Assembly (NCBI GenBank): GCA_028066595.1
Contig: JALCBJ010000004.1
Coordinates: 111,935-175,934, forward strand
Direction: 5' to 3'
Length of the DNA stretch: 64,000 nt
DNA from: Thermoanaerobaculia bacterium
GTDB lineage: Bacteria > Acidobacteriota > Thermoanaerobaculia > Multivoradales > J023
The notes under the pieces are model-generated. The model had not been told where the DNA came from and searched no databases. It saw only the letters and a program-made list of their open reading frames with translations. How positions within the stretch are numbered: position 1 is the stretch's first letter; each line of letters starts with the position of its first letter. A program made the position numbers and the translations under genes. Of this stretch, positions 1 through 64,000 are shown piece after piece.

Positions 1-42
1 GACGGATATGAGCAGGAGGACAGCGGCAACGACTCGGCGCAT
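1..42 (-). CDS. N-terminus of an exported protein (partial, runs off left edge)
   Basis: On the minus strand an ATG at 42 opens a frame that leaves the window after 14 codons. The residues are MRRVVAAVLLLISV, two arginines followed by a hydrophobic run, which is the start of a Sec signal peptide or lipoprotein signal. No strong Shine-Dalgarno is seen upstream. It would be divergent from the small exported protein at 142. Nothing can be said about function from so few residues; it could be chance. Confidence 0.4.
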   Translation of the reverse strand, partial: MRRVVAAVLLLISV

Positions 43-141
43 TTGGCAACTCGTTTCAGGTCGTGAGAATCTCGGTAGCCCGATCAGTCGGCGCTGTGTC
101 TACCACAACACCGCCGCGTGTCAGTGCAGGAGGAAAGTAGG

Positions 142-798
142 ATGAATTCCAACCGGAAGAGGTTCGGACATCGAGTCGGACGAGGGTTGATCTTCGTTTC
201 ACTCGTGGTCGCAGGCTACTTGATCTTCGCCCGTTTCGATCCGCGGCGGGCCGCCGAGCCCGCTGCGGAGCCAGGCAAGGTCGAGCAAACGTCGGTCGAC
301 GATCGGAGATCCGGCGCGACGGAAGGGGGCTCGAAGGAGAGCTACGAAGTCGCGGTAGCGGAACGAATGCAGGCGACGATCGACCGGATGTGGTGGAACC
401 GGGAGAAGCATTACGTGAGGGTGGGTCTCGAACCACATCAACGCGAAAAGATGAACGAGCGCGTGACGGAATATCTACTCGAGCAGCGGCAGAGTACCCA
501 CAGGAGCGATGCATTCGACGAGTTTCGAACCGCGCTGATTCAACGCCAGTACGACACGGCACGCCAACGGGCCGAAGCGCTGGGCCATGCCTATTCGGTA
601 CCGGTGGAGGCGCAGGCACGGATGATGGTCGACGTGCTCGAAATACTGACCCCGGAACAACACCGCCGCCTGGTGGACAACAAAGCGGGGCTGCTCTCCG
701 GACCGTGGCTGCTGAATCGCAGCCTGCGAGCCGAGGCCAAGCAGGGACCAGCCGAATCTCCGACATCAGCTGCCGCTGCCGAGACGCTCCAACCGTAG
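142..798 (+). CDS. Small exported protein with RMWWN motif (Spy/CpxP-like, copy A)
   Basis: The ATG at 142 is preceded by a perfect AGGAGG at 128-133 with eight bases of spacing, so it is preferred to the GTG at 118. The 218-residue product has an N-terminal membrane segment (GLIFVSLVVAGYLIF) with no obvious cleavage site, so it is an anchored or secreted protein facing the periplasm. The rest is charged and helical. Residues in the order RMWWN, a segment ending in QREKM, then a long helical stretch and SGPWLLNRSL parallel the protein at 3983-4498, so the two are paralogs. The architecture recalls periplasmic Spy/CpxP or LTXXQ helical proteins, but I do not recognise the exact family. Its 3' end overlaps the convergent TPR gene by 33 bases. 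Function unknown; an envelope stress or folding role is only an inference. Confidence 0.75.
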   Translation: MNSNRKRFGHRVGRGLIFVSLVVAGYLIFARFDPRRAAEPAAEPGKVEQTSVDDRRSGATEGGSKESYEVAVAERMQATIDRMWWNREKHYVRVGLEPHQREKMNERVTEYLLEQRQSTHRSDAFDEFRTALIQRQYDTARQRAEALGHAYSVPVEAQARMMVDVLEILTPEQHRRLVDNKAGLLSGPWLLNRSLRAEAKQGPAESPTSAAAAETLQP

Positions 799-2082
799 TC
801 GCAGCACTCGGGGTGCTTCCGCGACCAACAGCGCAGCTCTCAACGTAGCCTTCGCCTTCTCTGTCTCGCCGAGTTCGACTTGGATCTCCGACAGCTCGAG
901 AGCCAGACTCTCGGAGCTCGGCAACAGCTCGAATGCCCGACGATAGAGGGCTTCCGCCGAATCGAGGTCTCCCCGGGAACGTCGCAGCCGGGCGAGCTCT
1001 TGCAGTGCGCCGATAGAGTCCGGGTGAAGTTCCAGGGCTCGGAGAAAGGAGGCCTCGGCTCGTTCGATCTCCGCGGGTTGGAACAGACGACCGAGCAGTA
1101 CAAGCCCCTGGGGATCCTGGGGAAACTGTTCGACCAGCCGTCCGGCTGCACGCAGTGCTTCCCCCCGCCGGCCCAAGGCAGACAGAGCCCGTACCTCCCC
1201 GTACCTGGGAGCCACACGCCGAGGATCGGCAGTTTGGCTGCGCCGAAACAAATCGAGTGCCGCATGGTGCCTACCCGACGCCATGGCTCGTCGCGCCCGT
1301 CGAAGTAGGCCCAGGCAGCTGACATCCAGTTCTTCGACTTCGCGGATCCACGGATCGGGCATCTTCAACGGTTCGGGCTCCGCCGTCGGCTCTCCCTGTG
1401 CCAGCTCGACGGCCGCACGATCCGTTCGACCCGATCTTTCGAGCCAAACACCCATCTCGTAGCGAAGGTGCGACGCGCTGGGCTGTAGCTCCAAAGCGCG
1501 CTCGAACAGGTGGATCGCAGAGTCGAGCTCGCCGTGCCGAGCCCGCGTTCGCGCCAACGCCACCGTCGCGCGGACGTTGGCTGTCGCGGGCTTGGCAACG
1601 CGCGCCGTCGACAGCTCCTCGAGTCTGAGGAGCGCGGGGGTCTCTCGACCGAGCGCCGTTTCCACTTCGGCAAGGCGGGTAGCAGCAGCAACCGACCCAG
1701 CATCGACGGCCACGGCCAGGTCGGCTACAGCCTCCTCGAGCCGATGGTCCTGGGCTCGAAGCACACCCCGAAGATAGGACCATTTGGGTGTCCCGGGTGC
1801 AAGGTCGAGCGCATTGTCATACGAGATCTCCGCCCCTTCCGACAAGCGGTAGGCCTGGTACCACATTCCGAGACGTCCGTACGCCTCGGCCGAAGATCCG
1901 CGAGACCCGGCCAACTCGACGGCATTCCGGGCCACCTCGTATTGCCGCTGTACCGGCTCGTCCGCCGATTCCAGATCCGCAGGCTGGGGTACGGGTCGCA
2001 CGGAAGGAGCGCAGCCAGCTGCCAGAGCCAGGAGCAGACCGAAAAGCAAGCCTCCGGGCGCCCGGACCCGCACCCGGTTCAT
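766..2082 (-). CDS. TPR-repeat lipoprotein
   Basis: The 438-residue product starts with a lipoprotein signal peptide ending in the lipobox LAAGC (Cys near residue 24). The rest consists of tetratricopeptide-like helical pairs, for example LGMWYQAYRLSEGAEISYDN, ALDLFRRSQTADPRR and AEALYRRAFELLPSS. It should be a membrane-anchored protein-interaction scaffold. The start ATG overlaps the stop of the upstream FG-GAP/ASPIC gene in an ATGA, so the two are probably translationally coupled. TPR proteins next to ASPIC/UnbV proteins are a familiar pairing in Acidobacteria and Planctomycetes (family knowledge), but their joint role is not established. Confidence 0.9.
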   Translation of the reverse strand: MNRVRVRAPGGLLFGLLLALAAGCAPSVRPVPQPADLESADEPVQRQYEVARNAVELAGSRGSSAEAYGRLGMWYQAYRLSEGAEISYDNALDLAPGTPKWSYLRGVLRAQDHRLEEAVADLAVAVDAGSVAAATRLAEVETALGRETPALLRLEELSTARVAKPATANVRATVALARTRARHGELDSAIHLFERALELQPSASHLRYEMGVWLERSGRTDRAAVELAQGEPTAEPEPLKMPDPWIREVEELDVSCLGLLRRARRAMASGRHHAALDLFRRSQTADPRRVAPRYGEVRALSALGRRGEALRAAGRLVEQFPQDPQGLVLLGRLFQPAEIERAEASFLRALELHPDSIGALQELARLRRSRGDLDSAEALYRRAFELLPSSESLALELSEIQVELGETEKAKATLRAALLVAEAPRVLRLRLERLGSGS

Positions 2083-3779
2083 GTCGCTCCCTTCGAGTCG
2101 TCGGACGGCCGCGCCAAGAGGTGGTACCGCTCGGTCTCCGGAGACTCGAGAACGACTCGCCAGCCATCCGGCCAGGTGGCTTCGAGGCGAACCGGACCGG
2201 CCTGCCCGAGCCCGAAGATTCTGCGCGGATCATTGGCCACAGCGTAGCTGCCGTCGCGTCCGATACGACGGATCAGGAGCCTGCCGTCGTCGAGTTGCAG
2301 CCGGACCATGGCGCCGGTGGCCACCCGATCATATCGATCGTCCCGAACCTCGACCCCGAGCCATCGTCCGCCGGCTCCCGCGGCGAGAAGTATCCGCATG
2401 GGTCCAAGATTGTTGAACAGCACGAGGTCGACGTCGCCGTCTTCGTCCAGATCTCCAGACGCCAGTCCACGCCCTACCTCCGACCGCTGGAAGTGCCCGC
2501 CACCCGCGGAGGCAAGCTCGGCAAAACCCATCCCCTCGCCGTTGAGGAACAGTTGATCAGGTTCGTGCAACGGGTAGGGATCGCCTTCCCTGGCCAACGC
2601 CTCGACGGCGGTGACAGAACCGTTGGAGACGGCTAGATCTAGCCAGCCGTCTGACCATAGATCAACGAAAGCCAGACCGAATCCAGTGGTCGGGCGCGAA
2701 GGTGCCTCGAGGCCGAACCGACGCGTCGCGTCGACAAACAGACCGTTCTCTTCCTGCAGGTAGAGCGTATTGGACTCGCCGCGAAGATGACTGACGATCA
2801 GGTCTTCATCTCCATCTTCGTCGATATCGCCGACGACCACTCCCATGGAAGCCTCCGCCTTACCCACGGCGTTCGCTGCCAGCCCACTGGACAAGCCGCG
2901 ATCCACGAAGGTGCCGTCCCCTTGGTTGATCCAGAGATGGTTCGGAGTCATGTCGTTGGCCACGAAGAGATCCATCAAGCCGTCGGAGTTCGCATCAAAG
3001 GCCACCACGCCCAAACCGTTTCGGGGACGACGCAGGATTCCCGCGGCGAGGGACACGTCCTCGAAGGTTCCGTCACCCCGATTTCGATACAACGAATCCG
3101 CGGCAGGACGGTAGACCAGAGGACTGCAATAGTCGGGAGCACCGAGAGGACGAAAGCACTTCACAGCGCGATCGACCTCGTAGTCCACGTAGTTGGCTAC
3201 GTAGAGATCGAGCCAGCCATCTCCGTCGAAGTCCAGAAAGCTGGCGCTGACACTCCAGGACTCGTCATCGATGCCCGCGGCGTTTGCCCGTTCCTCGAAG
3301 GTGCCGTCCGGCAGGTTCCGCCACAACTGATTCGCGCCCCACTGCGTAACGAAGAGATCCACTCGACCGTCGTTGTCCACATCACCGACGGCAGCACCCA
3401 TCCCGTACCCGCCGGCTTGCAGCAGCACGTCCTCGGTGACGTCATGGAACGACAGCAGACCGCTCTCCCGAAGTTGGTTCTGATAGAGACGATCCGAGAG
3501 TGGTGGAGACTTGGGCTCGGTTCCCGGAAGTGCTGCTCCCTGGACTGCGTAGAGGTCTAGATCCCCATCGCCGTCGTAGTCGAACAGTGCACCTCCTCCT
3601 CCCATGACTTCGGGGAACAGGAAACGGCCACTACCACCGTGATCGTGGACGAAGTCAGGAGCCGGCTCCAGATCGACGAAGTGTGGACCCTCCGATCGGT
3701 GCCCCGGCTCTAGTTCACCGAGACCGCAGGACCACAGCAAACCCGCAAGGACCATGACCGTGGTGGGCGTCTTGAGCAT
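2079..3779 (-). CDS. FG-GAP/VCBS repeat lipoprotein with C-terminal ASPIC/UnbV domain (CRTAC1-like)
   Basis: The ATG at 3779 gives 566 residues beginning MLKTPTTVMVLAGLLWSCG, a lipoprotein signal with a Cys near residue 18; a TTG at 3812 is less likely. Many calcium-binding-type loops follow (DYDGDGDLDLY, DVDNDGRVDLF, DFDGDGWLDLY, DANSDGLMDLF, DIDEDGDEDLI, DLDEDGDVDLV), each a blade of an integrin-like FG-GAP/VCBS propeller. The last ~100 residues (RWLGVEVRDDR, GAMVRLQLDDGR, RIFGLG, VRLEATWPDG) match the ASPIC/UnbV domain. It is a surface or periplasmic protein, coupled through a 4-base overlap to the downstream TPR lipoprotein. The bracketing small exported paralogs suggest a functional unit, which is inference. 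Confidence 0.93.
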   Translation of the reverse strand: MLKTPTTVMVLAGLLWSCGLGELEPGHRSEGPHFVDLEPAPDFVHDHGGSGRFLFPEVMGGGGALFDYDGDGDLDLYAVQGAALPGTEPKSPPLSDRLYQNQLRESGLLSFHDVTEDVLLQAGGYGMGAAVGDVDNDGRVDLFVTQWGANQLWRNLPDGTFEERANAAGIDDESWSVSASFLDFDGDGWLDLYVANYVDYEVDRAVKCFRPLGAPDYCSPLVYRPAADSLYRNRGDGTFEDVSLAAGILRRPRNGLGVVAFDANSDGLMDLFVANDMTPNHLWINQGDGTFVDRGLSSGLAANAVGKAEASMGVVVGDIDEDGDEDLIVSHLRGESNTLYLQEENGLFVDATRRFGLEAPSRPTTGFGLAFVDLWSDGWLDLAVSNGSVTAVEALAREGDPYPLHEPDQLFLNGEGMGFAELASAGGGHFQRSEVGRGLASGDLDEDGDVDLVLFNNLGPMRILLAAGAGGRWLGVEVRDDRYDRVATGAMVRLQLDDGRLLIRRIGRDGSYAVANDPRRIFGLGQAGPVRLEATWPDGWRVVLESPETERYHLLARPSDDSKGAT

Positions 3780-3982
3780 CGTGCTGGGACCAGGTGCTGA
3801 CAGCGAGAACAACGGACGACCCGGTTCTCATGACTGAAAGGTCATTCACGGACAGGAAAAAGCTCGCGCTGCGCCATGTGACCGGGTTCGAAGCGACAAG
3901 TATAGAGTCGACGATACGCGGCGCTACGCTTGCCCCCGAAATTCCAGGACACGTTCGATCCATCGACCCTGCAGGAAACCCG

Positions 3983-4498
3983 ATGCAACGCCACTCACCC
4001 CGCCCGTCCTTTGCCCTCCTCACCGTCCTCGCTGTCCTCGTCTTGACCGTGCCTCCGATGTTCGCGCAGAACGGACAGGAGTCACCCGAGCCTCGGCCCG
4101 CTCTAGAACGCATCTGGTGGAACAAGCCGGCGCTGGCCTCCGAGCTCGGTTTGAGTCCCGAGCTCAGGAAGCAGATGGATGCCCTGTTGATCGCGGAGCT
4201 CGAAGAGCGTGGAACCCCTGGCGTCAACCGAGACCTGCGACAAGCCATCGTAGACGCGATCGTGGCGGGAGATTTTGAGCTGGCAACCAAAAAGTCCGAA
4301 GAACTGAGGACTGCGGTCGTCGAGCTCGGAAAGCGTGAGATCGAGTTGAAGATCGAGGTGGCCAAACTGCTCGGCGATGCCAAGAGAAAGGCCCTCTACG
4401 AGATGCGTCCGCGGCTGTTCTCCGAATCCTGGCTCCGACTCGGCGTGGGTAGCAGCCGCACTCGACCAGGTGGCGACGTTCCCAAGCGCGACCAGTAG
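3983..4498 (+). CDS. Small exported protein with RIWWN motif (Spy/CpxP-like, copy B)
   Basis: The ATG at 3983 with AGGA just upstream gives 171 residues and an intact signal peptide (FALLTVLAVLVLTVPPMFAQ) with cleavage likely after the final Ala-Gln region. In-frame starts further upstream would bury the signal. The mature protein is helical and charged, and carries RIWWN, LSPELRKQMDALLIAELEER and FSESWLRLG, matching the order of features in the protein at 142-798 (RMWWN, QREKM, SGPWLLNRSL). LSPELRKQM resembles the LTxxQ element of Spy/CpxP-like periplasmic proteins. It lies divergent from the ASPIC gene, with ~200 bases between the two starts. A periplasmic chaperone or sensor role is possible but unproven. 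Confidence 0.8.
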   Translation: MQRHSPRPSFALLTVLAVLVLTVPPMFAQNGQESPEPRPALERIWWNKPALASELGLSPELRKQMDALLIAELEERGTPGVNRDLRQAIVDAIVAGDFELATKKSEELRTAVVELGKREIELKIEVAKLLGDAKRKALYEMRPRLFSESWLRLGVGSSRTRPGGDVPKRDQ

Positions 4499-4849
4499 AT
4501 CGACCCTACCGCCGCCGCGGACGAACAACGCTCGCTTACCGGGGCCACAGGCGGCGGGTTCTGCGGACGACAGCTGCGACGCGGTCTCGCTGCCGCGTAG
4601 AAGGAGGCCCCGTCGCGGCGCCCTACCGGTCGCCGACAGGTTTCTTCTGCCCGTGGGAAGTAGGTTCTGCCCGGCTTGGACAGAGCGCCACCTTGACGAA
4701 ATCTCTGTCCCGCACCGTCCCGCAGAGATGTCCTTGCACGGATCTGGGAAGCATGAGAAATTCCAGTCCGCCCATTACCAGAGGTGGCTCGGCGGCGGCG
4801 GCGCGCGTGGCGTTTCCGTGCCAGGCACCCGCTTACCCAGGGACCCCCC
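4499..4849. other. Intergenic region, no gene recognised
   Basis: I see no convincing coding frame. It contains a 7-bp inverted repeat (ATCTCTG near 4701 and CAGAGAT near 4723) and a TTGACG at 4693-4698 that could be a -35 element, but no good -10 at the right spacing. It probably carries the promoter and 5' UTR of the IPTL-CTERM gene that starts at 4850. Confidence 0.5.
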
Positions 4850-5566
4850 ATGCACTCCAGATTTCTGATCTTCTCGGTCGTTCTTTTCCTTCTGCCATCC
4901 GCTCTCCTCGCGTCAGCCGAACGTCAACGCTCCGACGTCGCCGAACCCATTCCGATCGTCAAAGGTGTCGCTCCCATAGACACCATCGATGATGGGAGCT
5001 TCGAGGACGGATCGCCCAACTCCTTCTGGACGGAAGCTTCGAGCAACTTCGGAACCCCTCTTTGTGATGCCATTTCTTGCGGCGGTACCGGGGGAGGTAC
5101 CGGCCCCAACACCGGCCTGTTCTGGGCCTGGTTCGGTGGAATCGCCGCCGCGGAGACGGGAAGCGTCTCGCAAGACATCCAGATGACCGACGGTGGGACC
5201 GCGACCCTCGACTTCTTTCTCGAGATCCCAGCCGCAAGCGGCAACGGCGTCGACTTCCTCGAGTTGCGCGTCGACGGAAACGTCGAGTGGTCAGTGCTCG
5301 AGAACGCTGCGGGTTTTGCCACGTACGCTCCGGTCAGCGTAGATCTCAGCGCCTACGCCGATGGTGCCGTGCACACCCTGGAGTTCACCAGCACGATTAC
5401 CGGTGCTCCTGCCCTCTCCAATTTCTTCCTCGACGACGTGTCACTCTCGGTGACGCCGCCGTCGACGACCACCGCAGCCGACATCCCGACACTCGATCAA
5501 ATCGGACTCGGGGCGTTGCTGCTTCTCATCGCGTTCGCTGGTGTCGCGGTGATGCGCCACTCCTGA
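4850..5566 (+). CDS. Secreted protein with IPTL-CTERM sorting signal
   Basis: The ATG at 4850 (MHSRFLIFSVVLFLLPSALLASA) starts a 238-residue protein with a clear Sec signal peptide; in-frame upstream codons would add an arginine-rich leader before it. The mature part is Gly/Thr/Asp-rich and beta-sandwich-like, with SFEDG near the start and NFFLDDVSL near the end, typical of carbohydrate-binding-like surface domains. The C-terminus is IPTLDQIGLG, a hydrophobic helix, then a basic end (MRHS). This is the IPTL-CTERM tripartite signal handled by exosortase/EpsH-type sorting (family knowledge). No exosortase gene lies in this window. A strong hairpin follows the stop codon. Confidence 0.88.
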   Translation: MHSRFLIFSVVLFLLPSALLASAERQRSDVAEPIPIVKGVAPIDTIDDGSFEDGSPNSFWTEASSNFGTPLCDAISCGGTGGGTGPNTGLFWAWFGGIAAAETGSVSQDIQMTDGGTATLDFFLEIPAASGNGVDFLELRVDGNVEWSVLENAAGFATYAPVSVDLSAYADGAVHTLEFTSTITGAPALSNFFLDDVSLSVTPPSTTTAADIPTLDQIGLGALLLLIAFAGVAVMRHS

Positions 5567-5583
5567 TCTGACTTCAGGCGTGA

Positions 5584-5622
5584 GCAAACGAGCCGCCCCG
5601 AGAGCCGGGGCGGCTCGTTTGC
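5584..5622 (+). terminator. Strong hairpin terminator after the IPTL-CTERM gene
   Basis: A perfect 17-bp inverted repeat (5584-5600 with 5606-5622) encloses the 5-base loop agagc, giving a very stable GC-rich stem. The following bases (gtttctgcc) have only a short T-run. It sits 18 bases after the stop codon at 5566, before ctaB. Confidence 0.85.
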
Positions 5623-5652
5623 GTTTCTGCCAATTCCTCACTCGGCAACGGT

Positions 5653-6618
5653 ATGCTTGGCCCGTCGCGCAACCACCTAGAGCCACCCCTCGTGGACGCA
5701 GCTCCGACCAAGAATTCCATCGCTCCGGCCCGTAACGCTCCCCGTCGTCGCAAGTCGCGCGAAGGGCTCGGCGCCGATCTCTCCGCCCTCACCAAACCAC
5801 GCATCACGATGATGGTGGTTCTGACGACGGCGGTGGGTTACGTCGTGGCTTCACCAGATTTCGACTGGCGAATTTTCCTACACACGCTGGCCGGAACGGC
5901 GGCGCTGGCAAGCGGTTCTTCGGTCTACAACCAATGGGTCGAACGGCGGAACGACGCCCGCATGCAACGTACCGCCCAGCGTCCTCTACCCGCGGGACGG
6001 ATGCACCCAGCGGTAGCCTTTCTTCTGGCCTCGACGCTGTCGGTGGTGGGCTTTGTCTGGCTCTGGCTCTGGGTCAACGCACTCACCGCGTGGGTGGGAG
6101 CGGCCACCTTGGCGCTCTACGTCATCGTCTATACGCCGATGAAGCGCTGGACGTCCCTCAACACAGTGGTGGGCGCCGTGCCGGGTGCCATGCCGCCGAT
6201 GATGGGGTGTACGGCAGCCACGGAGACCCTGAGTCCCATCGCCTGGGCGCTGTTCGGCATTCTGTTCCTGTGGCAAATGCCCCACTTTCTCGCCATTGCC
6301 TGGCTCTACCGCACCGACTACGAAGCCGGTGGCCTGCCCATGTTGCCGGTCGGAGATCCCGACGGGCGACGGACCTCGCTCCAGATGGCGCTCTACTCGA
6401 TCGCACTGGCTCCGGTGAGTATTCTGCCGACCGTGCTCGGCTTTACCGGTCTCCTGTATCTGATCGGCGCATTGCTCGCCGGTGCCGGCTATTCTTTCCT
6501 CGCTCTGCGCTTCGGCCGATCTCTGGACGCACGCGACGCACGCAAGCTTCTGCTGGCTTCGGTGGCATACCTTCCGGCTGTCCTGATCTTGATGGTCGTC
6601 GATCGCGCTGCTCTGTGA
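5653..6618 (+). CDS. ctaB: Protoheme IX farnesyltransferase (heme O synthase)
   Basis: The 321-residue UbiA-superfamily membrane protein transfers farnesyl diphosphate to heme b, making heme O for cytochrome oxidase. The first prenyl-diphosphate/Mg site is NQWVERRNDARMQRT (N93, E97, D101), followed by QRPLPAGRM. The second is TDYEAGGLPMLPV. About eight or nine hydrophobic segments are visible. A basic ~45-residue cytoplasmic leader precedes LTKPRITMM, where the family core begins. The SCO copper chaperone starts 70 bases downstream on the same strand, so both genes serve terminal oxidase maturation. No oxidase structural genes are present in the window. Confidence 0.96.
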   Translation: MLGPSRNHLEPPLVDAAPTKNSIAPARNAPRRRKSREGLGADLSALTKPRITMMVVLTTAVGYVVASPDFDWRIFLHTLAGTAALASGSSVYNQWVERRNDARMQRTAQRPLPAGRMHPAVAFLLASTLSVVGFVWLWLWVNALTAWVGAATLALYVIVYTPMKRWTSLNTVVGAVPGAMPPMMGCTAATETLSPIAWALFGILFLWQMPHFLAIAWLYRTDYEAGGLPMLPVGDPDGRRTSLQMALYSIALAPVSILPTVLGFTGLLYLIGALLAGAGYSFLALRFGRSLDARDARKLLLASVAYLPAVLILMVVDRAAL

Positions 6619-6688
6619 TTCGAAGTAGCAACACCGCACCCGACCGCGAACAAGGACTCACGACGTCGAATCGACGTGCCGAAGCACG

Positions 6689-7333
6689 ATGACCGAAGAA
6701 CGACTCCGACTGATTCGAACTCTGGTATGGGCACTGTGGGGCATGCTCCTGGTGATGTCGATCCTGCTCTTCGGCTGGTTCTATCTGCGCGGCCGAGCGA
6801 CGAGCCAAGCAGTCGATCTGCCGGTCTACAAGTCGGTGGGCGACTTCTCTCTCACCAACCGCGACGGCACCACGGTCACGCCCGGCGAGCTGTCGGGCAA
6901 GCCCTACGTGGCCGACTTCATCTTCACCACGTGTCCAGGCGTATGTCCGGTGCTATCGCGACGAATGCAGGAGCTCGCCGCGTTGGTTCCGCCCGGCGAA
7001 ATCAACTTCGTCTCGATCTCGGTGGACCCGGAAACCGACTCGCCCGAGGTCCTCCAGGCGTATGCTGCGCGACACGAAGCGAAAGCCAACTGGTTTTTCC
7101 TCACGGGCGGCCGAGACGAGGTCCACCGGCTGGTGAAGGACGGATTCCAGCTGGTACTCGACGACTCCGCAAAACAGGGTACCAATCCGGACATCCCCGA
7201 GGGGCGGGAACCCATCGTCCACTCCAACCGCTTCGTCTTGGTGGACGGAGACGGGCGGATCCGCGGCTACTACAATGCCTTCGACGAAGAAGAGCTGGAA
7301 CAGCTGCTAGTCGACCTGAGCCAGCTATTGTGA
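6689..7333 (+). CDS. SCO1/SenC-family copper chaperone for cytochrome c oxidase
   Basis: The 214-residue protein has one N-terminal membrane anchor (about residues 11-33) and a periplasmic thioredoxin-fold domain. The copper/thiol motif is C82-P-G-V-C86 in TTCPGVCPVLS, and the third ligand is H178 in PIVHSNRF, so all three SCO copper ligands are present. It delivers copper to the CuA site of cytochrome oxidase (family knowledge). It follows ctaB. A small hairpin (CGTGC-CGAA-GCACG, 6675-6688) directly abuts the ATG and there is no Shine-Dalgarno, so translation may depend on unfolding or coupling. Confidence 0.95.
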   Translation: MTEERLRLIRTLVWALWGMLLVMSILLFGWFYLRGRATSQAVDLPVYKSVGDFSLTNRDGTTVTPGELSGKPYVADFIFTTCPGVCPVLSRRMQELAALVPPGEINFVSISVDPETDSPEVLQAYAARHEAKANWFFLTGGRDEVHRLVKDGFQLVLDDSAKQGTNPDIPEGREPIVHSNRFVLVDGDGRIRGYYNAFDEEELEQLLVDLSQLL

Positions 7334-7541
7334 GTTCGGCGCCGGCCCGCGGCGAAGGGTGGAGCAACCGAACGCTCGCCGGCCCTAGGACACCGACACG
7401 CTGGGTCTAGTGTCCTTAGCGGAAACGCGTCGGAGCGTCGGATGAGGACTTCGTTGGACTGCCAAGCCGCAACGACGGGAATAGCAGAGCTATTTCGAAG
7501 AGAAGTAACGCCGGAGGGTCAACGAACTTTGCAACAGGAAA

Positions 7542-8246
7542 CTAGGGACTGGCAAGGCCCAGCGACGAGTCGTCCACGAGCTCCAGGATGCGTCCCGCGA
7601 CCTCGACTTTCACGTGTCCGAGCATGGCGATGCCCTTCAGCTCCGGATATCGGGTCAGCAGCTCTTCTGCGCGCTCCGAGCCAAGCAAGACCAGCTCGGC
7701 CTCGGCGTCAACTTCCAGGCCGTCCTCCACCCAAAGAACGCCGCGATGTTGGCCTTCGTGGCGTCGGAAAAGTGCACCTCCCACCACGACCTGCAGTGCC
7801 GTGGTGAGATCCGCGTCTTCCAGCTTGGACGGATCTTCGAATACAACTGGGATCAGTGAGTCCTGCGACCTCTGAAGCCCCTGGCTGAACAGAAGGATGA
7901 TCACCGCCAAGGCGACCACCAAGGCGAACAGGAAGAACAGGTTGCCCTGTTTGGCGCGGCTCATGCCCCCCATGCCGTCTTCGATCCGGTCCAAGAGGCT
8001 GCGATGCTCGCCTTCCAGAGCGACTCGGCGGGCGACGGCCATGTCGAGTGTTTGAGGCGGTGCCATGCGCTCCACGTGGCGTAGATGACCGACGACGCGA
8101 CGCATGCCTTCGAGCTGCTCACGTGCCGCCGGCTCCTGTTCGAGCAGATCTTCAACGCCCTTCTCTTCGTCGGGACGCAGCTCGCCGTCCAGGTACGCCG
8201 AGAGCAGCTCCTGGCGAGCTTCCGGGCTGCTGGCAGGCTTGCTCAT
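7542..8246 (-). CDS. Anti-sigma factor, single-pass membrane protein
   Basis: The 234-residue product begins with a short cytoplasmic helical domain containing LLSAYLDGEL, the hallmark start of anti-sigma (zf-HC2/RseA-like) domains. One membrane helix (about residues 103-121) and a C-terminal extracytoplasmic domain follow. The Hx3Cx2C zinc ligands of ZAS-type anti-sigma factors are absent, so it is a zinc-less version. Its start overlaps the stop of the ECF sigma gene by 4 bases, the usual arrangement for a sigma/anti-sigma pair. It should hold that sigma factor inactive at the membrane until a signal is received. Confidence 0.85.
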   Translation of the reverse strand: MSKPASSPEARQELLSAYLDGELRPDEEKGVEDLLEQEPAAREQLEGMRRVVGHLRHVERMAPPQTLDMAVARRVALEGEHRSLLDRIEDGMGGMSRAKQGNLFFLFALVVALAVIILLFSQGLQRSQDSLIPVVFEDPSKLEDADLTTALQVVVGGALFRRHEGQHRGVLWVEDGLEVDAEAELVLLGSERAEELLTRYPELKGIAMLGHVKVEVAGRILELVDDSSLGLASP

Positions 8247-8878
8247 GTCGTGAGTTCCTTCTCCAAGACCTGGCGCAGGCGTTCGCGACCGCGAGCGATG
8301 CGCGAACGCACGGTGCCGATCCGTATCCTCAGCACGTCGGCGATTTCATCGTAGCTCATGCCCTCGAGATCTCGGAGTACCAGCGCTTCGCGGAACCTCG
8401 GCTTGACCTGAAGCAAGGCTCTCATCACAGTGCGGGCGTCGTCGTTTGCCAACGTCCGATCTTCCGGGCTGCGTGCTCTGTCCTCGAGCTGGACACCACC
8501 CTCTTCGTCCTCCTCCTTGATCGAGCGCATGAACCAGCGCTTTCTGCTGAGCTTGGAGCGGCAGTGGTTGATGGTCACTCTGTAGATCCAGGTCTTGAGT
8601 GCTGAGCGGCCGTTGAAGCGTCCGAGATGGCGATGAATGCGAAGGAAGACTTCCTGAGCCAGGTCCTCCGCCTCCTCGCGGCGACCCACCATGCGCAGAC
8701 ACAGGTTGAAGACCATCTGCACATATTGCCGGTAGACCTCCTCGAAGGCCGACGAATCACCGTAGCGATGCCGTCGGGCTAGGTCCAGATCCGGGGTCGA
8801 GCTCAGCGCTCGGGGATCCGCCGCGGGGCCACTGTTGCTCTCGGCCGTCGAATCAGCACTCAGGGCTTCTTGTTCCAC
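8243..8878 (-). CDS. ECF-family RNA polymerase sigma factor (RpoE-like)
   Basis: The 211-residue protein has sigma region 2 (FEEVYRQYVQMVFNLCLRM, then AEDLAQEVFLRIHRHL and TWIYRVTINHCRSKL) and region 4 (FREALVLRDLEGMSYDEIAD with the helix-turn-helix end VRSRIARGRERL). The start is a GTG at 8878 behind GAGAGGAG. About 45 residues of unstructured, acidic N-terminal extension precede region 2. It is coupled by a 4-base overlap to the anti-sigma gene downstream, and lies 18 bases after a GT39-like gene, so it seems to be co-transcribed with ppk2 and the glycosyltransferase. Confidence 0.95.
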   Translation of the reverse strand: MEQEALSADSTAESNSGPAADPRALSSTPDLDLARRHRYGDSSAFEEVYRQYVQMVFNLCLRMVGRREEAEDLAQEVFLRIHRHLGRFNGRSALKTWIYRVTINHCRSKLSRKRWFMRSIKEEDEEGGVQLEDRARSPEDRTLANDDARTVMRALLQVKPRFREALVLRDLEGMSYDEIADVLRIRIGTVRSRIARGRERLRQVLEKELTT

Positions 8879-8896
8879 GACTCCTCTCGAACAATG

Positions 8897-10468
8897 TCAA
8901 GAAACTGGAGGGCGGCGACTCTCTTCGATTGGACTCCGCCCGGTGGATTCTGGTTCCCGCCGCCTACGAACCAAGTGGCAGGCGGACTCGTTGGCCTTCC
9001 TCACTCGAAACGCGCCCGACTCCACGAGCTGTCCGAATGCGATGTCCTCGAGGCCACGCGTCGCGTGGGGTGGGGGCGCCAGTAGCCAGACCTCGTCATA
9101 GGGCTGCACCAACTCCTCGATAACATCCAAGTCACCGACTTCGTCGAGCACGACGACGGGAGTGTCCGGTTCCAGCTCGGACACTACCTGGCCGGAGAAA
9201 CCGTCGAATCCCGCTCCCGCTCCGACCAAGCTGACCGAAGACACGGGCCCCCCAACTGCAATCGTGGCGGCCAGCTGCGACGGCATCGTGCCCCTGGTTG
9301 CAACTTGGCTCAGCGCGATGAGTTGGAGCGCAAAAAAGGGTACACCCAGGAATCCGAGCTTCGGAAAGCGACCGAGAGAATAGCCGAGCAGCCCCGCGAT
9401 CCCAGGTGCGGCGAGATGAAAGTAGCGAGGCTCGGCCAGGTGTTTGTCAAACGAGAGGTTCAAGACGACTACACCTATCGTCGGAATCAGGGTCCAGGAC
9501 AGGAGCATCCAAAGTAGCGCCGCATCACCCGGTCGACGCAATCGAACACAGGCCAGGACCAGAACGCATGCCAGTACGCCAACTAGGAGCGATCGTAGTG
9601 GATGATACGTGACCCACAGCAGGGTCTCATGGGCGCGCCAAAGGTCGACGAACTGCGTTGCCCAGCCTTGAAACCCCTCGTCTTGCCCTGGGCGTGAGCG
9701 CGACTGTTGAACGACGAACCGCGCCCAAGGTAGCCACGACAGAGCGATCAAGCTGGGAATGACCAGGACCCACAGCTTGGAACGGCGCCAAGACACCCAC
9801 ACGAGAGCTGCTAGAAGGGCACCGACCGGAAAAAGCGCGAGATAGGACGTGAGAAACGCAAGAGCGCAGCACAGCACACAACCCAGGATATGGTGCCAGG
9901 TTCCAGTTTCGGCGGCAGCGGAGACCAAGAACCAAGTCGCAAGGCACACCAAGCAGAACGCTAGCCCGTAAGGCCGTGCAGCTTGGCCCACCACCGCTAC
10001 CCCGGACAGGCTCACTAGAAGCAAGCTCGTACCGACTGGAGCTGGATGCCGAGCTCGGCGGAGCATGGATTGAAACACGATCGCCGCGACAACCATCGTG
10101 AACACGGAAAACAACCGCAAGACGATCAGAGATCGGCCGAAGATCGAGCTCCAAGCCGAGACCACCAAGAAGTAGACCGGCGGATGAACATCGAACCGTC
10201 GCAGATCGCTTACCAGTTGACGAGGCCTCGCGGAACTGCCGAAGACTTGCGACTCCAGCTGACCAGCTGGCACGACACTCCGAGGCCATGCCGGGTCTGG
10301 ATTCCCGGCCGTCAATAAGCGTGTGATCACCTCGTCATGGTAGATCGCCGGATCGATGAGCCCCGGAAGGTGCGCCAGCAGCCCCAGGAGCGCGACCCCG
10401 AGATATGCGGCCCACCGGGTTCTGATCCAGTGTCGGGACGATCTCCGAATGGTGGCGTCGGCGCTCAC
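8897..10468 (-). CDS. Membrane glycosyltransferase, GT39/PMT-like (ArnT superfamily)
   Basis: The 523-residue protein has about ten hydrophobic segments. The first periplasmic loop carries IYHDE, the acidic pair expected of polyprenyl-phosphate-sugar-dependent GT-C enzymes, followed later by FDVHPPVYFLVVSAW, a characteristic PMT_2 loop. Such enzymes move a sugar from a lipid-phosphate donor to protein or lipid on the outer side of the inner membrane (family knowledge); the acceptor here is unknown. It starts 5 bases after the ppk2-like gene and ends 18 bases before the ECF sigma gene, in one tight minus-strand run. Confidence 0.85.
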   Translation of the reverse strand: MSADATIRRSSRHWIRTRWAAYLGVALLGLLAHLPGLIDPAIYHDEVITRLLTAGNPDPAWPRSVVPAGQLESQVFGSSARPRQLVSDLRRFDVHPPVYFLVVSAWSSIFGRSLIVLRLFSVFTMVVAAIVFQSMLRRARHPAPVGTSLLLVSLSGVAVVGQAARPYGLAFCLVCLATWFLVSAAAETGTWHHILGCVLCCALAFLTSYLALFPVGALLAALVWVSWRRSKLWVLVIPSLIALSWLPWARFVVQQSRSRPGQDEGFQGWATQFVDLWRAHETLLWVTYHPLRSLLVGVLACVLVLACVRLRRPGDAALLWMLLSWTLIPTIGVVVLNLSFDKHLAEPRYFHLAAPGIAGLLGYSLGRFPKLGFLGVPFFALQLIALSQVATRGTMPSQLAATIAVGGPVSSVSLVGAGAGFDGFSGQVVSELEPDTPVVVLDEVGDLDVIEELVQPYDEVWLLAPPPHATRGLEDIAFGQLVESGAFRVRKANESACHLVRRRREPESTGRSPIEESRRPPVS

Positions 10469-10473
10469 CGTCC

Positions 10474-11400
10474 CTATTCGGTCTCCAGCTGCCGACGCAT
10501 CTCGTCGAAGTGCGCCCGCTCGTCAGGATCGGGCTCGGGATATCGGAGCCCCAGGGAGCGCAGCGTACCGGCGACGATCTGCGCCACGGTGAGGCGCAGA
10601 AATGGCTTGTTGTCGGCAGGAACCGCGTACCAAGGCGCCCAAGGTCGTGAGGTGGCCCGAAGCGCGTCCTGATACGCCTGTTGATAGGCGTCCCAGAATC
10701 CACGCTCGTGTACGTCTCCTGTGGCGAATTTCCAATTCTTCTCGGGCTCGTCGAGCCGCGAAAGAAACCTCCGACGCTGTGCTTCCTTCGACACGTGTAG
10801 GAAGAACTTCACGACCGCGGTGCCGTTTCTCACGAGATGTTGCTCGTGATCGCGAATGGACTCGTAGCGGTGCTCCCATATCGCATCCCGATCGACGTCG
10901 GCAGGTAACCGCTGGCCGTCGAGGTACTCGGGATGCACTTTCACCACCAAGGTCTCTTCGTAGTACGAACGGTTGAAGACACCGATCCGCCCACGCTCGG
11001 GCAGTCGCCTCGCCGTGCGCCAGAGAAAGTCATGGTCCAGCTCCTCGGCCGACGGCTTCTTGAAAGAAGCCACTTGGAATCCGGTGGGGTTGACGCCGGA
11101 GAAGACATTGCGGATGGTGCTGTCCTTGCCGGCGGCGTCCATGGCCTGGAAGATCAGCAGCACGGCGTGATGGTCGTGGGCATAGAGCACGCGTTGGAGG
11201 TCCGACAGCTCGTCGACTACCTCTCTGAGCTCAGCCTTCAGGTGCTTCTTGTCGGGCACCCCGGTAGGTGGCACCGTAGGCGCCTCGGCGATACGGAAAC
11301 CGCCGTCGAAGGAAACTAGGTAGGGGCTGGGAAACGGTTCTCTGATGGAAGTCACAGCCGAAGCGTATCGCGCTCGGCTACGGATCGTACGCTGCCTCAT
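10474..11400 (-). CDS. ppk2: Polyphosphate:nucleotide phosphotransferase, PPK2 family
   Basis: The 308-residue protein has the PPK2 P-loop QAMDAAGKDS (about residues 85-94), the lid/Walker region RIGVFNRSYYEE, and conserved NVFSGVNPTGFQVASFKKP and NWKFATGD. It moves phosphate between polyphosphate and nucleoside mono- or diphosphates; the single domain and motif set resemble the PPK2 polyP:nucleotide kinases often called class III, but the subclass needs alignment. Start choice is uncertain: a GTG at 11355 would remove an arginine-rich leader. It is the first gene of the ppk2, GT39, ECF sigma, anti-sigma run. Ppx and CHAD genes at the right end of the window also act on polyphosphate. Confidence 0.93.
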   Translation of the reverse strand: MRQRTIRSRARYASAVTSIREPFPSPYLVSFDGGFRIAEAPTVPPTGVPDKKHLKAELREVVDELSDLQRVLYAHDHHAVLLIFQAMDAAGKDSTIRNVFSGVNPTGFQVASFKKPSAEELDHDFLWRTARRLPERGRIGVFNRSYYEETLVVKVHPEYLDGQRLPADVDRDAIWEHRYESIRDHEQHLVRNGTAVVKFFLHVSKEAQRRRFLSRLDEPEKNWKFATGDVHERGFWDAYQQAYQDALRATSRPWAPWYAVPADNKPFLRLTVAQIVAGTLRSLGLRYPEPDPDERAHFDEMRRQLETE

Positions 11401-11521
11401 GCCTGCGCGCGCTCAGGAAGTCACACGGCGGCCTCAGACGGGATCTCCTGGTGCCTCCGTGCAGGCACGAGCTGACGCATTCGCGCGTTGAGACAGACCT
11501 GCGAGGTATGCTGCGTCGGTC

Positions 11522-12361
11522 GTGAACGAACCGCATTCCCAGTCTTCTGCCCCTTCATCCTCCGCCGCCGCGGACGCGATCCGGGTCCTCTTCGTGGGCG
11601 ATGTCGTCGGCCGGCCCGGCCGTCGCTGCGTCCAACGGATGCTCCGCGATCTCATCGCCGAGCGCCACATCGACTACGTGATCGTCAACGTGGAGAACGC
11701 CGCCGGCGGTATGGGCGTGACACCGGACGTGGTCCGGGAGTTCGACGCGCTCCCCATCGACTGCTACTCGTCGGGCAATCACATCTGGGACAAGAAGGAA
11801 GGTCTGCCACTTCTCGACAAGCATCCGAAACTGCTGCGTCCCGCCAACTATCCGGAAGGCAACCCAGGGCGAGGCCTACACGTGGGCGAGACGACATCGG
11901 GCGTGAAGGTGGCGACGATCAATCTCGAAGGTCGCGTCTTCATGAAGGATCTCGACAGCCCCTTCGAGATCGCCGACCGGCTGATCGAGTCCCTCGATGA
12001 CGATGTGAAGATCGTCCTCGTCGACCTCCACGCGGAAGCCACGTCGGAGAAGCAGGCCATGGCCTACTACCTCGACGGCCGCGCCACGGCGGTCCTCGGC
12101 ACTCACACTCACGTACCGACCGCAGACGAACGGGTCCTGCGAGGCGGCACCGCCCTGATCACCGACGTAGGCATGACCGGCCCGTACGACGGAATCATCG
12201 GTTTCCAACATGCGGAAGTCCTGGAGCGCTTCAAGACACAGCTCAACGTCCGCCTCAACGTCGCCAAGAGAGACGTCCGGCTGGCAGGGGCCGTCGTCAC
12301 CGCAGGCCTGGACGGAAAAGCGCGTTCGATCGAGCGGTTGCTACTCCCGATGCCGGAGTGA
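11522..12361 (+). CDS. TIGR00282-type metallophosphoesterase (YmdB family)
   Basis: The 279-residue protein uses a GTG start. Metal ligands typical of YmdB are present: FVGDVVGRPGR (Asp), IVNVENAAGG (Asn-Glu-Asn), SSGNHIWDKKE (Asn-His), VDLHAEATSEK (His) and GTHTHVPTAD (His-x-His). Family members have cyclic-nucleotide phosphodiesterase activity on 2',3'- and 3',5'-cNMPs and affect RNA turnover and developmental choices (known for Bacillus). It is a cytoplasmic, stand-alone gene divergent from ppk2, with ~120 bases between them; its stop is two bases before the convergent PQQ-propeller gene. Confidence 0.93.
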   Translation: MNEPHSQSSAPSSSAAADAIRVLFVGDVVGRPGRRCVQRMLRDLIAERHIDYVIVNVENAAGGMGVTPDVVREFDALPIDCYSSGNHIWDKKEGLPLLDKHPKLLRPANYPEGNPGRGLHVGETTSGVKVATINLEGRVFMKDLDSPFEIADRLIESLDDDVKIVLVDLHAEATSEKQAMAYYLDGRATAVLGTHTHVPTADERVLRGGTALITDVGMTGPYDGIIGFQHAEVLERFKTQLNVRLNVAKRDVRLAGAVVTAGLDGKARSIERLLLPMPE

Positions 12362-12363
12362 GA

Positions 12364-13776
12364 TCACCGCGACGCGGCAGAACCTTCCGAAGCGCTCGCC
12401 GTTTGGCCGATGGCGTAAAGGTGCTCGCGCCCACGCAGGTAGATGCGGTCACCGACGAGGACGGGCGTCGCGTCGAATCGGTCGTCGAGCTCGTTGGTGG
12501 CCAGGAGCTCGTACTCTCCTCCCGCCTTCAGCACCGCGGTCTTGCCCTCACGGCTGAGAATGTAGATCCGTCCGGCGGCTGCCACCGGAGACGACCAGAC
12601 GTTGTCCAGTGGCTCGATTCGAGTCTGGTAGACCTCTCCGCCGGTGTGGGCGTCCACGCAAGTCCAGATGTTCTTGTAGTGCTTAAGGAAGCAGACCTGA
12701 CTGCTCGCGAGAACCAGCGACGGCACGTAGGGCGTGTCGCGGTCACGGCTCCAGAGCACGGCGGCGCTCCTTTTGCCTCCCTCTTCCGAGCCGTCCTGTA
12801 ACGCGCCCTTCGCCTTTGCCAGGTCCACTGCCTGGAGCTTGTTGCCGCGGAATCCGCTGGCCAAAAAAGCTACGCCGTCCTGCACCGGCGGCGATGGAAT
12901 GATGTTGGTGGTCATTCCAGCGAGGCTCCACAGTTCCTCACCCGTCGCCAAATCGTAGCCGCGGCTCCTGCCGGTTCCCGGCAGGACGATCTGCGCCTTG
13001 TCACCGACCTCCACCACGGTCGGCGTGGCCCACGACGTCGGCTCGCCGGGACGCTCCACGCGCCAGATCTCCTCGCCGGAGGCAGCGTCGAGCACGACGA
13101 GGAAGCTGTCACCTTCGTGATCCCAAGGCACCACGAGCTTGCCCTCGTGAAGAGCTGGGGAGGCTCCTTCGCCGAAGGCGTTGCGTGTGGTTTGGTCGCC
13201 CAAGTCCACTTCCCAGATCAGCTCGCCGTCGATCGTGGTGGCATAGGTACCGTTGGATCCGAAGTGAGCATAGATCCGTTCGCCGTCGGTGACGGGTGAG
13301 GCCGACGCCCACGACGAGTCGATGTAGTGAGCCTCGTGTGGGACCGCTGTGCGCACGGCACGCCGCCACAGCTCGGAGCCGTCGTCCGTCGACAGCGCCA
13401 TCACCACGAACGACTGTCCCACGGGTTCCACTGCCGGAGGCCATTCACTGTTATCCCGCTTCTCCTGGGCAGCTCGCTGGCTGGAGGCCATGGCAGCCTC
13501 GTCTTCGGCGACCGTCGTCATCAGGAAGATTCGATCGCCCCAGACCGCGGGCGTAGCGAGAGCATTGCCCGGAACCTTGACCTTCCACAGCACATTCTTC
13601 GTTTCACTCCACTCCGCCGGCGGATCGGCGTGGGGCGCCACCGCTGTCGACAGCGGCCCACGCCAAGTCGGCCAGTTCTGCATCGCCTCGTCGTCGCAGA
13701 CTGCGGGACGTCCAGTCGCGATACCGAGTACGGTGAACAGCACGAATCCTGCGAGGCAAGGCGATCGACGGGACAT
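12364..13776 (-). CDS. Secreted PQQ-type beta-propeller repeat protein
   Basis: The ATG at 13776 has GGAGG six bases upstream and is followed by a signal peptide (CLAGFVLFTVLGIATG), so 470 residues are encoded; longer in-frame starts add non-signal sequence. Blades are marked by repeated G-x-x-L/I-W motifs (DGSELWRRAV, DGELIWEVDL, SGEEIWRVE, TGEELWSLAG) and WPTWRGPLS near the mature N-terminus, the BamB/PQQ-dehydrogenase-like propeller with no dehydrogenase cofactor residues evident. It is exported to the periplasm or surface. A second, membrane-anchored member of the same family is at 17205-18890. Function unknown; a scaffold role is possible. Confidence 0.9.
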   Translation of the reverse strand: MSRRSPCLAGFVLFTVLGIATGRPAVCDDEAMQNWPTWRGPLSTAVAPHADPPAEWSETKNVLWKVKVPGNALATPAVWGDRIFLMTTVAEDEAAMASSQRAAQEKRDNSEWPPAVEPVGQSFVVMALSTDDGSELWRRAVRTAVPHEAHYIDSSWASASPVTDGERIYAHFGSNGTYATTIDGELIWEVDLGDQTTRNAFGEGASPALHEGKLVVPWDHEGDSFLVVLDAASGEEIWRVERPGEPTSWATPTVVEVGDKAQIVLPGTGRSRGYDLATGEELWSLAGMTTNIIPSPPVQDGVAFLASGFRGNKLQAVDLAKAKGALQDGSEEGGKRSAAVLWSRDRDTPYVPSLVLASSQVCFLKHYKNIWTCVDAHTGGEVYQTRIEPLDNVWSSPVAAAGRIYILSREGKTAVLKAGGEYELLATNELDDRFDATPVLVGDRIYLRGREHLYAIGQTASASEGSAASR

Positions 13777-14101
13777 ATCGGCCTCCGGGGGGTTCTGGTG
13801 ACTCGAGCTCGCTCGGGGAGGAGCTGGTCTAGAAGCGTGCTCGAGAAAGGGACGCTGGTGGGACGAAACGGATGCGTCTCTCATTGTAGACGTCCGAGCT
13901 GAGACTACGCGGGAGCAGGCTGCTCTCGGGTTACGGGCCACCCCACCGGTACGGTTCAGCCCCAAGTACGAAGCACTGGGTCGCAGATGGCAGTCCCGGG
14001 CCGACGACCGGCGTCGTCCACCGCGCGTGACGTCCCTTTCGCCTCACTGCGAATCTCGAGGACGGTATCCTAGGAACATCCACAGCCCAGCGGAGAAAAA
14101 A
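13777..14101. other. Divergent intergenic region
   Basis: This 325-base gap separates the starts of the minus-strand PQQ-propeller gene (13776) and the plus-strand VWFA gene (14102), so it must hold both promoters and leaders. It includes the GGAGG site for the propeller gene (near 13784). I see no credible small gene or long inverted repeat. Confidence 0.55.
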
Positions 14102-15901
14102 ATGGTCGCTACACGATCCTTCCTACGTTCGTCGTGCACCCATCGCGCTGTCCGTTCCCTGGCGTTTCTCGCTGTCGTCGCGATCGGGACATGTCTCACC
14201 TTCGATGCCAGCCTCGCCCAGGATGGAGACACGCCGACACCGGAGATCCACTCCCTAGATCTCTCCGAGGCCATCGAGGTCGTAGAGATCCAGCTGGAGG
14301 TCCTGGTGACGGATCGGCGAGGCCGCGTGGTCGACGGTCTATCGTCGGAAGACTTCGACGTCAGGATCGGCGGCGGCGAGGCCGAGGTGTTGGCCGTCGA
14401 TCGGGTTGGAGGCCCCACGGCCGACTCCCCGCGTCGGTCGTCCCGCCGCACGGTTTCTCGCTCGGCAAGGTCGGGGGACGGTGGGTTGGCACTCGCCGTG
14501 TTCGTCGACCAACTGCATATCAGCCCGGCCTCGAGCTGGCGCGTCCTGAGTCAGGTCGTCGAGTTTTTGAAAGACGAGCTGCGGACGGGCGATCGCGTGA
14601 TGGTCGCTACCTACGACGGGTCCACCAAGGTGAAGCTGCCCTTCACGGACGATCTGCGCCATGTCAAGGAATCTCTGGTAGAGATCGGCCAGATCCAGTC
14701 GCGGCGTCTGGCCGTCGACGAAGAGGTCCGCACCATGCAGCAGATTCAAGAGCTGCAGGAGATGAACTTCCAGGGCAACCGTGGTCAGCCGTGCGTCAAC
14801 CTGGAACCGGTCGCCATCGGCTATGCCACGGCGGCTCACCGTCAGACTCTGGCCGCGATCTCCTCGCTCGAGTACTTTGTCGACTCGTTGGCCGGCCTTC
14901 CCGGACGCAAGGCCGTCCTCCACGTCAGCGATGGTCTGCCACTGATCCCGGGCCGCGGACCCTACGAGTACATCATCGAGCTATGCGGCGGTCTCGAAGG
15001 TGCCGCCCGCGGCGTAGAGAACCGATTCGACTACGGGACCGATGTCTACGACCACACTGACATCAACAAGATGCGTCTCGACATGATGCGCTACGACACC
15101 ACCGAGCAGTGGTACCAGCTGGCGGCCCGGGCCAATCGCAACAACGTGACCTTCTATCCTCTCCAGGCATCGGGTCTGCGCGACTCCTCGTTCGGCGGCG
15201 TCACCACCCAGACCCGGGGCGCGTCGAGTGTGGTGGACCTCGGCCGTGGTCTGAATCAACAAGACTCTCTGGTACTGCTGGCCACGGAAACCGGCGGTCG
15301 CGCTATTCTTCACCAGAACCGTGTGGGCGACGCTTTGGGACGCATGTCAGGCGAGCTACGCGACTACTATCTACTCTCCGTTCGTGGCCAGGGCGGCCGG
15401 GCGGGTGACGTACGGAAGGTCTCGGTGGAGGTAGATCGACCCGGGGTCGAGGTCCGTCATCGCCGTAGCCTGCGCATCCAAAGCCGACATCAGCAAGTAG
15501 CCGACCGCGTCCTCACGACGACCCTGCACGTCGCCACCGACAACTCCATGGGGCTGTCGGCTGAATTCGCCGGCCAGGAGCAGACTTCCGGCGATCGTCG
15601 CAGCGTGCGCCTCAAGCTCCAGATCCCGCTTTCTTCACTGACCCTCTTGCCGGCCGCACCGGACCAACCGTCACAAGGCCGGTTCACCGTCTTCCTCGCC
15701 GCCGCCGATCTCGAAGGACGCACCACTCCGGTGCGGACTTCGACTGTGCCAGTCACCGTTCGCCCGGGAGACGAGACGCTCGAGACCTACACGTTCGAGG
15801 TGGAGATGGAGATGCGGGACGGCCAACACGTCGTGGGCTTCGGCGTGCTGGACGAAATCGGCGGCGAGACTTCGTACCTGCGTCAGGTGGTCGGAGGCTG
15901 A
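14102..15901 (+). CDS. Secreted VWFA-related protein (acidobacterial VWFA family)
   Basis: The ATG at 14102 follows a purine-rich GGAG-type site and opens with a signal peptide ending near SLAQ; 599 residues. An N-terminal beta domain (VEIQLEVLVTDRRGRVVDGLSSEDFDV) is followed by a von Willebrand A domain (LALAVFVDQLHIS, then TGDRVMVATYD), and a C-terminal beta-rich part. This order is that of the VWFA-related family expanded in Acidobacteria. The MIDAS is imperfect (FVDQLHIS in place of DxSxS), so metal-dependent adhesion may be lost. It is a stand-alone gene; function unknown beyond likely surface or periplasmic binding. Confidence 0.9.
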   Translation: MVATRSFLRSSCTHRAVRSLAFLAVVAIGTCLTFDASLAQDGDTPTPEIHSLDLSEAIEVVEIQLEVLVTDRRGRVVDGLSSEDFDVRIGGGEAEVLAVDRVGGPTADSPRRSSRRTVSRSARSGDGGLALAVFVDQLHISPASSWRVLSQVVEFLKDELRTGDRVMVATYDGSTKVKLPFTDDLRHVKESLVEIGQIQSRRLAVDEEVRTMQQIQELQEMNFQGNRGQPCVNLEPVAIGYATAAHRQTLAAISSLEYFVDSLAGLPGRKAVLHVSDGLPLIPGRGPYEYIIELCGGLEGAARGVENRFDYGTDVYDHTDINKMRLDMMRYDTTEQWYQLAARANRNNVTFYPLQASGLRDSSFGGVTTQTRGASSVVDLGRGLNQQDSLVLLATETGGRAILHQNRVGDALGRMSGELRDYYLLSVRGQGGRAGDVRKVSVEVDRPGVEVRHRRSLRIQSRHQQVADRVLTTTLHVATDNSMGLSAEFAGQEQTSGDRRSVRLKLQIPLSSLTLLPAAPDQPSQGRFTVFLAAADLEGRTTPVRTSTVPVTVRPGDETLETYTFEVEMEMRDGQHVVGFGVLDEIGGETSYLRQVVGG

Positions 15902-16332
15902 ACGCGGATTCGATCCACCACCGTTTTCAAAGCCGCGACGAGCTACAGCAGACCATCCCCTGACGCTTCGGGAGCTCGCTCCCTGGCCGGTGTGGATAGG
16001 GATCCCCCAGCCCGCCGTCCGCATCGACCGTCACACGCTCGGGGCTCCAGCTGGAAGGGGGCCTCGCCGGTCCCCGTATCCGTATCATTTCATCGTGCAT
16101 CGAGTCGTCGCACGCCGAGCTCACACGGTATCCTGGGCGCCATGTACCCTTGCATCGCGCTCTTCCTCCGGCCCGCCATGCTGCTCGTCCGCAGCCCCTT
16201 GCGGCCCACAGCATGCATGAAATCGACTCCGGACACGGCACTGTGGAGCCCGGGGTTTTGGTGTGCGACCGTGCCCGGGCCCGCGGAGTGGAGCGGTGAC
16301 AGCACCTCCGGCGCGGAGGGCAAGCTGAGGCA
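15902..16332. other. Intergenic region, no gene recognised
   Basis: No frame in these 431 bases looks like a recognisable protein. An 11-bp direct repeat (GTGACAGCACC) occurs at 16296-16306 and again at 16333-16343, where the second copy includes the GTG start of the methyltransferase. The gap may hold an eroded gene or a promoter region; I cannot decide. Confidence 0.45.
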
Positions 16333-17019
16333 GTGACAGCACCACGGCCACAGCGAAGATACCGGCTGGACTTTCGCCGCCTCCTCGTGGCGGAGCGCCC
16401 GCGTTCGGTGCTCGACGTCGGCTGCGGCACGGGTTCACTCATTCGCTGGCTGCAAGAGGGTGGTATCGCGGCCGAAGGCGTCGAGGCCGATGCCGGTTTC
16501 GTCGAGCAACTGCGCGCGGACGGCTACGTCGCGCACCAGGTCGACGGCGAAAGGCTACCGTTTGCCGATGATGCGTTCGACATCGTTGCGTCGGAGTTCA
16601 CGGCGCATCACTTTGCGCACCCCACCGTGCACCTCGCGGAGGCGTTGCGCGTTGCGAAGCTCGCAGTGTGGTTGCTCGACGCTTGGTATGACACGAGTGT
16701 CGAGTCGCAGCGACGCACGCTGCGTTGGGACAGCTGGTGCAAGCGAATCGATCGGCGGCAGGGCAAGGTGCACAACGAGGTGCTCTCCGCGGCGGACTTC
16801 CTCGCAGCGCTGCCGGGGGTCGCGCCGGAACGTGTCGAGTTTCGCCACTGGCTGCATCTCGCGCCGATCGATCTGGCGTGGTTCGATGACGAGACCGCGG
16901 CGCACCTCGACGCGGCGGCGCCGGCAGAACGCGACGAGCTCGTCGAGATCCGGCGTGAGCTCATCGAGCACGGCATGACCGACGACGGAGCGATCGTGGT
17001 GCGAATCGACTGCGGCTAG
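16333..17019 (+). CDS. Class I SAM-dependent methyltransferase
   Basis: The 228-residue protein has motif I VLDVGCGTGS (26-35), an acidic residue after strand two (GVEADAGF), and a Methyltransf_11-type segment GERLPFADDAFDIVASEF with a histidine pair (AHHFAH) after it. It should be a cytosolic small-molecule methyltransferase; the substrate is not evident. The start is a GTG without a strong ribosome site. It faces the PQQ-propeller gene convergently and has no operon partners. Its flanks are non-coding on both sides, which would fit a late insertion, but this is inference. Confidence 0.85.
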   Translation: MTAPRPQRRYRLDFRRLLVAERPRSVLDVGCGTGSLIRWLQEGGIAAEGVEADAGFVEQLRADGYVAHQVDGERLPFADDAFDIVASEFTAHHFAHPTVHLAEALRVAKLAVWLLDAWYDTSVESQRRTLRWDSWCKRIDRRQGKVHNEVLSAADFLAALPGVAPERVEFRHWLHLAPIDLAWFDDETAAHLDAAAPAERDELVEIRRELIEHGMTDDGAIVVRIDCG

Positions 17020-17204
17020 TCCGAATGCAGGTCGAGACTCGCACTCCGGGTCGGAGGGCGAACGTGAACTCGATCCACACCGTCGTCGAAGCCTCGGTGG
17101 GCGACAGCGAAACCAGCCACTGACGATCCGAGAGCCCGCTGCCCTTCCAATCCGTGGTCCGAGCTCGCCAGCAGATGGACGGTTCGCTGCAACCGCGACC
17201 CTGG

Positions 17205-18890
17205 TCAGCCGGCTTCGCGTCCAGATGGCAACCGAAGCACGGCCATTTCCTGGGCATTCCGCAGCAGCAGTAAATCGCCCACCAGCACTGGATGGTTCCA
17301 GGTCTTGCCTTCGAGAAGCGGCTGTCGGGCGAGCTCCACAAAGGCCTCCGGAGTTGCAGATACCAGAATCGCGTCGCCGCCCTCCGACACCACGAGGAGG
17401 AGATCCTGATCGGCGAGTAGCAACAGTTGACCATGTCCGTAGCGGCCGCCTTTCCATGATCGCGAGCCGTCGGCCAGGTCGACGCTTGCGAGAATCCGAC
17501 CATCGAAACCATACGCATGACCGTGATGGATCACAAAGTCGTTGAAATTGGGCTTGAGACGATGAGAGGTCCATACCTCCTTCACGTTCCAGCGGCCTGA
17601 CCTTTTCGACACCGAAAGGCGGCGAACTCCCTTGCCCTCACCCGCGCTGATCAGTAGGTGCCGGGAATCGATCGCCGCCGGCTGCACGAGAGCTGCGCCT
17701 TTCCAGGGGTGGTGCCAGACCTCCGCTCCGTCGTCGGGGGACAGGCCGCTGACCCCCGTGTGGTTCAGGTGCACGATCTGAGGCACGCCGCCAAGCCGCA
17801 GAAGGTGCGGTGAGCTGTAGCTCATGCCACGATCTGGGCCTTTCCAGAGCACCGCGCCAGACGCCGAATCGTAGACGAGAACGCGACCCGACGCAGCGAC
17901 GACCACCCGGTCTTCCAGCAAGAGCGGCGACGCTGCGAACCCCCAGAAGGGAACCGGCTCGTCGGCATCGGTCGTCAGATCACGACTCCACAGAAGCTCG
18001 CCGGTATCAGCGTCCAGCGTGTTCAGTATGCCGGTCGCACCCAATGCAACGACACGTCCCGAATGAACTGCCGGTGTCGAACGCGGGCCCGGACCACCCA
18101 TTGACTCCTCGAAGCGCGCCTCATCGGCGTGCCGCCAGACGATGTCACCCGTCGTCAAGTGATAGCAGGTCACGACCTCGTCGGAGCCGAGCTGCTCCTG
18201 GGTGAAGAAGCGATCAGCCGCCACGGCGAAGGATGACCAACCCGGTCCGACCGATCGGCGCCAAACCACCTCGGGTGGCGACGTCCGCCAATCCGTCGCG
18301 ATCCTCGAGCCGAAGACCACTCCGTCGCGTCGAGGCCCTCGAAAGCCTGGCCAGTCGATCTGATCGCCTCCCTGGCATACCAGGGGTGCCGCCACCGGAT
18401 CCGCCGTCGGTCCACCCTCTAGAAGCTGCTCTTCGGGTGAGTCCCACCACCGCCAGGAGAACTGGAAGGCATGGTCACCGCGGAGTCCGTCCATACGCAA
18501 GAGACTCCAGCCGCCCACCGTGGCCGCGATCAGCGCGACCAGAACGCCCCCTCGCCAAGCCACCGGTCGACGGTGGGTGACCACAGCCCACACGACCCAC
18601 GAGATGCCGGCAACCGGTACGGCGCAGGCCAGGAACCACATCATGGACATCGAGGGGTGAGCTAGCCACCAAGTGGTCACCAACGCTCCGGCCATTACAC
18701 CCGTCACCAGAACGCGCTCGAACCTCGACGCCGTGGAGAATCCGACCCACCACACGACGATCGCCAGGGAGCCCACCAAGCCGGCGAGGAACGTAATGCG
18801 GAATCCTTCGAATCTGGGCAGAACGACGGAGATCGACAGCTTCAAGACGACCATGAGGCCTGCGACGCCGACACCCGGCCAGAGTCTCAA
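17205..18890 (-). CDS. PQQ-type beta-propeller protein with N-terminal membrane domain
   Basis: The 561-residue protein begins with five or so hydrophobic helices (about residues 5-125), then a propeller starting WPGFRGPRRDGV, a signature of PQQ-like repeat proteins, with blades TGDIVWRHAD, TGELLWSRDL, SGAVLWKGPD and DGSRSWKGG. The propeller should face the periplasm, anchored by the membrane domain. The start is a TTG at 18890; an internal ATG at 18854 is possible. It is divergent from the AraC-type regulator at 18942 with 51 bases between, so that regulator may control it. No quinoprotein active site is recognised. Confidence 0.85.
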   Translation of the reverse strand: MRLWPGVGVAGLMVVLKLSISVVLPRFEGFRITFLAGLVGSLAIVVWWVGFSTASRFERVLVTGVMAGALVTTWWLAHPSMSMMWFLACAVPVAGISWVVWAVVTHRRPVAWRGGVLVALIAATVGGWSLLRMDGLRGDHAFQFSWRWWDSPEEQLLEGGPTADPVAAPLVCQGGDQIDWPGFRGPRRDGVVFGSRIATDWRTSPPEVVWRRSVGPGWSSFAVAADRFFTQEQLGSDEVVTCYHLTTGDIVWRHADEARFEESMGGPGPRSTPAVHSGRVVALGATGILNTLDADTGELLWSRDLTTDADEPVPFWGFAASPLLLEDRVVVAASGRVLVYDSASGAVLWKGPDRGMSYSSPHLLRLGGVPQIVHLNHTGVSGLSPDDGAEVWHHPWKGAALVQPAAIDSRHLLISAGEGKGVRRLSVSKRSGRWNVKEVWTSHRLKPNFNDFVIHHGHAYGFDGRILASVDLADGSRSWKGGRYGHGQLLLLADQDLLLVVSEGGDAILVSATPEAFVELARQPLLEGKTWNHPVLVGDLLLLRNAQEMAVLRLPSGREAG

Positions 18891-18941
18891 CTCACGAGAT
18901 CAAGAATTCAAAGCTCCGGTAGGTGTATTCGTATTCATCGG

Positions 18942-20099
18942 ATGTGCCGCGCCAGCTCCTCGATGAATCCTAGGTCTGCCCACCGCCGAAGCACCATGAC
19001 TCGCCCATCCAATTCTCGTGACTTTGGCATCCACAGCCGACCGGCCACGGATCGATTCGCAGAGCCGCGGCGTCCCGCTCGCCCCGTTCCTGTCGGTCGA
19101 ACGGTTGCGGCGGGGATCCCTCGAGCACTCCTAGATTTCGCTGTCAGCCGAGGAGGCGAGCGCCAACTACTCCTGGAGAACAGTGGGCTGTCGCCATCGG
19201 ACCTGGAGATTCAGGAGAGCCGAGTCCCGTTGAAGAAGTACCTGCAGCTCATGGCGGAAGCCAAGCGAGCCTGTGACGACCCGGCACTCGCATTGCACTT
19301 TGGCGAATCCGTCGATCTCGCGGAGATGTCGATCGTCGCACAACTCTGTCAGGTCGGCACCGACACGCGGGAGGCCCTGGCGCTGCTCAACCGATTCTCC
19401 CGCCTGATGGTCGACGACCAGGATCCGGAGGCCGCAGATCGGATTCGACTCGTCCGAAGGGGTCATGACCTCTGGGTTCATCTAGATCCACATCCATCGG
19501 TCGACTTTCCGGAGTTGACGGAAAGCGGCCTCGCACGCATGGCCGGCGGCTTCCGTCGCATCTTTGGCGACCGTCGATTCGCCAGGGAAGTTCATGTGAC
19601 TCACCCCGCACCGAGCTATCGGCACGAGTACGAACGCATCTTCCGGGCACCCGTGATCTTCGACTGCGACTGGAATGCCATTCGAGTGGACGAGCCGATC
19701 GTCGACTTCGAGCTCCCGTCCCCGAAGCCCTATGTCTTCGACCTGCTGCGAGATCACGCCGAACAACTACTGGACCAGATGGAGCACTCCAAGACCCTCG
19801 GGGACCAAGTCCAGAGCCGGCTGGCCTCTCGGCTGGCAGGCGGGGATCTAGGGATGGCGAGCGTCGCAACGGATCTCGGCATATCCAGGCAGACCCTCTA
19901 TCGCCGCTTGCGAGGGGAGGGTCTTTCCTATGCCCAGATCCTCGACGATCTCCGCCGCGAAATCGCGCTACGGGCCATCCACGAGCAAAGAATTCCGGTC
20001 CACCGTGTCGCGCGCCGGCTCGGGTACTCGGAATCCAGTGCCTTCTGTCGAGCCTTCAAGCGATGGACCGGCAAACCGCCTAGCTCCGGCTTCTCATAG
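18942..20099 (+). CDS. AraC-family transcriptional regulator with N-terminal arabinose-binding-like domain
   Basis: The 385-residue protein has a basic leader, an Arabinose_bd-type effector domain (GIPRALLDFAVSRGG, then LQLMAEAKRACDDPALALHFGE), and a C-terminal double helix-turn-helix (MASVATDLGISRQTLYRRL and VHRVARRLGYSESSAFCRAF, ending FKRWTGKPPS). OruR/GadX-like regulators share this layout. The start is uncertain: ATGs at 18963 and 18996 are equally possible and none has a good ribosome site. It is divergent from the membrane PQQ protein. Effector unknown. Confidence 0.92.
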   Translation: MCRASSSMNPRSAHRRSTMTRPSNSRDFGIHSRPATDRFAEPRRPARPVPVGRTVAAGIPRALLDFAVSRGGERQLLLENSGLSPSDLEIQESRVPLKKYLQLMAEAKRACDDPALALHFGESVDLAEMSIVAQLCQVGTDTREALALLNRFSRLMVDDQDPEAADRIRLVRRGHDLWVHLDPHPSVDFPELTESGLARMAGGFRRIFGDRRFAREVHVTHPAPSYRHEYERIFRAPVIFDCDWNAIRVDEPIVDFELPSPKPYVFDLLRDHAEQLLDQMEHSKTLGDQVQSRLASRLAGGDLGMASVATDLGISRQTLYRRLRGEGLSYAQILDDLRREIALRAIHEQRIPVHRVARRLGYSESSAFCRAFKRWTGKPPSSGFS

Positions 20100-20143
20100 C
20101 CGCTCCAACGCCTCGGCGGCGAAGATCGCCGATCGGTCGGTCG

Positions 20144-20180
20144 TTTGGGGGCTGCCCTGGCGCAGGCAGCACCCCCAAAA
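20144..20180. terminator. Bidirectional terminator between convergent genes
   Basis: An inverted repeat, TTTGGGGG-CTGCC on the left and GGCAGCACCCCCAAAA on the right with a short bulge and an 8-base loop, lies between the AraC gene end (20099) and the YfhO-like gene end (20215). A-run and T-run flanks suit termination in both directions. Confidence 0.75.
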
Positions 20181-20214
20181 GACCTCATCAAGGATCACGC
20201 CTGCCGTGCGCCCC

Positions 20215-22602
20215 CTAGGAGGCTGGTATCGGCACTCTTGATCGAACGACGAGCCAAACAAGTCCTACAGATGCCGCTGTGAATAGCATCCAGCCCAAGA
20301 CGAATCCCTTGGGTACGTAGCGCAACATGAGGTTGCTCACGCCAGCAGGCAACACCACGCCGACATAGCCACCGTGGATCGTCACGACCGACAGATCCTC
20401 GCCGTCAGCTCGGGCCCGCCAACCAGGGGCGTGGGGAATGGAGGTGGCCAGGACTGCGCAGGGAGGTATGCCCTCCGGCAGCTCGAGCTCCACGAGACCG
20501 GGTCGTGCTCGCTTTGCCGCCACTGCACCGGTCGTGGGCGCGACGCGATGACAATCGGACGCTGCGAGCGCCCCGGGCTCGAGGGCAGCGCGGCGGGGAT
20601 CCGTCATGGCGGCGATCCAGCCCTTCAACTCGTGCTCCGCGACCTCGTCGGCACCGGAGGCGAGGAACCACCGCGGCAACGCGTCAGGATTCCGCCAAAG
20701 TACATATGGAGGAAGCTCCTCGAGCCGATCGAAGCCATGAAGTGGTGGAAAGTGAGCGGCTGAGAGCACCACGCGAACGTTCAGGAAATCGAGAAACGGG
20801 TGCTCCAGATTGCTCATCGGCGCGAAGTACTGCACTCGCGAGGGCGCGAAACCGAATGCCGCGTCCAGGGCCGCGATTTGTGCTGCCGACGCCATGGGGT
20901 TGTGGGGGCGCGGATCGGCGAGATCGTAGACTGCTGGGATGTCCGGATAGAGGAGGTAGTCGTCTCCCACCACGCGCCATGGTGTGTTGGAAACGCCTCC
21001 GGTCACTTCCGCCGCAATCCTCTCCAGGACCGGCGTTCGCGGATAGAAATGCGCTGGCTCACCCGCTGGCAGCCCGGCGCGTGCCCATGGCAGCAAGTCG
21101 AGCAAGGCGATGGCCATCCAACCCATGGCCAGCAGATGCTGCCGCGAGCGCAGCCGCACCATGGCCACGGCCAGGGTCATGACACCCGCCCAGAGCACCC
21201 AGTTGAAGGGGCTCGGACTCGCGGCGAGTGAGAGTGCACCGGCGAGCCCACATGCACACCAACCCCACCACCCCCGGCGCGCGGAAGCCAGAGTTTGTAG
21301 TCCGAGGGCACCCGCGACGGCGAGCGCCGGACTCGCCACCAGCAACAGGCGAGCATAGGCCGGGGTACGGAGAGGAGGTATCTCGAAAAGAACTCGCATC
21401 AGCGGCAGCGGCTCCGAGGCGAGCACATAGCAGGCCACCGCCATGCCCAAGAACGGTAGAGCCAGCCGCCGACGCCGTCGAGATGCGAGGGCGACGAAGC
21501 CGGTCGCCAAGGCGACGATGCCGGCGTAACCGGTGAGGCTGTCCGGCCAGGAAATGGCGCCGCCGCTTTGCTGCGTGGAGTAAGGAAAGCGAAACACGTC
21601 GCGAGAGAGAGGAGACAGGAGCAGTTTCCCTCTCATGTAGTAGAACCACGACATCGGCTCGTTCCAAGTCATCGCAGCATCGCGATCGAGATCCTCCAGG
21701 GTCTCTACCGCTCTCGCGCTTTCCGGAAGAACCCCGAGGAAGGGCAGCACGTGGGGTGCGGACAACGCCAGGCCCAGAACCGCCGCCAACGCTGCCCGCG
21801 CAACCCCAGCTCCCGTCTCGCGCAGTGCCCCCGGAGACGAATAGCGCGCCAGGGAAAGCGCCACGACGGCAGCGCCGAGGCCTGCCGCCAACGCCGTCTC
21901 CGGGTGCCCTCCGAGCAGGATCGCCGCAAAGATCAAGGCGGTCGCCACGATCGCCCGCGGCCTCTTGGTGCGTACACATGCCAAAGACCCCAGGGCGAGC
22001 CAGGGAAACCACGCCCCTACCTGAGTCGCGGGAAAGAGACTCCAGGCCTGGATGCCACCTCCGAGAGAGAACGCCACTCCTGCCAGGAGCGCCCAGCGCA
22101 CGCGTGCACCGCAGGCGTTGGCCAGGAGGGCCGCGCCCTCCAGGGCCACCATCATCTTGAACGCCAAAACCGCGAGCAGAAAATACTGGATCGGCAGAAC
22201 ACGCGAGAGCATGGCCAGAGGCGACATCGCGCCTGCTTGAGGATTCGACCACGGCGAGCTACCACCTCCGATCACGTCGGACCACAACGGCAGCCGGCCG
22301 TCGGCGAAGGCATGTCGTACGTCGAGCTCCCACGGGATCAGCAACAGGGCAGCGTCGTTGAGATCGGCGTGCATCGCCTGTTCCACGGCTTGGGGAGCGC
22401 CGGGAATCCCGAGTGTCGCGGTAGGAGCGAGCACGCGCTCCGGCATGAGCCAAGGCAGCAAGAGTCCGAGAGGCAGCACGCATCCGGCCACCATCACGCT
22501 TGGATGCAGGCGGCGTCCCAGCCCGTAGGCCAGGATCCACAAGAGTCCCTGCAGGAGGAGCAGGAGGGCGAGGAGCGCCGCTGCGAGAACGAGAGGGTGC
22601 AT
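20215..22602 (-). CDS. YfhO-like polytopic membrane protein (GT-C type)
   Basis: The 795-residue protein has about a dozen hydrophobic segments followed by a large extracytoplasmic C-terminal domain and a last helix (LGWMLFTAASVGLVWLVV). Family-like features are AALLLIPWELDVRHAFADG in the first loop, WSNPQAGAMSPLA, and GGHPETALA. Characterised YfhO proteins glycosylate lipoteichoic acid from undecaprenyl-phosphate sugars in Gram-positives; the acceptor in this Gram-negative is unknown. The gene stands alone between convergent and tail-to-head neighbours. Confidence 0.83.
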   Translation of the reverse strand: MHPLVLAAALLALLLLLQGLLWILAYGLGRRLHPSVMVAGCVLPLGLLLPWLMPERVLAPTATLGIPGAPQAVEQAMHADLNDAALLLIPWELDVRHAFADGRLPLWSDVIGGGSSPWSNPQAGAMSPLAMLSRVLPIQYFLLAVLAFKMMVALEGAALLANACGARVRWALLAGVAFSLGGGIQAWSLFPATQVGAWFPWLALGSLACVRTKRPRAIVATALIFAAILLGGHPETALAAGLGAAVVALSLARYSSPGALRETGAGVARAALAAVLGLALSAPHVLPFLGVLPESARAVETLEDLDRDAAMTWNEPMSWFYYMRGKLLLSPLSRDVFRFPYSTQQSGGAISWPDSLTGYAGIVALATGFVALASRRRRRLALPFLGMAVACYVLASEPLPLMRVLFEIPPLRTPAYARLLLVASPALAVAGALGLQTLASARRGWWGWCACGLAGALSLAASPSPFNWVLWAGVMTLAVAMVRLRSRQHLLAMGWMAIALLDLLPWARAGLPAGEPAHFYPRTPVLERIAAEVTGGVSNTPWRVVGDDYLLYPDIPAVYDLADPRPHNPMASAAQIAALDAAFGFAPSRVQYFAPMSNLEHPFLDFLNVRVVLSAAHFPPLHGFDRLEELPPYVLWRNPDALPRWFLASGADEVAEHELKGWIAAMTDPRRAALEPGALAASDCHRVAPTTGAVAAKRARPGLVELELPEGIPPCAVLATSIPHAPGWRARADGEDLSVVTIHGGYVGVVLPAGVSNLMLRYVPKGFVLGWMLFTAASVGLVWLVVRSRVPIPAS

Positions 22603-22645
22603 TCAATCAGCCGTCAACGAAAGCTGAATCCGGCGACGTGGCAGT

Positions 22646-24631
22646 CTAGGGCGCCGCCGGAGATGGGGACGGAGCCGAGGTGGGATCACTCTCTTTCAGG
22701 TAGCGATCGAGGAACTCACGAATACCACGGTAACCCGCTTCCTGGTTCTCGCGCTTGACGAATCCGTGGCCCTCGTCCTCGAACACGAGATATTCCACCG
22801 GCACGCCGTTCGCACGCGCCGCAGCGACGATTTCGTCCGACTCCGCCTGGAGTACCCGAGGGTCGTTGGCGCCCTGGAGCACCATCAAGGGTCGAATGAT
22901 GTTCTCGGCATGGAAAAGAGGCGAGAAGGAGCGCAGGAACTCTTCGTCGTCGGCCTTGCCCATCTCCTGTTCGAACATCTTGCGCGCCGCCTCCCACCAA
23001 GGCGGAATGTTCTGCAACGTCCGAACCCAGTTGGAGACACCGAAAATATCGACGCCCACGTCGAACGCCTCTGGCTCGAACGTGAGCGCTGCGAGCACCA
23101 TGAATCCGCCGTAGCTGCCACCGATGATGCCGATGCGCTCAGGATCGACATAGCCGGTGTCGATCAACATCTGCTTCGACGCAACGCAATCCTGGAGATC
23201 GCCACCGCCATGGTCGAGGTCATCCATGTGGAAGAAGGTCTTGCCGTAGCCCGAGCTGCCGCGGTTGTTGATGGCGTAGACGACATAGCCGTGGTTCACC
23301 AGATACTGGGTCAGATCGCGATAGCCAACGCGACTCTGCCCGCCGGGTCCGCCGTGCACCGACACCAGTGCCGGTAGCTTGGCGCCGTCGGCATTGGCCT
23401 GGTGTGGCTTGTAGAGGACACCCGGAATCTCGACGCCGTCGAAGCTCTCGAACCGCACGACCTCGCCACTCACCAGGTGCTCCGGATCGATCTCCGCCGA
23501 CAGCGAGCGGGTGAGGCGACGCGGAGCCTCGCCGCCGCGCAGCTCCGCCACGTACAGGTCTCCCGGCGTGCGGTCGGTGGAGGCGAAGAGGCTGATCTTC
23601 GTCTCGTCGCGAGAGAATCCGACGCTCGTGACCTGGGCATCCGACAGCTCCGGCAGGGCCAGCTCATCCAAGGTGGTGGCGTCGTAGAGGTGAAGTCGAG
23701 TTCGAGCGTCCTCATTGACAGCCACCACTAGATGCTTGCCGCTACGCGACAGATAGGCCCACATCACATCCCAGTCGAATCGTGCGACCTCCTGGCGATC
23801 GGTGCCGTCGGGTCGCACTTTCGCCAGATAGCTGAATTCGGAGTCGCGGTCGGTGGTGTAGTAGACCCACTCGCCATCGGCCGAGAAGCTGAGAGGACGG
23901 TCGCTGCTCTCGCCCTCCAGACTCAAAGTGGTCCGCTCGCCACTTGCCAGATCTTGCACCAGGACATCGGTATCCGCGTTGCCGAGGGTCTGCGCTAGAA
24001 GCACCCTGGACTTGTCGGGCGACAGGTCAGAGAACTGGTAGCCCTGATTCTCGAAAACCAGCTCGCGGGAGTAGTCGCTCGGATCCACGAGGTAGGCGTC
24101 CATGAACTTGGGATCACGCTCGTTGGTGAGCACGATCATCGCGCTCTCGTCCCACGTCCAACCTCCGAACGTGGCACGATGTTCGTCGCCGGGCGTCAGA
24201 TCGGTGACGCTGCCGTCCGTCTCTTGCACGAAGACGTGGTAGAGCTCGTTTCCGCCCGAGTCGGAGACGTAGACGAACCGCTCGTCCTCGGGAAAGTAAC
24301 CGGAGACGAAAATCGATTCATCGGTCTGCTGGGTGAGCTGCGTCTCACCACTACCGTCGACCGCCAGAGCGTAGGCGTTGTAGATGCCGCTGCGGTCGTG
24401 GTGCACGAGGAGCTTCGTGCCGTCCGGCGAGAAGCCGCCTCCACCGTAGGCCGTGACATCGAGAAACGCACCGATGGGGTATCTGGGCACGTCGGTGAGC
24501 ACCGTCTCAGCTTCCGCAGACGAGTCCACGTCGGAGGCGGAGTCGCCACCAGGACAGCCCGTCAACAAAAGGCTGGCAAGAATCAGTGGTAGGTAGAAGT
24601 GGCGAACGTCACGGCGGGTTATAGCGGCCAT
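22646..24631 (-). CDS. S9-family peptidase, lipoprotein (prolyl oligopeptidase/acylaminoacyl-peptidase type)
   Basis: The ATG at 24631 gives a 661-residue protein with a lipoprotein signal (lipobox LLTGC, Cys 26); an upstream start would disturb it. An N-terminal WD40/beta-propeller-like domain (repeated SPDGTKLLV, SFSADGEWVYY, GFSRDETKISL) precedes an alpha/beta hydrolase domain. The catalytic triad is S506 in GGSYGG, D590 in GANDPRV and H622 in DEGHGF. It should cleave short peptides in the periplasm or on the outer surface. It is divergent from the membrane-bound AraC regulator at 24893. Confidence 0.96.
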   Translation of the reverse strand: MAAITRRDVRHFYLPLILASLLLTGCPGGDSASDVDSSAEAETVLTDVPRYPIGAFLDVTAYGGGGFSPDGTKLLVHHDRSGIYNAYALAVDGSGETQLTQQTDESIFVSGYFPEDERFVYVSDSGGNELYHVFVQETDGSVTDLTPGDEHRATFGGWTWDESAMIVLTNERDPKFMDAYLVDPSDYSRELVFENQGYQFSDLSPDKSRVLLAQTLGNADTDVLVQDLASGERTTLSLEGESSDRPLSFSADGEWVYYTTDRDSEFSYLAKVRPDGTDRQEVARFDWDVMWAYLSRSGKHLVVAVNEDARTRLHLYDATTLDELALPELSDAQVTSVGFSRDETKISLFASTDRTPGDLYVAELRGGEAPRRLTRSLSAEIDPEHLVSGEVVRFESFDGVEIPGVLYKPHQANADGAKLPALVSVHGGPGGQSRVGYRDLTQYLVNHGYVVYAINNRGSSGYGKTFFHMDDLDHGGGDLQDCVASKQMLIDTGYVDPERIGIIGGSYGGFMVLAALTFEPEAFDVGVDIFGVSNWVRTLQNIPPWWEAARKMFEQEMGKADDEEFLRSFSPLFHAENIIRPLMVLQGANDPRVLQAESDEIVAAARANGVPVEYLVFEDEGHGFVKRENQEAGYRGIREFLDRYLKESDPTSAPSPSPAAP

Positions 24632-24892
24632 GGGGATCCCCTGGGTCTGTGAAAGGCCGACGACGAGCACGCAGGAACGCGCGTATTCTACGGGCCGACC
24701 GGCTCGGTCGTTGATCTATCCGTTTCCGACGGTCGCGCATGGAATGCGCTCACCGCGAGGCCAGGAACCCTACACTTGGCGGTGGAGTCATGCCAAGCAC
24801 GAGATGCGCCTCAGTGAGCTCGACTCGATCGGTAGCGGCGTCCACCTCCACGGATCCGCCGAGGCGGGCCGCTCCCAGTAGACTGCGGAGCC

Positions 24893-25939
24893 GTGGCAAC
24901 GAGCGGCATTCTCATCTTCATCGGGCTCTTCGGCTCGCTCCAGGCATGGCTTCTGGCCGCTGCCACCTGGTGGGGCGGGCGACGCGACGAGGTCCAGCGC
25001 GGCCAGGCGCGGCTGCTGGCGCTGCTCTTCGTCATCTTGGGGCTGGTGGTGGCGATCGTCAGCGTCGACCATGCCGGCTGGCTCGACCGCACAGTGCCTC
25101 TCGACTGGATCGAGTACAGCCTCTCTCTGCTCGCACCCACAATGTTCCTGGGCTATGCACATCGCATCGTCGGACGCGACACCTCGCCGACCTGGTGGTG
25201 TGTCCACTTCATCCCGCTGGCTGTTTGGTTCGCTTGGACTCTTCAAGAGCACCGAGTCTGGCCGAACCAAGACTGGCCTCCGATCGCGTTGATCGTCGCC
25301 TACCAGATCGCCTATACCCTGCGCGGCGCCATGCTGGCTTTCCCTGGTCCCAAGACCGGAGGAACCTCGAACGCGACCGGGCTGACCTTGTTGCGCGCCT
25401 GGATCGTCGGCTTCTCGATGGTGCACGTCGCGCAGCTGGTGCGACTGGCATTTCGTCACGTCGACGCACTCGAACAGGTGGTCCCGGTGACGGCGACAGT
25501 GGCACTCTACGGACTGGTGCTCTTCGCACTGCGCAGCGCGCGACTTCTCCAACCGTCGCCGCCGCCCTATGCGGGCTCTGGTCTCGCGCCGGACGCCGTC
25601 CGCGACGCCGCAGCGCACATCGAGACGATACTGGCCGACGAGCGGCTTTTTCTCGATCCGGATCTCGATCTCGGCGCGCTCGCGGCACGCGCCGGACTGT
25701 CCCGTGCCCATGCCTCCCAAGCGATCAACCAGAGCCTCGGTCTCTCATTCCACGACCTCGTGAATCGCCATCGCGTGAATACGGCTCGAGACCTGCTCGA
25801 CGATCCGGACCATGATCACGTGACCATCGACGCGGTGGGCCAGCGCGCGGGCTTCGCCTCGCGCTCCAGCTACTACGAGGCGTTCCGGCGGCACGCCGGG
25901 AGTACGCCCGGCCGCTATCGCGCCGATCGCGGCAACTGA
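24893..25939 (+). CDS. Membrane-anchored AraC-family regulator (seven-helix N-terminus)
   Basis: The 348-residue protein (GTG start) has about seven hydrophobic helices (residues 3-225: ILIFIGLFGSLQAWLL, LLALLFVILGLVVAIV and others), then a cytoplasmic AraC DNA-binding domain (ALAARAGLSRAHASQAINQ and VGQRAGFASRSSYYEAFRRHAG). Such 7TM-AraC proteins read a membrane or external signal directly. The CocE/NonD hydrolase lies 145 bases downstream, with an operator-like repeat in the gap, so that gene is the likely target. The S9 peptidase is divergent from it and could be another target. Confidence 0.9.
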   Translation: MATSGILIFIGLFGSLQAWLLAAATWWGGRRDEVQRGQARLLALLFVILGLVVAIVSVDHAGWLDRTVPLDWIEYSLSLLAPTMFLGYAHRIVGRDTSPTWWCVHFIPLAVWFAWTLQEHRVWPNQDWPPIALIVAYQIAYTLRGAMLAFPGPKTGGTSNATGLTLLRAWIVGFSMVHVAQLVRLAFRHVDALEQVVPVTATVALYGLVLFALRSARLLQPSPPPYAGSGLAPDAVRDAAAHIETILADERLFLDPDLDLGALAARAGLSRAHASQAINQSLGLSFHDLVNRHRVNTARDLLDDPDHDHVTIDAVGQRAGFASRSSYYEAFRRHAGSTPGRYRADRGN

Positions 25940-25952
25940 ACGTCGTATCCGT

Positions 25953-25984
25953 GTCCGAAAGGGTCCGGAAAGACGTTTCCGGAC
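25953..25984. promoter_or_regulatory. Operator-like repeat upstream of the CocE/NonD hydrolase
   Basis: GTCCGAAA at 25953 is repeated 10 bases later as GTCCGGAAA (25963-25971), which in turn pairs perfectly with TTTCCGGAC (25976-25984) across a 4-base gap. The 10-base phase of the direct repeat suits an AraC-type dimer on one DNA face. No T-run follows, so a terminator is less likely. The neighbouring 7TM-AraC regulator is the obvious candidate to bind it. Confidence 0.6.
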
Positions 25985-26084
25985 GTCCTCGAACGCCTTC
26001 TCGGACCACTGCGACGCGGTCATCTCCTAGGTTGGTCTAGCCCGGACACGGGCGCACCATGATCCATACCGCGGAGATACCAAG

Positions 26085-27869
26085 ATGCAATTCCCTCTCT
26101 TGAAAGTCCTTTCCGGCGCACGCCGGCCGGGCACCGTCCTCCTTTTCTCGATTTTGACCTCGCTCGTCCTGGCCACGGGATCGAGCGCGCAAGCGGCCCC
26201 CGCCTGGACCGATGTCCAGCGCGAGTCCATATACATCCCAACCCGCGACGACACCCTCCTTGCCGCCGATATCTTTCGCCCGGTACGCGACGGGGAGGTA
26301 GCCACGGGCCAGCTACCGGTGATCTGGACTCTCCAGCGCTACCATCGGGCCTACCCGCGACAAGGCCGGACCGTCACGATCATCGAAAGCCGATATCCCT
26401 GGTTGCGCGAGGTCGTCCTCAGCGGCTACATCGCGGTCATCGTCGACGCCCGGGGCACCGGGGCGTCTCAAGGGGTGCGCGTTGCGGAATTGGGTGAGCT
26501 CGACGCCCGAGATGCCTATGACGTCACCGAGTGGCTCGCAGCTCGAGAATGGAGTCGCGAGGAGATCGGCATGTACGGTCGCTCCTTCCGTGGCATGACC
26601 CAATACCTCGCGGCGGGCATGAATCCTCCTCACTTACGCGCGATCTTCCCCGAGATGGCCATGTTCGATCCCTTCGACACAGCGTACCGACAGGGCGTTC
26701 CGCTGCGCATGTTCTCCTCGTGGGGGCAGGTCATCCGGCGACTCGACGGACTCCGCGGATTGCCTCCCGACGAAGATCCGGAAGGTCGAATGCTCGAAGG
26801 CTGGATGGAGCGGCGTGCGGCCGAGAACATGGACGTCGCGGGATTCGCCGATCGCGTGAACCGCCGCGACATGGTGGACTCGGTGACCGGGATCGGCTGG
26901 GATGACGTCGCTCCGTCGCGTTTCGCACCGTCCATTCGCGAGGGAGACGTCGCCGTCCACCATCTGGTGGGCTGGCTCGACACGTGGGTCGACGACGCCA
27001 TTGCGTGGTTCCTGGCACTGGACGGCGCACAACAGAAGCTGACGATCGGTCCGTGGTCGCACTCGGGTCGCGACGGATTCGACTTCGCAGCCGAGCACCT
27101 GCGCTGGTACGAGCACTGGCTTGTGGGCGTCGACAACGGCGTGATGGACGAGCCACCGATCCAATACGCCACGTCCGACCTGGCCGGCCGTGTCGACTGG
27201 TCGACCACCGAGTCCTGGCCGCCGTCCGACATCGACCTGTCGACCTTCCACCTCACGGGCGATGCTGCAACCGGTGCCGGCGAGCTCCGGACTCGCCCGC
27301 TCCGCGAGGCGCGGGTGACAGCTCGCGCAGCCGACTACGCCGCGACCACCGGACAGACCTCGCGCTGGGCAAACTCCACCGGTCGTTCCTTCGCCTACGA
27401 CGACATGTCGGTCAACGACGCACGCGGATTCGTCTGGCAAACCGCCCCACTGGAGGAGCGAACGGTGATCACCGGACAGGCCGAGGCTTCGTTGTGGGTG
27501 TCCAGCAGCGCACCCGATGCCGACCTCTTCGTGTATCTAGAAGAAGTCGATGCCCAAGGCGTCTCTCACTACGTCACCGAAGGCATGGCACGCGCCAGCG
27601 ATCGATCAACTCGTGAGGATCCCGAAACGGCTCGCCTCGACCAGCAGCGCGTGGAAGTACGAGTCCGGCTCATGAACACGTCGTGGGCGTTCACTCCGGG
27701 TCACCGCATCCGTCTGAGCGTCACGCTGGCGGATACCGACAACGCCCGAGGTCTCACCTACGATCCTCCGCCCGAGGTCCGTTTCCACGCGGGACCCGAC
27801 ACTCCGTCTCGGCTGACACTCCCCCTCGAGACGGGTCAGCGATCCGCGGCACCATCTCCCTCCAGCTAG
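26085..27869 (+). CDS. CocE/NonD-family hydrolase (X-Pro dipeptidyl-peptidase-like), secreted
   Basis: The 594-residue protein has a signal peptide ending near SSAQA (about residue 37). The alpha/beta hydrolase domain carries VDARGTGAS, the nucleophile S167 in GRSFRG, D299 in GWLDTW and H326 in PWSHSG, a complete triad. The C-terminal jelly-roll domain (EASLWVSSSAPDADLFVYLEEVD, GHRIRLSVTLADTDN) is typical of cocaine esterase and X-prolyl dipeptidyl peptidases. It should hydrolyse esters, amides or prolyl peptides in the periplasm. It follows the 7TM-AraC regulator and an operator-like repeat. Confidence 0.95.
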   Translation: MQFPLLKVLSGARRPGTVLLFSILTSLVLATGSSAQAAPAWTDVQRESIYIPTRDDTLLAADIFRPVRDGEVATGQLPVIWTLQRYHRAYPRQGRTVTIIESRYPWLREVVLSGYIAVIVDARGTGASQGVRVAELGELDARDAYDVTEWLAAREWSREEIGMYGRSFRGMTQYLAAGMNPPHLRAIFPEMAMFDPFDTAYRQGVPLRMFSSWGQVIRRLDGLRGLPPDEDPEGRMLEGWMERRAAENMDVAGFADRVNRRDMVDSVTGIGWDDVAPSRFAPSIREGDVAVHHLVGWLDTWVDDAIAWFLALDGAQQKLTIGPWSHSGRDGFDFAAEHLRWYEHWLVGVDNGVMDEPPIQYATSDLAGRVDWSTTESWPPSDIDLSTFHLTGDAATGAGELRTRPLREARVTARAADYAATTGQTSRWANSTGRSFAYDDMSVNDARGFVWQTAPLEERTVITGQAEASLWVSSSAPDADLFVYLEEVDAQGVSHYVTEGMARASDRSTREDPETARLDQQRVEVRVRLMNTSWAFTPGHRIRLSVTLADTDNARGLTYDPPPEVRFHAGPDTPSRLTLPLETGQRSAAPSPSS

Positions 27870-28241
27870 GCGTCGAGGAGGCCATGGAGCCGCGGTAGCG
27901 TCGAATCCGCGGGTAGGCCACTGGAGTAGGACGAGCCGAACAGGACCCATGTCGACCTCGTACGCATGTTGTCCTGGTTCATACGAAGGGCCGGTGAAGT
28001 TACGGAAGAACGCGGAGTCTAGGGACACAGGTGAGCCGCGCGCTGCGCTAAGATTCGACCCACGGCCGCACGTCGAACCGCCCTCCTTCCGCCGCGCTGC
28101 ACGCGGCACCAGTGTGCGACCGTCCTCCTTTTCGAGGCCCACCATCATGGTGGTCGTATCGACCTACCGAGCGTCATCGTCTCCGTTCGTCGCCGCGATC
28201 CGGGCCGCGCCGGCTTCACTCCGTCACCTCTGAGGTGAGCT
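27870..28241. other. Intergenic region upstream of the ATP-grasp gene
   Basis: No convincing coding frame is visible in these 372 bases on either strand; a 94-codon plus frame (27949-28233) is arginine/serine-rich and looks like non-coding translation. The region ends with a palindrome that covers the ribosome-binding site of the next gene. Confidence 0.5.
28224..28238 (+). promoter_or_regulatory. Palindrome covering the ribosome-binding site of the ATP-grasp gene
   Basis: TCACCTC-T-GAGGTGA is a perfect 7-bp palindrome. As RNA it can fold into a 6-bp stem (28224-28229 with 28233-28238) with the 3-base loop CTG. The right arm AGGTGA is the Shine-Dalgarno of the ATG at 28242. It could hide the ribosome site or bind a repressor as DNA. 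Confidence 0.5.
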
Positions 28242-29459
28242 ATGCACGTCCTTTTCGTCGAGCCTTGTTTCCCCTACAACCAGCGTCAGTTCGTTCGAGC
28301 ACTACGCGAAGTGGGTGCCACCGTCACGGGCATTGGCGAGATTCCCAAGGACTCTCTGCCGAACGAGATTCAGGGCTGGTTGCACCACTACGAACAAGTG
28401 CCCAGCGTGGTCCACCAACCCTCCTTGGAGGCTGCCGTCTCCAAAGTGCAACGAATGGCGTGGGTCGACCGTCTCGAGGGAACCGTCGAAGCTCACATGA
28501 TGGCCATCGCCCAGACGCGAGAAGCCCGTGGTATTCCCGGCACCAGTGTCGAAACGACGTATCTATGCCGCGACAAACCGGCGATGAAGGAGGCCTTGCG
28601 CGAGGCCGGCATCCCCTGCGCTCAGTCCACCGGCACCGATCGAGCCGACGAGGTAAGAGACTTCGCCCGACAGGTGGGCTACCCGATCATCATCAAGCCA
28701 CGGGATGCGGCCGGCGCCTCCGGTACCTGGAAGGTGTCGAGCGACGAGGAGCTCGAGCCGGTGCTCGAAGAGTGCGGCGTCGTGCACGGCCGGTCCGTGG
28801 CGGTGGAGGAGTTCATCGAGGGCCACGAAGGCTTCTTCGACACCATCACCATCGGTGGCCAGATCGTGCACCACTTCATCACCCACTACTACCCTGGCGT
28901 GCTCGAGGCCATGCGCACCCGCTGGATCTCACCTCAGTTCATCGCCACCAACCGGGTCGGTGCCGACAGCTACGACGAGGTGAAGATCATGGGGAAGAAG
29001 GTGATCGACGTCCTGGGCATCGGCACCTCGGCAACCCATCAGGAGTGGTTCTTCGGCCCCAAGGGCCTGAAGTTCTCCGAGATCGGCTGTCGGCCGCCCG
29101 GCGTCGGTGCGTGGGATCTCTACTGTGCCGCCAACGACCTGGACGTCTACAAAGAATGGGCCGCAGCCATCGTCCACGGCCGGCCTCTTCAGCAGCCCAG
29201 CCGTCGCTACTCTGCCGGCATCGTCAATCTACGCCCCGATCGCGACGGGCGCATCGCCGGCTACGAAGGAATGCACGTCCTCGAACAGATCTCCGAGTGG
29301 ATCATCGACCATCACCTGCCGCCGGTGGGTGCACCCACCCAGCCCGTCGAGGCCGGCTACATGGCCAATGCCTGGATCCGCGTCAAACACCCCGACTACG
29401 ACGACCTACGCCACATCCTCAATACCATCGGGGAGACGGTGAAGATCCGAGCTCGGTAA
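28242..29459 (+). CDS. ATP-grasp family ligase, orphan
   Basis: The 405-residue protein has an N-terminal Rossmann-like preATP-grasp part (MHVLFVEPCFPYNQRQFVRA), then the ATP-grasp core: KPAMKEALREAGIPCAQS, the ATP-binding lysine in YPIIIKPRDAAGASGTW, the VEEFIEG strand, and FSEIGCRPPG in place of the usual metal-binding E-x-N-x-R. It joins a carboxylate to an amine or thiol via an acyl phosphate (family knowledge); related proteins include dipeptide and carnosine-type ligases. No biosynthetic neighbours are present, so the substrate is unknown. The AGGTGA ribosome site lies in a palindrome. Confidence 0.85.
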   Translation: MHVLFVEPCFPYNQRQFVRALREVGATVTGIGEIPKDSLPNEIQGWLHHYEQVPSVVHQPSLEAAVSKVQRMAWVDRLEGTVEAHMMAIAQTREARGIPGTSVETTYLCRDKPAMKEALREAGIPCAQSTGTDRADEVRDFARQVGYPIIIKPRDAAGASGTWKVSSDEELEPVLEECGVVHGRSVAVEEFIEGHEGFFDTITIGGQIVHHFITHYYPGVLEAMRTRWISPQFIATNRVGADSYDEVKIMGKKVIDVLGIGTSATHQEWFFGPKGLKFSEIGCRPPGVGAWDLYCAANDLDVYKEWAAAIVHGRPLQQPSRRYSAGIVNLRPDRDGRIAGYEGMHVLEQISEWIIDHHLPPVGAPTQPVEAGYMANAWIRVKHPDYDDLRHILNTIGETVKIRAR

Positions 29460-29497
29460 CCCTCTCTCGGCTCGGAGTGGACTGGCCGCGGGCTGGC

Positions 29498-29800
29498 TCA
29501 ATCGCGCTCGTAGAGGGCGATCATGGTCACCGCCGACACGGCGGGCTCGAAGAACTCGTTGCGAATCTTCAGATACTCCTCGTTGGCGAAGAACGATTCC
29601 ATCGTCGCCCGATCCGGGAACCGCAGAGTGAACACGCGATTGATGGGCTCCTCGGTCTCCGACTTCAGCACCTTCGCGATCTCGAAGTCGTAGCCGAATC
29701 TGCCGCCGAGGGCTTTCAGCAGCGGCATCATGCCCTCGCGGTATCGCCGATAGCTCTCGGCGTCGTCCACCTGAAGCGCAACCAAAGTTTCGACAGCCAT
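29498..29800 (-). CDS. DUF1330/NIPSNAP-like small protein
   Basis: The ATG at 29800 has GAGGAG six bases upstream and gives 100 residues; a longer in-frame reading has no such signal. The ferredoxin-like dimeric alpha/beta barrel pattern (YRRYREGMMPLLKALGGRFGYDFE, then INRVFTLRFPDRATMESFFANEEYLKIRNE) is that of DUF1330 and related EthD/NIPSNAP proteins. Cytosolic, function unknown. It lies 37 bases downstream of the hydroxyacid oxidase gene on the same strand and may be co-transcribed. Confidence 0.8.
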   Translation of the reverse strand: MAVETLVALQVDDAESYRRYREGMMPLLKALGGRFGYDFEIAKVLKSETEEPINRVFTLRFPDRATMESFFANEEYLKIRNEFFEPAVSAVTMIALYERD

Positions 29801-29837
29801 TCGATCTCCTCGATGAATCGGTGAGATAGGTATACGT

Positions 29838-30935
29838 TCAGGAACGCCGGAGGATCGAGCGGTCCAGCTCGCCGGGCGACCTGGCACCCGCCAAGCCCAA
29901 CGCCCGATCGAGCTCGTCGCGCAGCAAGTCGAATACCCGTTCGACTCCGGCCTGGCCAGCGGTGGCGAGCCCCCAGAGAACCGGACGACCGATGGCTACG
30001 GCCCGAGCGCCGAGGGCCAATGCCTTCAAGACGTCGGTACCTCGGCGAATGCCACCGTCCACCAACACCTCCATCCGATCGCCGACGGCATCGAGAACTT
30101 CTGGCAGTGCCTCGATGGTGGGAACCGACGTGTCGAGCTGGCGGCCGCCGTGGTTGGATACGACGACGGCTTGCGCTCCGTGGCTGAGGGCTAGGCACGC
30201 GTCGTCGGGGTGGACGATTCCCTTCAGCACGACCGGCAGATCGGAGAGTGAGGCCAGCCACTCGATGTCCTTCCACGACAGAGACGGATCGAACAGGGAT
30301 TGAACATAGGCGCCAAGGCCCGAATCTGCCGCTTCCTTCGGCAGATCCTCGCCTTCCCGCCCCAAGAGATTCTTCACCCGAACGCCACCGGGAAGGTGGA
30401 AACGGTTGCGGATATCGCGCTCACGCCGACCCCAGATCTGGGCGTCCACGGTCAGGACCAGCGCGGTGCAGCCAGCGGCTTCGGCTCGCCGTACGAGCGC
30501 GGCCGTGGCTCCGCGATCCTTGTAGACGTAGAGCTGGAACCACACGGGACAGGTCGCGACCGACGTCACCTCCTCCAGGGAGTAGGTGGAAAGAGTCGAC
30601 AAGATCATCAGGCTACCCGCTGTGCTGGCCGCGCGGGCAGTTGCCAACTCACCGTCGGGGTTGGCGAGCCGATGGAACGCGGTCGGTGCCGCCAGGACGG
30701 GCATCGACAGCTCGTGACCGAGAACGGTCGTTCTCAGATCGCGCGTCGTGACGTCTCGCAGTACGCGAAAGGCGACCCGCAGGCGCGAATAAGCGTTGCG
30801 GTTCTCGACCAAAGTGATCTCGTCGTCCGAACCCGAGGCGTAGTAGTCGTACGCTATACGGGTCAAGGAGCTTTTCGCGGCGGCCTCGAAATCGTCGAGA
30901 TTGATCAGATCGAGCAGCTCGTGATCCAGGGTCAT
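29838..30935 (-). CDS. FMN-dependent 2-hydroxyacid oxidase/dehydrogenase (glycolate/lactate oxidase family)
   Basis: The 365-residue TIM-barrel protein carries the family active site: the N-terminal tyrosine in AYDYYASG, QLYVYKDR, the substrate arginine in the 30s loop GRRERDIRNRF, the catalytic His in VSNHGGRQLD, and the FMN-phosphate site VDGGIRRGTDVLKALALGARAVAIGRP. It oxidises an L-2-hydroxyacid to the 2-oxoacid, reducing oxygen or a quinone pool. The substrate (glycolate, lactate or longer) cannot be read from sequence. A DUF1330-like gene follows on the same strand. Confidence 0.95.
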   Translation of the reverse strand: MTLDHELLDLINLDDFEAAAKSSLTRIAYDYYASGSDDEITLVENRNAYSRLRVAFRVLRDVTTRDLRTTVLGHELSMPVLAAPTAFHRLANPDGELATARAASTAGSLMILSTLSTYSLEEVTSVATCPVWFQLYVYKDRGATAALVRRAEAAGCTALVLTVDAQIWGRRERDIRNRFHLPGGVRVKNLLGREGEDLPKEAADSGLGAYVQSLFDPSLSWKDIEWLASLSDLPVVLKGIVHPDDACLALSHGAQAVVVSNHGGRQLDTSVPTIEALPEVLDAVGDRMEVLVDGGIRRGTDVLKALALGARAVAIGRPVLWGLATAGQAGVERVFDLLRDELDRALGLAGARSPGELDRSILRRS

Positions 30936-31120
30936 GGCCGAAGGCTACCTCACCCACACCCTCGCGAGTGCTTCACGAAGTGTCGCCTCACAGGGAATAT
31001 CCGGCCTTCTCTCCACCTACTTCATCGCCATAGACAACTGTCCCGCGGTGGTGCGCACTCGTTCCTACCCGGTCTCGCCCCGTCCACCTGACGGAGTACT
31101 GTCCGGATCAACTTCGATCG

Positions 31121-31276
31121 TCAGGTCTTGCCGACGGCTCGGAGGGCGAGGATCCAGAATCCCAGCTCGAACAGCCCGCCGACAACCAGCAGGGTCACCG
31201 CACCGCTCAGAAAACCGAAGTGGTAGAAGAAGATGGCTGCTATCAAGCAACCGATCGTGGGAAGGATCCGTTTCAT
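31121..31276 (-). CDS. Small two-helix membrane protein
   Basis: The ATG at 31276 starts a 51-residue protein made of two hydrophobic helices (IGCLIAAIFFYHFGFLSG and VTLLVVGGLFELGFWILAL) and a short polar tail. There is no strong Shine-Dalgarno. The hydrophobic pattern is too regular for chance, but no family is recognised. It is flanked by the hydroxyacid oxidase upstream region and the TldD-like gene, to which it is divergent. Confidence 0.55.
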   Translation of the reverse strand: MKRILPTIGCLIAAIFFYHFGFLSGAVTLLVVGGLFELGFWILALRAVGKT

Positions 31277-31341
31277 CAAATGTCTACGCCCCAGTCGGAC
31301 GTTTGTTCGTGCATAGTTCCTGTCGGCTTCGCGAGACATGA

Positions 31342-31384
31342 GCGGGTACAACACAGCGGTCGCGGGTACAGCACAGCGGTCGCG
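31342..31384. repeat. Tandem duplication of a 20-bp unit
   Basis: Two head-to-tail copies of a 20-base unit (31342-31361 and 31362-31381) differ at one position (gtacaacac versus gtacagcac) and are followed by GCG, the start of a third copy. The repeat lies about 60 bases before the TldD-like start at 31442, in the divergent gap, so it may alter promoter or leader spacing. Confidence 0.85.
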
Positions 31385-31441
31385 TCGTCCTCGGACCATG
31401 GGCACGGATCGCCATTTCCGGTGCGCTATGCTGCCCGCGGC

Positions 31442-32818
31442 ATGTACGGTAAGTCGTTCGAATCCAAGAGCCGCGTCGACGCCATGATCGATCGCGTGCT
31501 CGAGGCCTCGGTTGCCGACGAGACCGAGCTCGTCTGGTTCGAACGCCGCCACGGTCGAGCTTCCTGGCCACCTCGAGACAACGATGGTTTGGAGCGACCA
31601 CGGTTATCGGTCCTCCTACGGGTGGTGGAAGGAGGCCGTCCCGGCTGGCACCGCACCGAGGCCCGAACACAGGGCGAGCTGGAGAATGCCGTGCGGGCGG
31701 CGCTCGCGGTCGCAACGACCCAGGAGAGGGCCCGACGTCGTCCGGTGCTTCCCACGACCACCGGACATATCGAGCTGCCAACCAAGCTCTTCGACCGCGC
31801 TGTCGCACGGCTCGATGTCGAAGGGGCCCGCGAGCGGCTGAGGGAGTGGCTGGGCACGAGCGATGCGGAGATCCCGGGCAGCTGCAGACTCTCTTGGTCC
31901 GAGACTCGACTGTTGGTGGCCAACAATCACGGCGTACGGCGCGCTACCAACAGCACCGAGCTCGACCTCGACGTGCACACCGGTTCAGCGCCTGGATGCG
32001 GTCGAGCGTCGGCCTCGGCCCGAACCTTCGAACAGCTGGAGGCAGAACAACTGGTGGCACGAGCGCGGAGACTCTGCGCCTACTCGGATTCTAGCTCCGA
32101 GCACGCGGACGACGGGGAACCCCTCGAACCGGAGATCCGCCCCGAGCAGCCTCTGGTGCTGGCTCCCGAGGCGACGGCCCAGCTTCTCGACCTGTTGAAC
32201 ATGTTCGCGTTGGCCGGCCGCGCCTACCTCGACGGCAGCTCGCTGCTGACTCGTCACCGAGGCGTACAGGTCTTCGATCGTGCCGTTCACGTCTACGATG
32301 ACGGCCGCCGGTCCCCGGGCGTGCCCTTCCCTTTCGATCTCGAAGGCTCGCCGAAAGTCGCGTGCGACCTCATCGTCGACGGCAAGCCTTCGACCCCGGC
32401 CCTCAACCAACAACAAGGCGCCGAAGCTGGTCTCACTCCCACGGCCCAGAGCGTCGGCGGCCGCGATGCGCTCTTCGGCAACCTCTTCCTGGCCCCGGGC
32501 GAGCTGTCGGATGCCGAGCTGTGGAGCGCGGCCCGAGGCGGGATGTTCGTCGGCTGGATCGATCCGCCCGAATGCCTGGAACCCACACAGCTGCGCTTTC
32601 GCACAGTCGCCCGCTCGATCCGCCGAATTACCGACGACGGCCTGGGAGCCCCGGTTTCGGATCAGATCTGGGAAACGAGCCTACCGTCGGCCTTGGGACG
32701 CCTGAGCGGACTGGGCCAAGACGCGGTCATCCGCACGGTCGCGTCGACGCCGCTCGGCGCGGTGTCGGCACCTGCCGTCGTCCTGCCACGTGCCGACGGC
32801 TTCTCACCGGTCAAATAG
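31442..32818 (+). CDS. TldD/PmbA-like putative metalloprotease-related protein
   Basis: The ATG at 31442 gives 458 residues; longer in-frame sequence upstream runs through the tandem repeat and is not protein-like. The C-terminal half resembles the PmbA/TldD C-terminal domain: LVLAPEATAQLLDLL, GSSLLTRHRGVQVFD, FDLEGSPKVACDLIVDGKP and GNLFLAPGELSDAELW. The zinc-binding HExxxH of TldD is not seen, as in PmbA-type partners. TldD and PmbA normally act as a heterodimeric protease on unfolded or peptide substrates; no partner gene is adjacent here. The N-terminal half is diverged. Confidence 0.72.
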   Translation: MYGKSFESKSRVDAMIDRVLEASVADETELVWFERRHGRASWPPRDNDGLERPRLSVLLRVVEGGRPGWHRTEARTQGELENAVRAALAVATTQERARRRPVLPTTTGHIELPTKLFDRAVARLDVEGARERLREWLGTSDAEIPGSCRLSWSETRLLVANNHGVRRATNSTELDLDVHTGSAPGCGRASASARTFEQLEAEQLVARARRLCAYSDSSSEHADDGEPLEPEIRPEQPLVLAPEATAQLLDLLNMFALAGRAYLDGSSLLTRHRGVQVFDRAVHVYDDGRRSPGVPFPFDLEGSPKVACDLIVDGKPSTPALNQQQGAEAGLTPTAQSVGGRDALFGNLFLAPGELSDAELWSAARGGMFVGWIDPPECLEPTQLRFRTVARSIRRITDDGLGAPVSDQIWETSLPSALGRLSGLGQDAVIRTVASTPLGAVSAPAVVLPRADGFSPVK

Positions 32819-32902
32819 CCGAACGGACGGCCGCAGCGCCGAAGCTCCCAAGATCCAGGCTCTGGGCCCGGCCACTTGTGCAGGATCAGTCAGCGCTGTT
32901 CT

Positions 32903-33595
32903 CTAGCCGAGGATCCGCCTGAGCCAGTCGCCGATCGCCTCGATCTCCTCCAGACAAACCTGGTGCGCCATCGGATAGGTATTCCACTCCACCTCGTACC
33001 CCATATCGGTCAGCGCTTCGTGACTGCGGACTGCCAGGGGCAGTTGCACCATGGGATCGTGGGTGCCGTGGGCCATGAAGATCGGTACGCCGGTATTGGC
33101 CTCGCTCCGTTCGTCACGGGTTTCGTCCGCCAACAGCAGGTAGGCCGACAGGACCATGATGCCCGCCAGTCGCTCGCCGTGACGCAGGCCGGTCTGGAGC
33201 GCGATTGCGCCGCCCTGAGAGAACCCGCCCACGACGATCTTCGAAGCGGGGATCCCACGCGAAACCTCACGCTCGATCAGCGCTCGCACCTGCCCCTCAC
33301 TCCGGCGGATACCCTCCGCGTCCTGATTGCGTCCCGCCCCGCCACCCAGGGAAACGATGTCGTACCACGCCGGCATGACCATTCCGTAGTTGACCGTCAC
33401 CGGAATCGACGGAGCTTGCGGGAAGATGAACCGTACCGCGAGGTCGTCGGGCAGTCCGAGCTCCGGCGGCACGCTCTCGAAGTCGTGAGCGGTGGCTCCC
33501 AGACCGTGAAGCCAGATCACCGACGCGCGGGCGACGTCGGCGCGTGGTTCCTGCTCGATGCACTGGAGGGACGGGGCGTCTGCTGCTCGGCTCAT
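32903..33595 (-). CDS. Carboxylesterase/phospholipase-type alpha/beta hydrolase
   Basis: The 230-residue cytosolic enzyme has the oxyanion segment VIWLHGLGATAHDF and the full triad: S126 in GGFSQGG, D180 in HGTHDPMV and H211 in YPMAHQV. This layout is the Abhydrolase_2 carboxylesterase/acyl-protein thioesterase family, and the 230-residue length fits it exactly. It hydrolyses short acyl esters or thioesters. The start at 33595 excludes an arginine-rich upstream extension. Its 5' end is 96 bases from the acyltransferase gene stop on the same strand. Confidence 0.95.
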   Translation of the reverse strand: MSRAADAPSLQCIEQEPRADVARASVIWLHGLGATAHDFESVPPELGLPDDLAVRFIFPQAPSIPVTVNYGMVMPAWYDIVSLGGGAGRNQDAEGIRRSEGQVRALIEREVSRGIPASKIVVGGFSQGGAIALQTGLRHGERLAGIMVLSAYLLLADETRDERSEANTGVPIFMAHGTHDPMVQLPLAVRSHEALTDMGYEVEWNTYPMAHQVCLEEIEAIGDWLRRILG

Positions 33596-33691
33596 GGCTG
33601 CGGATCCTATCTCCCTTCGCGCTGAGCGGCACCCGGTTCGCCTTTTCCCAAGGAGCATTTCGCAGAGCCCATGTCGGAAGCTCACAGGCGC

Positions 33692-35560
33692 TCACCGGAC
33701 GACGAGGGCCTCGTCGAGGATGGGCTCGAACAGCCGTTGGAAGACGAACTCCGATCCATCATCGTTGAGATGGTGGTAGTTCGAGAATAGAAAAGTGTCG
33801 CCGTGCCGCAGTCGCACACGTCCTGCGTCATCCACGAGCAAGGCATGGGCATCGACATAGACGATGTCGTCTCGTCGAAGAGACTCCACCACAGACCGTA
33901 CCTGCGCATTGGCGGGGGGCCCGTCGGCACGCGGCGTCAAGTCGAGAGACCGGCCGGCGATCGCCTTTGCAAAAAGGAACTTGCGCATAGCCCGCCGATA
34001 CCTCTTCGGTAGATCGAGGACTGGAACCTGACCCATCACGATCACGAGATCGGAAGCTTCCGCCATCGCGACCAGGATCGAATCGAAACGCTCGGAGAAG
34101 TCCGGTTGCAGCACCTCCCCAGCCCACAGGCCGGCCACGATCACGACCTGAGGGCGCAGACGTCGCACGATGTCGGCGCGAGCCCGGTTGACGGTGGCGT
34201 GGCGTTCGTCACTCACATCGCTGACCAACGGCAAGTTCGACGTGGCGAGAGAAACACCACCGATCCCACGCTTGTTCAGGTATATATCGACGGCCGGACA
34301 GAGAACACGGGCATGGGACGACCCGATCACGGCGACCGCGACGGGCTCGTCGCGGCGGCCCATGACGATCCCATCGCCCCCCTCCTCGATCGAATCCGTC
34401 GCCTCGTACTGCCAGCCGCGGCTCAGGGCACGAGGCGAGTCGAATCCCTTCAGGGATTCGGGCATCAGCGGAGATACGGGCACCGACGCAAGCCACAGAA
34501 ATGCCGCCAACGGCAGCGCGAGGAGCACGCCGATCCAGCGGTCGGAATGTGCGAAACCGCGATGGAACGGACGCTCTACGGCGTAGTAGGAAACAGTGGC
34601 CAGCCCGAAGCTGAGGCCGACGATCGCGGCCGTGTTGGGTTCAGGATCAAGGTAGCGCAGGAAGACAAGGACCGGCCAGTGCCAAAGGTACAGCGAATAG
34701 GAAATGCGCCCCACCCAGGCGACGGGAGCCCACGACAGGATTCGAAACAGCAGTCCTGGTGCGCTGCCATAGCGCAGCAGGAGTATCGTGCCCAGGCATG
34801 GCAGCAGCGGATAGGCCCCCGGAAGCTCCGCCTGCGGAGAAATGACCCAGAACGACACCACCACCATCGCGAGCCCGGCACCGCGCAGCCACGTCCAGCG
34901 CTCGGGGCCCTCGGTCGAAGGCTCGGAACGTAGCGCCAGATAGCCACCCATCAGGAGCTCCCACATGCGTGTGGGAAGCAGAAAGAACGAAGCTTGGGTC
35001 TTGAAAGGCGTCAATCCGACACACAGACCAAAGCTGAGGATGCCAAGTACTGCGATCGTCGAGCGAAGCCGGCCGCGACTCTGGCGAGCCAGCAACAGCA
35101 GCAGGATCGGGTACACCAGGTAGAACTGCTCCTCCAACGACAGGGTCCAGGCATGCAGCAGCGCGATGTTCTCGGACGCGTTGTGCCAGTAGCCACCCGT
35201 GGTGCGCCAGAACAGGATGTTGGCGAACGAGAACAGCGACGCCACGGCCTGCCATCCCAAGTCGGCCCGTTCCGGCTGGATCAGCACCAGACCACCGACG
35301 ACGAGTACCGTCGTGACCATGAACAGGAGTGCCGGGAACAGCCGACGGATGCGACGCATCCAGAACGACGGCAGGGAGAACTCACCCCGCTCGAGCTGCG
35401 ACCGGACTAGCCTCGTGATCAGGAAGCCCGAGATGACGAAGAAGACGTCGACGCCGAGAAAGCCACCAGGCAGCCAGGCTTCGTCGAGATGAAAGACCAG
35501 GACAGCGAGGACAGCGACCGCACGGAGGCCTTCGATCTCCGGTCGGAACCTCATCGGCAC
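33692..35560 (-). CDS. Acyltransferase family 3 membrane protein with C-terminal SGNH domain (OafA/YrhL-like)
   Basis: The 622-residue protein starts with the acyltransferase-3 signature (RPEIEGLRAVAVLAVLVFH, GGFLGVDVFFVISGFLI), followed by about ten membrane helices. The periplasmic C-terminal part is an SGNH hydrolase-like domain with VIGSSHARVL in place of GDSH and a final HHLNDDGSE block holding the catalytic Asp/His. Such proteins O-acetylate surface polysaccharide or peptidoglycan (family knowledge). It may be co-transcribed with the carboxylesterase downstream. A perfect 7-bp palindrome lies 163-177 bases upstream of its start. Confidence 0.93.
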   Translation of the reverse strand: MPMRFRPEIEGLRAVAVLAVLVFHLDEAWLPGGFLGVDVFFVISGFLITRLVRSQLERGEFSLPSFWMRRIRRLFPALLFMVTTVLVVGGLVLIQPERADLGWQAVASLFSFANILFWRTTGGYWHNASENIALLHAWTLSLEEQFYLVYPILLLLLARQSRGRLRSTIAVLGILSFGLCVGLTPFKTQASFFLLPTRMWELLMGGYLALRSEPSTEGPERWTWLRGAGLAMVVVSFWVISPQAELPGAYPLLPCLGTILLLRYGSAPGLLFRILSWAPVAWVGRISYSLYLWHWPVLVFLRYLDPEPNTAAIVGLSFGLATVSYYAVERPFHRGFAHSDRWIGVLLALPLAAFLWLASVPVSPLMPESLKGFDSPRALSRGWQYEATDSIEEGGDGIVMGRRDEPVAVAVIGSSHARVLCPAVDIYLNKRGIGGVSLATSNLPLVSDVSDERHATVNRARADIVRRLRPQVVIVAGLWAGEVLQPDFSERFDSILVAMAEASDLVIVMGQVPVLDLPKRYRRAMRKFLFAKAIAGRSLDLTPRADGPPANAQVRSVVESLRRDDIVYVDAHALLVDDAGRVRLRHGDTFLFSNYHHLNDDGSEFVFQRLFEPILDEALVVR

Positions 35561-35722
35561 CGTTCATGCCCGCGACGCGCACCGGCACTCGTGTTCTGTT
35601 GGATCCACTGCCACATATCCAACGGATGGTACCGCCGTAGGCTCGAATGTCTCCGCGGCGCGCTACTCGAGATCACCAACAAACCTGCCCCCGAGCGAAA
35701 GCGCCGGGACCTACAGACACTT

Positions 35723-35737
35723 CAGCTCAATGAGCTG
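35723..35737. promoter_or_regulatory. Short palindrome, possible operator
   Basis: CAGCTCA-A-TGAGCTG is a perfect 7-bp palindrome with a 1-base centre in the 220-base gap between the acyltransferase start and the ClpP-like lipoprotein end. A one-base spacer cannot form an efficient RNA hairpin loop, so a DNA-binding site is the better reading. No regulator can be named. Confidence 0.35.
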
Positions 35738-35780
35738 ATAGGGGAGTGCCCGGCCAAACGACCGGCATAGACCCGACGGT

Positions 35781-36509
35781 TCACTCTACGGCGGTCACGG
35801 AATCTTCTCCCTCGGCCAGCTCTTGGCCCATCTCCTCGATCAGCTCGGAGAATGGGTTCTCTTCTGTCACCGCCCCGGGGAGTACTGGCTGCGTGATCAT
35901 GGCAAAGCGCTCGAGCTCGTCAGCGGTCATCCAATGCATGGCGTCGACCGGCGCGGATTCGAGCGTGAACCAGTAGAAGTCCGCAGGAATCTCGAGGGCC
36001 TCGTAGTAGTCCAGGTAGAGACGATGAGCAGGATGATCTCTCCCCAGGCTCGCGCCACTGCTTCCGTTCCCCGTGGCCCAGGAATGGACTCCAACGTAGG
36101 CTCCTTTCTCGAGGTTCCGTCGAACGCCGGCCAGGAAGAGGTCGACTCCTCCGGACGCGATCATGCCGCCGCTGGGAACGTGGGTCGCCAAGCCGCGTTT
36201 TCTGACCTCCAGGCCGAGTTGCAAATTGATCTCATCGTCGAGCGAGCCCGGAACGACCGTCAGAACCAACGTCTCGACGCCGGAAGAGGTCTCCATGACC
36301 TCGTGGAACTGCTCGAGGGTTCGTGAGTTGATCTCTCCCGCCATGTAGAGCCGGTCGCCGACGACCTGGAACTCCGTGAGCTCCTTCCGGTTGAGCACGG
36401 CTACTTCGAGCATGGTGCAGCCGGCGAGTGATATCGCAATCAGAGCGAGCGGCAGCAGCGCTCCAAACGTGGGCCGCAGCCACGGAGATGGCATTCTCTT
36501 CCGAATCAC
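35781..36509 (-). CDS. ClpP/crotonase-fold periplasmic lipoprotein (COG3904-like)
   Basis: The 242-residue product has a lipoprotein signal (ISLAGC, Cys 31). The mature part reads like the periplasmic ClpP-fold family COG3904: RLYMAGEINSRTLEQF, LVLTVVPGSLDDEIN, VRKRGLATHVPSGGMIASGG with candidate nucleophile S119, then GVHSWATG with H142. In relatives the nucleophile sits between cysteines (CxSxC); here the cysteines are replaced (A-S-G). It overlaps the aminotransferase stop by 4 bases, so the two are translationally coupled, an unusual pairing of an envelope protein with a cytosolic amino-acid enzyme. Protease activity is plausible, not shown. Confidence 0.75.
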   Translation of the reverse strand: MIRKRMPSPWLRPTFGALLPLALIAISLAGCTMLEVAVLNRKELTEFQVVGDRLYMAGEINSRTLEQFHEVMETSSGVETLVLTVVPGSLDDEINLQLGLEVRKRGLATHVPSGGMIASGGVDLFLAGVRRNLEKGAYVGVHSWATGNGSSGASLGRDHPAHRLYLDYYEALEIPADFYWFTLESAPVDAMHWMTADELERFAMITQPVLPGAVTEENPFSELIEEMGQELAEGEDSVTAVE

Positions 36510-37627
36510 GGACCCACCAGGCTGTCGCAGAATTCGCCTAACTGCTGCAGGCCCCGGGACAACGTTTCGGCCCGCTCGCCAATACCGAGCCGCAGATGGT
36601 GGTCGAGGCCATAGACGTCGCCGGGCAGCACGAGGACGCTGCGCTCCTGGCGCAGGCGCGTCGACAGGTCCGTGGAGCCGATCGGGTAGCTGTACTCGAG
36701 AAATGCCATTCCGCCGGCCTCAGGCGGCACCAATCGGAGGCGATCGGGTCGCTCCGCGATCCAGGCCTGCAACAGGTCGAGATTGGCCCGGAGCATGGCG
36801 CGATTGCGCTCCAGGATGCGCTGCCTCGTCGTTGGCTCAAGGATCTTCTGCGCCACCAGTTCGCTCACCACGCTGGTGGTAATGGTCGTGTAGTCGTTGC
36901 GATGCCAGGCGTCGGCGATGAGAGTCTCCGGGCCCACCAGCCAACCGACTCGCAGCCCTGGATGGGCCAGTGCCTTGCTCAACCCCGAAGCGACGGCCAC
37001 CTTGTCGCTGCGACCGAAAAAGCTGGGTCTCTCGATGCCGTCGAGCTCGACGCCTTTGTAGACCTCGTCGGCGTAGATCCAGGCATCGCTCGACTCCGCC
37101 AGCGCGACGATGCGATCCATTTCCTCGGGGGTCAGCGTCGCGCCCGTCGGATTGTTCGGATTGCACACCACGATCGCTTTGGTTCGATTGCTGACCACCG
37201 CCTCGAGCTCCGAGAGGTCGAGTCCCCAGCGGCTGCCATCGGAACGGAGGTGGAAGGGCTTCACCCTCACGCCGAGGGAACGAGCGAGCCCCCAGATCTG
37301 CATGTAGTTCGGCAGCATCAAAGCGATTTCGTCACCTGGCTCGAGCAGGGTCCACATGGCGAGGAAATTCGCTTCTGCCGAACCGCTGGTCACCAGAACG
37401 TTGTCGCGTCCGGTGCCTGGGTAGGACTGCCGAATCGCATCCCGCAGATCCGGCGCACCATTGGTCCAGCCGTAGGTGAGCCGGAGATCGAGCACTTCGT
37501 CGATTTCGTTCTCGTCGAGTAACTCGCGCAGCGTATAGGGATGGACACCGCTTTCCGTGAGATTGATCTCGACCTCGTTCTCCCAAAGGGATTGGAGACG
37601 CTCCAGTTTGAATTCTTCGATTTCCAT
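36506..37627 (-). CDS. Class I/II PLP-dependent aminotransferase
   Basis: The ATG at 37627 gives 373 residues. Fold-type I features are all present: the glycine-rich SGSAEANF (81-88), the asparagine in NPNNPTG, D187 in YADEVY, the PLP lysine K218 in SGLSKALAHPG and the substrate arginine in LRVGW. It transfers an amino group between an amino acid and a 2-oxoacid; the substrate is not evident. A perfect TATAAT lies only six bases upstream of the ATG, so the mRNA is probably leaderless. It is divergent from the EutB/EutC-like operon over a 46-base AT-rich gap and coupled to the ClpP-like lipoprotein downstream. Confidence 0.94.
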   Translation of the reverse strand: MEIEEFKLERLQSLWENEVEINLTESGVHPYTLRELLDENEIDEVLDLRLTYGWTNGAPDLRDAIRQSYPGTGRDNVLVTSGSAEANFLAMWTLLEPGDEIALMLPNYMQIWGLARSLGVRVKPFHLRSDGSRWGLDLSELEAVVSNRTKAIVVCNPNNPTGATLTPEEMDRIVALAESSDAWIYADEVYKGVELDGIERPSFFGRSDKVAVASGLSKALAHPGLRVGWLVGPETLIADAWHRNDYTTITTSVVSELVAQKILEPTTRQRILERNRAMLRANLDLLQAWIAERPDRLRLVPPEAGGMAFLEYSYPIGSTDLSTRLRQERSVLVLPGDVYGLDHHLRLGIGERAETLSRGLQQLGEFCDSLVGP

Positions 37628-37633
37628 GAAATC

Positions 37634-37659
37634 ATTATAGACAGATTTGTCCAATTTGG
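37634..37659. promoter_or_regulatory. Divergent promoter/operator of the aminotransferase and EutB-like genes
   Basis: On the minus strand a perfect -10 box TATAAT (37639-37634) ends six bases before the aminotransferase ATG, placing the transcript start at or next to the ATG. Beside it lie two small palindromes: GACA-GATT-TGTC (37640-37651) and CCAA-T-TTGG (37651-37659), covering the region where -35 contacts would be. The AT-rich segment stands out from its high-GC surroundings. The YheO/DauR-type regulator at 39787-40452 is the natural candidate to bind here. Confidence 0.6.
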
Positions 37660-37673
37660 TTGAGATATTCCAG

Positions 37674-38660
37674 ATGAGCCTCCCCACCCCTTATCCCGCA
37701 CCACACCTGGCGGCCGTTCGTGAAGCCGAGACTCGGATCAGGCCCTACGTCCCTCCTTCCCCCCTGGTGCTCTCGGATTCACTGTCGTCGAATGGGCGGG
37801 AGGTTCGACTGAAGCTGGAATCGCTCAATCCTTCGGGCTCGTTCAAGATCCGCGGGGCCGCAAACTCCCTGTTGCGCCTCGCGGAGCGTTCTCCCGGCAC
37901 CGGCGTCGTCACGCAGTCGAGCGGAAATCACGGTCGAGCGATCGCCTTCATGGCCGCGAAGCTCGGTTTGTCGGCGACCGTTTGCGTGTCGAACCTGGTG
38001 CCAGAAGTGAAGCGTCGAGCGATCGAGAGCCTCGGAGCGCGTACGGTGGTCGAGGGCAAGGATCAGGACGAAGCTCTGGAGGTTGCTCTCCGACTCGCCG
38101 AAGAGGAAGCGCTGCAGTTCGTTCCGGCCTTCGACGACTACGACATCATTTGTGGCCAGGGTACCCTCGGCCTCGAGTTGCTCGACCAGTGGCCCGATGT
38201 CGACACCATCTTTGTGCCGTTGAGCGGTGGTGGTCTGATCAGCGGCGTCGCCCTCGCAGCGAAGGCACTGAAACCCGAGACCGCTGTGATCGGAGTTACA
38301 GTCGATCACGGCGCAGCCATGGCCGACAGCCTGGAGGCAGGAGAGATCGTGGACGTCGAGGAGCTTCCGAGCTACGCGGACGCACTCCCTGGCGGCATTC
38401 CTCGAGGTAACCGTTACACCTTCGAGATCTGTCGGCGCCTGCTCGACGGGGTCTTGCGGATCCCGGAGTCTCGTATCGCCGCGGCCATGGTCCATGCACT
38501 CACCACCGAGAGGCTCGTTCTCGAAGGCGCCGGCGCCATCGGTCTGGCGCCCCTCTTGACGGCTGAGGAGGTATCGGACGGGAGGCGGCTGGCCGTTGTT
38601 TGTACCGGTAACAACGTCGACCTCGAAACTCTGCTCGACCTGGTTCGGCAGGCAGATTGA
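37674..38660 (+). CDS. PLP-dependent dehydratase, EutB/BhcB-like (threonine dehydratase family)
   Basis: The ATG at 37674 gives 328 residues of fold-type II PLP enzyme: the PLP lysine K58 in PSGSFKIRG, the SSGNHGRA phosphate/substrate loop, the glycine-rich PLSGGGLISG and CTGNNVD at the end. The block VEELPSYADALPGGIPRGNRYTF and LEGAGAIGLAPLL closely resemble EutB (hydroxyectoine utilization) and its relative BhcB (beta-hydroxyaspartate dehydratase) rather than ordinary IlvA; there is no ACT domain. The downstream EutC/BhcD-like gene supports a dehydratase-imine reductase pair acting on a beta-hydroxy amino acid. Exact substrate is inference. Confidence 0.9.
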   Translation: MSLPTPYPAPHLAAVREAETRIRPYVPPSPLVLSDSLSSNGREVRLKLESLNPSGSFKIRGAANSLLRLAERSPGTGVVTQSSGNHGRAIAFMAAKLGLSATVCVSNLVPEVKRRAIESLGARTVVEGKDQDEALEVALRLAEEEALQFVPAFDDYDIICGQGTLGLELLDQWPDVDTIFVPLSGGGLISGVALAAKALKPETAVIGVTVDHGAAMADSLEAGEIVDVEELPSYADALPGGIPRGNRYTFEICRRLLDGVLRIPESRIAAAMVHALTTERLVLEGAGAIGLAPLLTAEEVSDGRRLAVVCTGNNVDLETLLDLVRQAD

Positions 38661-38758
38661 GACGAACTGTCGGTTTCTGCTCGGGCTTCGACGGACGACT
38701 CGATGACGATAGCTTTCCTCCACTTTTCCAGGCCGACAGCCTTACCAGAGGGGCAAGA

Positions 38759-39781
38759 TTGAAAGAAGAAACCTCCCCGTCGCAGGCCGTACGAATCGTG
38801 ACCGAACGCGAGCTGCGTTCCTGTGTCGACCTCGACACCACTGCGTTCGGAGTGGTCGAACAGGCATTCACCTGGCTGGCCGAGACCCCGGTAGAGATGC
38901 CACCGATTCAGCATCTGTCGATCACGGAGCGCGGCGAAGCGCTGGGCGATGTCGACATCAAGAGCGCTTTCGTACCTGGTATCGACCTCTTTGCGGTAAA
39001 GATCGCTTCGGGATTCGCTTCCAACCTCGCCCTTGGCCTGCCCTCGGGAAACGGTTTGATGGTCCTGCTCGACTCACGAACGGGCCAGTGCCGAGCCGTG
39101 CTCCTCGACAACGGCTACCTCACGGATCTGCGAACCGCCCTCGCTGGCGCCGTCGCGGCCAAGCACCTCGCTCCGGCGCATGTGGAGACCGTAGGTGTAC
39201 TGGGCACTGGGCGCCAAGCCGAGCTGCAGGCACGAGCGCTTCTGTTGGCGCGCCCCTATTCGAAACTGCTGATCTGCGGCCGGACTCGGTCGCGCGCCGA
39301 AACGCTCGCCAGCCTGCTGGCGCCGAAGCTCGAAGGAGTCGCGATCGAGGTGGTGGCCGAAGCGCGCGAGGTCGTAGAGAGGAGTCAATGCGTGGTGACT
39401 ACCACGGCTGCCAGAGAACCCCTCGTGTTCGCCGACTGGCTGCATCCGGGTCTCCATTTGACGGCCATGGGCTCCGACGTTCCGGGCAAGCAGGAGCTCG
39501 ATCCCGAGGTGCTTCTGCGAGCAGATCTGTGCGTGGTCGACCGGCGAAGCCAGAGCGAGCGGCTGGGCGAGTTGCAGCACGTCGAGCCCGCGTTGCGCGC
39601 GAGCCTGACGGTCCTGGAACTGGGAAGCCTGACCAGTGGCCGTCATCCTGGCCGCACCGAGCCCGGCGCCATCACGGTCTGCGATCTGACCGGCACCGGC
39701 GTGCAGGATACGGCGATTGCCGTGCATGCCCTGCACAAGACCCAGGCCGCCGGTCGAGGTAGCGAGATCGAGCTCGGCTAG
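38759..39781 (+). CDS. Ornithine cyclodeaminase/mu-crystallin family imine reductase, EutC/BhcD-like
   Basis: A TTG at 38759 behind AGAGGGG gives 340 residues and places the family N-terminus (IVTERELRSCVDLD) properly; an open frame back to 38657 would add a non-conserved leader overlapping the EutB-like stop. Motifs: VEMPPIQHLSI, the substrate lysine in LFAVKIASGF, GLPSGNGLMVLLD, LLDNGYLTDLRTA, the NAD(P) site GVLGTGRQAE, and DLTGTGVQDTAIA. The match to EutC/iminosuccinate-reductase-type members is strong. It probably reduces the imine made by the dehydratase to an amino acid such as aspartate. Same operon as the EutB-like gene. Confidence 0.9.
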   Translation: MKEETSPSQAVRIVTERELRSCVDLDTTAFGVVEQAFTWLAETPVEMPPIQHLSITERGEALGDVDIKSAFVPGIDLFAVKIASGFASNLALGLPSGNGLMVLLDSRTGQCRAVLLDNGYLTDLRTALAGAVAAKHLAPAHVETVGVLGTGRQAELQARALLLARPYSKLLICGRTRSRAETLASLLAPKLEGVAIEVVAEAREVVERSQCVVTTTAAREPLVFADWLHPGLHLTAMGSDVPGKQELDPEVLLRADLCVVDRRSQSERLGELQHVEPALRASLTVLELGSLTSGRHPGRTEPGAITVCDLTGTGVQDTAIAVHALHKTQAAGRGSEIELG

Positions 39782-39786
39782 GCGGC

Positions 39787-40452
39787 CTACCTCTCGAGCT
39801 TGGCGAGATCGTTGTAGACGGTCGACCGGGATACTCCGAGCACGTTGGCAACGTAGTTGGCCGAGGATTTGGCCTGAAAGGCGCCCGCCTCTTTGAGCGC
39901 GAATACGAGCTGGGAACGCTGGTCGCGGGTCAGGCGTGTGAGATGAAGGGACTGCTCTTCGAGGTGTTGGCGGACAAACGCGTCGATACGCTGCTGCCAG
40001 TCGTCGTCGAAAAGTGCGTCGAAGGAGGCCGAGCTCTCGACGGCGTCGAGGAAACGCTTGCCGACCGCCAAGAACTCGCGCAGCGCAGTCACCTCGAGGT
40101 TGATGCACAGGAGGCCGACGGCGTCTCCCTGGGGATCTCGCAGTACGGAGGAGACGTATTTGGTTTCTCGGCCCTCGAGGGTGGTCTTGCGAAAGGGACC
40201 ATTGACCTCGGAGCCGGCGGCCAGACCCTCGACGTCGTCGATTCCCGAATCATCGCCAACCTGGCGCCCCGAGTAGTTGTTGAAGATAGCGGCGATACAG
40301 TTACGCCGAGAGTCGTGCACGACCACTTCAGCATGGGGATACATCAATTTGGCGATCGCTTCGGCAGTACCGAAGTACTGTCGAAGAGGCTCGTCGTGGC
40401 TACGTTTGGAATCGCTCAATGCTCTTGCATCACCAGGCTCTGAAATCGTCAA
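39787..40452 (-). CDS. YheO/DauR-type transcriptional regulator (PAS-like plus HTH)
   Basis: About 221 residues from a TTG at 40452 (a TTG at 40419 is an alternative; the frame runs back into the tRNA gene, so the longer version is excluded). The N-terminal YheO-PAS domain has LMYPHAEVVVHDSRRNCIAAIFNNYSGRQVGD and TKYVSSVLRDPQGDAVGLLCINLEVT; the C-terminal HTH is VANVLGVSRSTVYNDLAKLE. DauR, a relative, controls D-arginine catabolism that includes an ornithine-cyclodeaminase-like enzyme (family knowledge). It is convergent with, and five bases from, the EutC-like gene, so it is the likely local regulator. Confidence 0.9.
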   Translation of the reverse strand: MTISEPGDARALSDSKRSHDEPLRQYFGTAEAIAKLMYPHAEVVVHDSRRNCIAAIFNNYSGRQVGDDSGIDDVEGLAAGSEVNGPFRKTTLEGRETKYVSSVLRDPQGDAVGLLCINLEVTALREFLAVGKRFLDAVESSASFDALFDDDWQQRIDAFVRQHLEEQSLHLTRLTRDQRSQLVFALKEAGAFQAKSSANYVANVLGVSRSTVYNDLAKLER

Positions 40453-40548
40453 CGCAGCCCCGGACCGAATCCTTCCCGGGCCCGAGAGAGAGCCAGGAGG
40501 CCGACGACCTCTTCTCCAGCGCCTCCTGCCGTCAACCAACGAAAATAG

Positions 40549-40625
40549 TGGTACCGCCGCCCCGGGTTGAACGGGGGACCTCTTGATCCACAATCAAGCG
40601 CTCTAACCAGCTGAGCTACGGCGGC
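40549..40625 (-). tRNA. tRNA-His (anticodon GUG), CCA encoded, with A73
   Basis: A full cloverleaf folds: acceptor 40625-40619 with 40559-40553, D stem GCTC/GAGC, anticodon stem CTTGA/TCAAG around TTGTGGA (anticodon GUG), variable loop AGGTC, T stem CCCCG/CGGGG with loop TTCAACC, then A73 and an encoded CCA. Two points are odd for tRNA-His: the first pair is G1:U72 rather than G-C, and the discriminator is A rather than C, so the genome-encoded G at -1 cannot form the usual G-1:C73 pair. A consensus sigma70 promoter lies just upstream, so it looks like a working gene. Confidence 0.97.
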
Positions 40626-40640
40626 CCCGGCAGGGCGCGT

Positions 40641-40669
40641 ATCCTACTCACGCGGTGGCGTGATGTCAA
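40641..40669 (-). promoter_or_regulatory. Sigma70 promoter of tRNA-His
   Basis: On the minus strand a perfect -35 TTGACA (40669-40664) is followed by a 17-base spacer and the -10 TAGGAT (40646-40641). The tRNA begins 15 bases after the -10 box. The match and spacing are near-consensus for a housekeeping sigma factor. Confidence 0.88.
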
Positions 40670-40799
40670 AGGTTGCAAGGCCGAATTCGGCACTGCTGCG
40701 GTACTCTTGGCAGGCCTCTTGGCGAGCTCGTAGGGCCTGCTCTGGCCCGCACGGGAGCGCCCTGCTACCTCTTACTTCCCTCCGTCCAGGAGTTGTCCG

Positions 40800-42521
40800 A
40801 TGTCAGAAGAAGAACGTGAAGTCCTCGAGCTCGACATCCTCTTCGTGGGTGCCGGCCCGGCAAGCCTCGCGGGTGCCTACCACCTCGGCAAACTGATCGA
40901 GCGCCACAACGAAGAAGTCGAGAACAGCGGATCGGGCGAGCCCATCGAGCTGGCCATGGCGGTGCTCGAGAAAGGTCAGGAGATCGGTAGCCACGCGCTC
41001 TCCGGAGCGGTGGTGGATCCACGCGCTTTCAAGGAATTGATGCCCGACGAGTGGCAGGACGCTCCGTTCGAGTCGGCGGTGACGGAAGAGAAATTCTTCT
41101 ACTTCAGCGAGAAGAAGGCTCGGTCGCTACCCATCCCCCCGCCGATGAAGAACCGCGGTAAGTACGTGGCCTCTCTGGGCAAGCTGATGAAGTGGCTGGC
41201 GCCCAAGGTGGAAGAGATGGAGATCGACATCTTCTGCGAGTTCCCGGCTTCCCTCGCGCTGGTAGAGGAGTCCGCGAACGGAACGAAGAAGGTCATCGGA
41301 GTTCGGACCGGGGACCGGGGCCTGGACCACGACGGCAAACCCAAGAGCAACTATGAGCCCGGTGTCGACATCCACGCCCACTGCGTCGTTCTGGGCGAGG
41401 GGCCACGGGGCACGTTGGCCAAGCAACTCGACGAGTCGTTCGGGCTCAGTGAGAGCTGCAATCCGCAGGTCTACGCCATCGGCATCAAGGAGATCTGGGA
41501 AGTACCCGAAGGCCGCATCCAGCCGGGCTTCGTGGCCCACACCATGGGCGAACCGCTGGGTTGGGACGTTTTCGGTGGCGGTTTCGTCTACGGCATGCAG
41601 GACAACCGGGCGATCGTCGGCTTGGTGGTGGGGCTGGACTACGAGAACCCCCATCTCGATCCCCACGCCGAGTTCAACCGCTTCAAACAACACCCCTGGG
41701 TACGTGACTTACTCCGGGACGGCAAGATGGAGTTCTACGGTGCCAAAGCCGTGCCCGAAGGCGGATGGTTCTCCATTCCCAGGAATCATGGAGATGGCTT
41801 CCTGGTCATCGGCGACAGCGGCGGCTTCCTCAACAATCAGAAGCTCAAGGGTGTCCACCTCGGTATGAAGAGCGGCATGCTCGCCGCCGAGACCATCTTC
41901 GAGGCGGTGAAGGAAGGCGGCGTGGAGGCTCTCGATGAGAGCCGCCTGGCCCGCTTCCAACAGAAGGTGGAGCAGTCCTGGATTCGCACGGAGATGTGGC
42001 CTTCACGCAACTTCCACCAAGCGTTCGAGAAGGGCAACCTGGGCGGCATGCTGCAAACCGCGCTCGGTATGGTCACCGGCGGCCGAGGATGGGGTCTGTT
42101 CGACAAACTCGAAGCTGAGGCCGGGCACGAGCGGATGAAGAAGCTGACGTCGCCCGAAGGCTCCCAGCTAAGGCCCCGGCCATCACCCGAAGTCGACGGC
42201 GTCCTGACCTTCGATCGTCTCGCCGATGTCTACAACTCGGGTACGAGTCACGAGGAAGATCAACCGGTACACCTACTGGTACACGACCCCGAACATTGCG
42301 TGACGGTATGCGCGCAAGAGTTTCAGAATCCGTGCGAACGATTCTGTCCTGCGGCGGTATACGAGATCGTCGACGATGCGGAACATTCCTCGGGCAAGCG
42401 GCTCCAGATCAACGCTTCGAATTGCGTGCACTGCAAGACCTGCGACATCGCGGATCCCTACCAGATCATCACCTGGGTGCCGCCGGAAGGCGGTGGCGGT
42501 CCGAACTACTCCAAGATGTGA
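40800..42521 (+). CDS. Electron transfer flavoprotein-ubiquinone oxidoreductase (ETF-QO)
   Basis: The 573-residue protein accepts electrons from reduced ETF and passes them to quinone, feeding fatty-acid and amino-acid oxidation into respiration. It has the FAD site VGAGPASLAGAYHLG near residue 16, the SHALSGAVVDPRA segment, the membrane/quinone region GGGFVYGMQ with PEGGWFSIP and GDSGGFLN, and a C-terminal 4Fe-4S domain with the four cysteines in CERFCPA and NCVHCKTC. Length equals the family norm. AGGAG precedes the ATG. The sulfatase-fold gene overlaps its stop codon. Confidence 0.97.
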   Translation: MSEEEREVLELDILFVGAGPASLAGAYHLGKLIERHNEEVENSGSGEPIELAMAVLEKGQEIGSHALSGAVVDPRAFKELMPDEWQDAPFESAVTEEKFFYFSEKKARSLPIPPPMKNRGKYVASLGKLMKWLAPKVEEMEIDIFCEFPASLALVEESANGTKKVIGVRTGDRGLDHDGKPKSNYEPGVDIHAHCVVLGEGPRGTLAKQLDESFGLSESCNPQVYAIGIKEIWEVPEGRIQPGFVAHTMGEPLGWDVFGGGFVYGMQDNRAIVGLVVGLDYENPHLDPHAEFNRFKQHPWVRDLLRDGKMEFYGAKAVPEGGWFSIPRNHGDGFLVIGDSGGFLNNQKLKGVHLGMKSGMLAAETIFEAVKEGGVEALDESRLARFQQKVEQSWIRTEMWPSRNFHQAFEKGNLGGMLQTALGMVTGGRGWGLFDKLEAEAGHERMKKLTSPEGSQLRPRPSPEVDGVLTFDRLADVYNSGTSHEEDQPVHLLVHDPEHCVTVCAQEFQNPCERFCPAAVYEIVDDAEHSSGKRLQINASNCVHCKTCDIADPYQIITWVPPEGGGGPNYSKM

Positions 42522-43975
42522 CCGGAGGCACTGCCTCTCGCGGCGGTAGCTCGATCGCTCCGTCGCACCGATCTGGATCCAGCCAGCGAAGTAGCGATCG
42601 CCGGGTCGCGCTGTTCGGCGCACTCCACGGCGCCAGCCTCGGCGCACTGCTGATCAGCCACCCCGTGCTCGACCTGGTGGCACGCCATCCCGCATTCCTC
42701 GATGCCCACCGCCTCGGCGCAGGAGGGATCGCCGCTCTCGGCGTCGCCTCGACTCTGATCCCCTCCCTCGTCGGTGCGCTGATCGGAGCTTGGTTGGAGA
42801 CATGGCGCAACCTGCCGCGCACCGTGAGCCTCTGGCTGACCTTTCTGTCTCCAGCACTCGTCGTGGTTCCGACGGTCTTCTTGCTCCACCCCGAGGTACG
42901 CAGCCGCCTCCAAACGCCCGAGACTCGTCAGCCCGTCGACGTGGTCCACCCAGTGCCCGTCATCCTGCTGGTCTTCGACGAGCTACCCCTACCCGTCCTA
43001 CTGGACGAAGTGGGCGCTCTCGATGCCGACCAGTTTCCTCACTTCGCGCGCCTCGCCTCCATGTCGTACTTCTTCTCGGGCGCTCGCTCACCGTACGCGA
43101 CGACCTTGCCTTCCGTTCCGGCCATTCTCACGGGCCGCTATGCACAGGCCGATCTGCAGGTGGCACAGGCGGAAACGTGCAACCTGTTCTCAGATCTGGC
43201 GGGCACCTACCGCCTGGACGTGGAGGAGCGAGTCACCCGACTGGCCCGCGGCATTCACCGACCCGCCTTCGCACACACGGCACCTCCTTCGCCGATCGGC
43301 GTCATTGCCCGAGATCTCGGGATTCTCTACCTGCACCGTGTTCTACCCACGAGCTGGACCCGCGGGCTACCCCCGGTGGACGTGGGTTGGGGTTCCTTCC
43401 AGGCGTCACATGGCCCATCCGATCCAACTCGCGATCCGCGAGTCGCGCGCTTCCTCGACTTCATCGATCGGGTCGGTGCGGATCCGGACGTACCCACACT
43501 CTACTTTTTTCACTCCGCCCTTCCCCACCGCCCATGGGACCTGGGTGGTGATCTACCGTCTCAGACACGCGTCGCCGACGACCTCTTGGGCCAGCTCTTG
43601 GAGCGGATGGACGAGACCGGTCTGCTGAACCGAGCACTCGTTGTGGTGGTCGCCGATCACGGTATCGGTCTGACGCCGGGCGCGGGCGAACGCGGGGATC
43701 CCGATCGCCGGGTGGTCTTCGACGAGATCCTCTCGGTACCGTTATTCATCAAGCTCCCGGAGCAAACCCAAGGGAAACACCACGCGGGATACGTGGAGAC
43801 CGTGGACCTCCTACCCACGGTGGCCCAGGTCCTGGGCTTCGAGCCTTCGTGCCCACCCGACGGGCGCTCTCTCTTCGCTGCGAAGAGAGCCTGGGAGGAG
43901 ACCACGTTCTACCTCCATCGCGGTTGGGCCACGAGACCCGCCGCGGTCACACGGGGTCGCCCAAGAGGCCTATGA
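42518..43975 (+). CDS. Alkaline-phosphatase-superfamily (sulfatase-like) membrane protein
   Basis: The GTG at 42518 overlaps the ETF-QO stop in a GTGA, implying coupling; 485 residues. Three or so N-terminal membrane helices (FGALHGASLGALL, GIAALGVASTLIPSLVGALIGAW, LWLTFLSPALVVVPTVFLL) precede an extracytoplasmic domain. Its metal-binding elements are VFDELPLPVLLD, SPYATTLPSVPAILTGR where the nucleophile Thr/Ser is expected, and VVVADHG with the Asp-His pair. The family includes sulfatases and phosphoethanolamine/phosphoglycerol transferases; which applies is unknown. Its end overlaps the convergent phosphohexomutase by 29 bases. Confidence 0.82.
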   Translation: MTGGTASRGGSSIAPSHRSGSSQRSSDRRVALFGALHGASLGALLISHPVLDLVARHPAFLDAHRLGAGGIAALGVASTLIPSLVGALIGAWLETWRNLPRTVSLWLTFLSPALVVVPTVFLLHPEVRSRLQTPETRQPVDVVHPVPVILLVFDELPLPVLLDEVGALDADQFPHFARLASMSYFFSGARSPYATTLPSVPAILTGRYAQADLQVAQAETCNLFSDLAGTYRLDVEERVTRLARGIHRPAFAHTAPPSPIGVIARDLGILYLHRVLPTSWTRGLPPVDVGWGSFQASHGPSDPTRDPRVARFLDFIDRVGADPDVPTLYFFHSALPHRPWDLGGDLPSQTRVADDLLGQLLERMDETGLLNRALVVVVADHGIGLTPGAGERGDPDRRVVFDEILSVPLFIKLPEQTQGKHHAGYVETVDLLPTVAQVLGFEPSCPPDGRSLFAAKRAWEETTFYLHRGWATRPAAVTRGRPRGL

Positions 43976-45305
43976 GCTCGGCCATCCGAGTATCGAGCTG
44001 CGCCTGATCTTTGGCTTCCGCCACCATACGTAGGTAGGGCTCGGTGTTCGACGGCCGCACGTTGAACCACCAGTCGTCATACTGCACGGTGATGCCGTCC
44101 AGGTAGTCGATCTCGCCGTCCGAGTACTTCTCCGCCAGCAGCTCGATCTTCCCCTGTTTGTCTTCCACCTGGAAGTTGGTCTCTTCACTCTTGGCATAGC
44201 GCTGAAGTGGTCGCACGAGCTCGGAGAACGTCCGCCCTGTCTGCCAGAGCAGATTGAAGACATGGAAGGCGGCCAGCAGGGCGTTATCGGCTGTGTATGT
44301 ATCTCGAAAGTAGTAGTGACCCGCCAGCTCGCCGCCGAAGATGCCGTCGTGCTTGCGCAGTGTCGCTTTGATGAAACTGTGCCCCACCCGCTCGCGAACC
44401 GGCTGTCCACCTTTCTCCTCGATGTACTCGGCGACCGCTCGTGAAGAGCGCAGGTCGTAGGCCACGACACTGCCGGAATGCTCGCCCAGCATCTCGCCGG
44501 CGATCAGCGCCGTCGTCAAGTCGTTGCCTACGGGCTCGCCGTTCTCGTCGACGAAGGCCGAACGATCAGCATCGCCATCGAAGGAGATTCCCAGGTCGGC
44601 GTCGTACTCTCGCACCGCGGCTGAGAGGTCGCGCAGGTTGGCGAGCTTGAGTGGATTGGCTTCGTGGTTCGGAAAGGAGCCGTCGAGCTCGAAATACAGC
44701 GGGATCAGCTCGATATGTGCCTGCTCCAGGATCGGCTGATAGATCGTTCCCATCCCGTTGGCGGCATCGACTACCACCTTCAGTCGGGCTGCCCCTTCGG
44801 GTCGGTGAAGCTGTCCGAGGAGAAAGGCACGGTATGCCTCCATGATTTCCGTCGTCTCGTAACCACCCCGTTCCGCGGCCTTGGACAGGTCGCCCGTGGT
44901 CACCTTGGACTCGATCAGCGGGATGCCGTGGTCACCTGAAACCGGACGGGCCTCGCGCTTCGAGAACTTGATTCCGTTGTACTCGGCCGGGTTGTGCGAC
45001 GCGGTGACCTGGATGCCGCCTGAGGCCCCGAGGTGGCCGACGGCAAAGTAGTTCATGGGCGTCGTCGCCAAACCGATGTCGACGACGTGCAGTCCGCTGT
45101 CGCGGAGTCCTTCGATGAGACGCTGCTGGAGCGGCACGCTGTGCGGGCGCATGTCTCGACCGACGACGATCTTCCCACCACCGTGGCGAAGATCGTCTTC
45201 GTCGAGTACCGCGCGATAGGCGAGTCCGATCTGGTACGCGAGCTCGTCGTGAAGCTGGGAGGGGTAGAGACCCCGAACGTCGTAGGCCTTGAAGATGCCT
45301 GCCAT
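43947..45305 (-). CDS. Phosphomannomutase/phosphoglucomutase
   Basis: The 452-residue alpha-D-phosphohexomutase interconverts hexose 1- and 6-phosphates, supplying GDP-mannose or UDP-glucose for polysaccharide. The phosphoserine is S103 in VTASHNPAEYNG, the magnesium loop is D243-G-D-A-D247-R in ISFDGDADR, the sugar loop is GGELAGHYYFRDTY, and the phosphate loop is RPSNTEPYLR. AGGAG sits seven bases before the ATG. The four-domain length and motifs fit the AlgC/ManB group with dual specificity. Confidence 0.96.
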   Translation of the reverse strand: MAGIFKAYDVRGLYPSQLHDELAYQIGLAYRAVLDEDDLRHGGGKIVVGRDMRPHSVPLQQRLIEGLRDSGLHVVDIGLATTPMNYFAVGHLGASGGIQVTASHNPAEYNGIKFSKREARPVSGDHGIPLIESKVTTGDLSKAAERGGYETTEIMEAYRAFLLGQLHRPEGAARLKVVVDAANGMGTIYQPILEQAHIELIPLYFELDGSFPNHEANPLKLANLRDLSAAVREYDADLGISFDGDADRSAFVDENGEPVGNDLTTALIAGEMLGEHSGSVVAYDLRSSRAVAEYIEEKGGQPVRERVGHSFIKATLRKHDGIFGGELAGHYYFRDTYTADNALLAAFHVFNLLWQTGRTFSELVRPLQRYAKSEETNFQVEDKQGKIELLAEKYSDGEIDYLDGITVQYDDWWFNVRPSNTEPYLRMVAEAKDQAQLDTRMAELIGLLGDPV

Positions 45306-45407
45306 GTCTATCTCCTGATCACTGCCTTCCGGCAGTCGTATGATCGATTCGAGGGCTGTTTCCCTATGGGCTCTGAGGTCCCGTTGCCAGAAAGTCCCGA
45401 CGAATTG

Positions 45408-46421
45408 TCAGGTGTTCAGTCCCAGATCGAGGAGCCAGGTTTCCAGCTTGCGGCCGAACTCCTCCGGCGATTCCGCATGGGGCAAGACACCTGCTTGCTC
45501 GAAGATCTCCAGCTCGGCGGGTGGGGACGAGGGAAGGCGCAACAGCCAAAGATCTGCGGCCTCCACGGGCGGACTCACCGCGCGCCTCCCCCACGCCAGC
45601 CAACAGGGTGCTTCGATTCTGGCCAGGACCTCACGGATGCCATGGTTCAAATAGCCTGCCAAATAGGACGCGAGCGCGCGATGTGCTCCTGGCCTGTGGC
45701 TGTTCATGTAGTGCAAGTCGATCACCCCATCGTCCACCAGGTCCGGCGAGGCATAGACCTCGCGTCGCAGGTAGCCCGCCAGGGCGGTCCGACTGGTGAA
45801 CAGGTTGAGGGCCGACGTGCCGAGTATCGGCAAATCCAGCAGCTTGTGCATCACCGCGTCCTTGAAATCCGGCTCGTCGCCGTAGAGCTCAAGGCCTTGG
45901 GGCGCAACGAGTCCCAAGGCGCGGACGCGATCCGGTCGGTCGACTGCCAGCTGCACCGCATAGGCTGCCGGCAGCCCGGCGGCGATCAGCACGGCCGGCC
46001 TACCCACGACCTGCTCCAGGAAGTCCCGCAACATCGAGACATAGACCTCGTCGTTCAGCACCAAGCGCTGCCCAACCCGGCTGGACTGGCCCCAGCCCAG
46101 AAGATCAGGCGCGAAGATCTCGAAGCTCCGGGTGAGGACCTCCGCGGCGTGGCGCCACTCGGCCGAGCTGTGCCCTGCACCGAACGAATGCACCAAGACA
46201 ACGGGCAACCCTTCCCCCAGGCGCTGATACGCGATGTCGCCGTGGCGCCACAGAAAGCGATCTCCCGACCCCCAGGTAGCATCGGGCAGGTTGGCCGCAT
46301 GACGAGAGACGAGGGTATTGGCCAAAGCCGGTACGCCGACCGCGGCACCGCCCATCAGCAGCCCTCGGATCAATCGCTTGCGGCGCGTGCGGCGTAGCTC
46401 TTCGTCGCGGCTCTGGGCCAT
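45408..46421 (-). CDS. Alpha/beta-hydrolase-fold protein with degraded catalytic triad
   Basis: The 337-residue protein has an N-terminal membrane helix (about residues 16-35), then an alpha/beta hydrolase fold: VVLVHSFGAGHSSAEW for the oxyanion strand and FAPDLLGWGQSS. Where the nucleophile elbow GxSxG should be the sequence is VLIAAGLPAAYA (about 144-155), with no Ser, and the acid position in AWGRRAVSPP lacks Asp. The final histidine remains in LPHAESPEEF. This suggests a non-enzymatic or altered protein. It is divergent from def, with a 200-base gap. Confidence 0.82.
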   Translation of the reverse strand: MAQSRDEELRRTRRKRLIRGLLMGGAAVGVPALANTLVSRHAANLPDATWGSGDRFLWRHGDIAYQRLGEGLPVVLVHSFGAGHSSAEWRHAAEVLTRSFEIFAPDLLGWGQSSRVGQRLVLNDEVYVSMLRDFLEQVVGRPAVLIAAGLPAAYAVQLAVDRPDRVRALGLVAPQGLELYGDEPDFKDAVMHKLLDLPILGTSALNLFTSRTALAGYLRREVYASPDLVDDGVIDLHYMNSHRPGAHRALASYLAGYLNHGIREVLARIEAPCWLAWGRRAVSPPVEAADLWLLRLPSSPPAELEIFEQAGVLPHAESPEEFGRKLETWLLDLGLNT

Positions 46422-46621
46422 GGCGCGACGAGAATAGCACGCACCCTCGACACGGGTTCGCGCGTCGTTTCACTGCTCGACACGGTATCGGTCGGACCAT
46501 TCTCGCTGCGGCACCGTGGCCATCAAATCGATCTGTTCGCCGCGGACCGGACCGCATCGACCGACCACGCACACGGCCAAACCCGCTCGGGTAAAGGTCG
46601 TTCGCACGCTAGAATGGCGCA

Positions 46622-47191
46622 ATGCCTATCCGAGACATCCTCCGGCTCGGCCATCCCGCACTGCGTACCCCAGCTAGCAGCGTGGGAGATACCGACCTGC
46701 AGTCGGACGAGATCCAGATCCTCGTCGACGACATGCTGGAGACCATGCGCTCAGCCGGTGGAGTCGGTTTGGCAGCCCCGCAGATCGGTGTCTCGCTCCA
46801 GCTCTTCGTCTACCTGGCAGTGGACGTGGATCGACCGCGGGAGGATGCAGAGGAGAAGGTATTGATCAACCCCGCCGTCGAACCCGAGGCTGGAGAGCCC
46901 GTCTATGACTGGGAAGGTTGTCTCTCGATCCCTGATCTCCGCGGGCTGGTACCTCGGCCCCAGGCGGTCCGAGTCCATGCCCTCGACCGCGAAGGTAGCA
47001 AGCTCGAATTTCGTGCCACCGACTATGAAGCACGCATCATTCAGCACGAATTCGATCATCTGAACGGCATCGTCTTCGTCGACCGGATGAGAGACCTACG
47101 TTCCCTGGCGTTCAGCGCCGAGTGGGAACGCTACATGACCGAGGGCGATGAACCCCCGGTGGAGTCCGAGGCTGCAGCGGAAGCGGGCTAG
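46622..47191 (+). CDS. def: Peptide deformylase
   Basis: The 189-residue enzyme removes the formyl group from nascent proteins. All three motifs are present: GGVGLAAPQIGV (G46 onwards), EGCLSIP with metal ligand C100, and QHEFDHLNG with H142, H146 and catalytic E143. It starts with MPIRDILRLGHPALR, the usual beginning. It is followed by rlmH on the same strand; no formyltransferase gene is beside it in this window. Confidence 0.97.
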   Translation: MPIRDILRLGHPALRTPASSVGDTDLQSDEIQILVDDMLETMRSAGGVGLAAPQIGVSLQLFVYLAVDVDRPREDAEEKVLINPAVEPEAGEPVYDWEGCLSIPDLRGLVPRPQAVRVHALDREGSKLEFRATDYEARIIQHEFDHLNGIVFVDRMRDLRSLAFSAEWERYMTEGDEPPVESEAAAEAG

Positions 47192-47362
47192 GTGCCGACC
47201 CGTCGCCCTCGCTCCTGAGCAGCCCTTCCCAGTGGCGAAGATCCTCCGCGCGCCCGAAACTCGGCTGCAGAGCGGTCCCCTCGAGCACCGGGAAGGTCCG
47301 GGGGCTGCCGCAACGCAGGGACGTTCGACTCGGCCTCGGCCGACGGCACGACAGGGCGCCGG

Positions 47363-47845
47363 TTGGTGAACCCCAAAGGGCGAAGAATCATGGTTCTGTG
47401 GGCGGGTCGCCACCATCGCCCTGAATGGGAAGTACTCTGCGCCGACTACCGACAGCGCATCGAACGTGAGCTACCGATAGACGACCGCATGATCAAAGCA
47501 GGTGGTAGCGGCAAGGATCCTGGACGCAAGGATGCCGAAGGCGAGGCTCTGTTGGCAGCTCTACCTCAGCCGTGCTGGTCCATCGCGCTGGACCCCAGAG
47601 CGAGACCGGCCAGCACCGGCGATCTCGCGAAGGAGCTCCGGAGACTGCGCGAGGAATGGCCCCATCCGATCGCATTCATCCTCGGCTCCGATCTAGGTCT
47701 TGCCGAGTGCGTGCTGCAAGCCGTCAGGCAGCGACTGTCCCTCGGCAAGATGGTGTTCGGCCACGAGCTGGCGCGGTTGGCCCTCTACGAACAGCTGTAC
47801 CGCTCGATTTCCATCGGCAAAGGAATAAAATACCACCGCTTTTAG
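47363..47845 (+). CDS. rlmH: 23S rRNA (pseudouridine1915-N3)-methyltransferase RlmH
   Basis: The 160-residue SPOUT-class enzyme methylates pseudouridine 1915 in helix 69 of 23S rRNA using SAM. Its trefoil-knot region is IAFILGSDLGL, LGKMVFGHELARLALYEQLYRSISIGKG and the closing KYHRF, with the conserved YH near the end. The SAM loop reads LGSDLG instead of the usual IGGxxG. Start choice is uncertain: TTG 47363, GTG 47366 or ATG 47390; only the first two keep the whole first beta strand. It lies between def and a DksA-like gene. Confidence 0.92.
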   Translation: MVNPKGRRIMVLWAGRHHRPEWEVLCADYRQRIERELPIDDRMIKAGGSGKDPGRKDAEGEALLAALPQPCWSIALDPRARPASTGDLAKELRRLREEWPHPIAFILGSDLGLAECVLQAVRQRLSLGKMVFGHELARLALYEQLYRSISIGKGIKYHRF

Positions 47846-47949
47846 TTTCGGAGTGGCACAGTCGGCCGGAGGGTCGCTGACGCCCGCCGACGCGGGCGCC
47901 ACATCGAGATGCTGCCGACAGCGGCGTCGCAATCAACAGAAAGGGTGAA

Positions 47950-48348
47950 ATGGCCGTGCCCAAGACCAGCACCATGGAAGCTAACCTCTCCGACACGGAA
48001 CTCGCGCAGTTCGAAGACGCTCTCCAAAAGAAACGTCGCGAGGTGGTCAGTCTCTACGAGCACGACGTCAAGGTAGGCCAGGAGTCGACCGACGACAACT
48101 CCGACGACTTCGCCGATCGCGCGAACAATTCATACAACCGCGAGACGATGTTCGCACTCTCCGACGTGGAGAGGCGCATGGTGATCCAGATCGATGCTGC
48201 CCTCGAGCGCATCAAAAACGGGCAATTCGGCATCTGCACCCATTGCGGCAGTTTGATCGGCCGCCCCCGGCTCGAAGCCGTGCCGTGGGCCGAGTACTGC
48301 ATCGAATGCCAAGAGAAGGCAGAGAAAGGTCTGCTGCTGGGTCCTTGA
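47950..48348 (+). CDS. TraR/DksA-family zinc-finger protein
   Basis: The 132-residue protein has an acidic coiled-coil (EDALQKKRREVVSLYEHDVKV, then DDNSDDFADRANN, carrying the DxxD/A tip typical of DksA) and a C4 zinc finger with C96-x2-C99 and C117-x2-C120 (CTHCG, CIECQ). Members bind the RNA polymerase secondary channel and modulate transcription with or without ppGpp. A ribosome site AAAGGG precedes the ATG. A 12-bp perfect inverted repeat follows the stop codon. Confidence 0.93.
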   Translation: MAVPKTSTMEANLSDTELAQFEDALQKKRREVVSLYEHDVKVGQESTDDNSDDFADRANNSYNRETMFALSDVERRMVIQIDAALERIKNGQFGICTHCGSLIGRPRLEAVPWAEYCIECQEKAEKGLLLGP

Positions 48349-48352
48349 TTCG

Positions 48353-48386
48353 GTCGATCCGGCCAATCCGCAGAGGCCGGATCGAC
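48353..48386 (+). terminator. Inverted repeat after the DksA-like gene
   Basis: A perfect 12-bp stem GTCGATCCGGCC (48353-48364) and GGCCGGATCGAC (48375-48386) encloses a 10-base loop, four bases after the stop codon. No T-run follows, so it may act as a terminator with help or as an mRNA end-protecting hairpin. Confidence 0.75.
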
Positions 48387-48672
48387 GTCGTGAGTTAGAC
48401 ACTGCTTTCGCTCATCCCTCTTCGGAAAGGGGCGTCAAAGCAGGCCAGCTGGGCCAGTTCGTAGGAAGCCGGTTCCCATGTCCGCAGGGGACAGGGTTAC
48501 GCCATGCGAGTGGCCTTGGCGCTCCCCCTCTTCGGAGAGAGGGAGCTGGAGGGGGAGTTCAAGCAGAGCGCTGCTTCCAAACCGCCGGGATACCGGAGCG
48601 AACTCGATCGGACACTTCCGCGGTCCAGTGCAGGGCTTGATTCAGCCCGAGCACGCAAAAAGGTACGCAGGA
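48387..48672. other. Structured intergenic region between convergent genes
   Basis: No gene is seen, but the region contains two hairpins capped by C-UUCG-G tetraloops. The first (48403-48442) has an outer stem TGCTTT/AAAGCA and inner CCCTC-TTCG-GA..GGG. The second (48521-48546) has stem GCTCCC..CTC-TTCG-GAG..GGGAGC with two bulged As. The second may terminate the minus-strand secDF transcript. An unrecognised structured RNA is possible. Confidence 0.45.
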
Positions 48673-49860
48673 CTAGACGGTCTGGACCTTGGTGGCCTTC
48701 TGCTGTCTCTTGCTGGCCGTCATCTGCTCCCAGAGCAGTGCGAACGGGCTGGCGACGAAGACCGAGGAGTAGGTTCCGATGAAGACACCTACCATGAGCA
48801 CGAACGCGAAGCCCCGCAGCACCTCACCGCCGGCGACGAAGAGGCAAGCAACCACCAACAGGGTGGTACCCGAGGTGAGCACCGTGCGTGACAACGTCTG
48901 GTTGATTGAAAGATTCATCACGTCTTCCAGCGGCATGCGCTTGAAGCGATCGCGGTTCTCGCGCACGCGATCGAAGATCACCACCGTGTCGTTCACCGAA
49001 TAACCCACCAGTGTCAGGAACGCCGCGATGGTGGGCAGATTGAACTCATAGTTCATGATGGCGAACAGGCCCAAGGTGATGAAGAAGTCGTGGAATACCG
49101 CCACCACGGCACCGATGCCGAAACGCAGCTGGAATCGGTACCAGATATACGTCAGCATGCCGATCAACGACAGCACCACGGCAAGCGCACCTTTGGTACG
49201 CAACTCCTTGCCGATCTGCGGACCCACGTTCTGGTTGCTGCGTACCACGTAGGAACCGAGGTAGGCGCCGTCGCGAATCTCGTCGTAGGCGGCACTCGAC
49301 AAGCCATCCACCGCCTGGAGCTGCTCCCACGTGGTGAACAGACCGAGCCTCTGACGCGCATCGACCACGGCGTTGGCGATCGCTTCGTAATGAGCGTTGG
49401 CAGCGTCCACGTCGTCGGCCATCAGCCCGTCGGGATCCGACGCCTTGAGAACCGTGGCGATGGAATTGGTACCGCGCTGGTTCAAATCGTTCTCGTTGTC
49501 GCCGCGGTCTGGATTGAACGCCTCGTTGAGAGCAGCCAGTAGCTCTTTGGAGGAGCCTTCTTCACTGCCTTCCTTGACCGGCGTCTTGATCAGGACCTCA
49601 TGATTCTCCGGTGGACCGTACTGCTGGATCTGCGCATCTCGCTGACCCGCAGCACCGAGGGCGGAGCGGATCTGATCGACGCCGACGCTCTCGTCGAACT
49701 TCACAGTCAGCTGGGTGCCTCCGGCGAAGTCGATGCCGAAGTTGAGACCTCCGAGGAGGAAGAACTCGACGCCCGTCGCCACCAGCAGGGCGATCGAGAC
49801 CCAGATGAAGAACTTCCGGTAGCGGAGAAAGGGGATCTTGGTATTGGTGAGGAATTCCAT
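48673..49860 (-). CDS. secF: Protein translocase subunit SecF (with enlarged periplasmic domain)
   Basis: The 395-residue protein is longer than a standard ~310-residue SecF. It has the first helix, the FGIDFAGGTQL box (41-51), QNVGPQIGKEL before helix two, and the late conserved VGYSVNDTVVIFDRVREN and RTVLTSGTTLLV. The extra length lies between about residues 95 and 208, including a helix-hairpin-helix-like stretch FTTWEQLQAVDGLSSAAYDEI. With SecD it forms a proton-driven RND-type motor that pulls exported proteins through SecYEG. It follows secD after 11 bases. Confidence 0.96.
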   Translation of the reverse strand: MEFLTNTKIPFLRYRKFFIWVSIALLVATGVEFFLLGGLNFGIDFAGGTQLTVKFDESVGVDQIRSALGAAGQRDAQIQQYGPPENHEVLIKTPVKEGSEEGSSKELLAALNEAFNPDRGDNENDLNQRGTNSIATVLKASDPDGLMADDVDAANAHYEAIANAVVDARQRLGLFTTWEQLQAVDGLSSAAYDEIRDGAYLGSYVVRSNQNVGPQIGKELRTKGALAVVLSLIGMLTYIWYRFQLRFGIGAVVAVFHDFFITLGLFAIMNYEFNLPTIAAFLTLVGYSVNDTVVIFDRVRENRDRFKRMPLEDVMNLSINQTLSRTVLTSGTTLLVVACLFVAGGEVLRGFAFVLMVGVFIGTYSSVFVASPFALLWEQMTASKRQQKATKVQTV

Positions 49861-49871
49861 GGCTGCCTCGA

Positions 49872-51446
<1,575 letters not shown>

Positions 51447-51534
51447 CTTGGGGCTCCGTCAAGAACGGGTATCGAATACGGGTCTCTCAAATGGTGAGCA
51501 AGTTTCCTGGAGTCGCCAGGGCAATCGAACGTCG

Positions 51535-51876
51535 CTACTGGGCCTCGGGTGGTTCCGCCTCACCTTCGAATCCTGCGATCGCCCGGCGCGAGACACGGAT
51601 CCGGAGGTTGTCGGCAACCTCCAGCACCACCACGCCGTCGTCTACCTTGGTCACCTTGCCGTAGATGCCGCCGTTAGTGATCACCTTGTCACCCTTTTTG
51701 ATCGCGTTCAGCATCTCCTGGTGCTCTCGTTGCTTCTTCTGCGCTGGACGCCAGAGGATGAAGTAGAAGATCACCAGGATCAGGATCCAGGGTGTCAGCA
51801 TGCCGAGCAAGCTGGGTTGGGCGGCTTGAGCGGGCAGTAGCGGCGGGAGGGAGGTGAGGATCGACCACATGGGCAA
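51535..51876 (-). CDS. yajC: Preprotein translocase subunit YajC
   Basis: The 113-residue protein has a single N-terminal membrane helix (TPWILILVIFYFILW) directly followed by RPAQKKQREHQEM and the cytoplasmic domain LNAIKKGDKVITNGGIYGKVTKV, the hallmark YajC sequence. It is the third member of the SecDF-YajC complex. The start may be MPMWS or the second Met. It lies between tgt and secD. Confidence 0.97.
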   Translation of the reverse strand: MPMWSILTSLPPLLPAQAAQPSLLGMLTPWILILVIFYFILWRPAQKKQREHQEMLNAIKKGDKVITNGGIYGKVTKVDDGVVVLEVADNLRIRVSRRAIAGFEGEAEPPEAQ

Positions 51877-52017
51877 CGGGTTCTCGGGATGCTGTGGGTG
51901 CCTGGAACAGGCGCCGGCCGGGGCCGGATGGTCTGCCGCACGAGAATCGCCACGCTGGCCGCGTGGGCCTCGACAGCGGACGTCTCGGGATGGCTGAGAT
52001 GGGCGGGGCTCGGAGCT

Positions 52018-53145
52018 TCAGGTCTCGGGCAGCGCGGTGCTGGGCGGGGCGGGCGCAGCGCGCAAATCACCTGTTGCCGTCAGCGTTCCGGATTCGACAC
52101 GTTCTCGCAACTGCCTCATAAAGTCAAGATAGAAGCGGACGTTGACGACGGTCGCCAGGACGTGAGCCGTGATCTCCTTGGTGCGGAACAGGTGATGCAG
52201 GAACGCCCGGCTGTAGCGCTGCGCCAGCGGCCATGTGCTCTCTGCATCTAGCGGCGTGGGATCGTCTTTGTAGCGTGCGTTCTTGATCTTGATCACCCCT
52301 TCGGCGGTGAACAGCTGGCCGTGGCGCGCGTGGCGGGCCGGCATGACGCAGTCGAAAAGGTCGACGCCGTGGGACACGCCGTGCTGGATGTCCTCAGGGG
52401 TTCCCAGTCCCATCAGGTACCGCGGCCGATCCTCGGGTAGCAGATGGCCGATCCACTCGACCACGCCGCGCCGCAGCTCGGGCCCTTCTCCGACACTGAC
52501 ACCCCCGATGGCGTAGCCTTGGAAATCCAGCGGGGTCATGGCGTCGACCGCGCGCCGGCGCAGCTCCGGAAAACCCGATCCCTGAACGATGCCGAAGAGC
52601 CCGCCAGCCTGGTCGTCGGGCCACGCGGACCTCGCACGCTCAGCCCAGTGGAGCGTCAGCTCCAGCGATTGAGCGGCCTTCTTCTCGTCGATGGGCCACG
52701 GCGGGCAGTCGTCGAGCATCATGGCGATGTCGACACCCAGCCGGCACTGGGACTCCACCACGGTCTCCGGCGTGAAACGAACCTTGTCGCCGTCGACGTG
52801 GGAGCGGAAAGTCACGCCTTGCCGGTCGAGCTTGCGGCGCTGGGCCAGACTGAAGACCTGATAGCCACCGGAGTCCGTGAGGATCGGCCTGTCCCACGAC
52901 GTGAACCCGTGGATGCCACCCAGGCTTTCGATGACATCGATACCAGGGCGCAAGGTCAGGTGATACAGGTTCGACAGCATGATCTGGGAGCCAGCCTGCT
53001 CCAGATCGTCCACCGACAGACCCTTCACCGCACCCAGCGTCCCCACAGGCATGAATGCCGGCGTTTCGATCACACCGTGGGGCGTCGTCAGGCGACCCCG
53101 GCGAGCCTTGCCGTCGGTAGCTAGAACTTCGAACTCTAGAGGCAT
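52018..53145 (-). CDS. tgt: tRNA-guanine transglycosylase lacking the zinc site
   Basis: The 375-residue TIM-barrel enzyme exchanges guanine for preQ1 at position 34 of tRNAs with GUN anticodons, in queuosine synthesis. The catalytic set is intact: D91 in ILTDSGGYQVFS, LDDCP around 145, GYAIGGVSVGE for base binding, and nucleophile D265 in VDLFDCVMPAR. In other bacterial Tgt proteins the following segment holds Zn ligands CxCxxC and a later His in NTIHNLRYY. Here these read AESTWPLAQ (301-309) and ATVVNVRFY (331-339), so all four ligands are replaced while the flanking YSRAFLHHL is kept. The gene heads the yajC-secD-secF run, 9 bases after the LolA-like gene. Confidence 0.96.
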   Translation of the reverse strand: MPLEFEVLATDGKARRGRLTTPHGVIETPAFMPVGTLGAVKGLSVDDLEQAGSQIMLSNLYHLTLRPGIDVIESLGGIHGFTSWDRPILTDSGGYQVFSLAQRRKLDRQGVTFRSHVDGDKVRFTPETVVESQCRLGVDIAMMLDDCPPWPIDEKKAAQSLELTLHWAERARSAWPDDQAGGLFGIVQGSGFPELRRRAVDAMTPLDFQGYAIGGVSVGEGPELRRGVVEWIGHLLPEDRPRYLMGLGTPEDIQHGVSHGVDLFDCVMPARHARHGQLFTAEGVIKIKNARYKDDPTPLDAESTWPLAQRYSRAFLHHLFRTKEITAHVLATVVNVRFYLDFMRQLRERVESGTLTATGDLRAAPAPPSTALPET

Positions 53146-53154
53146 CGATGGGGA

Positions 53155-53910
53155 TCAGCCACCTTCGCCGCGACCTAGCTCCACCGTCCGCACTTCCACG
53201 TCGTCCGGCAGCTCGATCTGGAACGTCTCGTCCGCGATCTCTTCGTTGACCAGGATGTTCTCGAAGGTGAATTCAGTCACGTCGCCGTCAGGCTCGACGT
53301 ACTTGAGGTAGAGGGGATAGAAGCCTTCGGGGTGGAGACGAATGGCCATCTGCTCGATGCGCTGGGCGACGCGGTCGAATCGCGGATCGAGCTGCAGAGA
53401 ATAGGGGTCGCCGTCGTTCTGTGGAAACGTCACGCGGACCGAGAAGTAGCGCTGCAACGTCTCGAGAGAGTTGGAGGCCGACAGGTACTCCATCACTCGA
53501 TCCGCCTGCTTTCCGATGTCGACACGCTCGGCGCGGTTCAAATCGCGATACCAGGTAAGCATGCTGCCGCCTGAGATGGCTACCAGCGTGTCGGTCGGTG
53601 AAGCGAAGCTCCAGCGCACACGATCGGGCGCGTGGTACCAAAAGTGCCCCGTCGATACCTCCGGTTCCAGCAGCAGCTGGCTTTCTTTGTGCTGCTCGAA
53701 ATCGGCCTCCATCGTGACGAGCTGAGACTGCGTCAGCTTGATTCGTTCGATCAAGGCCTCCAGGCGCTCACTGGCCGACAAATCCTCGTCGGTCGGATCG
53801 GGTTCGTCCTGGGCAAAGACAGGACCGGCCCAGACCGATGAGATCAGGAGCAACAGGAGAGCTGCGAGGCGAAGACGATGGGCGGGGAGACGGACCGGAA
53901 AACTATGCAT
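53155..53910 (-). CDS. lolA: Outer-membrane lipoprotein carrier LolA-like protein
   Basis: The ATG at 53910 gives a 251-residue protein with a signal peptide ending at VFAQ. The mature part follows the LolA fold: LTQSQLVTMEADFEQHKES, then STGHFWYHAPDRVRWSFASP, LVAISGGSMLTWYRDLN, a helix-strand tail, and LYLKYVEPDGDVTEFTFENI. LolA carries lipoproteins across the periplasm, consistent with the many lipoproteins in this window. It is spaced 9 bases before tgt, so it probably belongs to the tgt-yajC-secDF operon. Confidence 0.88.
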   Translation of the reverse strand: MHSFPVRLPAHRLRLAALLLLLISSVWAGPVFAQDEPDPTDEDLSASERLEALIERIKLTQSQLVTMEADFEQHKESQLLLEPEVSTGHFWYHAPDRVRWSFASPTDTLVAISGGSMLTWYRDLNRAERVDIGKQADRVMEYLSASNSLETLQRYFSVRVTFPQNDGDPYSLQLDPRFDRVAQRIEQMAIRLHPEGFYPLYLKYVEPDGDVTEFTFENILVNEEIADETFQIELPDDVEVRTVELGRGEGG

Positions 53911-54013
53911 CGGCGAGATGGTACCGGTCGGCTCAGGGGTCGGCAACCAGGGCCCCGTAAAGAACTTCAGTGAAACAACCTCCCCAGACCTACTGAGCCG
54001 ACATCGAGACCGG

Positions 54014-56914
54014 CTACGCGAGCTCTCGCAGCAGCACACCGGCCGTCTCCTGGACCAAGGGATCCCGATCCCGTTCGGCGGCACGACGTATCAGTGCATT
54101 CAATTCCTCGACTCGATATTCCTGAATGAAGTGAAGAGCCGCGGCCGTCAACCAGGCTGCGTCCGCATCGCCGGTAGAGCGCCTCCTGGCGAGGCGCCGC
54201 AACGTATTCCCCGGCGGTTCTGCCTCGAGTCCGAAGAGTCGTTGGGCTGTCTTGATGCGATCATCCCGTGACACGTCGTCGACCAGTGCCAGCACCCACT
54301 GACGCACCTCGCCGTTCATCAGGTTGTCGAGATACTCCAGGGCGTGGGCTCGCACCGAGGTGCGCACCGACCCGAGGCCACGGTGGGCCGTCGCGACATC
54401 GTGGCTGGGATGGCGCAAAGCCAACAAGCCGAACACCAGCTGCTCCTGGCGATTCCGGCGGTCCGAGAGCAACCTCGGCAGGAGGTGGGACCGGACACCC
54501 AACGACTCCAGGCTCCAGAGATCGAGTTGGTGACGCAGGTACTCACGGCACTCAGCACCGATGCGATCTTCGAGCACGTTGGGATCTGGACACAATCTCC
54601 CGCTTCCGCACATGGAAGTGAGCGCTTCCACCACCTTGCGACGCTGAAACGAATCGGCCACGACCAGCGCCTCGGTCAGCACACGTAGCGCCTGTTCTCC
54701 GCCCACTCTGGCGATCGTCTTCGGCAGGCCACGACGTACCCAGATCGGTTCCTGGGGATCGAGGAGGAAGTGACGCAACGCCGGGATCGCCATCTCTCCG
54801 TAGGCAGCCAGCGCCTCCCGAGCTTCGTGCTTGAGCCTCCGCCGATGCAGAAGCGAGATCACGGTAGGCATGTAGATGGGATTGCCACCGGTACGCTGCG
54901 TGCGGTCGCGAACCGCTCCCAAGGCCGCCCGCACCACCCGGTCGTCGGGATCGTAGAGCAGCTGGACCATGCCCGTCTGGAAACGCGGCTCGTCCAGCTC
55001 GCCCAAGGCCCGCGCCGCCTCGATGCGCACCTCCGGATCCCGGTCGGCCATCATGTCCGCCAACGAAGAATCTGCCAGGGATAGCAGGTCCGGATCGTCG
55101 AGGGTCGCCAAATAGCTGACGGCGACGGCTCGGACTCGAGGGTCCGGTTCCTGCAGGCGAGCCTCCATGGGCTTGCGCAGATCCTCGGTCGACAGCGCTG
55201 CCAGCGTACGAATCGCCGACACGCGGACTGCCGGCTCCGGATCCGCCAGAAGACGCTCCACCCACGGCTCTGCATCGCGTCGCTGACCGCGGCGAAGGAC
55301 ACGCAGCACCTCCAGACGCACGCCCGGGGCATCGTGCGCCAACATCAGAGGAGGGACGAGGTGCCCCCGGCCGTGTGCGTCGAGCAGCTCTACCGAGTGC
55401 TTTACCTCCCGGTTGTCGGCGCTGCCGAGCCCGGCCACCAAGGTCTCCAAGGTCTTGCCGTCGCGCAAATCGAGGTGCAGCTCCTCCGTCTGGCCCGAGA
55501 GCAGCCGCTGCACCAGACCCTCGCGGAAACCCGCCACGTAGTGACGCTGGAGAGTCCCGAGAATTGCCAGCCAGGCCACGACGCAACCCAACGCCAACCA
55601 TGCCGTCGCTGGGACCGAGATCCAGCCGAACGTCACCGAGAGGAGAAGCAAAGCAGCGAGGCCCTTGGCCACCCGCTGCACGAACACGTCGACGAAGGCC
55701 TTGGCGCGTGGTCGTCGTCTCGCGGGCACCGGAACGAAGAGCAGCTCGCGGGTAGCCTGGTCGAGGGAATACCGCAGGCCGTTCTCCGCCGCCTTCACCA
55801 GCCACAGTACCGGCAGCACAAAGGCTGGTGCAAAGAACGCCGCGCCGAGGAACGCCGCGGCACCCAACCCATTGGTTACCGGCAGCACTCGGAGAGCGAA
55901 ACCCACACCGAGCCGCCGGTGAATCCGAGAGGTGAAGAGGAGCTGAAAGACGAAGGCTGCCAGCCCCATGACACTGTAGAGGTTGCCGAAGATCGCGGTG
56001 CGCTGGTGCAGCGTTTCGGTGGCTCGCTCCACCGCCCAGCCGAACTGAAGGTCTACCACCTGCGCGACCGTCGCCGCGAGCAACATGAGTAGCGATACGC
56101 GTCGCAGATATCCCGACCGCAGCACCGTACCCATGCCTTCCCTGGCCGCACGAAGCTGCACGTCGACTTGCTCGTCGGGGTCACCACCCACAGGAGCGGC
56201 CGGCACTTCATCTTCCGCTTCCTGTTCGCACCGAGCGCCGAAACGGCGGCCGAAGAGCAATGCCAGGAAAGAACCCGAAAGCAGCAGTGCCGACCCCAGG
56301 AACAGAGCTCCCGACGCACCAGACCACAGGCTACCGAGACGCGCCACCTGCCCACCGACGATGCTACCGAGAAGCCCGCCGGCACCCAAGAAGCCGAAAA
56401 GACGACGCGCTTGGCGCGCATTGAAAACATGACTGGACAGCGACCAGAAGAGGCTGACCAAGAGAATCGCCACGACCGCGGTCCATAGATACAGCGCGGT
56501 CGCGGCCAAGGCCAGTCCCTCGCCATTCCCGGTCCGGCGAAACCACTCGCCGAAGCCAGCGGTCACGAGAGCTGCCAGCAACGTCAGAACGGCGAGAAGG
56601 CGGTCGAGACGGAACACGCGGACGAGACGTCCATAGAGCAGCAACACAGGATACGAGAGCAAGGCCACGGCCAGATAGACACCCGGCAACTGCTCGGCCC
56701 CGAGCGCATCGATGAAACTCGACTGCCGCAACGATTTGCCCACATACTGAAAGGCCAGCAGCAGGAAGTGGACCGCAAACAGCAGCCAGCACACCGCACA
56801 CTCGCCGGCCCGCACATCGAGACCGAAGCGACGAAACCACACCGGACCGCCCGATCCGGAGTTCGGCTCCGGAGACGAGCCCGGCGGATCAATCTGGACG
56901 TCTCGAGCTGTCAT
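54014..56914 (-). CDS. Nucleotide-transporter-like (NTT/MFS) protein fused to HEAT repeats
   Basis: From the ATG at 56914 the product is 966 residues. The N-terminal ~450 residues hold 11-12 membrane helices in the pattern of the ATP/ADP-translocase-like MFS group (FWSLSSHVFNARQARRLFGFLGAGGLLGSIVGG, LRYSLDQATRELLFVPVP, KAFVDVFVQRVAKGL). The remaining ~500 residues are HEAT-type helical repeats, for example DPEPAVRVSAIRTLAAL, DPRVRAVAVSYLATL and DPEVRIEAARALGEL. The repeats should lie in the cytoplasm. Transport of nucleotides is not proven; signature charged residues of true NTTs need alignment. A TTG start upstream (57031) is less likely. Confidence 0.85.
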   Translation of the reverse strand: MTARDVQIDPPGSSPEPNSGSGGPVWFRRFGLDVRAGECAVCWLLFAVHFLLLAFQYVGKSLRQSSFIDALGAEQLPGVYLAVALLSYPVLLLYGRLVRVFRLDRLLAVLTLLAALVTAGFGEWFRRTGNGEGLALAATALYLWTAVVAILLVSLFWSLSSHVFNARQARRLFGFLGAGGLLGSIVGGQVARLGSLWSGASGALFLGSALLLSGSFLALLFGRRFGARCEQEAEDEVPAAPVGGDPDEQVDVQLRAAREGMGTVLRSGYLRRVSLLMLLAATVAQVVDLQFGWAVERATETLHQRTAIFGNLYSVMGLAAFVFQLLFTSRIHRRLGVGFALRVLPVTNGLGAAAFLGAAFFAPAFVLPVLWLVKAAENGLRYSLDQATRELLFVPVPARRRPRAKAFVDVFVQRVAKGLAALLLLSVTFGWISVPATAWLALGCVVAWLAILGTLQRHYVAGFREGLVQRLLSGQTEELHLDLRDGKTLETLVAGLGSADNREVKHSVELLDAHGRGHLVPPLMLAHDAPGVRLEVLRVLRRGQRRDAEPWVERLLADPEPAVRVSAIRTLAALSTEDLRKPMEARLQEPDPRVRAVAVSYLATLDDPDLLSLADSSLADMMADRDPEVRIEAARALGELDEPRFQTGMVQLLYDPDDRVVRAALGAVRDRTQRTGGNPIYMPTVISLLHRRRLKHEAREALAAYGEMAIPALRHFLLDPQEPIWVRRGLPKTIARVGGEQALRVLTEALVVADSFQRRKVVEALTSMCGSGRLCPDPNVLEDRIGAECREYLRHQLDLWSLESLGVRSHLLPRLLSDRRNRQEQLVFGLLALRHPSHDVATAHRGLGSVRTSVRAHALEYLDNLMNGEVRQWVLALVDDVSRDDRIKTAQRLFGLEAEPPGNTLRRLARRRSTGDADAAWLTAAALHFIQEYRVEELNALIRRAAERDRDPLVQETAGVLLRELA

Positions 56915-57146
56915 GCTTCGGCGAGGGGCTGCGGATCCAGAGCTCTCGTCAACGGCTGACTGGTCGCCGCGTTGCGGCGCGCCACGGCCTCCGGTAAGGT
57001 CCACTGGCTGCCGCTCGGCGAACCCAGCCAACGAAGGTCGTTGACGAGCGATCCATCCGACGAGCGGTCATCTTGTCACGCACCCGGCCTCCGTACGCCC
57101 GGACCCGTGACCCTCTCGCCCTGTGACCTGCCCAAAGGAGCCCCCG

Positions 57147-57755
57147 ATGAAGACCCGAGTCTCGTTCCTCAGCCTCGCCACCCTCTGCTTCCTCGCATGC
57201 GTGTTGCTGGCCCCGGCGATGGTCGCTCAGGAAGCCAACCCGCAAGTCGTCATCGAAACCTCCAAGGGAACGATCGTCGTCGAGTTGTTCGCACAGGAGG
57301 CTCCGAAGTCGACGACCAACTTCCTCTCGTACGTCGACGATGGCTTCTACGACGGGACGCTCTTTCATCGAGTGATCCCCGAATTCATGGTGCAAGGCGG
57401 GGGCTTCGACAGCGGGATGAAGAAGAAGGCCACCAAGGCACCGATCCCCAACGAGGCCGACAACGGCCTGAAGAACGAAAGGGGCACCTTGGCCATGGCA
57501 CGCACCAACGACCCTCACAGCGCCACCGCACAGTTCTTCATCAACACCGTGGACAACACGTTTCTCGATCACACCGCCAAGAGCCCGCGCGGCTGGGGCT
57601 ATGCCGTGTTCGGACGCGTGCTCTCGGGTATGGAAGCGGTCGACGCCATCTCTGCCGTGAAGACCGGCCGGATCGGTCGGACGGGTGACGTACCGGTGGA
57701 ACCGGTGTCGATCGTCAAGGCTCACCGAAAGTCCGCTACGGGCCCAACCAACTGA
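57147..57755 (+). CDS. ppiA: Periplasmic peptidyl-prolyl cis-trans isomerase (cyclophilin)
   Basis: The ATG at 57147 is behind AAAGGAG and starts a 202-residue protein with a signal peptide ending near MVAQ. The cyclophilin core has [45 protein letters not shown] with the catalytic arginine of [25 protein letters not shown] and [17 protein letters not shown]. It catalyses proline isomerisation on exported proteins. It is divergent from the transporter-HEAT gene and followed by the aldehyde dehydrogenase after 23 bases. Confidence 0.95.
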
Positions 57756-57778
57756 TCGACGCGACTGGACGGTAATCG

Positions 57779-59350
57779 ATGCACACCCTGAAGAGCTACG
57801 TTTGCGGCCATTGGCACGAAGCGACGGAAGGCTTTCGCCCGCTCTACGATCCCTCTACGGAGGAGGAGATCGCACGCGCCTCCAGCAGTGGAATCGCCTT
57901 CGGGGACGTGCTCGACCACGCTCGGGAAACGGGCGGCCCGGCGCTGCGCGCCATGACGTTCGCCCAGCGCGGAGCTCTCTTGCGGGACCTGTCCAAGGCT
58001 CTGCGGGCCCATCGCGATGAGCTCCTGGATCTGTCGCGTCGCAACAACGGCACCACGGAGGCCGATGGTTCCTTCGACCTCGACGGCGCTTCGGGCACTC
58101 TCCACTACTACGCGTCCTTCGGACGCCGCCTGGGTGACGTGCGGACGCTTCCAGACGACGACGGCCAGCAGTTGGGCCGCGACGAGCATTTTTGGACGCG
58201 ACACGTATGGGTTCCCCGCCAGGGCGCGGCCGTCGGCGTCAATGCGTTCAACTTCCCCGCCTGGGGTTTCGTCGAGAAGGCGGCGTGCGCTCTTCTCGCC
58301 GGGGTTCCGGTGATCGCCAAGCCCGCCACGGCAACCGCGTGGGTCGCACAACGTTGCGCGGAGATCATGGTCGCATCGGGTGTTCTGCCGGAGGGTACCT
58401 TCCAGATGATCGTCGGCGGCACAGGCGACCTCCTGGAGCGCCTGGGGCCGCAGGACGTCTTCGCCTTCACCGGCTCCGCCGATACGGCTCGCGACTTGCT
58501 GGCCGGTGAGAGCTTGCGCAAGCACAACACCCGGACCAACGTGGAAGCCGACAGCTTGAACGCCGCCGTCTTGGCTCCCGACGCCGACGGCGACACATTG
58601 GCCCGCTTCGTGCGGGACGTCTCGCACGAGATGATGCAGAAAGCCGGCCAGAAATGTACCGCCATCCGTCGCGTGTTCGTGCCTGTGGCACGGATCGACG
58701 AGGTTCAGGAAGCTCTCGTCGCCCGCCTCGACAAGAAGGCCGCTGTGGGCAATCCAGCCGATGCAGCGGTCACCGTTGGCCCCCTTGCCACCGCCTCTCA
58801 ACTGTCCGATGCCGAGCGCGGGGTGCGCGAGTTGGAGTCAGCCGGCGCGCAAAAAGTCTACGGGGAAGGGTGCCGGGTCGACGGCCTGGGCAGCACGGAG
58901 GACCGGGGCTATTTCTTCCCACCGACGCTACTACGTCACGAGGAGCCCCATACCGCGGGCGCGGTCCACGGGCGCGAGGTCTTTGGGCCGGTCGCGACGC
59001 TGATGCCGTACGACGGGACGGCTACCGAAGCCGCGCAGTTGGTGGCTCTAGGGGGCGGCACGCTGGTGACCTCGGTCTACACGGATACCCGAGATTGGCT
59101 CGAGGAACTGGTCGTCGCAGGAGGCGCACACACCGGACGTATCTATATCGGCTCTGCCGAGTCCGCGGGCTTCGGCTCCGGAGCCGCTCTGCCGGCCAGC
59201 TTGCACGGCGGGCCGGGTCGTGCGGGCGGCGGCGAAGAGGTAGGGGGTGCGATCGGACTCGAGCGCTATCTCCAGCGTTTGGCGCTGCAAGGAGATCGCC
59301 CTCTGGTAGACGGCGTTCTCGTCCACTCCACAGGGGAAGACGACGCCTGA
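57779..59350 (+). CDS. PaaZ/BoxD-like CoA-linked semialdehyde dehydrogenase
   Basis: The 523-residue ALDH has N158 in VNAFNFPAW, E256 in NVEADSLN and catalytic C293 in AGQKCTAIRR. The motifs HYYASFGRRLGDVRTLP, GQKCTAIRRVFVP and GGPGRAGGGEEVGG are those of the PaaZ N-terminal domain (phenylacetate degradation) and of BoxD (3,4-dehydroadipyl-CoA semialdehyde dehydrogenase). It lacks the MaoC-type hydratase domain of full-length PaaZ (~680 residues), so it is the single-domain form. It oxidises a ring-opened CoA semialdehyde to the acid. No other paa or box genes are visible here. A short hairpin (59351-59368) separates it from the MATE gene. Confidence 0.9.
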   Translation: MHTLKSYVCGHWHEATEGFRPLYDPSTEEEIARASSSGIAFGDVLDHARETGGPALRAMTFAQRGALLRDLSKALRAHRDELLDLSRRNNGTTEADGSFDLDGASGTLHYYASFGRRLGDVRTLPDDDGQQLGRDEHFWTRHVWVPRQGAAVGVNAFNFPAWGFVEKAACALLAGVPVIAKPATATAWVAQRCAEIMVASGVLPEGTFQMIVGGTGDLLERLGPQDVFAFTGSADTARDLLAGESLRKHNTRTNVEADSLNAAVLAPDADGDTLARFVRDVSHEMMQKAGQKCTAIRRVFVPVARIDEVQEALVARLDKKAAVGNPADAAVTVGPLATASQLSDAERGVRELESAGAQKVYGEGCRVDGLGSTEDRGYFFPPTLLRHEEPHTAGAVHGREVFGPVATLMPYDGTATEAAQLVALGGGTLVTSVYTDTRDWLEELVVAGGAHTGRIYIGSAESAGFGSGAALPASLHGGPGRAGGGEEVGGAIGLERYLQRLALQGDRPLVDGVLVHSTGEDDA

Positions 59351-59395
59351 CGCGGGAAGGCCCCCGCGACCTCGGTCGCCAGGGCTCACCCGAGG

Positions 59396-60784
59396 ATGGC
59401 GAGGAGTAGGACTCTCGTGTCGCCCCCGCCGAAGCAGTTCACGTCGCCTGCCCGCCTCGAGCTGAACGCCGTCGCGCGTTTGGCCACCCCGGTGGTCACG
59501 GTGCAGTTGGGCATGATGGTGATGGGTACGGTCGACACGATGATGCTGGGCCGATACTCGGCGACCGCCCTGGCCGCGGGCGGTCTGGGCCATGCCGCGT
59601 ACTTTGGCATCTTCGTGTTCTTTATGGGCCTCCTCTTCGGCCTCGATCCGTTGGTAGCCCAGGCCGTGGGCGCCGGCGACGATGCCCGGGTAGCCCGTCA
59701 CCTGCAGGTAGGGCTCGGGGTCGCCGTCCTGGCGACCATTCCGCTCTCCCTCTTGATGTGGGACGTTCGCTGGGCCCTGCGTCTACTGAACCAGCATCCA
59801 TCCATCATCGAGCCGACGGCACAGTACCTACGTGGCCTGGTCCCAGGGAACATGGGCTTCTTGGTCTTCGTCGCTTTGCGTCAGGGCTTACAGGCCATGT
59901 CGATGGTGCGCCAGGCAGTCTGGGCCGTCGTGATCTCGAACGTGGTGAACGTCGTCGCCAACTGGTTGCTCATCTTCGGCCACCTGGGGTTTCCAGAGCT
60001 GGGGATCCGGGGCTCGGCCTACGCCTCCTCGATCTCACGTTGGGTCATGGCTGTCGTGATCCTCGCCGCGGGCTGGAACGTCCTCCGTCCCTATTTGACC
60101 AACGTGCGGCATGCGGTCCTGCGACCGGCAGCCTATGGTGACCTTCTACGGATCGGTGTGCCGGTGGGCTTCATGACCTCGGTCGAGAGCTGGCTGTTCG
60201 TCGCAGTGGCACTGATGATGGGCTCGCTCGGCGCACGAGAGATCGCGGCCCATCAGATCTCTATCAATCTGGCGGCACTGGCTTTCATGGTGCCCCTCGG
60301 CATCGCCGGAGCGGCCACCACACGCGTAGGCAACGCCATCGGTGCCCGGGATCCCGAGGGTGCCCGTCGCTCCGCCGCGGTCTGCCTGTTCCTCGGCGCG
60401 AGCGTCATGACGGTATCGGCGGCCGCCTTCGCCACGTTTCCCGGCGTCCTGGCGCGCCTCTACACTCCCGACGAGCGCGTGGTGGCCGTCGCCATGGTGC
60501 TGTTGCCCATCGCAGCACTCTTCCAGGTGGTCGATGGTCTGCAAGTGGTGGCAGCCGGCGTCTTGCGCGGTGCCGCCGATACCCGCGTTCCCGCCATCCT
60601 TGCGGTATGCGGCTATTGGGGCCTCGGCCTGCCGCTGGGCTGGTGGCTGGGTCTGCGTCTCGAGTGGGGCCCCCGCGGGTTGTGGTGGGGCCTGACAGTG
60701 GGCTTGGCGTCGGTGGCGGTTCTGCTCCTCTTACGCATCCGACGGCGCTTCGCGGGAGATCTGGCAGCGTACGAGACGTCCTGA
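59396..60784 (+). CDS. MATE-family efflux transporter
   Basis: The 462-residue protein has twelve hydrophobic helices with the MATE pattern: ATPVVTVQLGMMVMGTVDTMMLGRYSATALAAGGLG near the start, DPLVAQAVGAGD, GAREIAAHQISINLAALAFMVPLGIAGAATTRVGNAIGA at the start of the second half. It exports cationic drugs or metabolites using Na+ or H+. The start could also be a GTG at 59417. It is convergent with, and five bases from, the CHAD gene. Confidence 0.95.
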   Translation: MARSRTLVSPPPKQFTSPARLELNAVARLATPVVTVQLGMMVMGTVDTMMLGRYSATALAAGGLGHAAYFGIFVFFMGLLFGLDPLVAQAVGAGDDARVARHLQVGLGVAVLATIPLSLLMWDVRWALRLLNQHPSIIEPTAQYLRGLVPGNMGFLVFVALRQGLQAMSMVRQAVWAVVISNVVNVVANWLLIFGHLGFPELGIRGSAYASSISRWVMAVVILAAGWNVLRPYLTNVRHAVLRPAAYGDLLRIGVPVGFMTSVESWLFVAVALMMGSLGAREIAAHQISINLAALAFMVPLGIAGAATTRVGNAIGARDPEGARRSAAVCLFLGASVMTVSAAAFATFPGVLARLYTPDERVVAVAMVLLPIAALFQVVDGLQVVAAGVLRGAADTRVPAILAVCGYWGLGLPLGWWLGLRLEWGPRGLWWGLTVGLASVAVLLLLRIRRRFAGDLAAYETS

Positions 60785-60789
60785 TCCGC

Positions 60790-61758
60790 TCACCGTAGCG
60801 GGTCCGAAGCGAAGAGCTGCCGGAAGCGCTCGTCAACCTTCTCGGAAGCAAAGCCGGTGAAGGCAGCCTGGAACCTGCCCCGCTCTTCGGTCAGCCACTC
60901 CTCGAGACGAGCCATCAAGAGATCCGCGACGACTCGCGTCGGTTCGGACACGGCGGATTCGTGCTGCAACTCGGATCGCAGACGGCAGATCGCCTGACGC
61001 TGCATCGAGAGATCATTGAAGCTTCCGAGAACGTCTTGAAGCTTCTTCAGAGCGCCGATGGATCTGTCCATGTCGGCCGGAGGAAAGAGGTGACGAAAGA
61101 ACTCCAACAAATAGCGGAGCTTCTTGCAGTCCTTGCGCAACTCGTGGAGCTCCTCGTCGGCGGTCCGCTCATCGATCGTCTGCGCTCGCTCGAGGCACTC
61201 ACAATAGATGCGCCAGATCTGCACGGACGCCACTTCCTTCACAGGGCGAAGCGCATCGGGCGCATCGGGCCCGTAGTCCGCGGGCAGCTGTTCCAAGAAG
61301 CTCCGCCATCCAGTCGTCAGATCTCGATAGCGTGCGGAGCTCAGAGACTCGTTCAACTTCTGCTGCGCCGCTGCACGCTGGCGTTCTAGGTGTCGTCCCA
61401 AGCGAGCCATATCGGCTCCCACACCGTCTGGCAACGCAGCTGCATGAGCCGGCAACTGGGATAGATGCACGTCGAGGTCACGAACGTCCCCGGTCACGGC
61501 GCCGAGCCATTTGAATTCCGAGGCAAATCGATCCCGTACACCGGACGGTAGGGCGCCACGCAAACGAGAGATCACGGTACGCGTCCGCCGGAGCGCGACG
61601 CGAAAGTCGTGGAGATACTTGGGGGCAGCTCCTTCACGCGCACCCCGTACGTTGTCCTGCATCGTCTCGTGTAGACCGCGCAGGATGGCTCGGAGCGTCT
61701 CACCGACGGCCTGGGCGTGCCCGGGCACAAGCTCCTCGTCGGTGTCCATCTCGTGCAT
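60790..61758 (-). CDS. CHAD-domain polyphosphate-binding protein
   Basis: From the ATG at 61758 the product is 322 residues, an all-helical protein with conserved His and basic residues: KYLHDFRVALRRTRTVISRLRG, then GAVTGDVRDLDVHLSQLP, and later LHELRKDCKKLRYLLEFFRHLF with the DVLGSFNDLS loop. These are the CHAD signatures, which form a basic pore that binds inorganic polyphosphate (family knowledge). The partner triphosphate tunnel domain (CYTH) is absent. Ppx is divergent from it 142 bases away, with SixA after Ppx, making a polyphosphate-linked group. Confidence 0.92.
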   Translation of the reverse strand: MHEMDTDEELVPGHAQAVGETLRAILRGLHETMQDNVRGAREGAAPKYLHDFRVALRRTRTVISRLRGALPSGVRDRFASEFKWLGAVTGDVRDLDVHLSQLPAHAAALPDGVGADMARLGRHLERQRAAAQQKLNESLSSARYRDLTTGWRSFLEQLPADYGPDAPDALRPVKEVASVQIWRIYCECLERAQTIDERTADEELHELRKDCKKLRYLLEFFRHLFPPADMDRSIGALKKLQDVLGSFNDLSMQRQAICRLRSELQHESAVSEPTRVVADLLMARLEEWLTEERGRFQAAFTGFASEKVDERFRQLFASDPLR

Positions 61759-61900
61759 CGAAGCGACTCTACCTTGGCGTCTCGGGTGTAAAGCCACGGG
61801 AGTTGATCTTCACCTCATCTTCACGACTTGCTCGCCAGCGGAGGGCGATCCTATCCGGGACGAAGTACAGCGTCCGGCGGCATAAAATGACAGCTCAAGT

Positions 61901-63490
61901 ATGAAGGAGACGAATCAAGCTCACGAGGAGACCAACCGATCTGAGTCGGTGGAGCCTCCGCAGACCATCGCTGCGGTCGACCTCGGATCCAACTCGTTCC
62001 GCATGGTCATTGCCCGCGTCGTCGACGACCAGCTTCGTCTCGTCGATCGGCTCCGAGAGGGTGTGCGTCTTGCCGCATTCCTCGACGACGACCAGCGCAT
62101 CTCACCCGAGGGGCGTCGGCGTGCACTCGCCTGCCTGCGTAAATTCGGACAGCGGGTGCGCGATCTGCCACCGGGAAGCGTGCGCGCGGTGGGTACCAAT
62201 ACCTTGCGCAAGGCGCGCAATCGCGACGCCTTCTTGCTCGAAGCGAGACATGCCCTGGGCCACCCCATCGAAGTGGTGCCGGGGCAGGAGGAGGCACGCC
62301 TGATCTTCCTCGGTGCCGCTCACAGCTTGGCGGTTCGAAGCACGGCGCGACGCCTCGTGGTCGACATTGGCGGTGGATCGACCGAGTGCATCATCGGAGA
62401 AGGCCAGGACGCACAGCGCACCGAAAGCCTCTACATGGGCTGTGTTTCGTACTCCCTGGTTCACTTCCAGGACGGTCAGATCAGCCCGCACCGCATGGAG
62501 CAGGCCGAGACCGCGGCGCGTCTGGAGCTGCGGGCGATCAAGAAGCCTTTCCGCGATCTCGGCTGGGAGCTGGCGGTGGGCTGCTCCGGTACGATCTCCG
62601 CCATCGGCGACATCCTGCGTGAAAACGGCTGGAGCGATCAGGGCATTACCCCCGACGGCCTGGCCAAGCTGCGACATGCCGTCGTCTCGTGCGAGCACGT
62701 CGACGACCTGAAGTTGCCTGGCCTCCGCAACGACCGCGCGCGGGTTCTACCCGGCGGGCTGGCCATCCTTCTGGTGGTCTTCGAAGCGCTACAAGTTCAG
62801 CGAATGCTGGTCTCTTCGGGCGCCATGCGGGAAGGAGTCCTCTACGATCTGCTCGGACGCCTGCGCCACGAGGACGCCCGCGACCGCAGTATCGAGCGTC
62901 TGGTCGAGCAATACCGAGTCGACGTCGATCAAGCCGAGCGGGTGGAGCGCACAGCTCTGCATGCCCTGGAACAGGTACACGGCGACTGGAATCTCGACCT
63001 ACCGGTAGCGCATGCCTATCTCTCATGGGCTGCCCGTCTCCACGAGATCGGCCTGGGCGTAGCCCATACTGCGTTCCACAAGCACGGAGCGTATCTGGTG
63101 GAAAACACGTTGATGCCGGGCTTCTCATTCCAGAACCAGCGGCTCCTCGCACTTCTGGTCCGCGGTCAGCGCCGCAAGTTTCCGAGGTCTCTGTTCAAAG
63201 ACCTGGCCAAACCGCAACGCAAACGCGCCATCAAGCTGTGCCGATTGCTGCGCCTGGCGATCGTCGTCAACCGCAGTCGCTCCAACCGACAGCTGCCACA
63301 ACTCCGTATGAGAGCGAAGAAGAAGAGGCTGTGGCTCGACTTCCCGGCCGGCTGGCTAGAGGAACATCCTCTGACCGCCGCGGATCTCGACCAGGAATCC
63401 GCCTACATGAGCTCGGTGGGCTTCAAATTGAAGATCGGGAGCTACAGGGCGTCGGCATCGGACGAGCGCACTGCGCCGGAGGCGGCGTGA
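61901..63490 (+). CDS. ppx: Exopolyphosphatase/guanosine-pentaphosphatase (Ppx/GppA) with HD-like C-terminus
   Basis: The 529-residue protein has the ASKHA phosphate loop AAVDLGSNSFRMVIARV (24-40), GTNTLRKARN, the second phosphate loop VVDIGGGSTECIIG and the VGCSGTISAIGD adenosine/phosphate strand. The C-terminal HD-type helical domain starts near LVEQYRVDVDQAERV and contains SWAARLHEIGLGVAHTAFHKHGAYLV. It removes terminal phosphate from polyphosphate, or from pppGpp. It is divergent from the CHAD gene and convergent with sixA. Confidence 0.96.
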   Translation: MKETNQAHEETNRSESVEPPQTIAAVDLGSNSFRMVIARVVDDQLRLVDRLREGVRLAAFLDDDQRISPEGRRRALACLRKFGQRVRDLPPGSVRAVGTNTLRKARNRDAFLLEARHALGHPIEVVPGQEEARLIFLGAAHSLAVRSTARRLVVDIGGGSTECIIGEGQDAQRTESLYMGCVSYSLVHFQDGQISPHRMEQAETAARLELRAIKKPFRDLGWELAVGCSGTISAIGDILRENGWSDQGITPDGLAKLRHAVVSCEHVDDLKLPGLRNDRARVLPGGLAILLVVFEALQVQRMLVSSGAMREGVLYDLLGRLRHEDARDRSIERLVEQYRVDVDQAERVERTALHALEQVHGDWNLDLPVAHAYLSWAARLHEIGLGVAHTAFHKHGAYLVENTLMPGFSFQNQRLLALLVRGQRRKFPRSLFKDLAKPQRKRAIKLCRLLRLAIVVNRSRSNRQLPQLRMRAKKKRLWLDFPAGWLEEHPLTAADLDQESAYMSSVGFKLKIGSYRASASDERTAPEAA

Positions 63491-63495
63491 TGGGC

Positions 63496-64000
63496 TCAGC
63501 AGAGCTTGGCCAACACCTTCGGTGGCAGGAAGAAGATCAGCTCGCAGGTTCCCGGTCCGACGTCGCGCCATCGCGCTGCCCGGCAGCGGAGGCACGCAAC
63601 CGCCGCCGTGACGAAGCGCAGCTCTCCGCCGCCGATCAGCTGCGACACCGCACCCGACCAAGTCGGCTCGTGTCCGGTGATCAGCAGCGTGTCCACCCGT
63701 CGACCGCCCTCGTCGTCGGGGACCGTGCGAACGAGATCCAACGCCGCGCCCACCCCGCCACCGTACAAGCCCTGCTCATGACGAGTCGGCACCGGGTCGA
63801 CGATCGTGTCCTCGGTGGTGGCAACGATCGCGCTGGCTGCCAGCTCGGCCGTGGACCGAGCCCGCACCGCGGTCGACGAGAGGATGAAGTCCGGCACGAA
63901 TCCCGAACGAGCCAGCGCCGTACCGATGGCATGCGCCGCCTTCACGCCGCGCGGGGCCAGCGGCCGGTCGTGATCCCTGCCGTAGTCGGCATCCCAATTC
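63496..64000 (-). CDS. sixA: SixA-type phosphohistidine phosphatase (partial, runs off right edge)
   Basis: The open frame enters from the right edge without a start: the visible part begins NWDADYGRDHDRPLAPRGV, and the RHG active-site start of the family lies outside the window. Following motifs are FILSSTAVRARSTAEL, LLITGHEPTWSG with the second catalytic His and LRCRAARWRDVGPGTCELIFFLPP. About 167 residues are visible, close to full length. SixA removes phosphate from histidine of phosphotransfer proteins. It is convergent with ppx by five bases. Confidence 0.88.
   Translation of the reverse strand, partial: NWDADYGRDHDRPLAPRGVKAAHAIGTALARSGFVPDFILSSTAVRARSTAELAASAIVATTEDTIVDPVPTRHEQGLYGGGVGAALDLVRTVPDDEGGRRVDTLLITGHEPTWSGAVSQLIGGGELRFVTAAVACLRCRAARWRDVGPGTCELIFFLPPKVLAKLC

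Follow-up and report, generated by a model that had tools for sequence, protein, structure and literature searches.

A tRNA-guanine transglycosylase from a Thermoanaerobaculia bacterium with all four zinc ligands replaced, probably a metal-free enzyme

The tgt locus

The window, that is, the whole stretch of 64,000 nucleotides analysed here, carries on its minus strand a gene for tRNA-guanine transglycosylase (Tgt), an open reading frame of 375 codons with no internal stop or frameshift (Table 1). Its product scores 448.9 bits against TIGR00430, above the equivalog cut-off of 306.75, and 452 bits against PF01702 (cut-off 26.3). It is the single PF01702 match in the source genome, a draft of 228 contigs and 7.5 Mb (assembly 95% complete), in which no second Tgt, zinc-bearing or other, was found. 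The closest named Tgts are those of a Thermoanaerobaculia MAG (63% identity) and an Acidobacteria MAG (60%), both of which fall within the window's order in the tree; the next is at 53%. On these matches the phylum is most probably Acidobacteriota.

A LolA-like gene lies upstream of tgt, and yajC, secD and secF follow it downstream; yajC adjoins tgt in a sister species of the same genus as well. This is where tgt usually lies, in E. coli as well. The gene is thus in an orthologous position both by its neighbours and by its place in the tree, where it groups with the Tgts of its own family (support 97). The CxCxxC...H site plays no part in judging Tgt orthology; the protein is clearly a member of the family, orthodox by descent and variant by structure. 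To note, a further minus-strand ORF of the window (54014-57031, 1005 residues) looks, by eye, like a multi-pass membrane transporter in its first half and like HEAT-type repeats in its second.

Table 1. Features of the tgt locus, in window coordinates
Feature	Position	Strand	Basis or remark
tgt, tRNA-guanine transglycosylase, 375 aa	52018..53145	-	start ATG at 53145, stop 52018-52020; TIGR00430, PF01702
Asp91, catalytic general acid/base, kept	52873..52875	-	invariant, 181/181 rows
Base-binding motif GYAIGGVSVGE, residues 210-220, kept	52486..52518	-	alignments
Asp265, catalytic nucleophile, kept	52351..52353	-	invariant, 181/181 rows
Former CxCxxC zinc loop, residues 301-309, AESTWPLAQ	52219..52245	-	alignments to E. 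coli Tgt and to 181 Tgts
Ser303 for zinc ligand Cys (E. coli C302)	52237..52239	-	alignments
Trp305 for zinc ligand Cys (E. coli C304)	52231..52233	-	alignments
Ala308 for zinc ligand Cys (E. coli C307)	52222..52224	-	alignments
Dimer-interface helix, residues 311-324 (Y311, F315, H318, L319, E324), kept	52174..52215	-	residue composition
Val334 for zinc ligand His (E. coli H333); Leu in sister species	52144..52146	-	alignments
yajC	51535..51876	-	Pfam YajC, 106 bits; downstream neighbour of tgt
secD	49872..51446	-	Pfam SecD/SecDF domains
secF	48673..49860	-	Pfam SecD_SecF_C, 224 bits

Four ligands replaced in a conserved neighbourhood

The zinc ligands of E. coli Tgt are C302, C304, C307 and H333, the numbering of the PDB chain being offset by one. 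The phmmer alignment to that chain (10fb_A) is gap-free in this region and places S303, W305, A308 and V334 of the window Tgt opposite C/C/C/H. The same four columns are obtained from a 30-locus alignment and from a MAFFT alignment of 181 distinct full-length Tgts. In the latter, 170 rows read CCCH at the ligand columns, and SWAV or SWAL is seen solely in the window Tgt and its sister-species orthologue: the CxCxxC...H site, hallmark of the family, is absent from both. The original prediction, that all four ligands are lost while their surroundings are kept, is confirmed by the three alignments. It also held that the catalytic residues and the base-binding motif are intact, and this is borne out: both catalytic aspartates and the GG of the motif are present in every one of the 181 rows, the window Tgt included. 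Their roles are those of the Z. mobilis counterparts, Asp102 as general acid/base for Asp91 and Asp280 as nucleophile for Asp265 (PMC4425180).

The selectivity of the change can be expressed against the 74 near-invariant columns, defined as those at least 97% conserved among the 170 CCCH Tgts. The window Tgt and its orthologue depart at exactly four of them, the zinc ligands, and the other 70 positions are all intact. The hypergeometric probability that four departures placed at random on 74 columns hit just these four is 8.7e-7; ordinary Tgt rows show 0.4 departures on average, with a maximum of 5. Displacement of the ligands to nearby positions is rejected: the only cysteines common to both zinc-less Tgts of the genus are C147 and C266, each near-universal, leaving none to spare.

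Helix 311-324 follows the former zinc loop; its Y311, F315, H318, L319 and E324 sit opposite W326, Y330, H333, L334 and E339 of Z. mobilis TGT. The dimer hot spot of the latter comprises Trp326, Tyr330 and His333 (PMC5395182). As the equivalent residues Y311, F315 and H318 of the window Tgt are ordinary for the family, its homodimer is probably kept.

The AlphaFold model of the window Tgt (mean pLDDT 88.9, pTM 0.88) displays the TIM-barrel fold and the C-terminal subdomain and is superposed by Foldseek on Z. mobilis TGT over 357 columns with a rmsd of 1.5 Å. Its helices and strands match those of a zinc-bearing control (L031), with helices predicted at 306-310, 313-321 and 325-352, to be compared with 307-311, 314-322 and 326-352 in the control. 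Confidence over residues 301-310 is 84, versus ~95 in the control. The fold is thus predicted to be unchanged in a protein devoid of zinc ligands, with lower confidence in the zinc loop itself. The model is weak evidence on the zinc site, because its input alignment consists of zinc-bearing relatives and pulls towards their fold.

A replacement shared with a sister species, in a gene under purifying selection

The orthologue from the sister species (L028, own assembly) is 72% identical and has S/W/A/L at the ligand positions, in frame. The motif SxWPLAQRYSRAF is common to both species of the genus (SSWPLAQRYSRAF in the sister species versus STWPLAQRYSRAF in the window). The two proteins differ at 112 of 374 residues, and 119 synonymous differences are spread across the 262 identical ones. 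Over the whole gene, dN is 0.24 and dS 1.24; for residues 296-345 the values are 0.17 and 0.80. The gene is therefore under purifying selection, the new motif having been kept while much else drifted.

In the tree, the two genus members form one clade (SH-aLRT 98) inside the family, and the four other family members examined are all CCCH. A single replacement event, or series of events, on the genus stem is the parsimonious reading of this topology. The terminal branch of the window Tgt (0.42) is about twice that of its relatives (0.21-0.22), a mild sign of faster change that could mean some relaxation. Further substitutions set the two genus members apart from the rest of the order: T297, H166, R108 and, within PARNARHG, N272H. 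H272 occurs in 9 of the 181 Tgts.

Other zinc-site losses

A profile of zinc-bearing sites was run against 396 genomes of the phylum. The same loss, for which a search across the phylum had been proposed, did not turn out to be general: among these genomes the SxWPLA-type motif is restricted to one genus, and phylum-wide loss is rejected. The scan uncovered instead a separate lineage, as one family scored far under all others, bar a gene fragment in G173. All seven genomes examined from the order of that family, which represent two genera and measure 1.5-2.4 Mb, encode a Tgt from which the CxCxxC loop has been deleted, HPEYPFSRALLRHL being an example, and whose zinc His has become Ile (L160-L163 and L175-L177; genomes G085, G043, G058, G402, G422, G271 and G423). 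These Tgts retain D91, D265, Q188 and the GG motif, and QueG is present in all three of the genomes checked for it. Parts of their dimer interface are altered more, with L at 315 and H at 324. The loop-deleted clade has a support of 100, as does its split from the window's order, and the two losses are therefore separate. In both of these complete losses, the zinc His gives way to an aliphatic residue. Loss of the zinc site has occurred at least twice in clear Tgt orthologues, and the window Tgt is filed as a variant.

Outside the phylum, the sample comprises 80 named loci, nearly all CCCH. The Tgt of an Aeromonadales MAG (HyVt-500, L044) shows a single-ligand loss, CCCA, with three zinc Cys kept and the His changed to Ala. 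In another Tgt (L211 1486-2604, IMGVR_UViG_3300032255_000145), GSTEVG replaces the three zinc Cys while the His is kept. The contig is listed as viral; a YajC-like ORF, identified by eye, follows this Tgt, and the stretch therefore probably is cellular and not viral.

Tgt was not found in five genomes of the phylum estimated to be 95-99% complete (G340, G262, G056, G225 and G298). The zinc site is kept in two very divergent Tgts on long branches, L200 (G232; 1.85) and L026 (G014; 1.48). Two Tgt genes are present in G014, and likewise in G026.

Queuosine pathway and zinc economy

QueA and QueG are present in the window genome and in the sister species. QueF was not found in the window genome, and a QueC-like match there passes no cut-off. 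The base is probably salvaged, since QueA and QueG are found and QueC and QueF are not: the likely pathway, as read from the gene content, is uptake of preQ1 or of a preQ0-derived base, insertion by Tgt, and then the action of QueA and QueG. Since most zinc-bearing relatives that were checked likewise lack QueC and QueF, the absence of these two enzymes has no tie to the loss of zinc and was rejected as a correlate of it. One genome of the same family, G003, is the only one of those checked in the family to have both QueC and QueF; de novo preQ1 synthesis therefore appears patchy within a single family.

In the window genus and in the loop-deleted order alike, ribosomal protein L36 retains its C-C-C-H ligands, and the DksA encoded in the window (47950-48348) retains a four-Cys finger. 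A genome-wide abandonment of zinc is rejected on this evidence; within the set of proteins compared, the loss concerns Tgt alone.

A probable metal-free Tgt and its alternatives

The explanation that we favour with good, though not complete, confidence is that of an active, metal-free Tgt in which the zinc cluster has been replaced by hydrophobic packing of Trp, Ala and Val or Leu. The window Tgt would be the single working Tgt of the organism, inserting preQ1 at position 34 of GUN tRNAs as in other bacteria, and would have given up its structural zinc ion. The post-TIM-barrel loop is normally tied to the C-terminal helix by the CxCxxC...H cluster, at whose positions S-x-W-P-L-A and V/L stand here. 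W305, packed against V334 (Leu in the sister species) and A308, would hold the same subdomain, to which the dimer interface and some of the surface that binds tRNA belong. The enzyme would still exchange guanine 34 for preQ1; the presence of QueA and QueG bears on this exchange only indirectly. PMC9508795, citing Chong et al. 1995, reports E. coli Tgt as zinc-dependent for activity, which counts against activity of a metal-free form. Zinc seems dispensable in nature, because the sister species has the change and a distant order lost the site independently. The broader claim, that Tgt zinc is dispensable and that at least two losses in one phylum, by substitution and by loop deletion, each gave a fully active, metal-free and hydrophobically packed enzyme, is held with less assurance, as probable.

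A degenerating or inactive Tgt, which lost its zinc site as the enzyme was no longer needed, would agree with the longer terminal branch, with the absence of QueC and QueF, and with the several genomes of the phylum entirely devoid of Tgt. Decay of this kind is unlikely, however, given the intact catalytic residues, the confinement of change to 4 of 74 near-invariant sites, the purifying selection on the gene, the new motif common to two species, and the retention of QueA and QueG. These same observations support the original prediction of a coherent variant as opposed to random decay.

About as improbable is an active enzyme whose substrate has shifted, to a different base, set of tRNAs or nucleic acid, with the change in the zinc subdomain serving this shift. 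Dimerisation and the binding of tRNA both involve that subdomain (PMC6165067), and the pair-specific N272H, T297, H166 and R108 would fit such a scheme. Yet the base-pocket motif and catalytic residues are unchanged, QueA and QueG are present, H272 is also found in a few other Tgts, and no DpdA-type system was seen beside the window tgt.

Continued metal binding, through other residues or with a partner protein, could call upon the His residues that the two genus members newly share at 272 and 166, and upon H317 and H318 near the site. We give it little credence: the only Cys left are the near-universal C147 and C266, and S, W, A and V/L at the former ligand positions form no usual zinc ligand set. 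A sequencing, assembly or frameshift artefact, conceivable in a draft of this many contigs, has a probability that is practically nil: it is refuted by the sister-species gene, whose independent assembly carries the same replacements in frame, and the residues flanking the site in the window Tgt align gap-free on both sides with E. coli Tgt.

Significance and comparison with known systems

The open-access literature searched yielded no description of a natural Tgt lacking the zinc site. New as well are the independent loop deletion with His to Ile in another order of the phylum and the further loss of all three Cys on the L211 contig. Natural zinc-less orthologues with the other near-invariant residues intact offer a direct test of the purpose of zinc in fold, dimer and tRNA binding, and two different evolutionary routes to a metal-free replacement are illustrated. 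PMC9508795 counts TGT among the zinc-requiring queuosine enzymes. Queuosine has been reported to be linked with zinc homeostasis, and the present findings bear on this, as the Tgt described here would be insensitive to zinc shortage.

PMC6165067 and PMC4425180 describe the zinc site as a hallmark of TGTs, bacterial to human, which even the catalytically inactive subunit of the eukaryotic enzyme retains. The eukaryotic queuine TGT, QTRT1/QTRT2, belongs to the same family and shares the zinc-domain fold with the window Tgt, but has the zinc site in both subunits (PMC6165067, PMC4425180). Compared with bacterial Tgt (TIGR00430; E. coli, Z. mobilis), the window Tgt is alike in length, predicted fold, catalytic Asp, base-binding motif, dimer-interface residues and yajC-secD-secF order. 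Unlike the E. coli and Z. mobilis enzymes, it lacks a zinc ligand at all four positions, where Trp, Ser, Ala and Val/Leu are found instead.

In C-minus zinc-ribbon ribosomal paralogues, a structural zinc cluster is likewise replaced by ordinary packing with the function kept; such paralogues are second copies that serve when zinc is short. The window Tgt, in contrast, is the only copy found, unaccompanied by a zinc-binding one, and the L36 of its genome has not lost its zinc ligands. The closest parallel in the same phylum is the Tgt of the loop-deleted order (that of G085), which also has no zinc ligand and a hydrophobic residue in place of the His. It differs in having lost the CxCxxC loop by deletion and not by substitution, in carrying His for E324 and Leu for F315, and in its independent origin.
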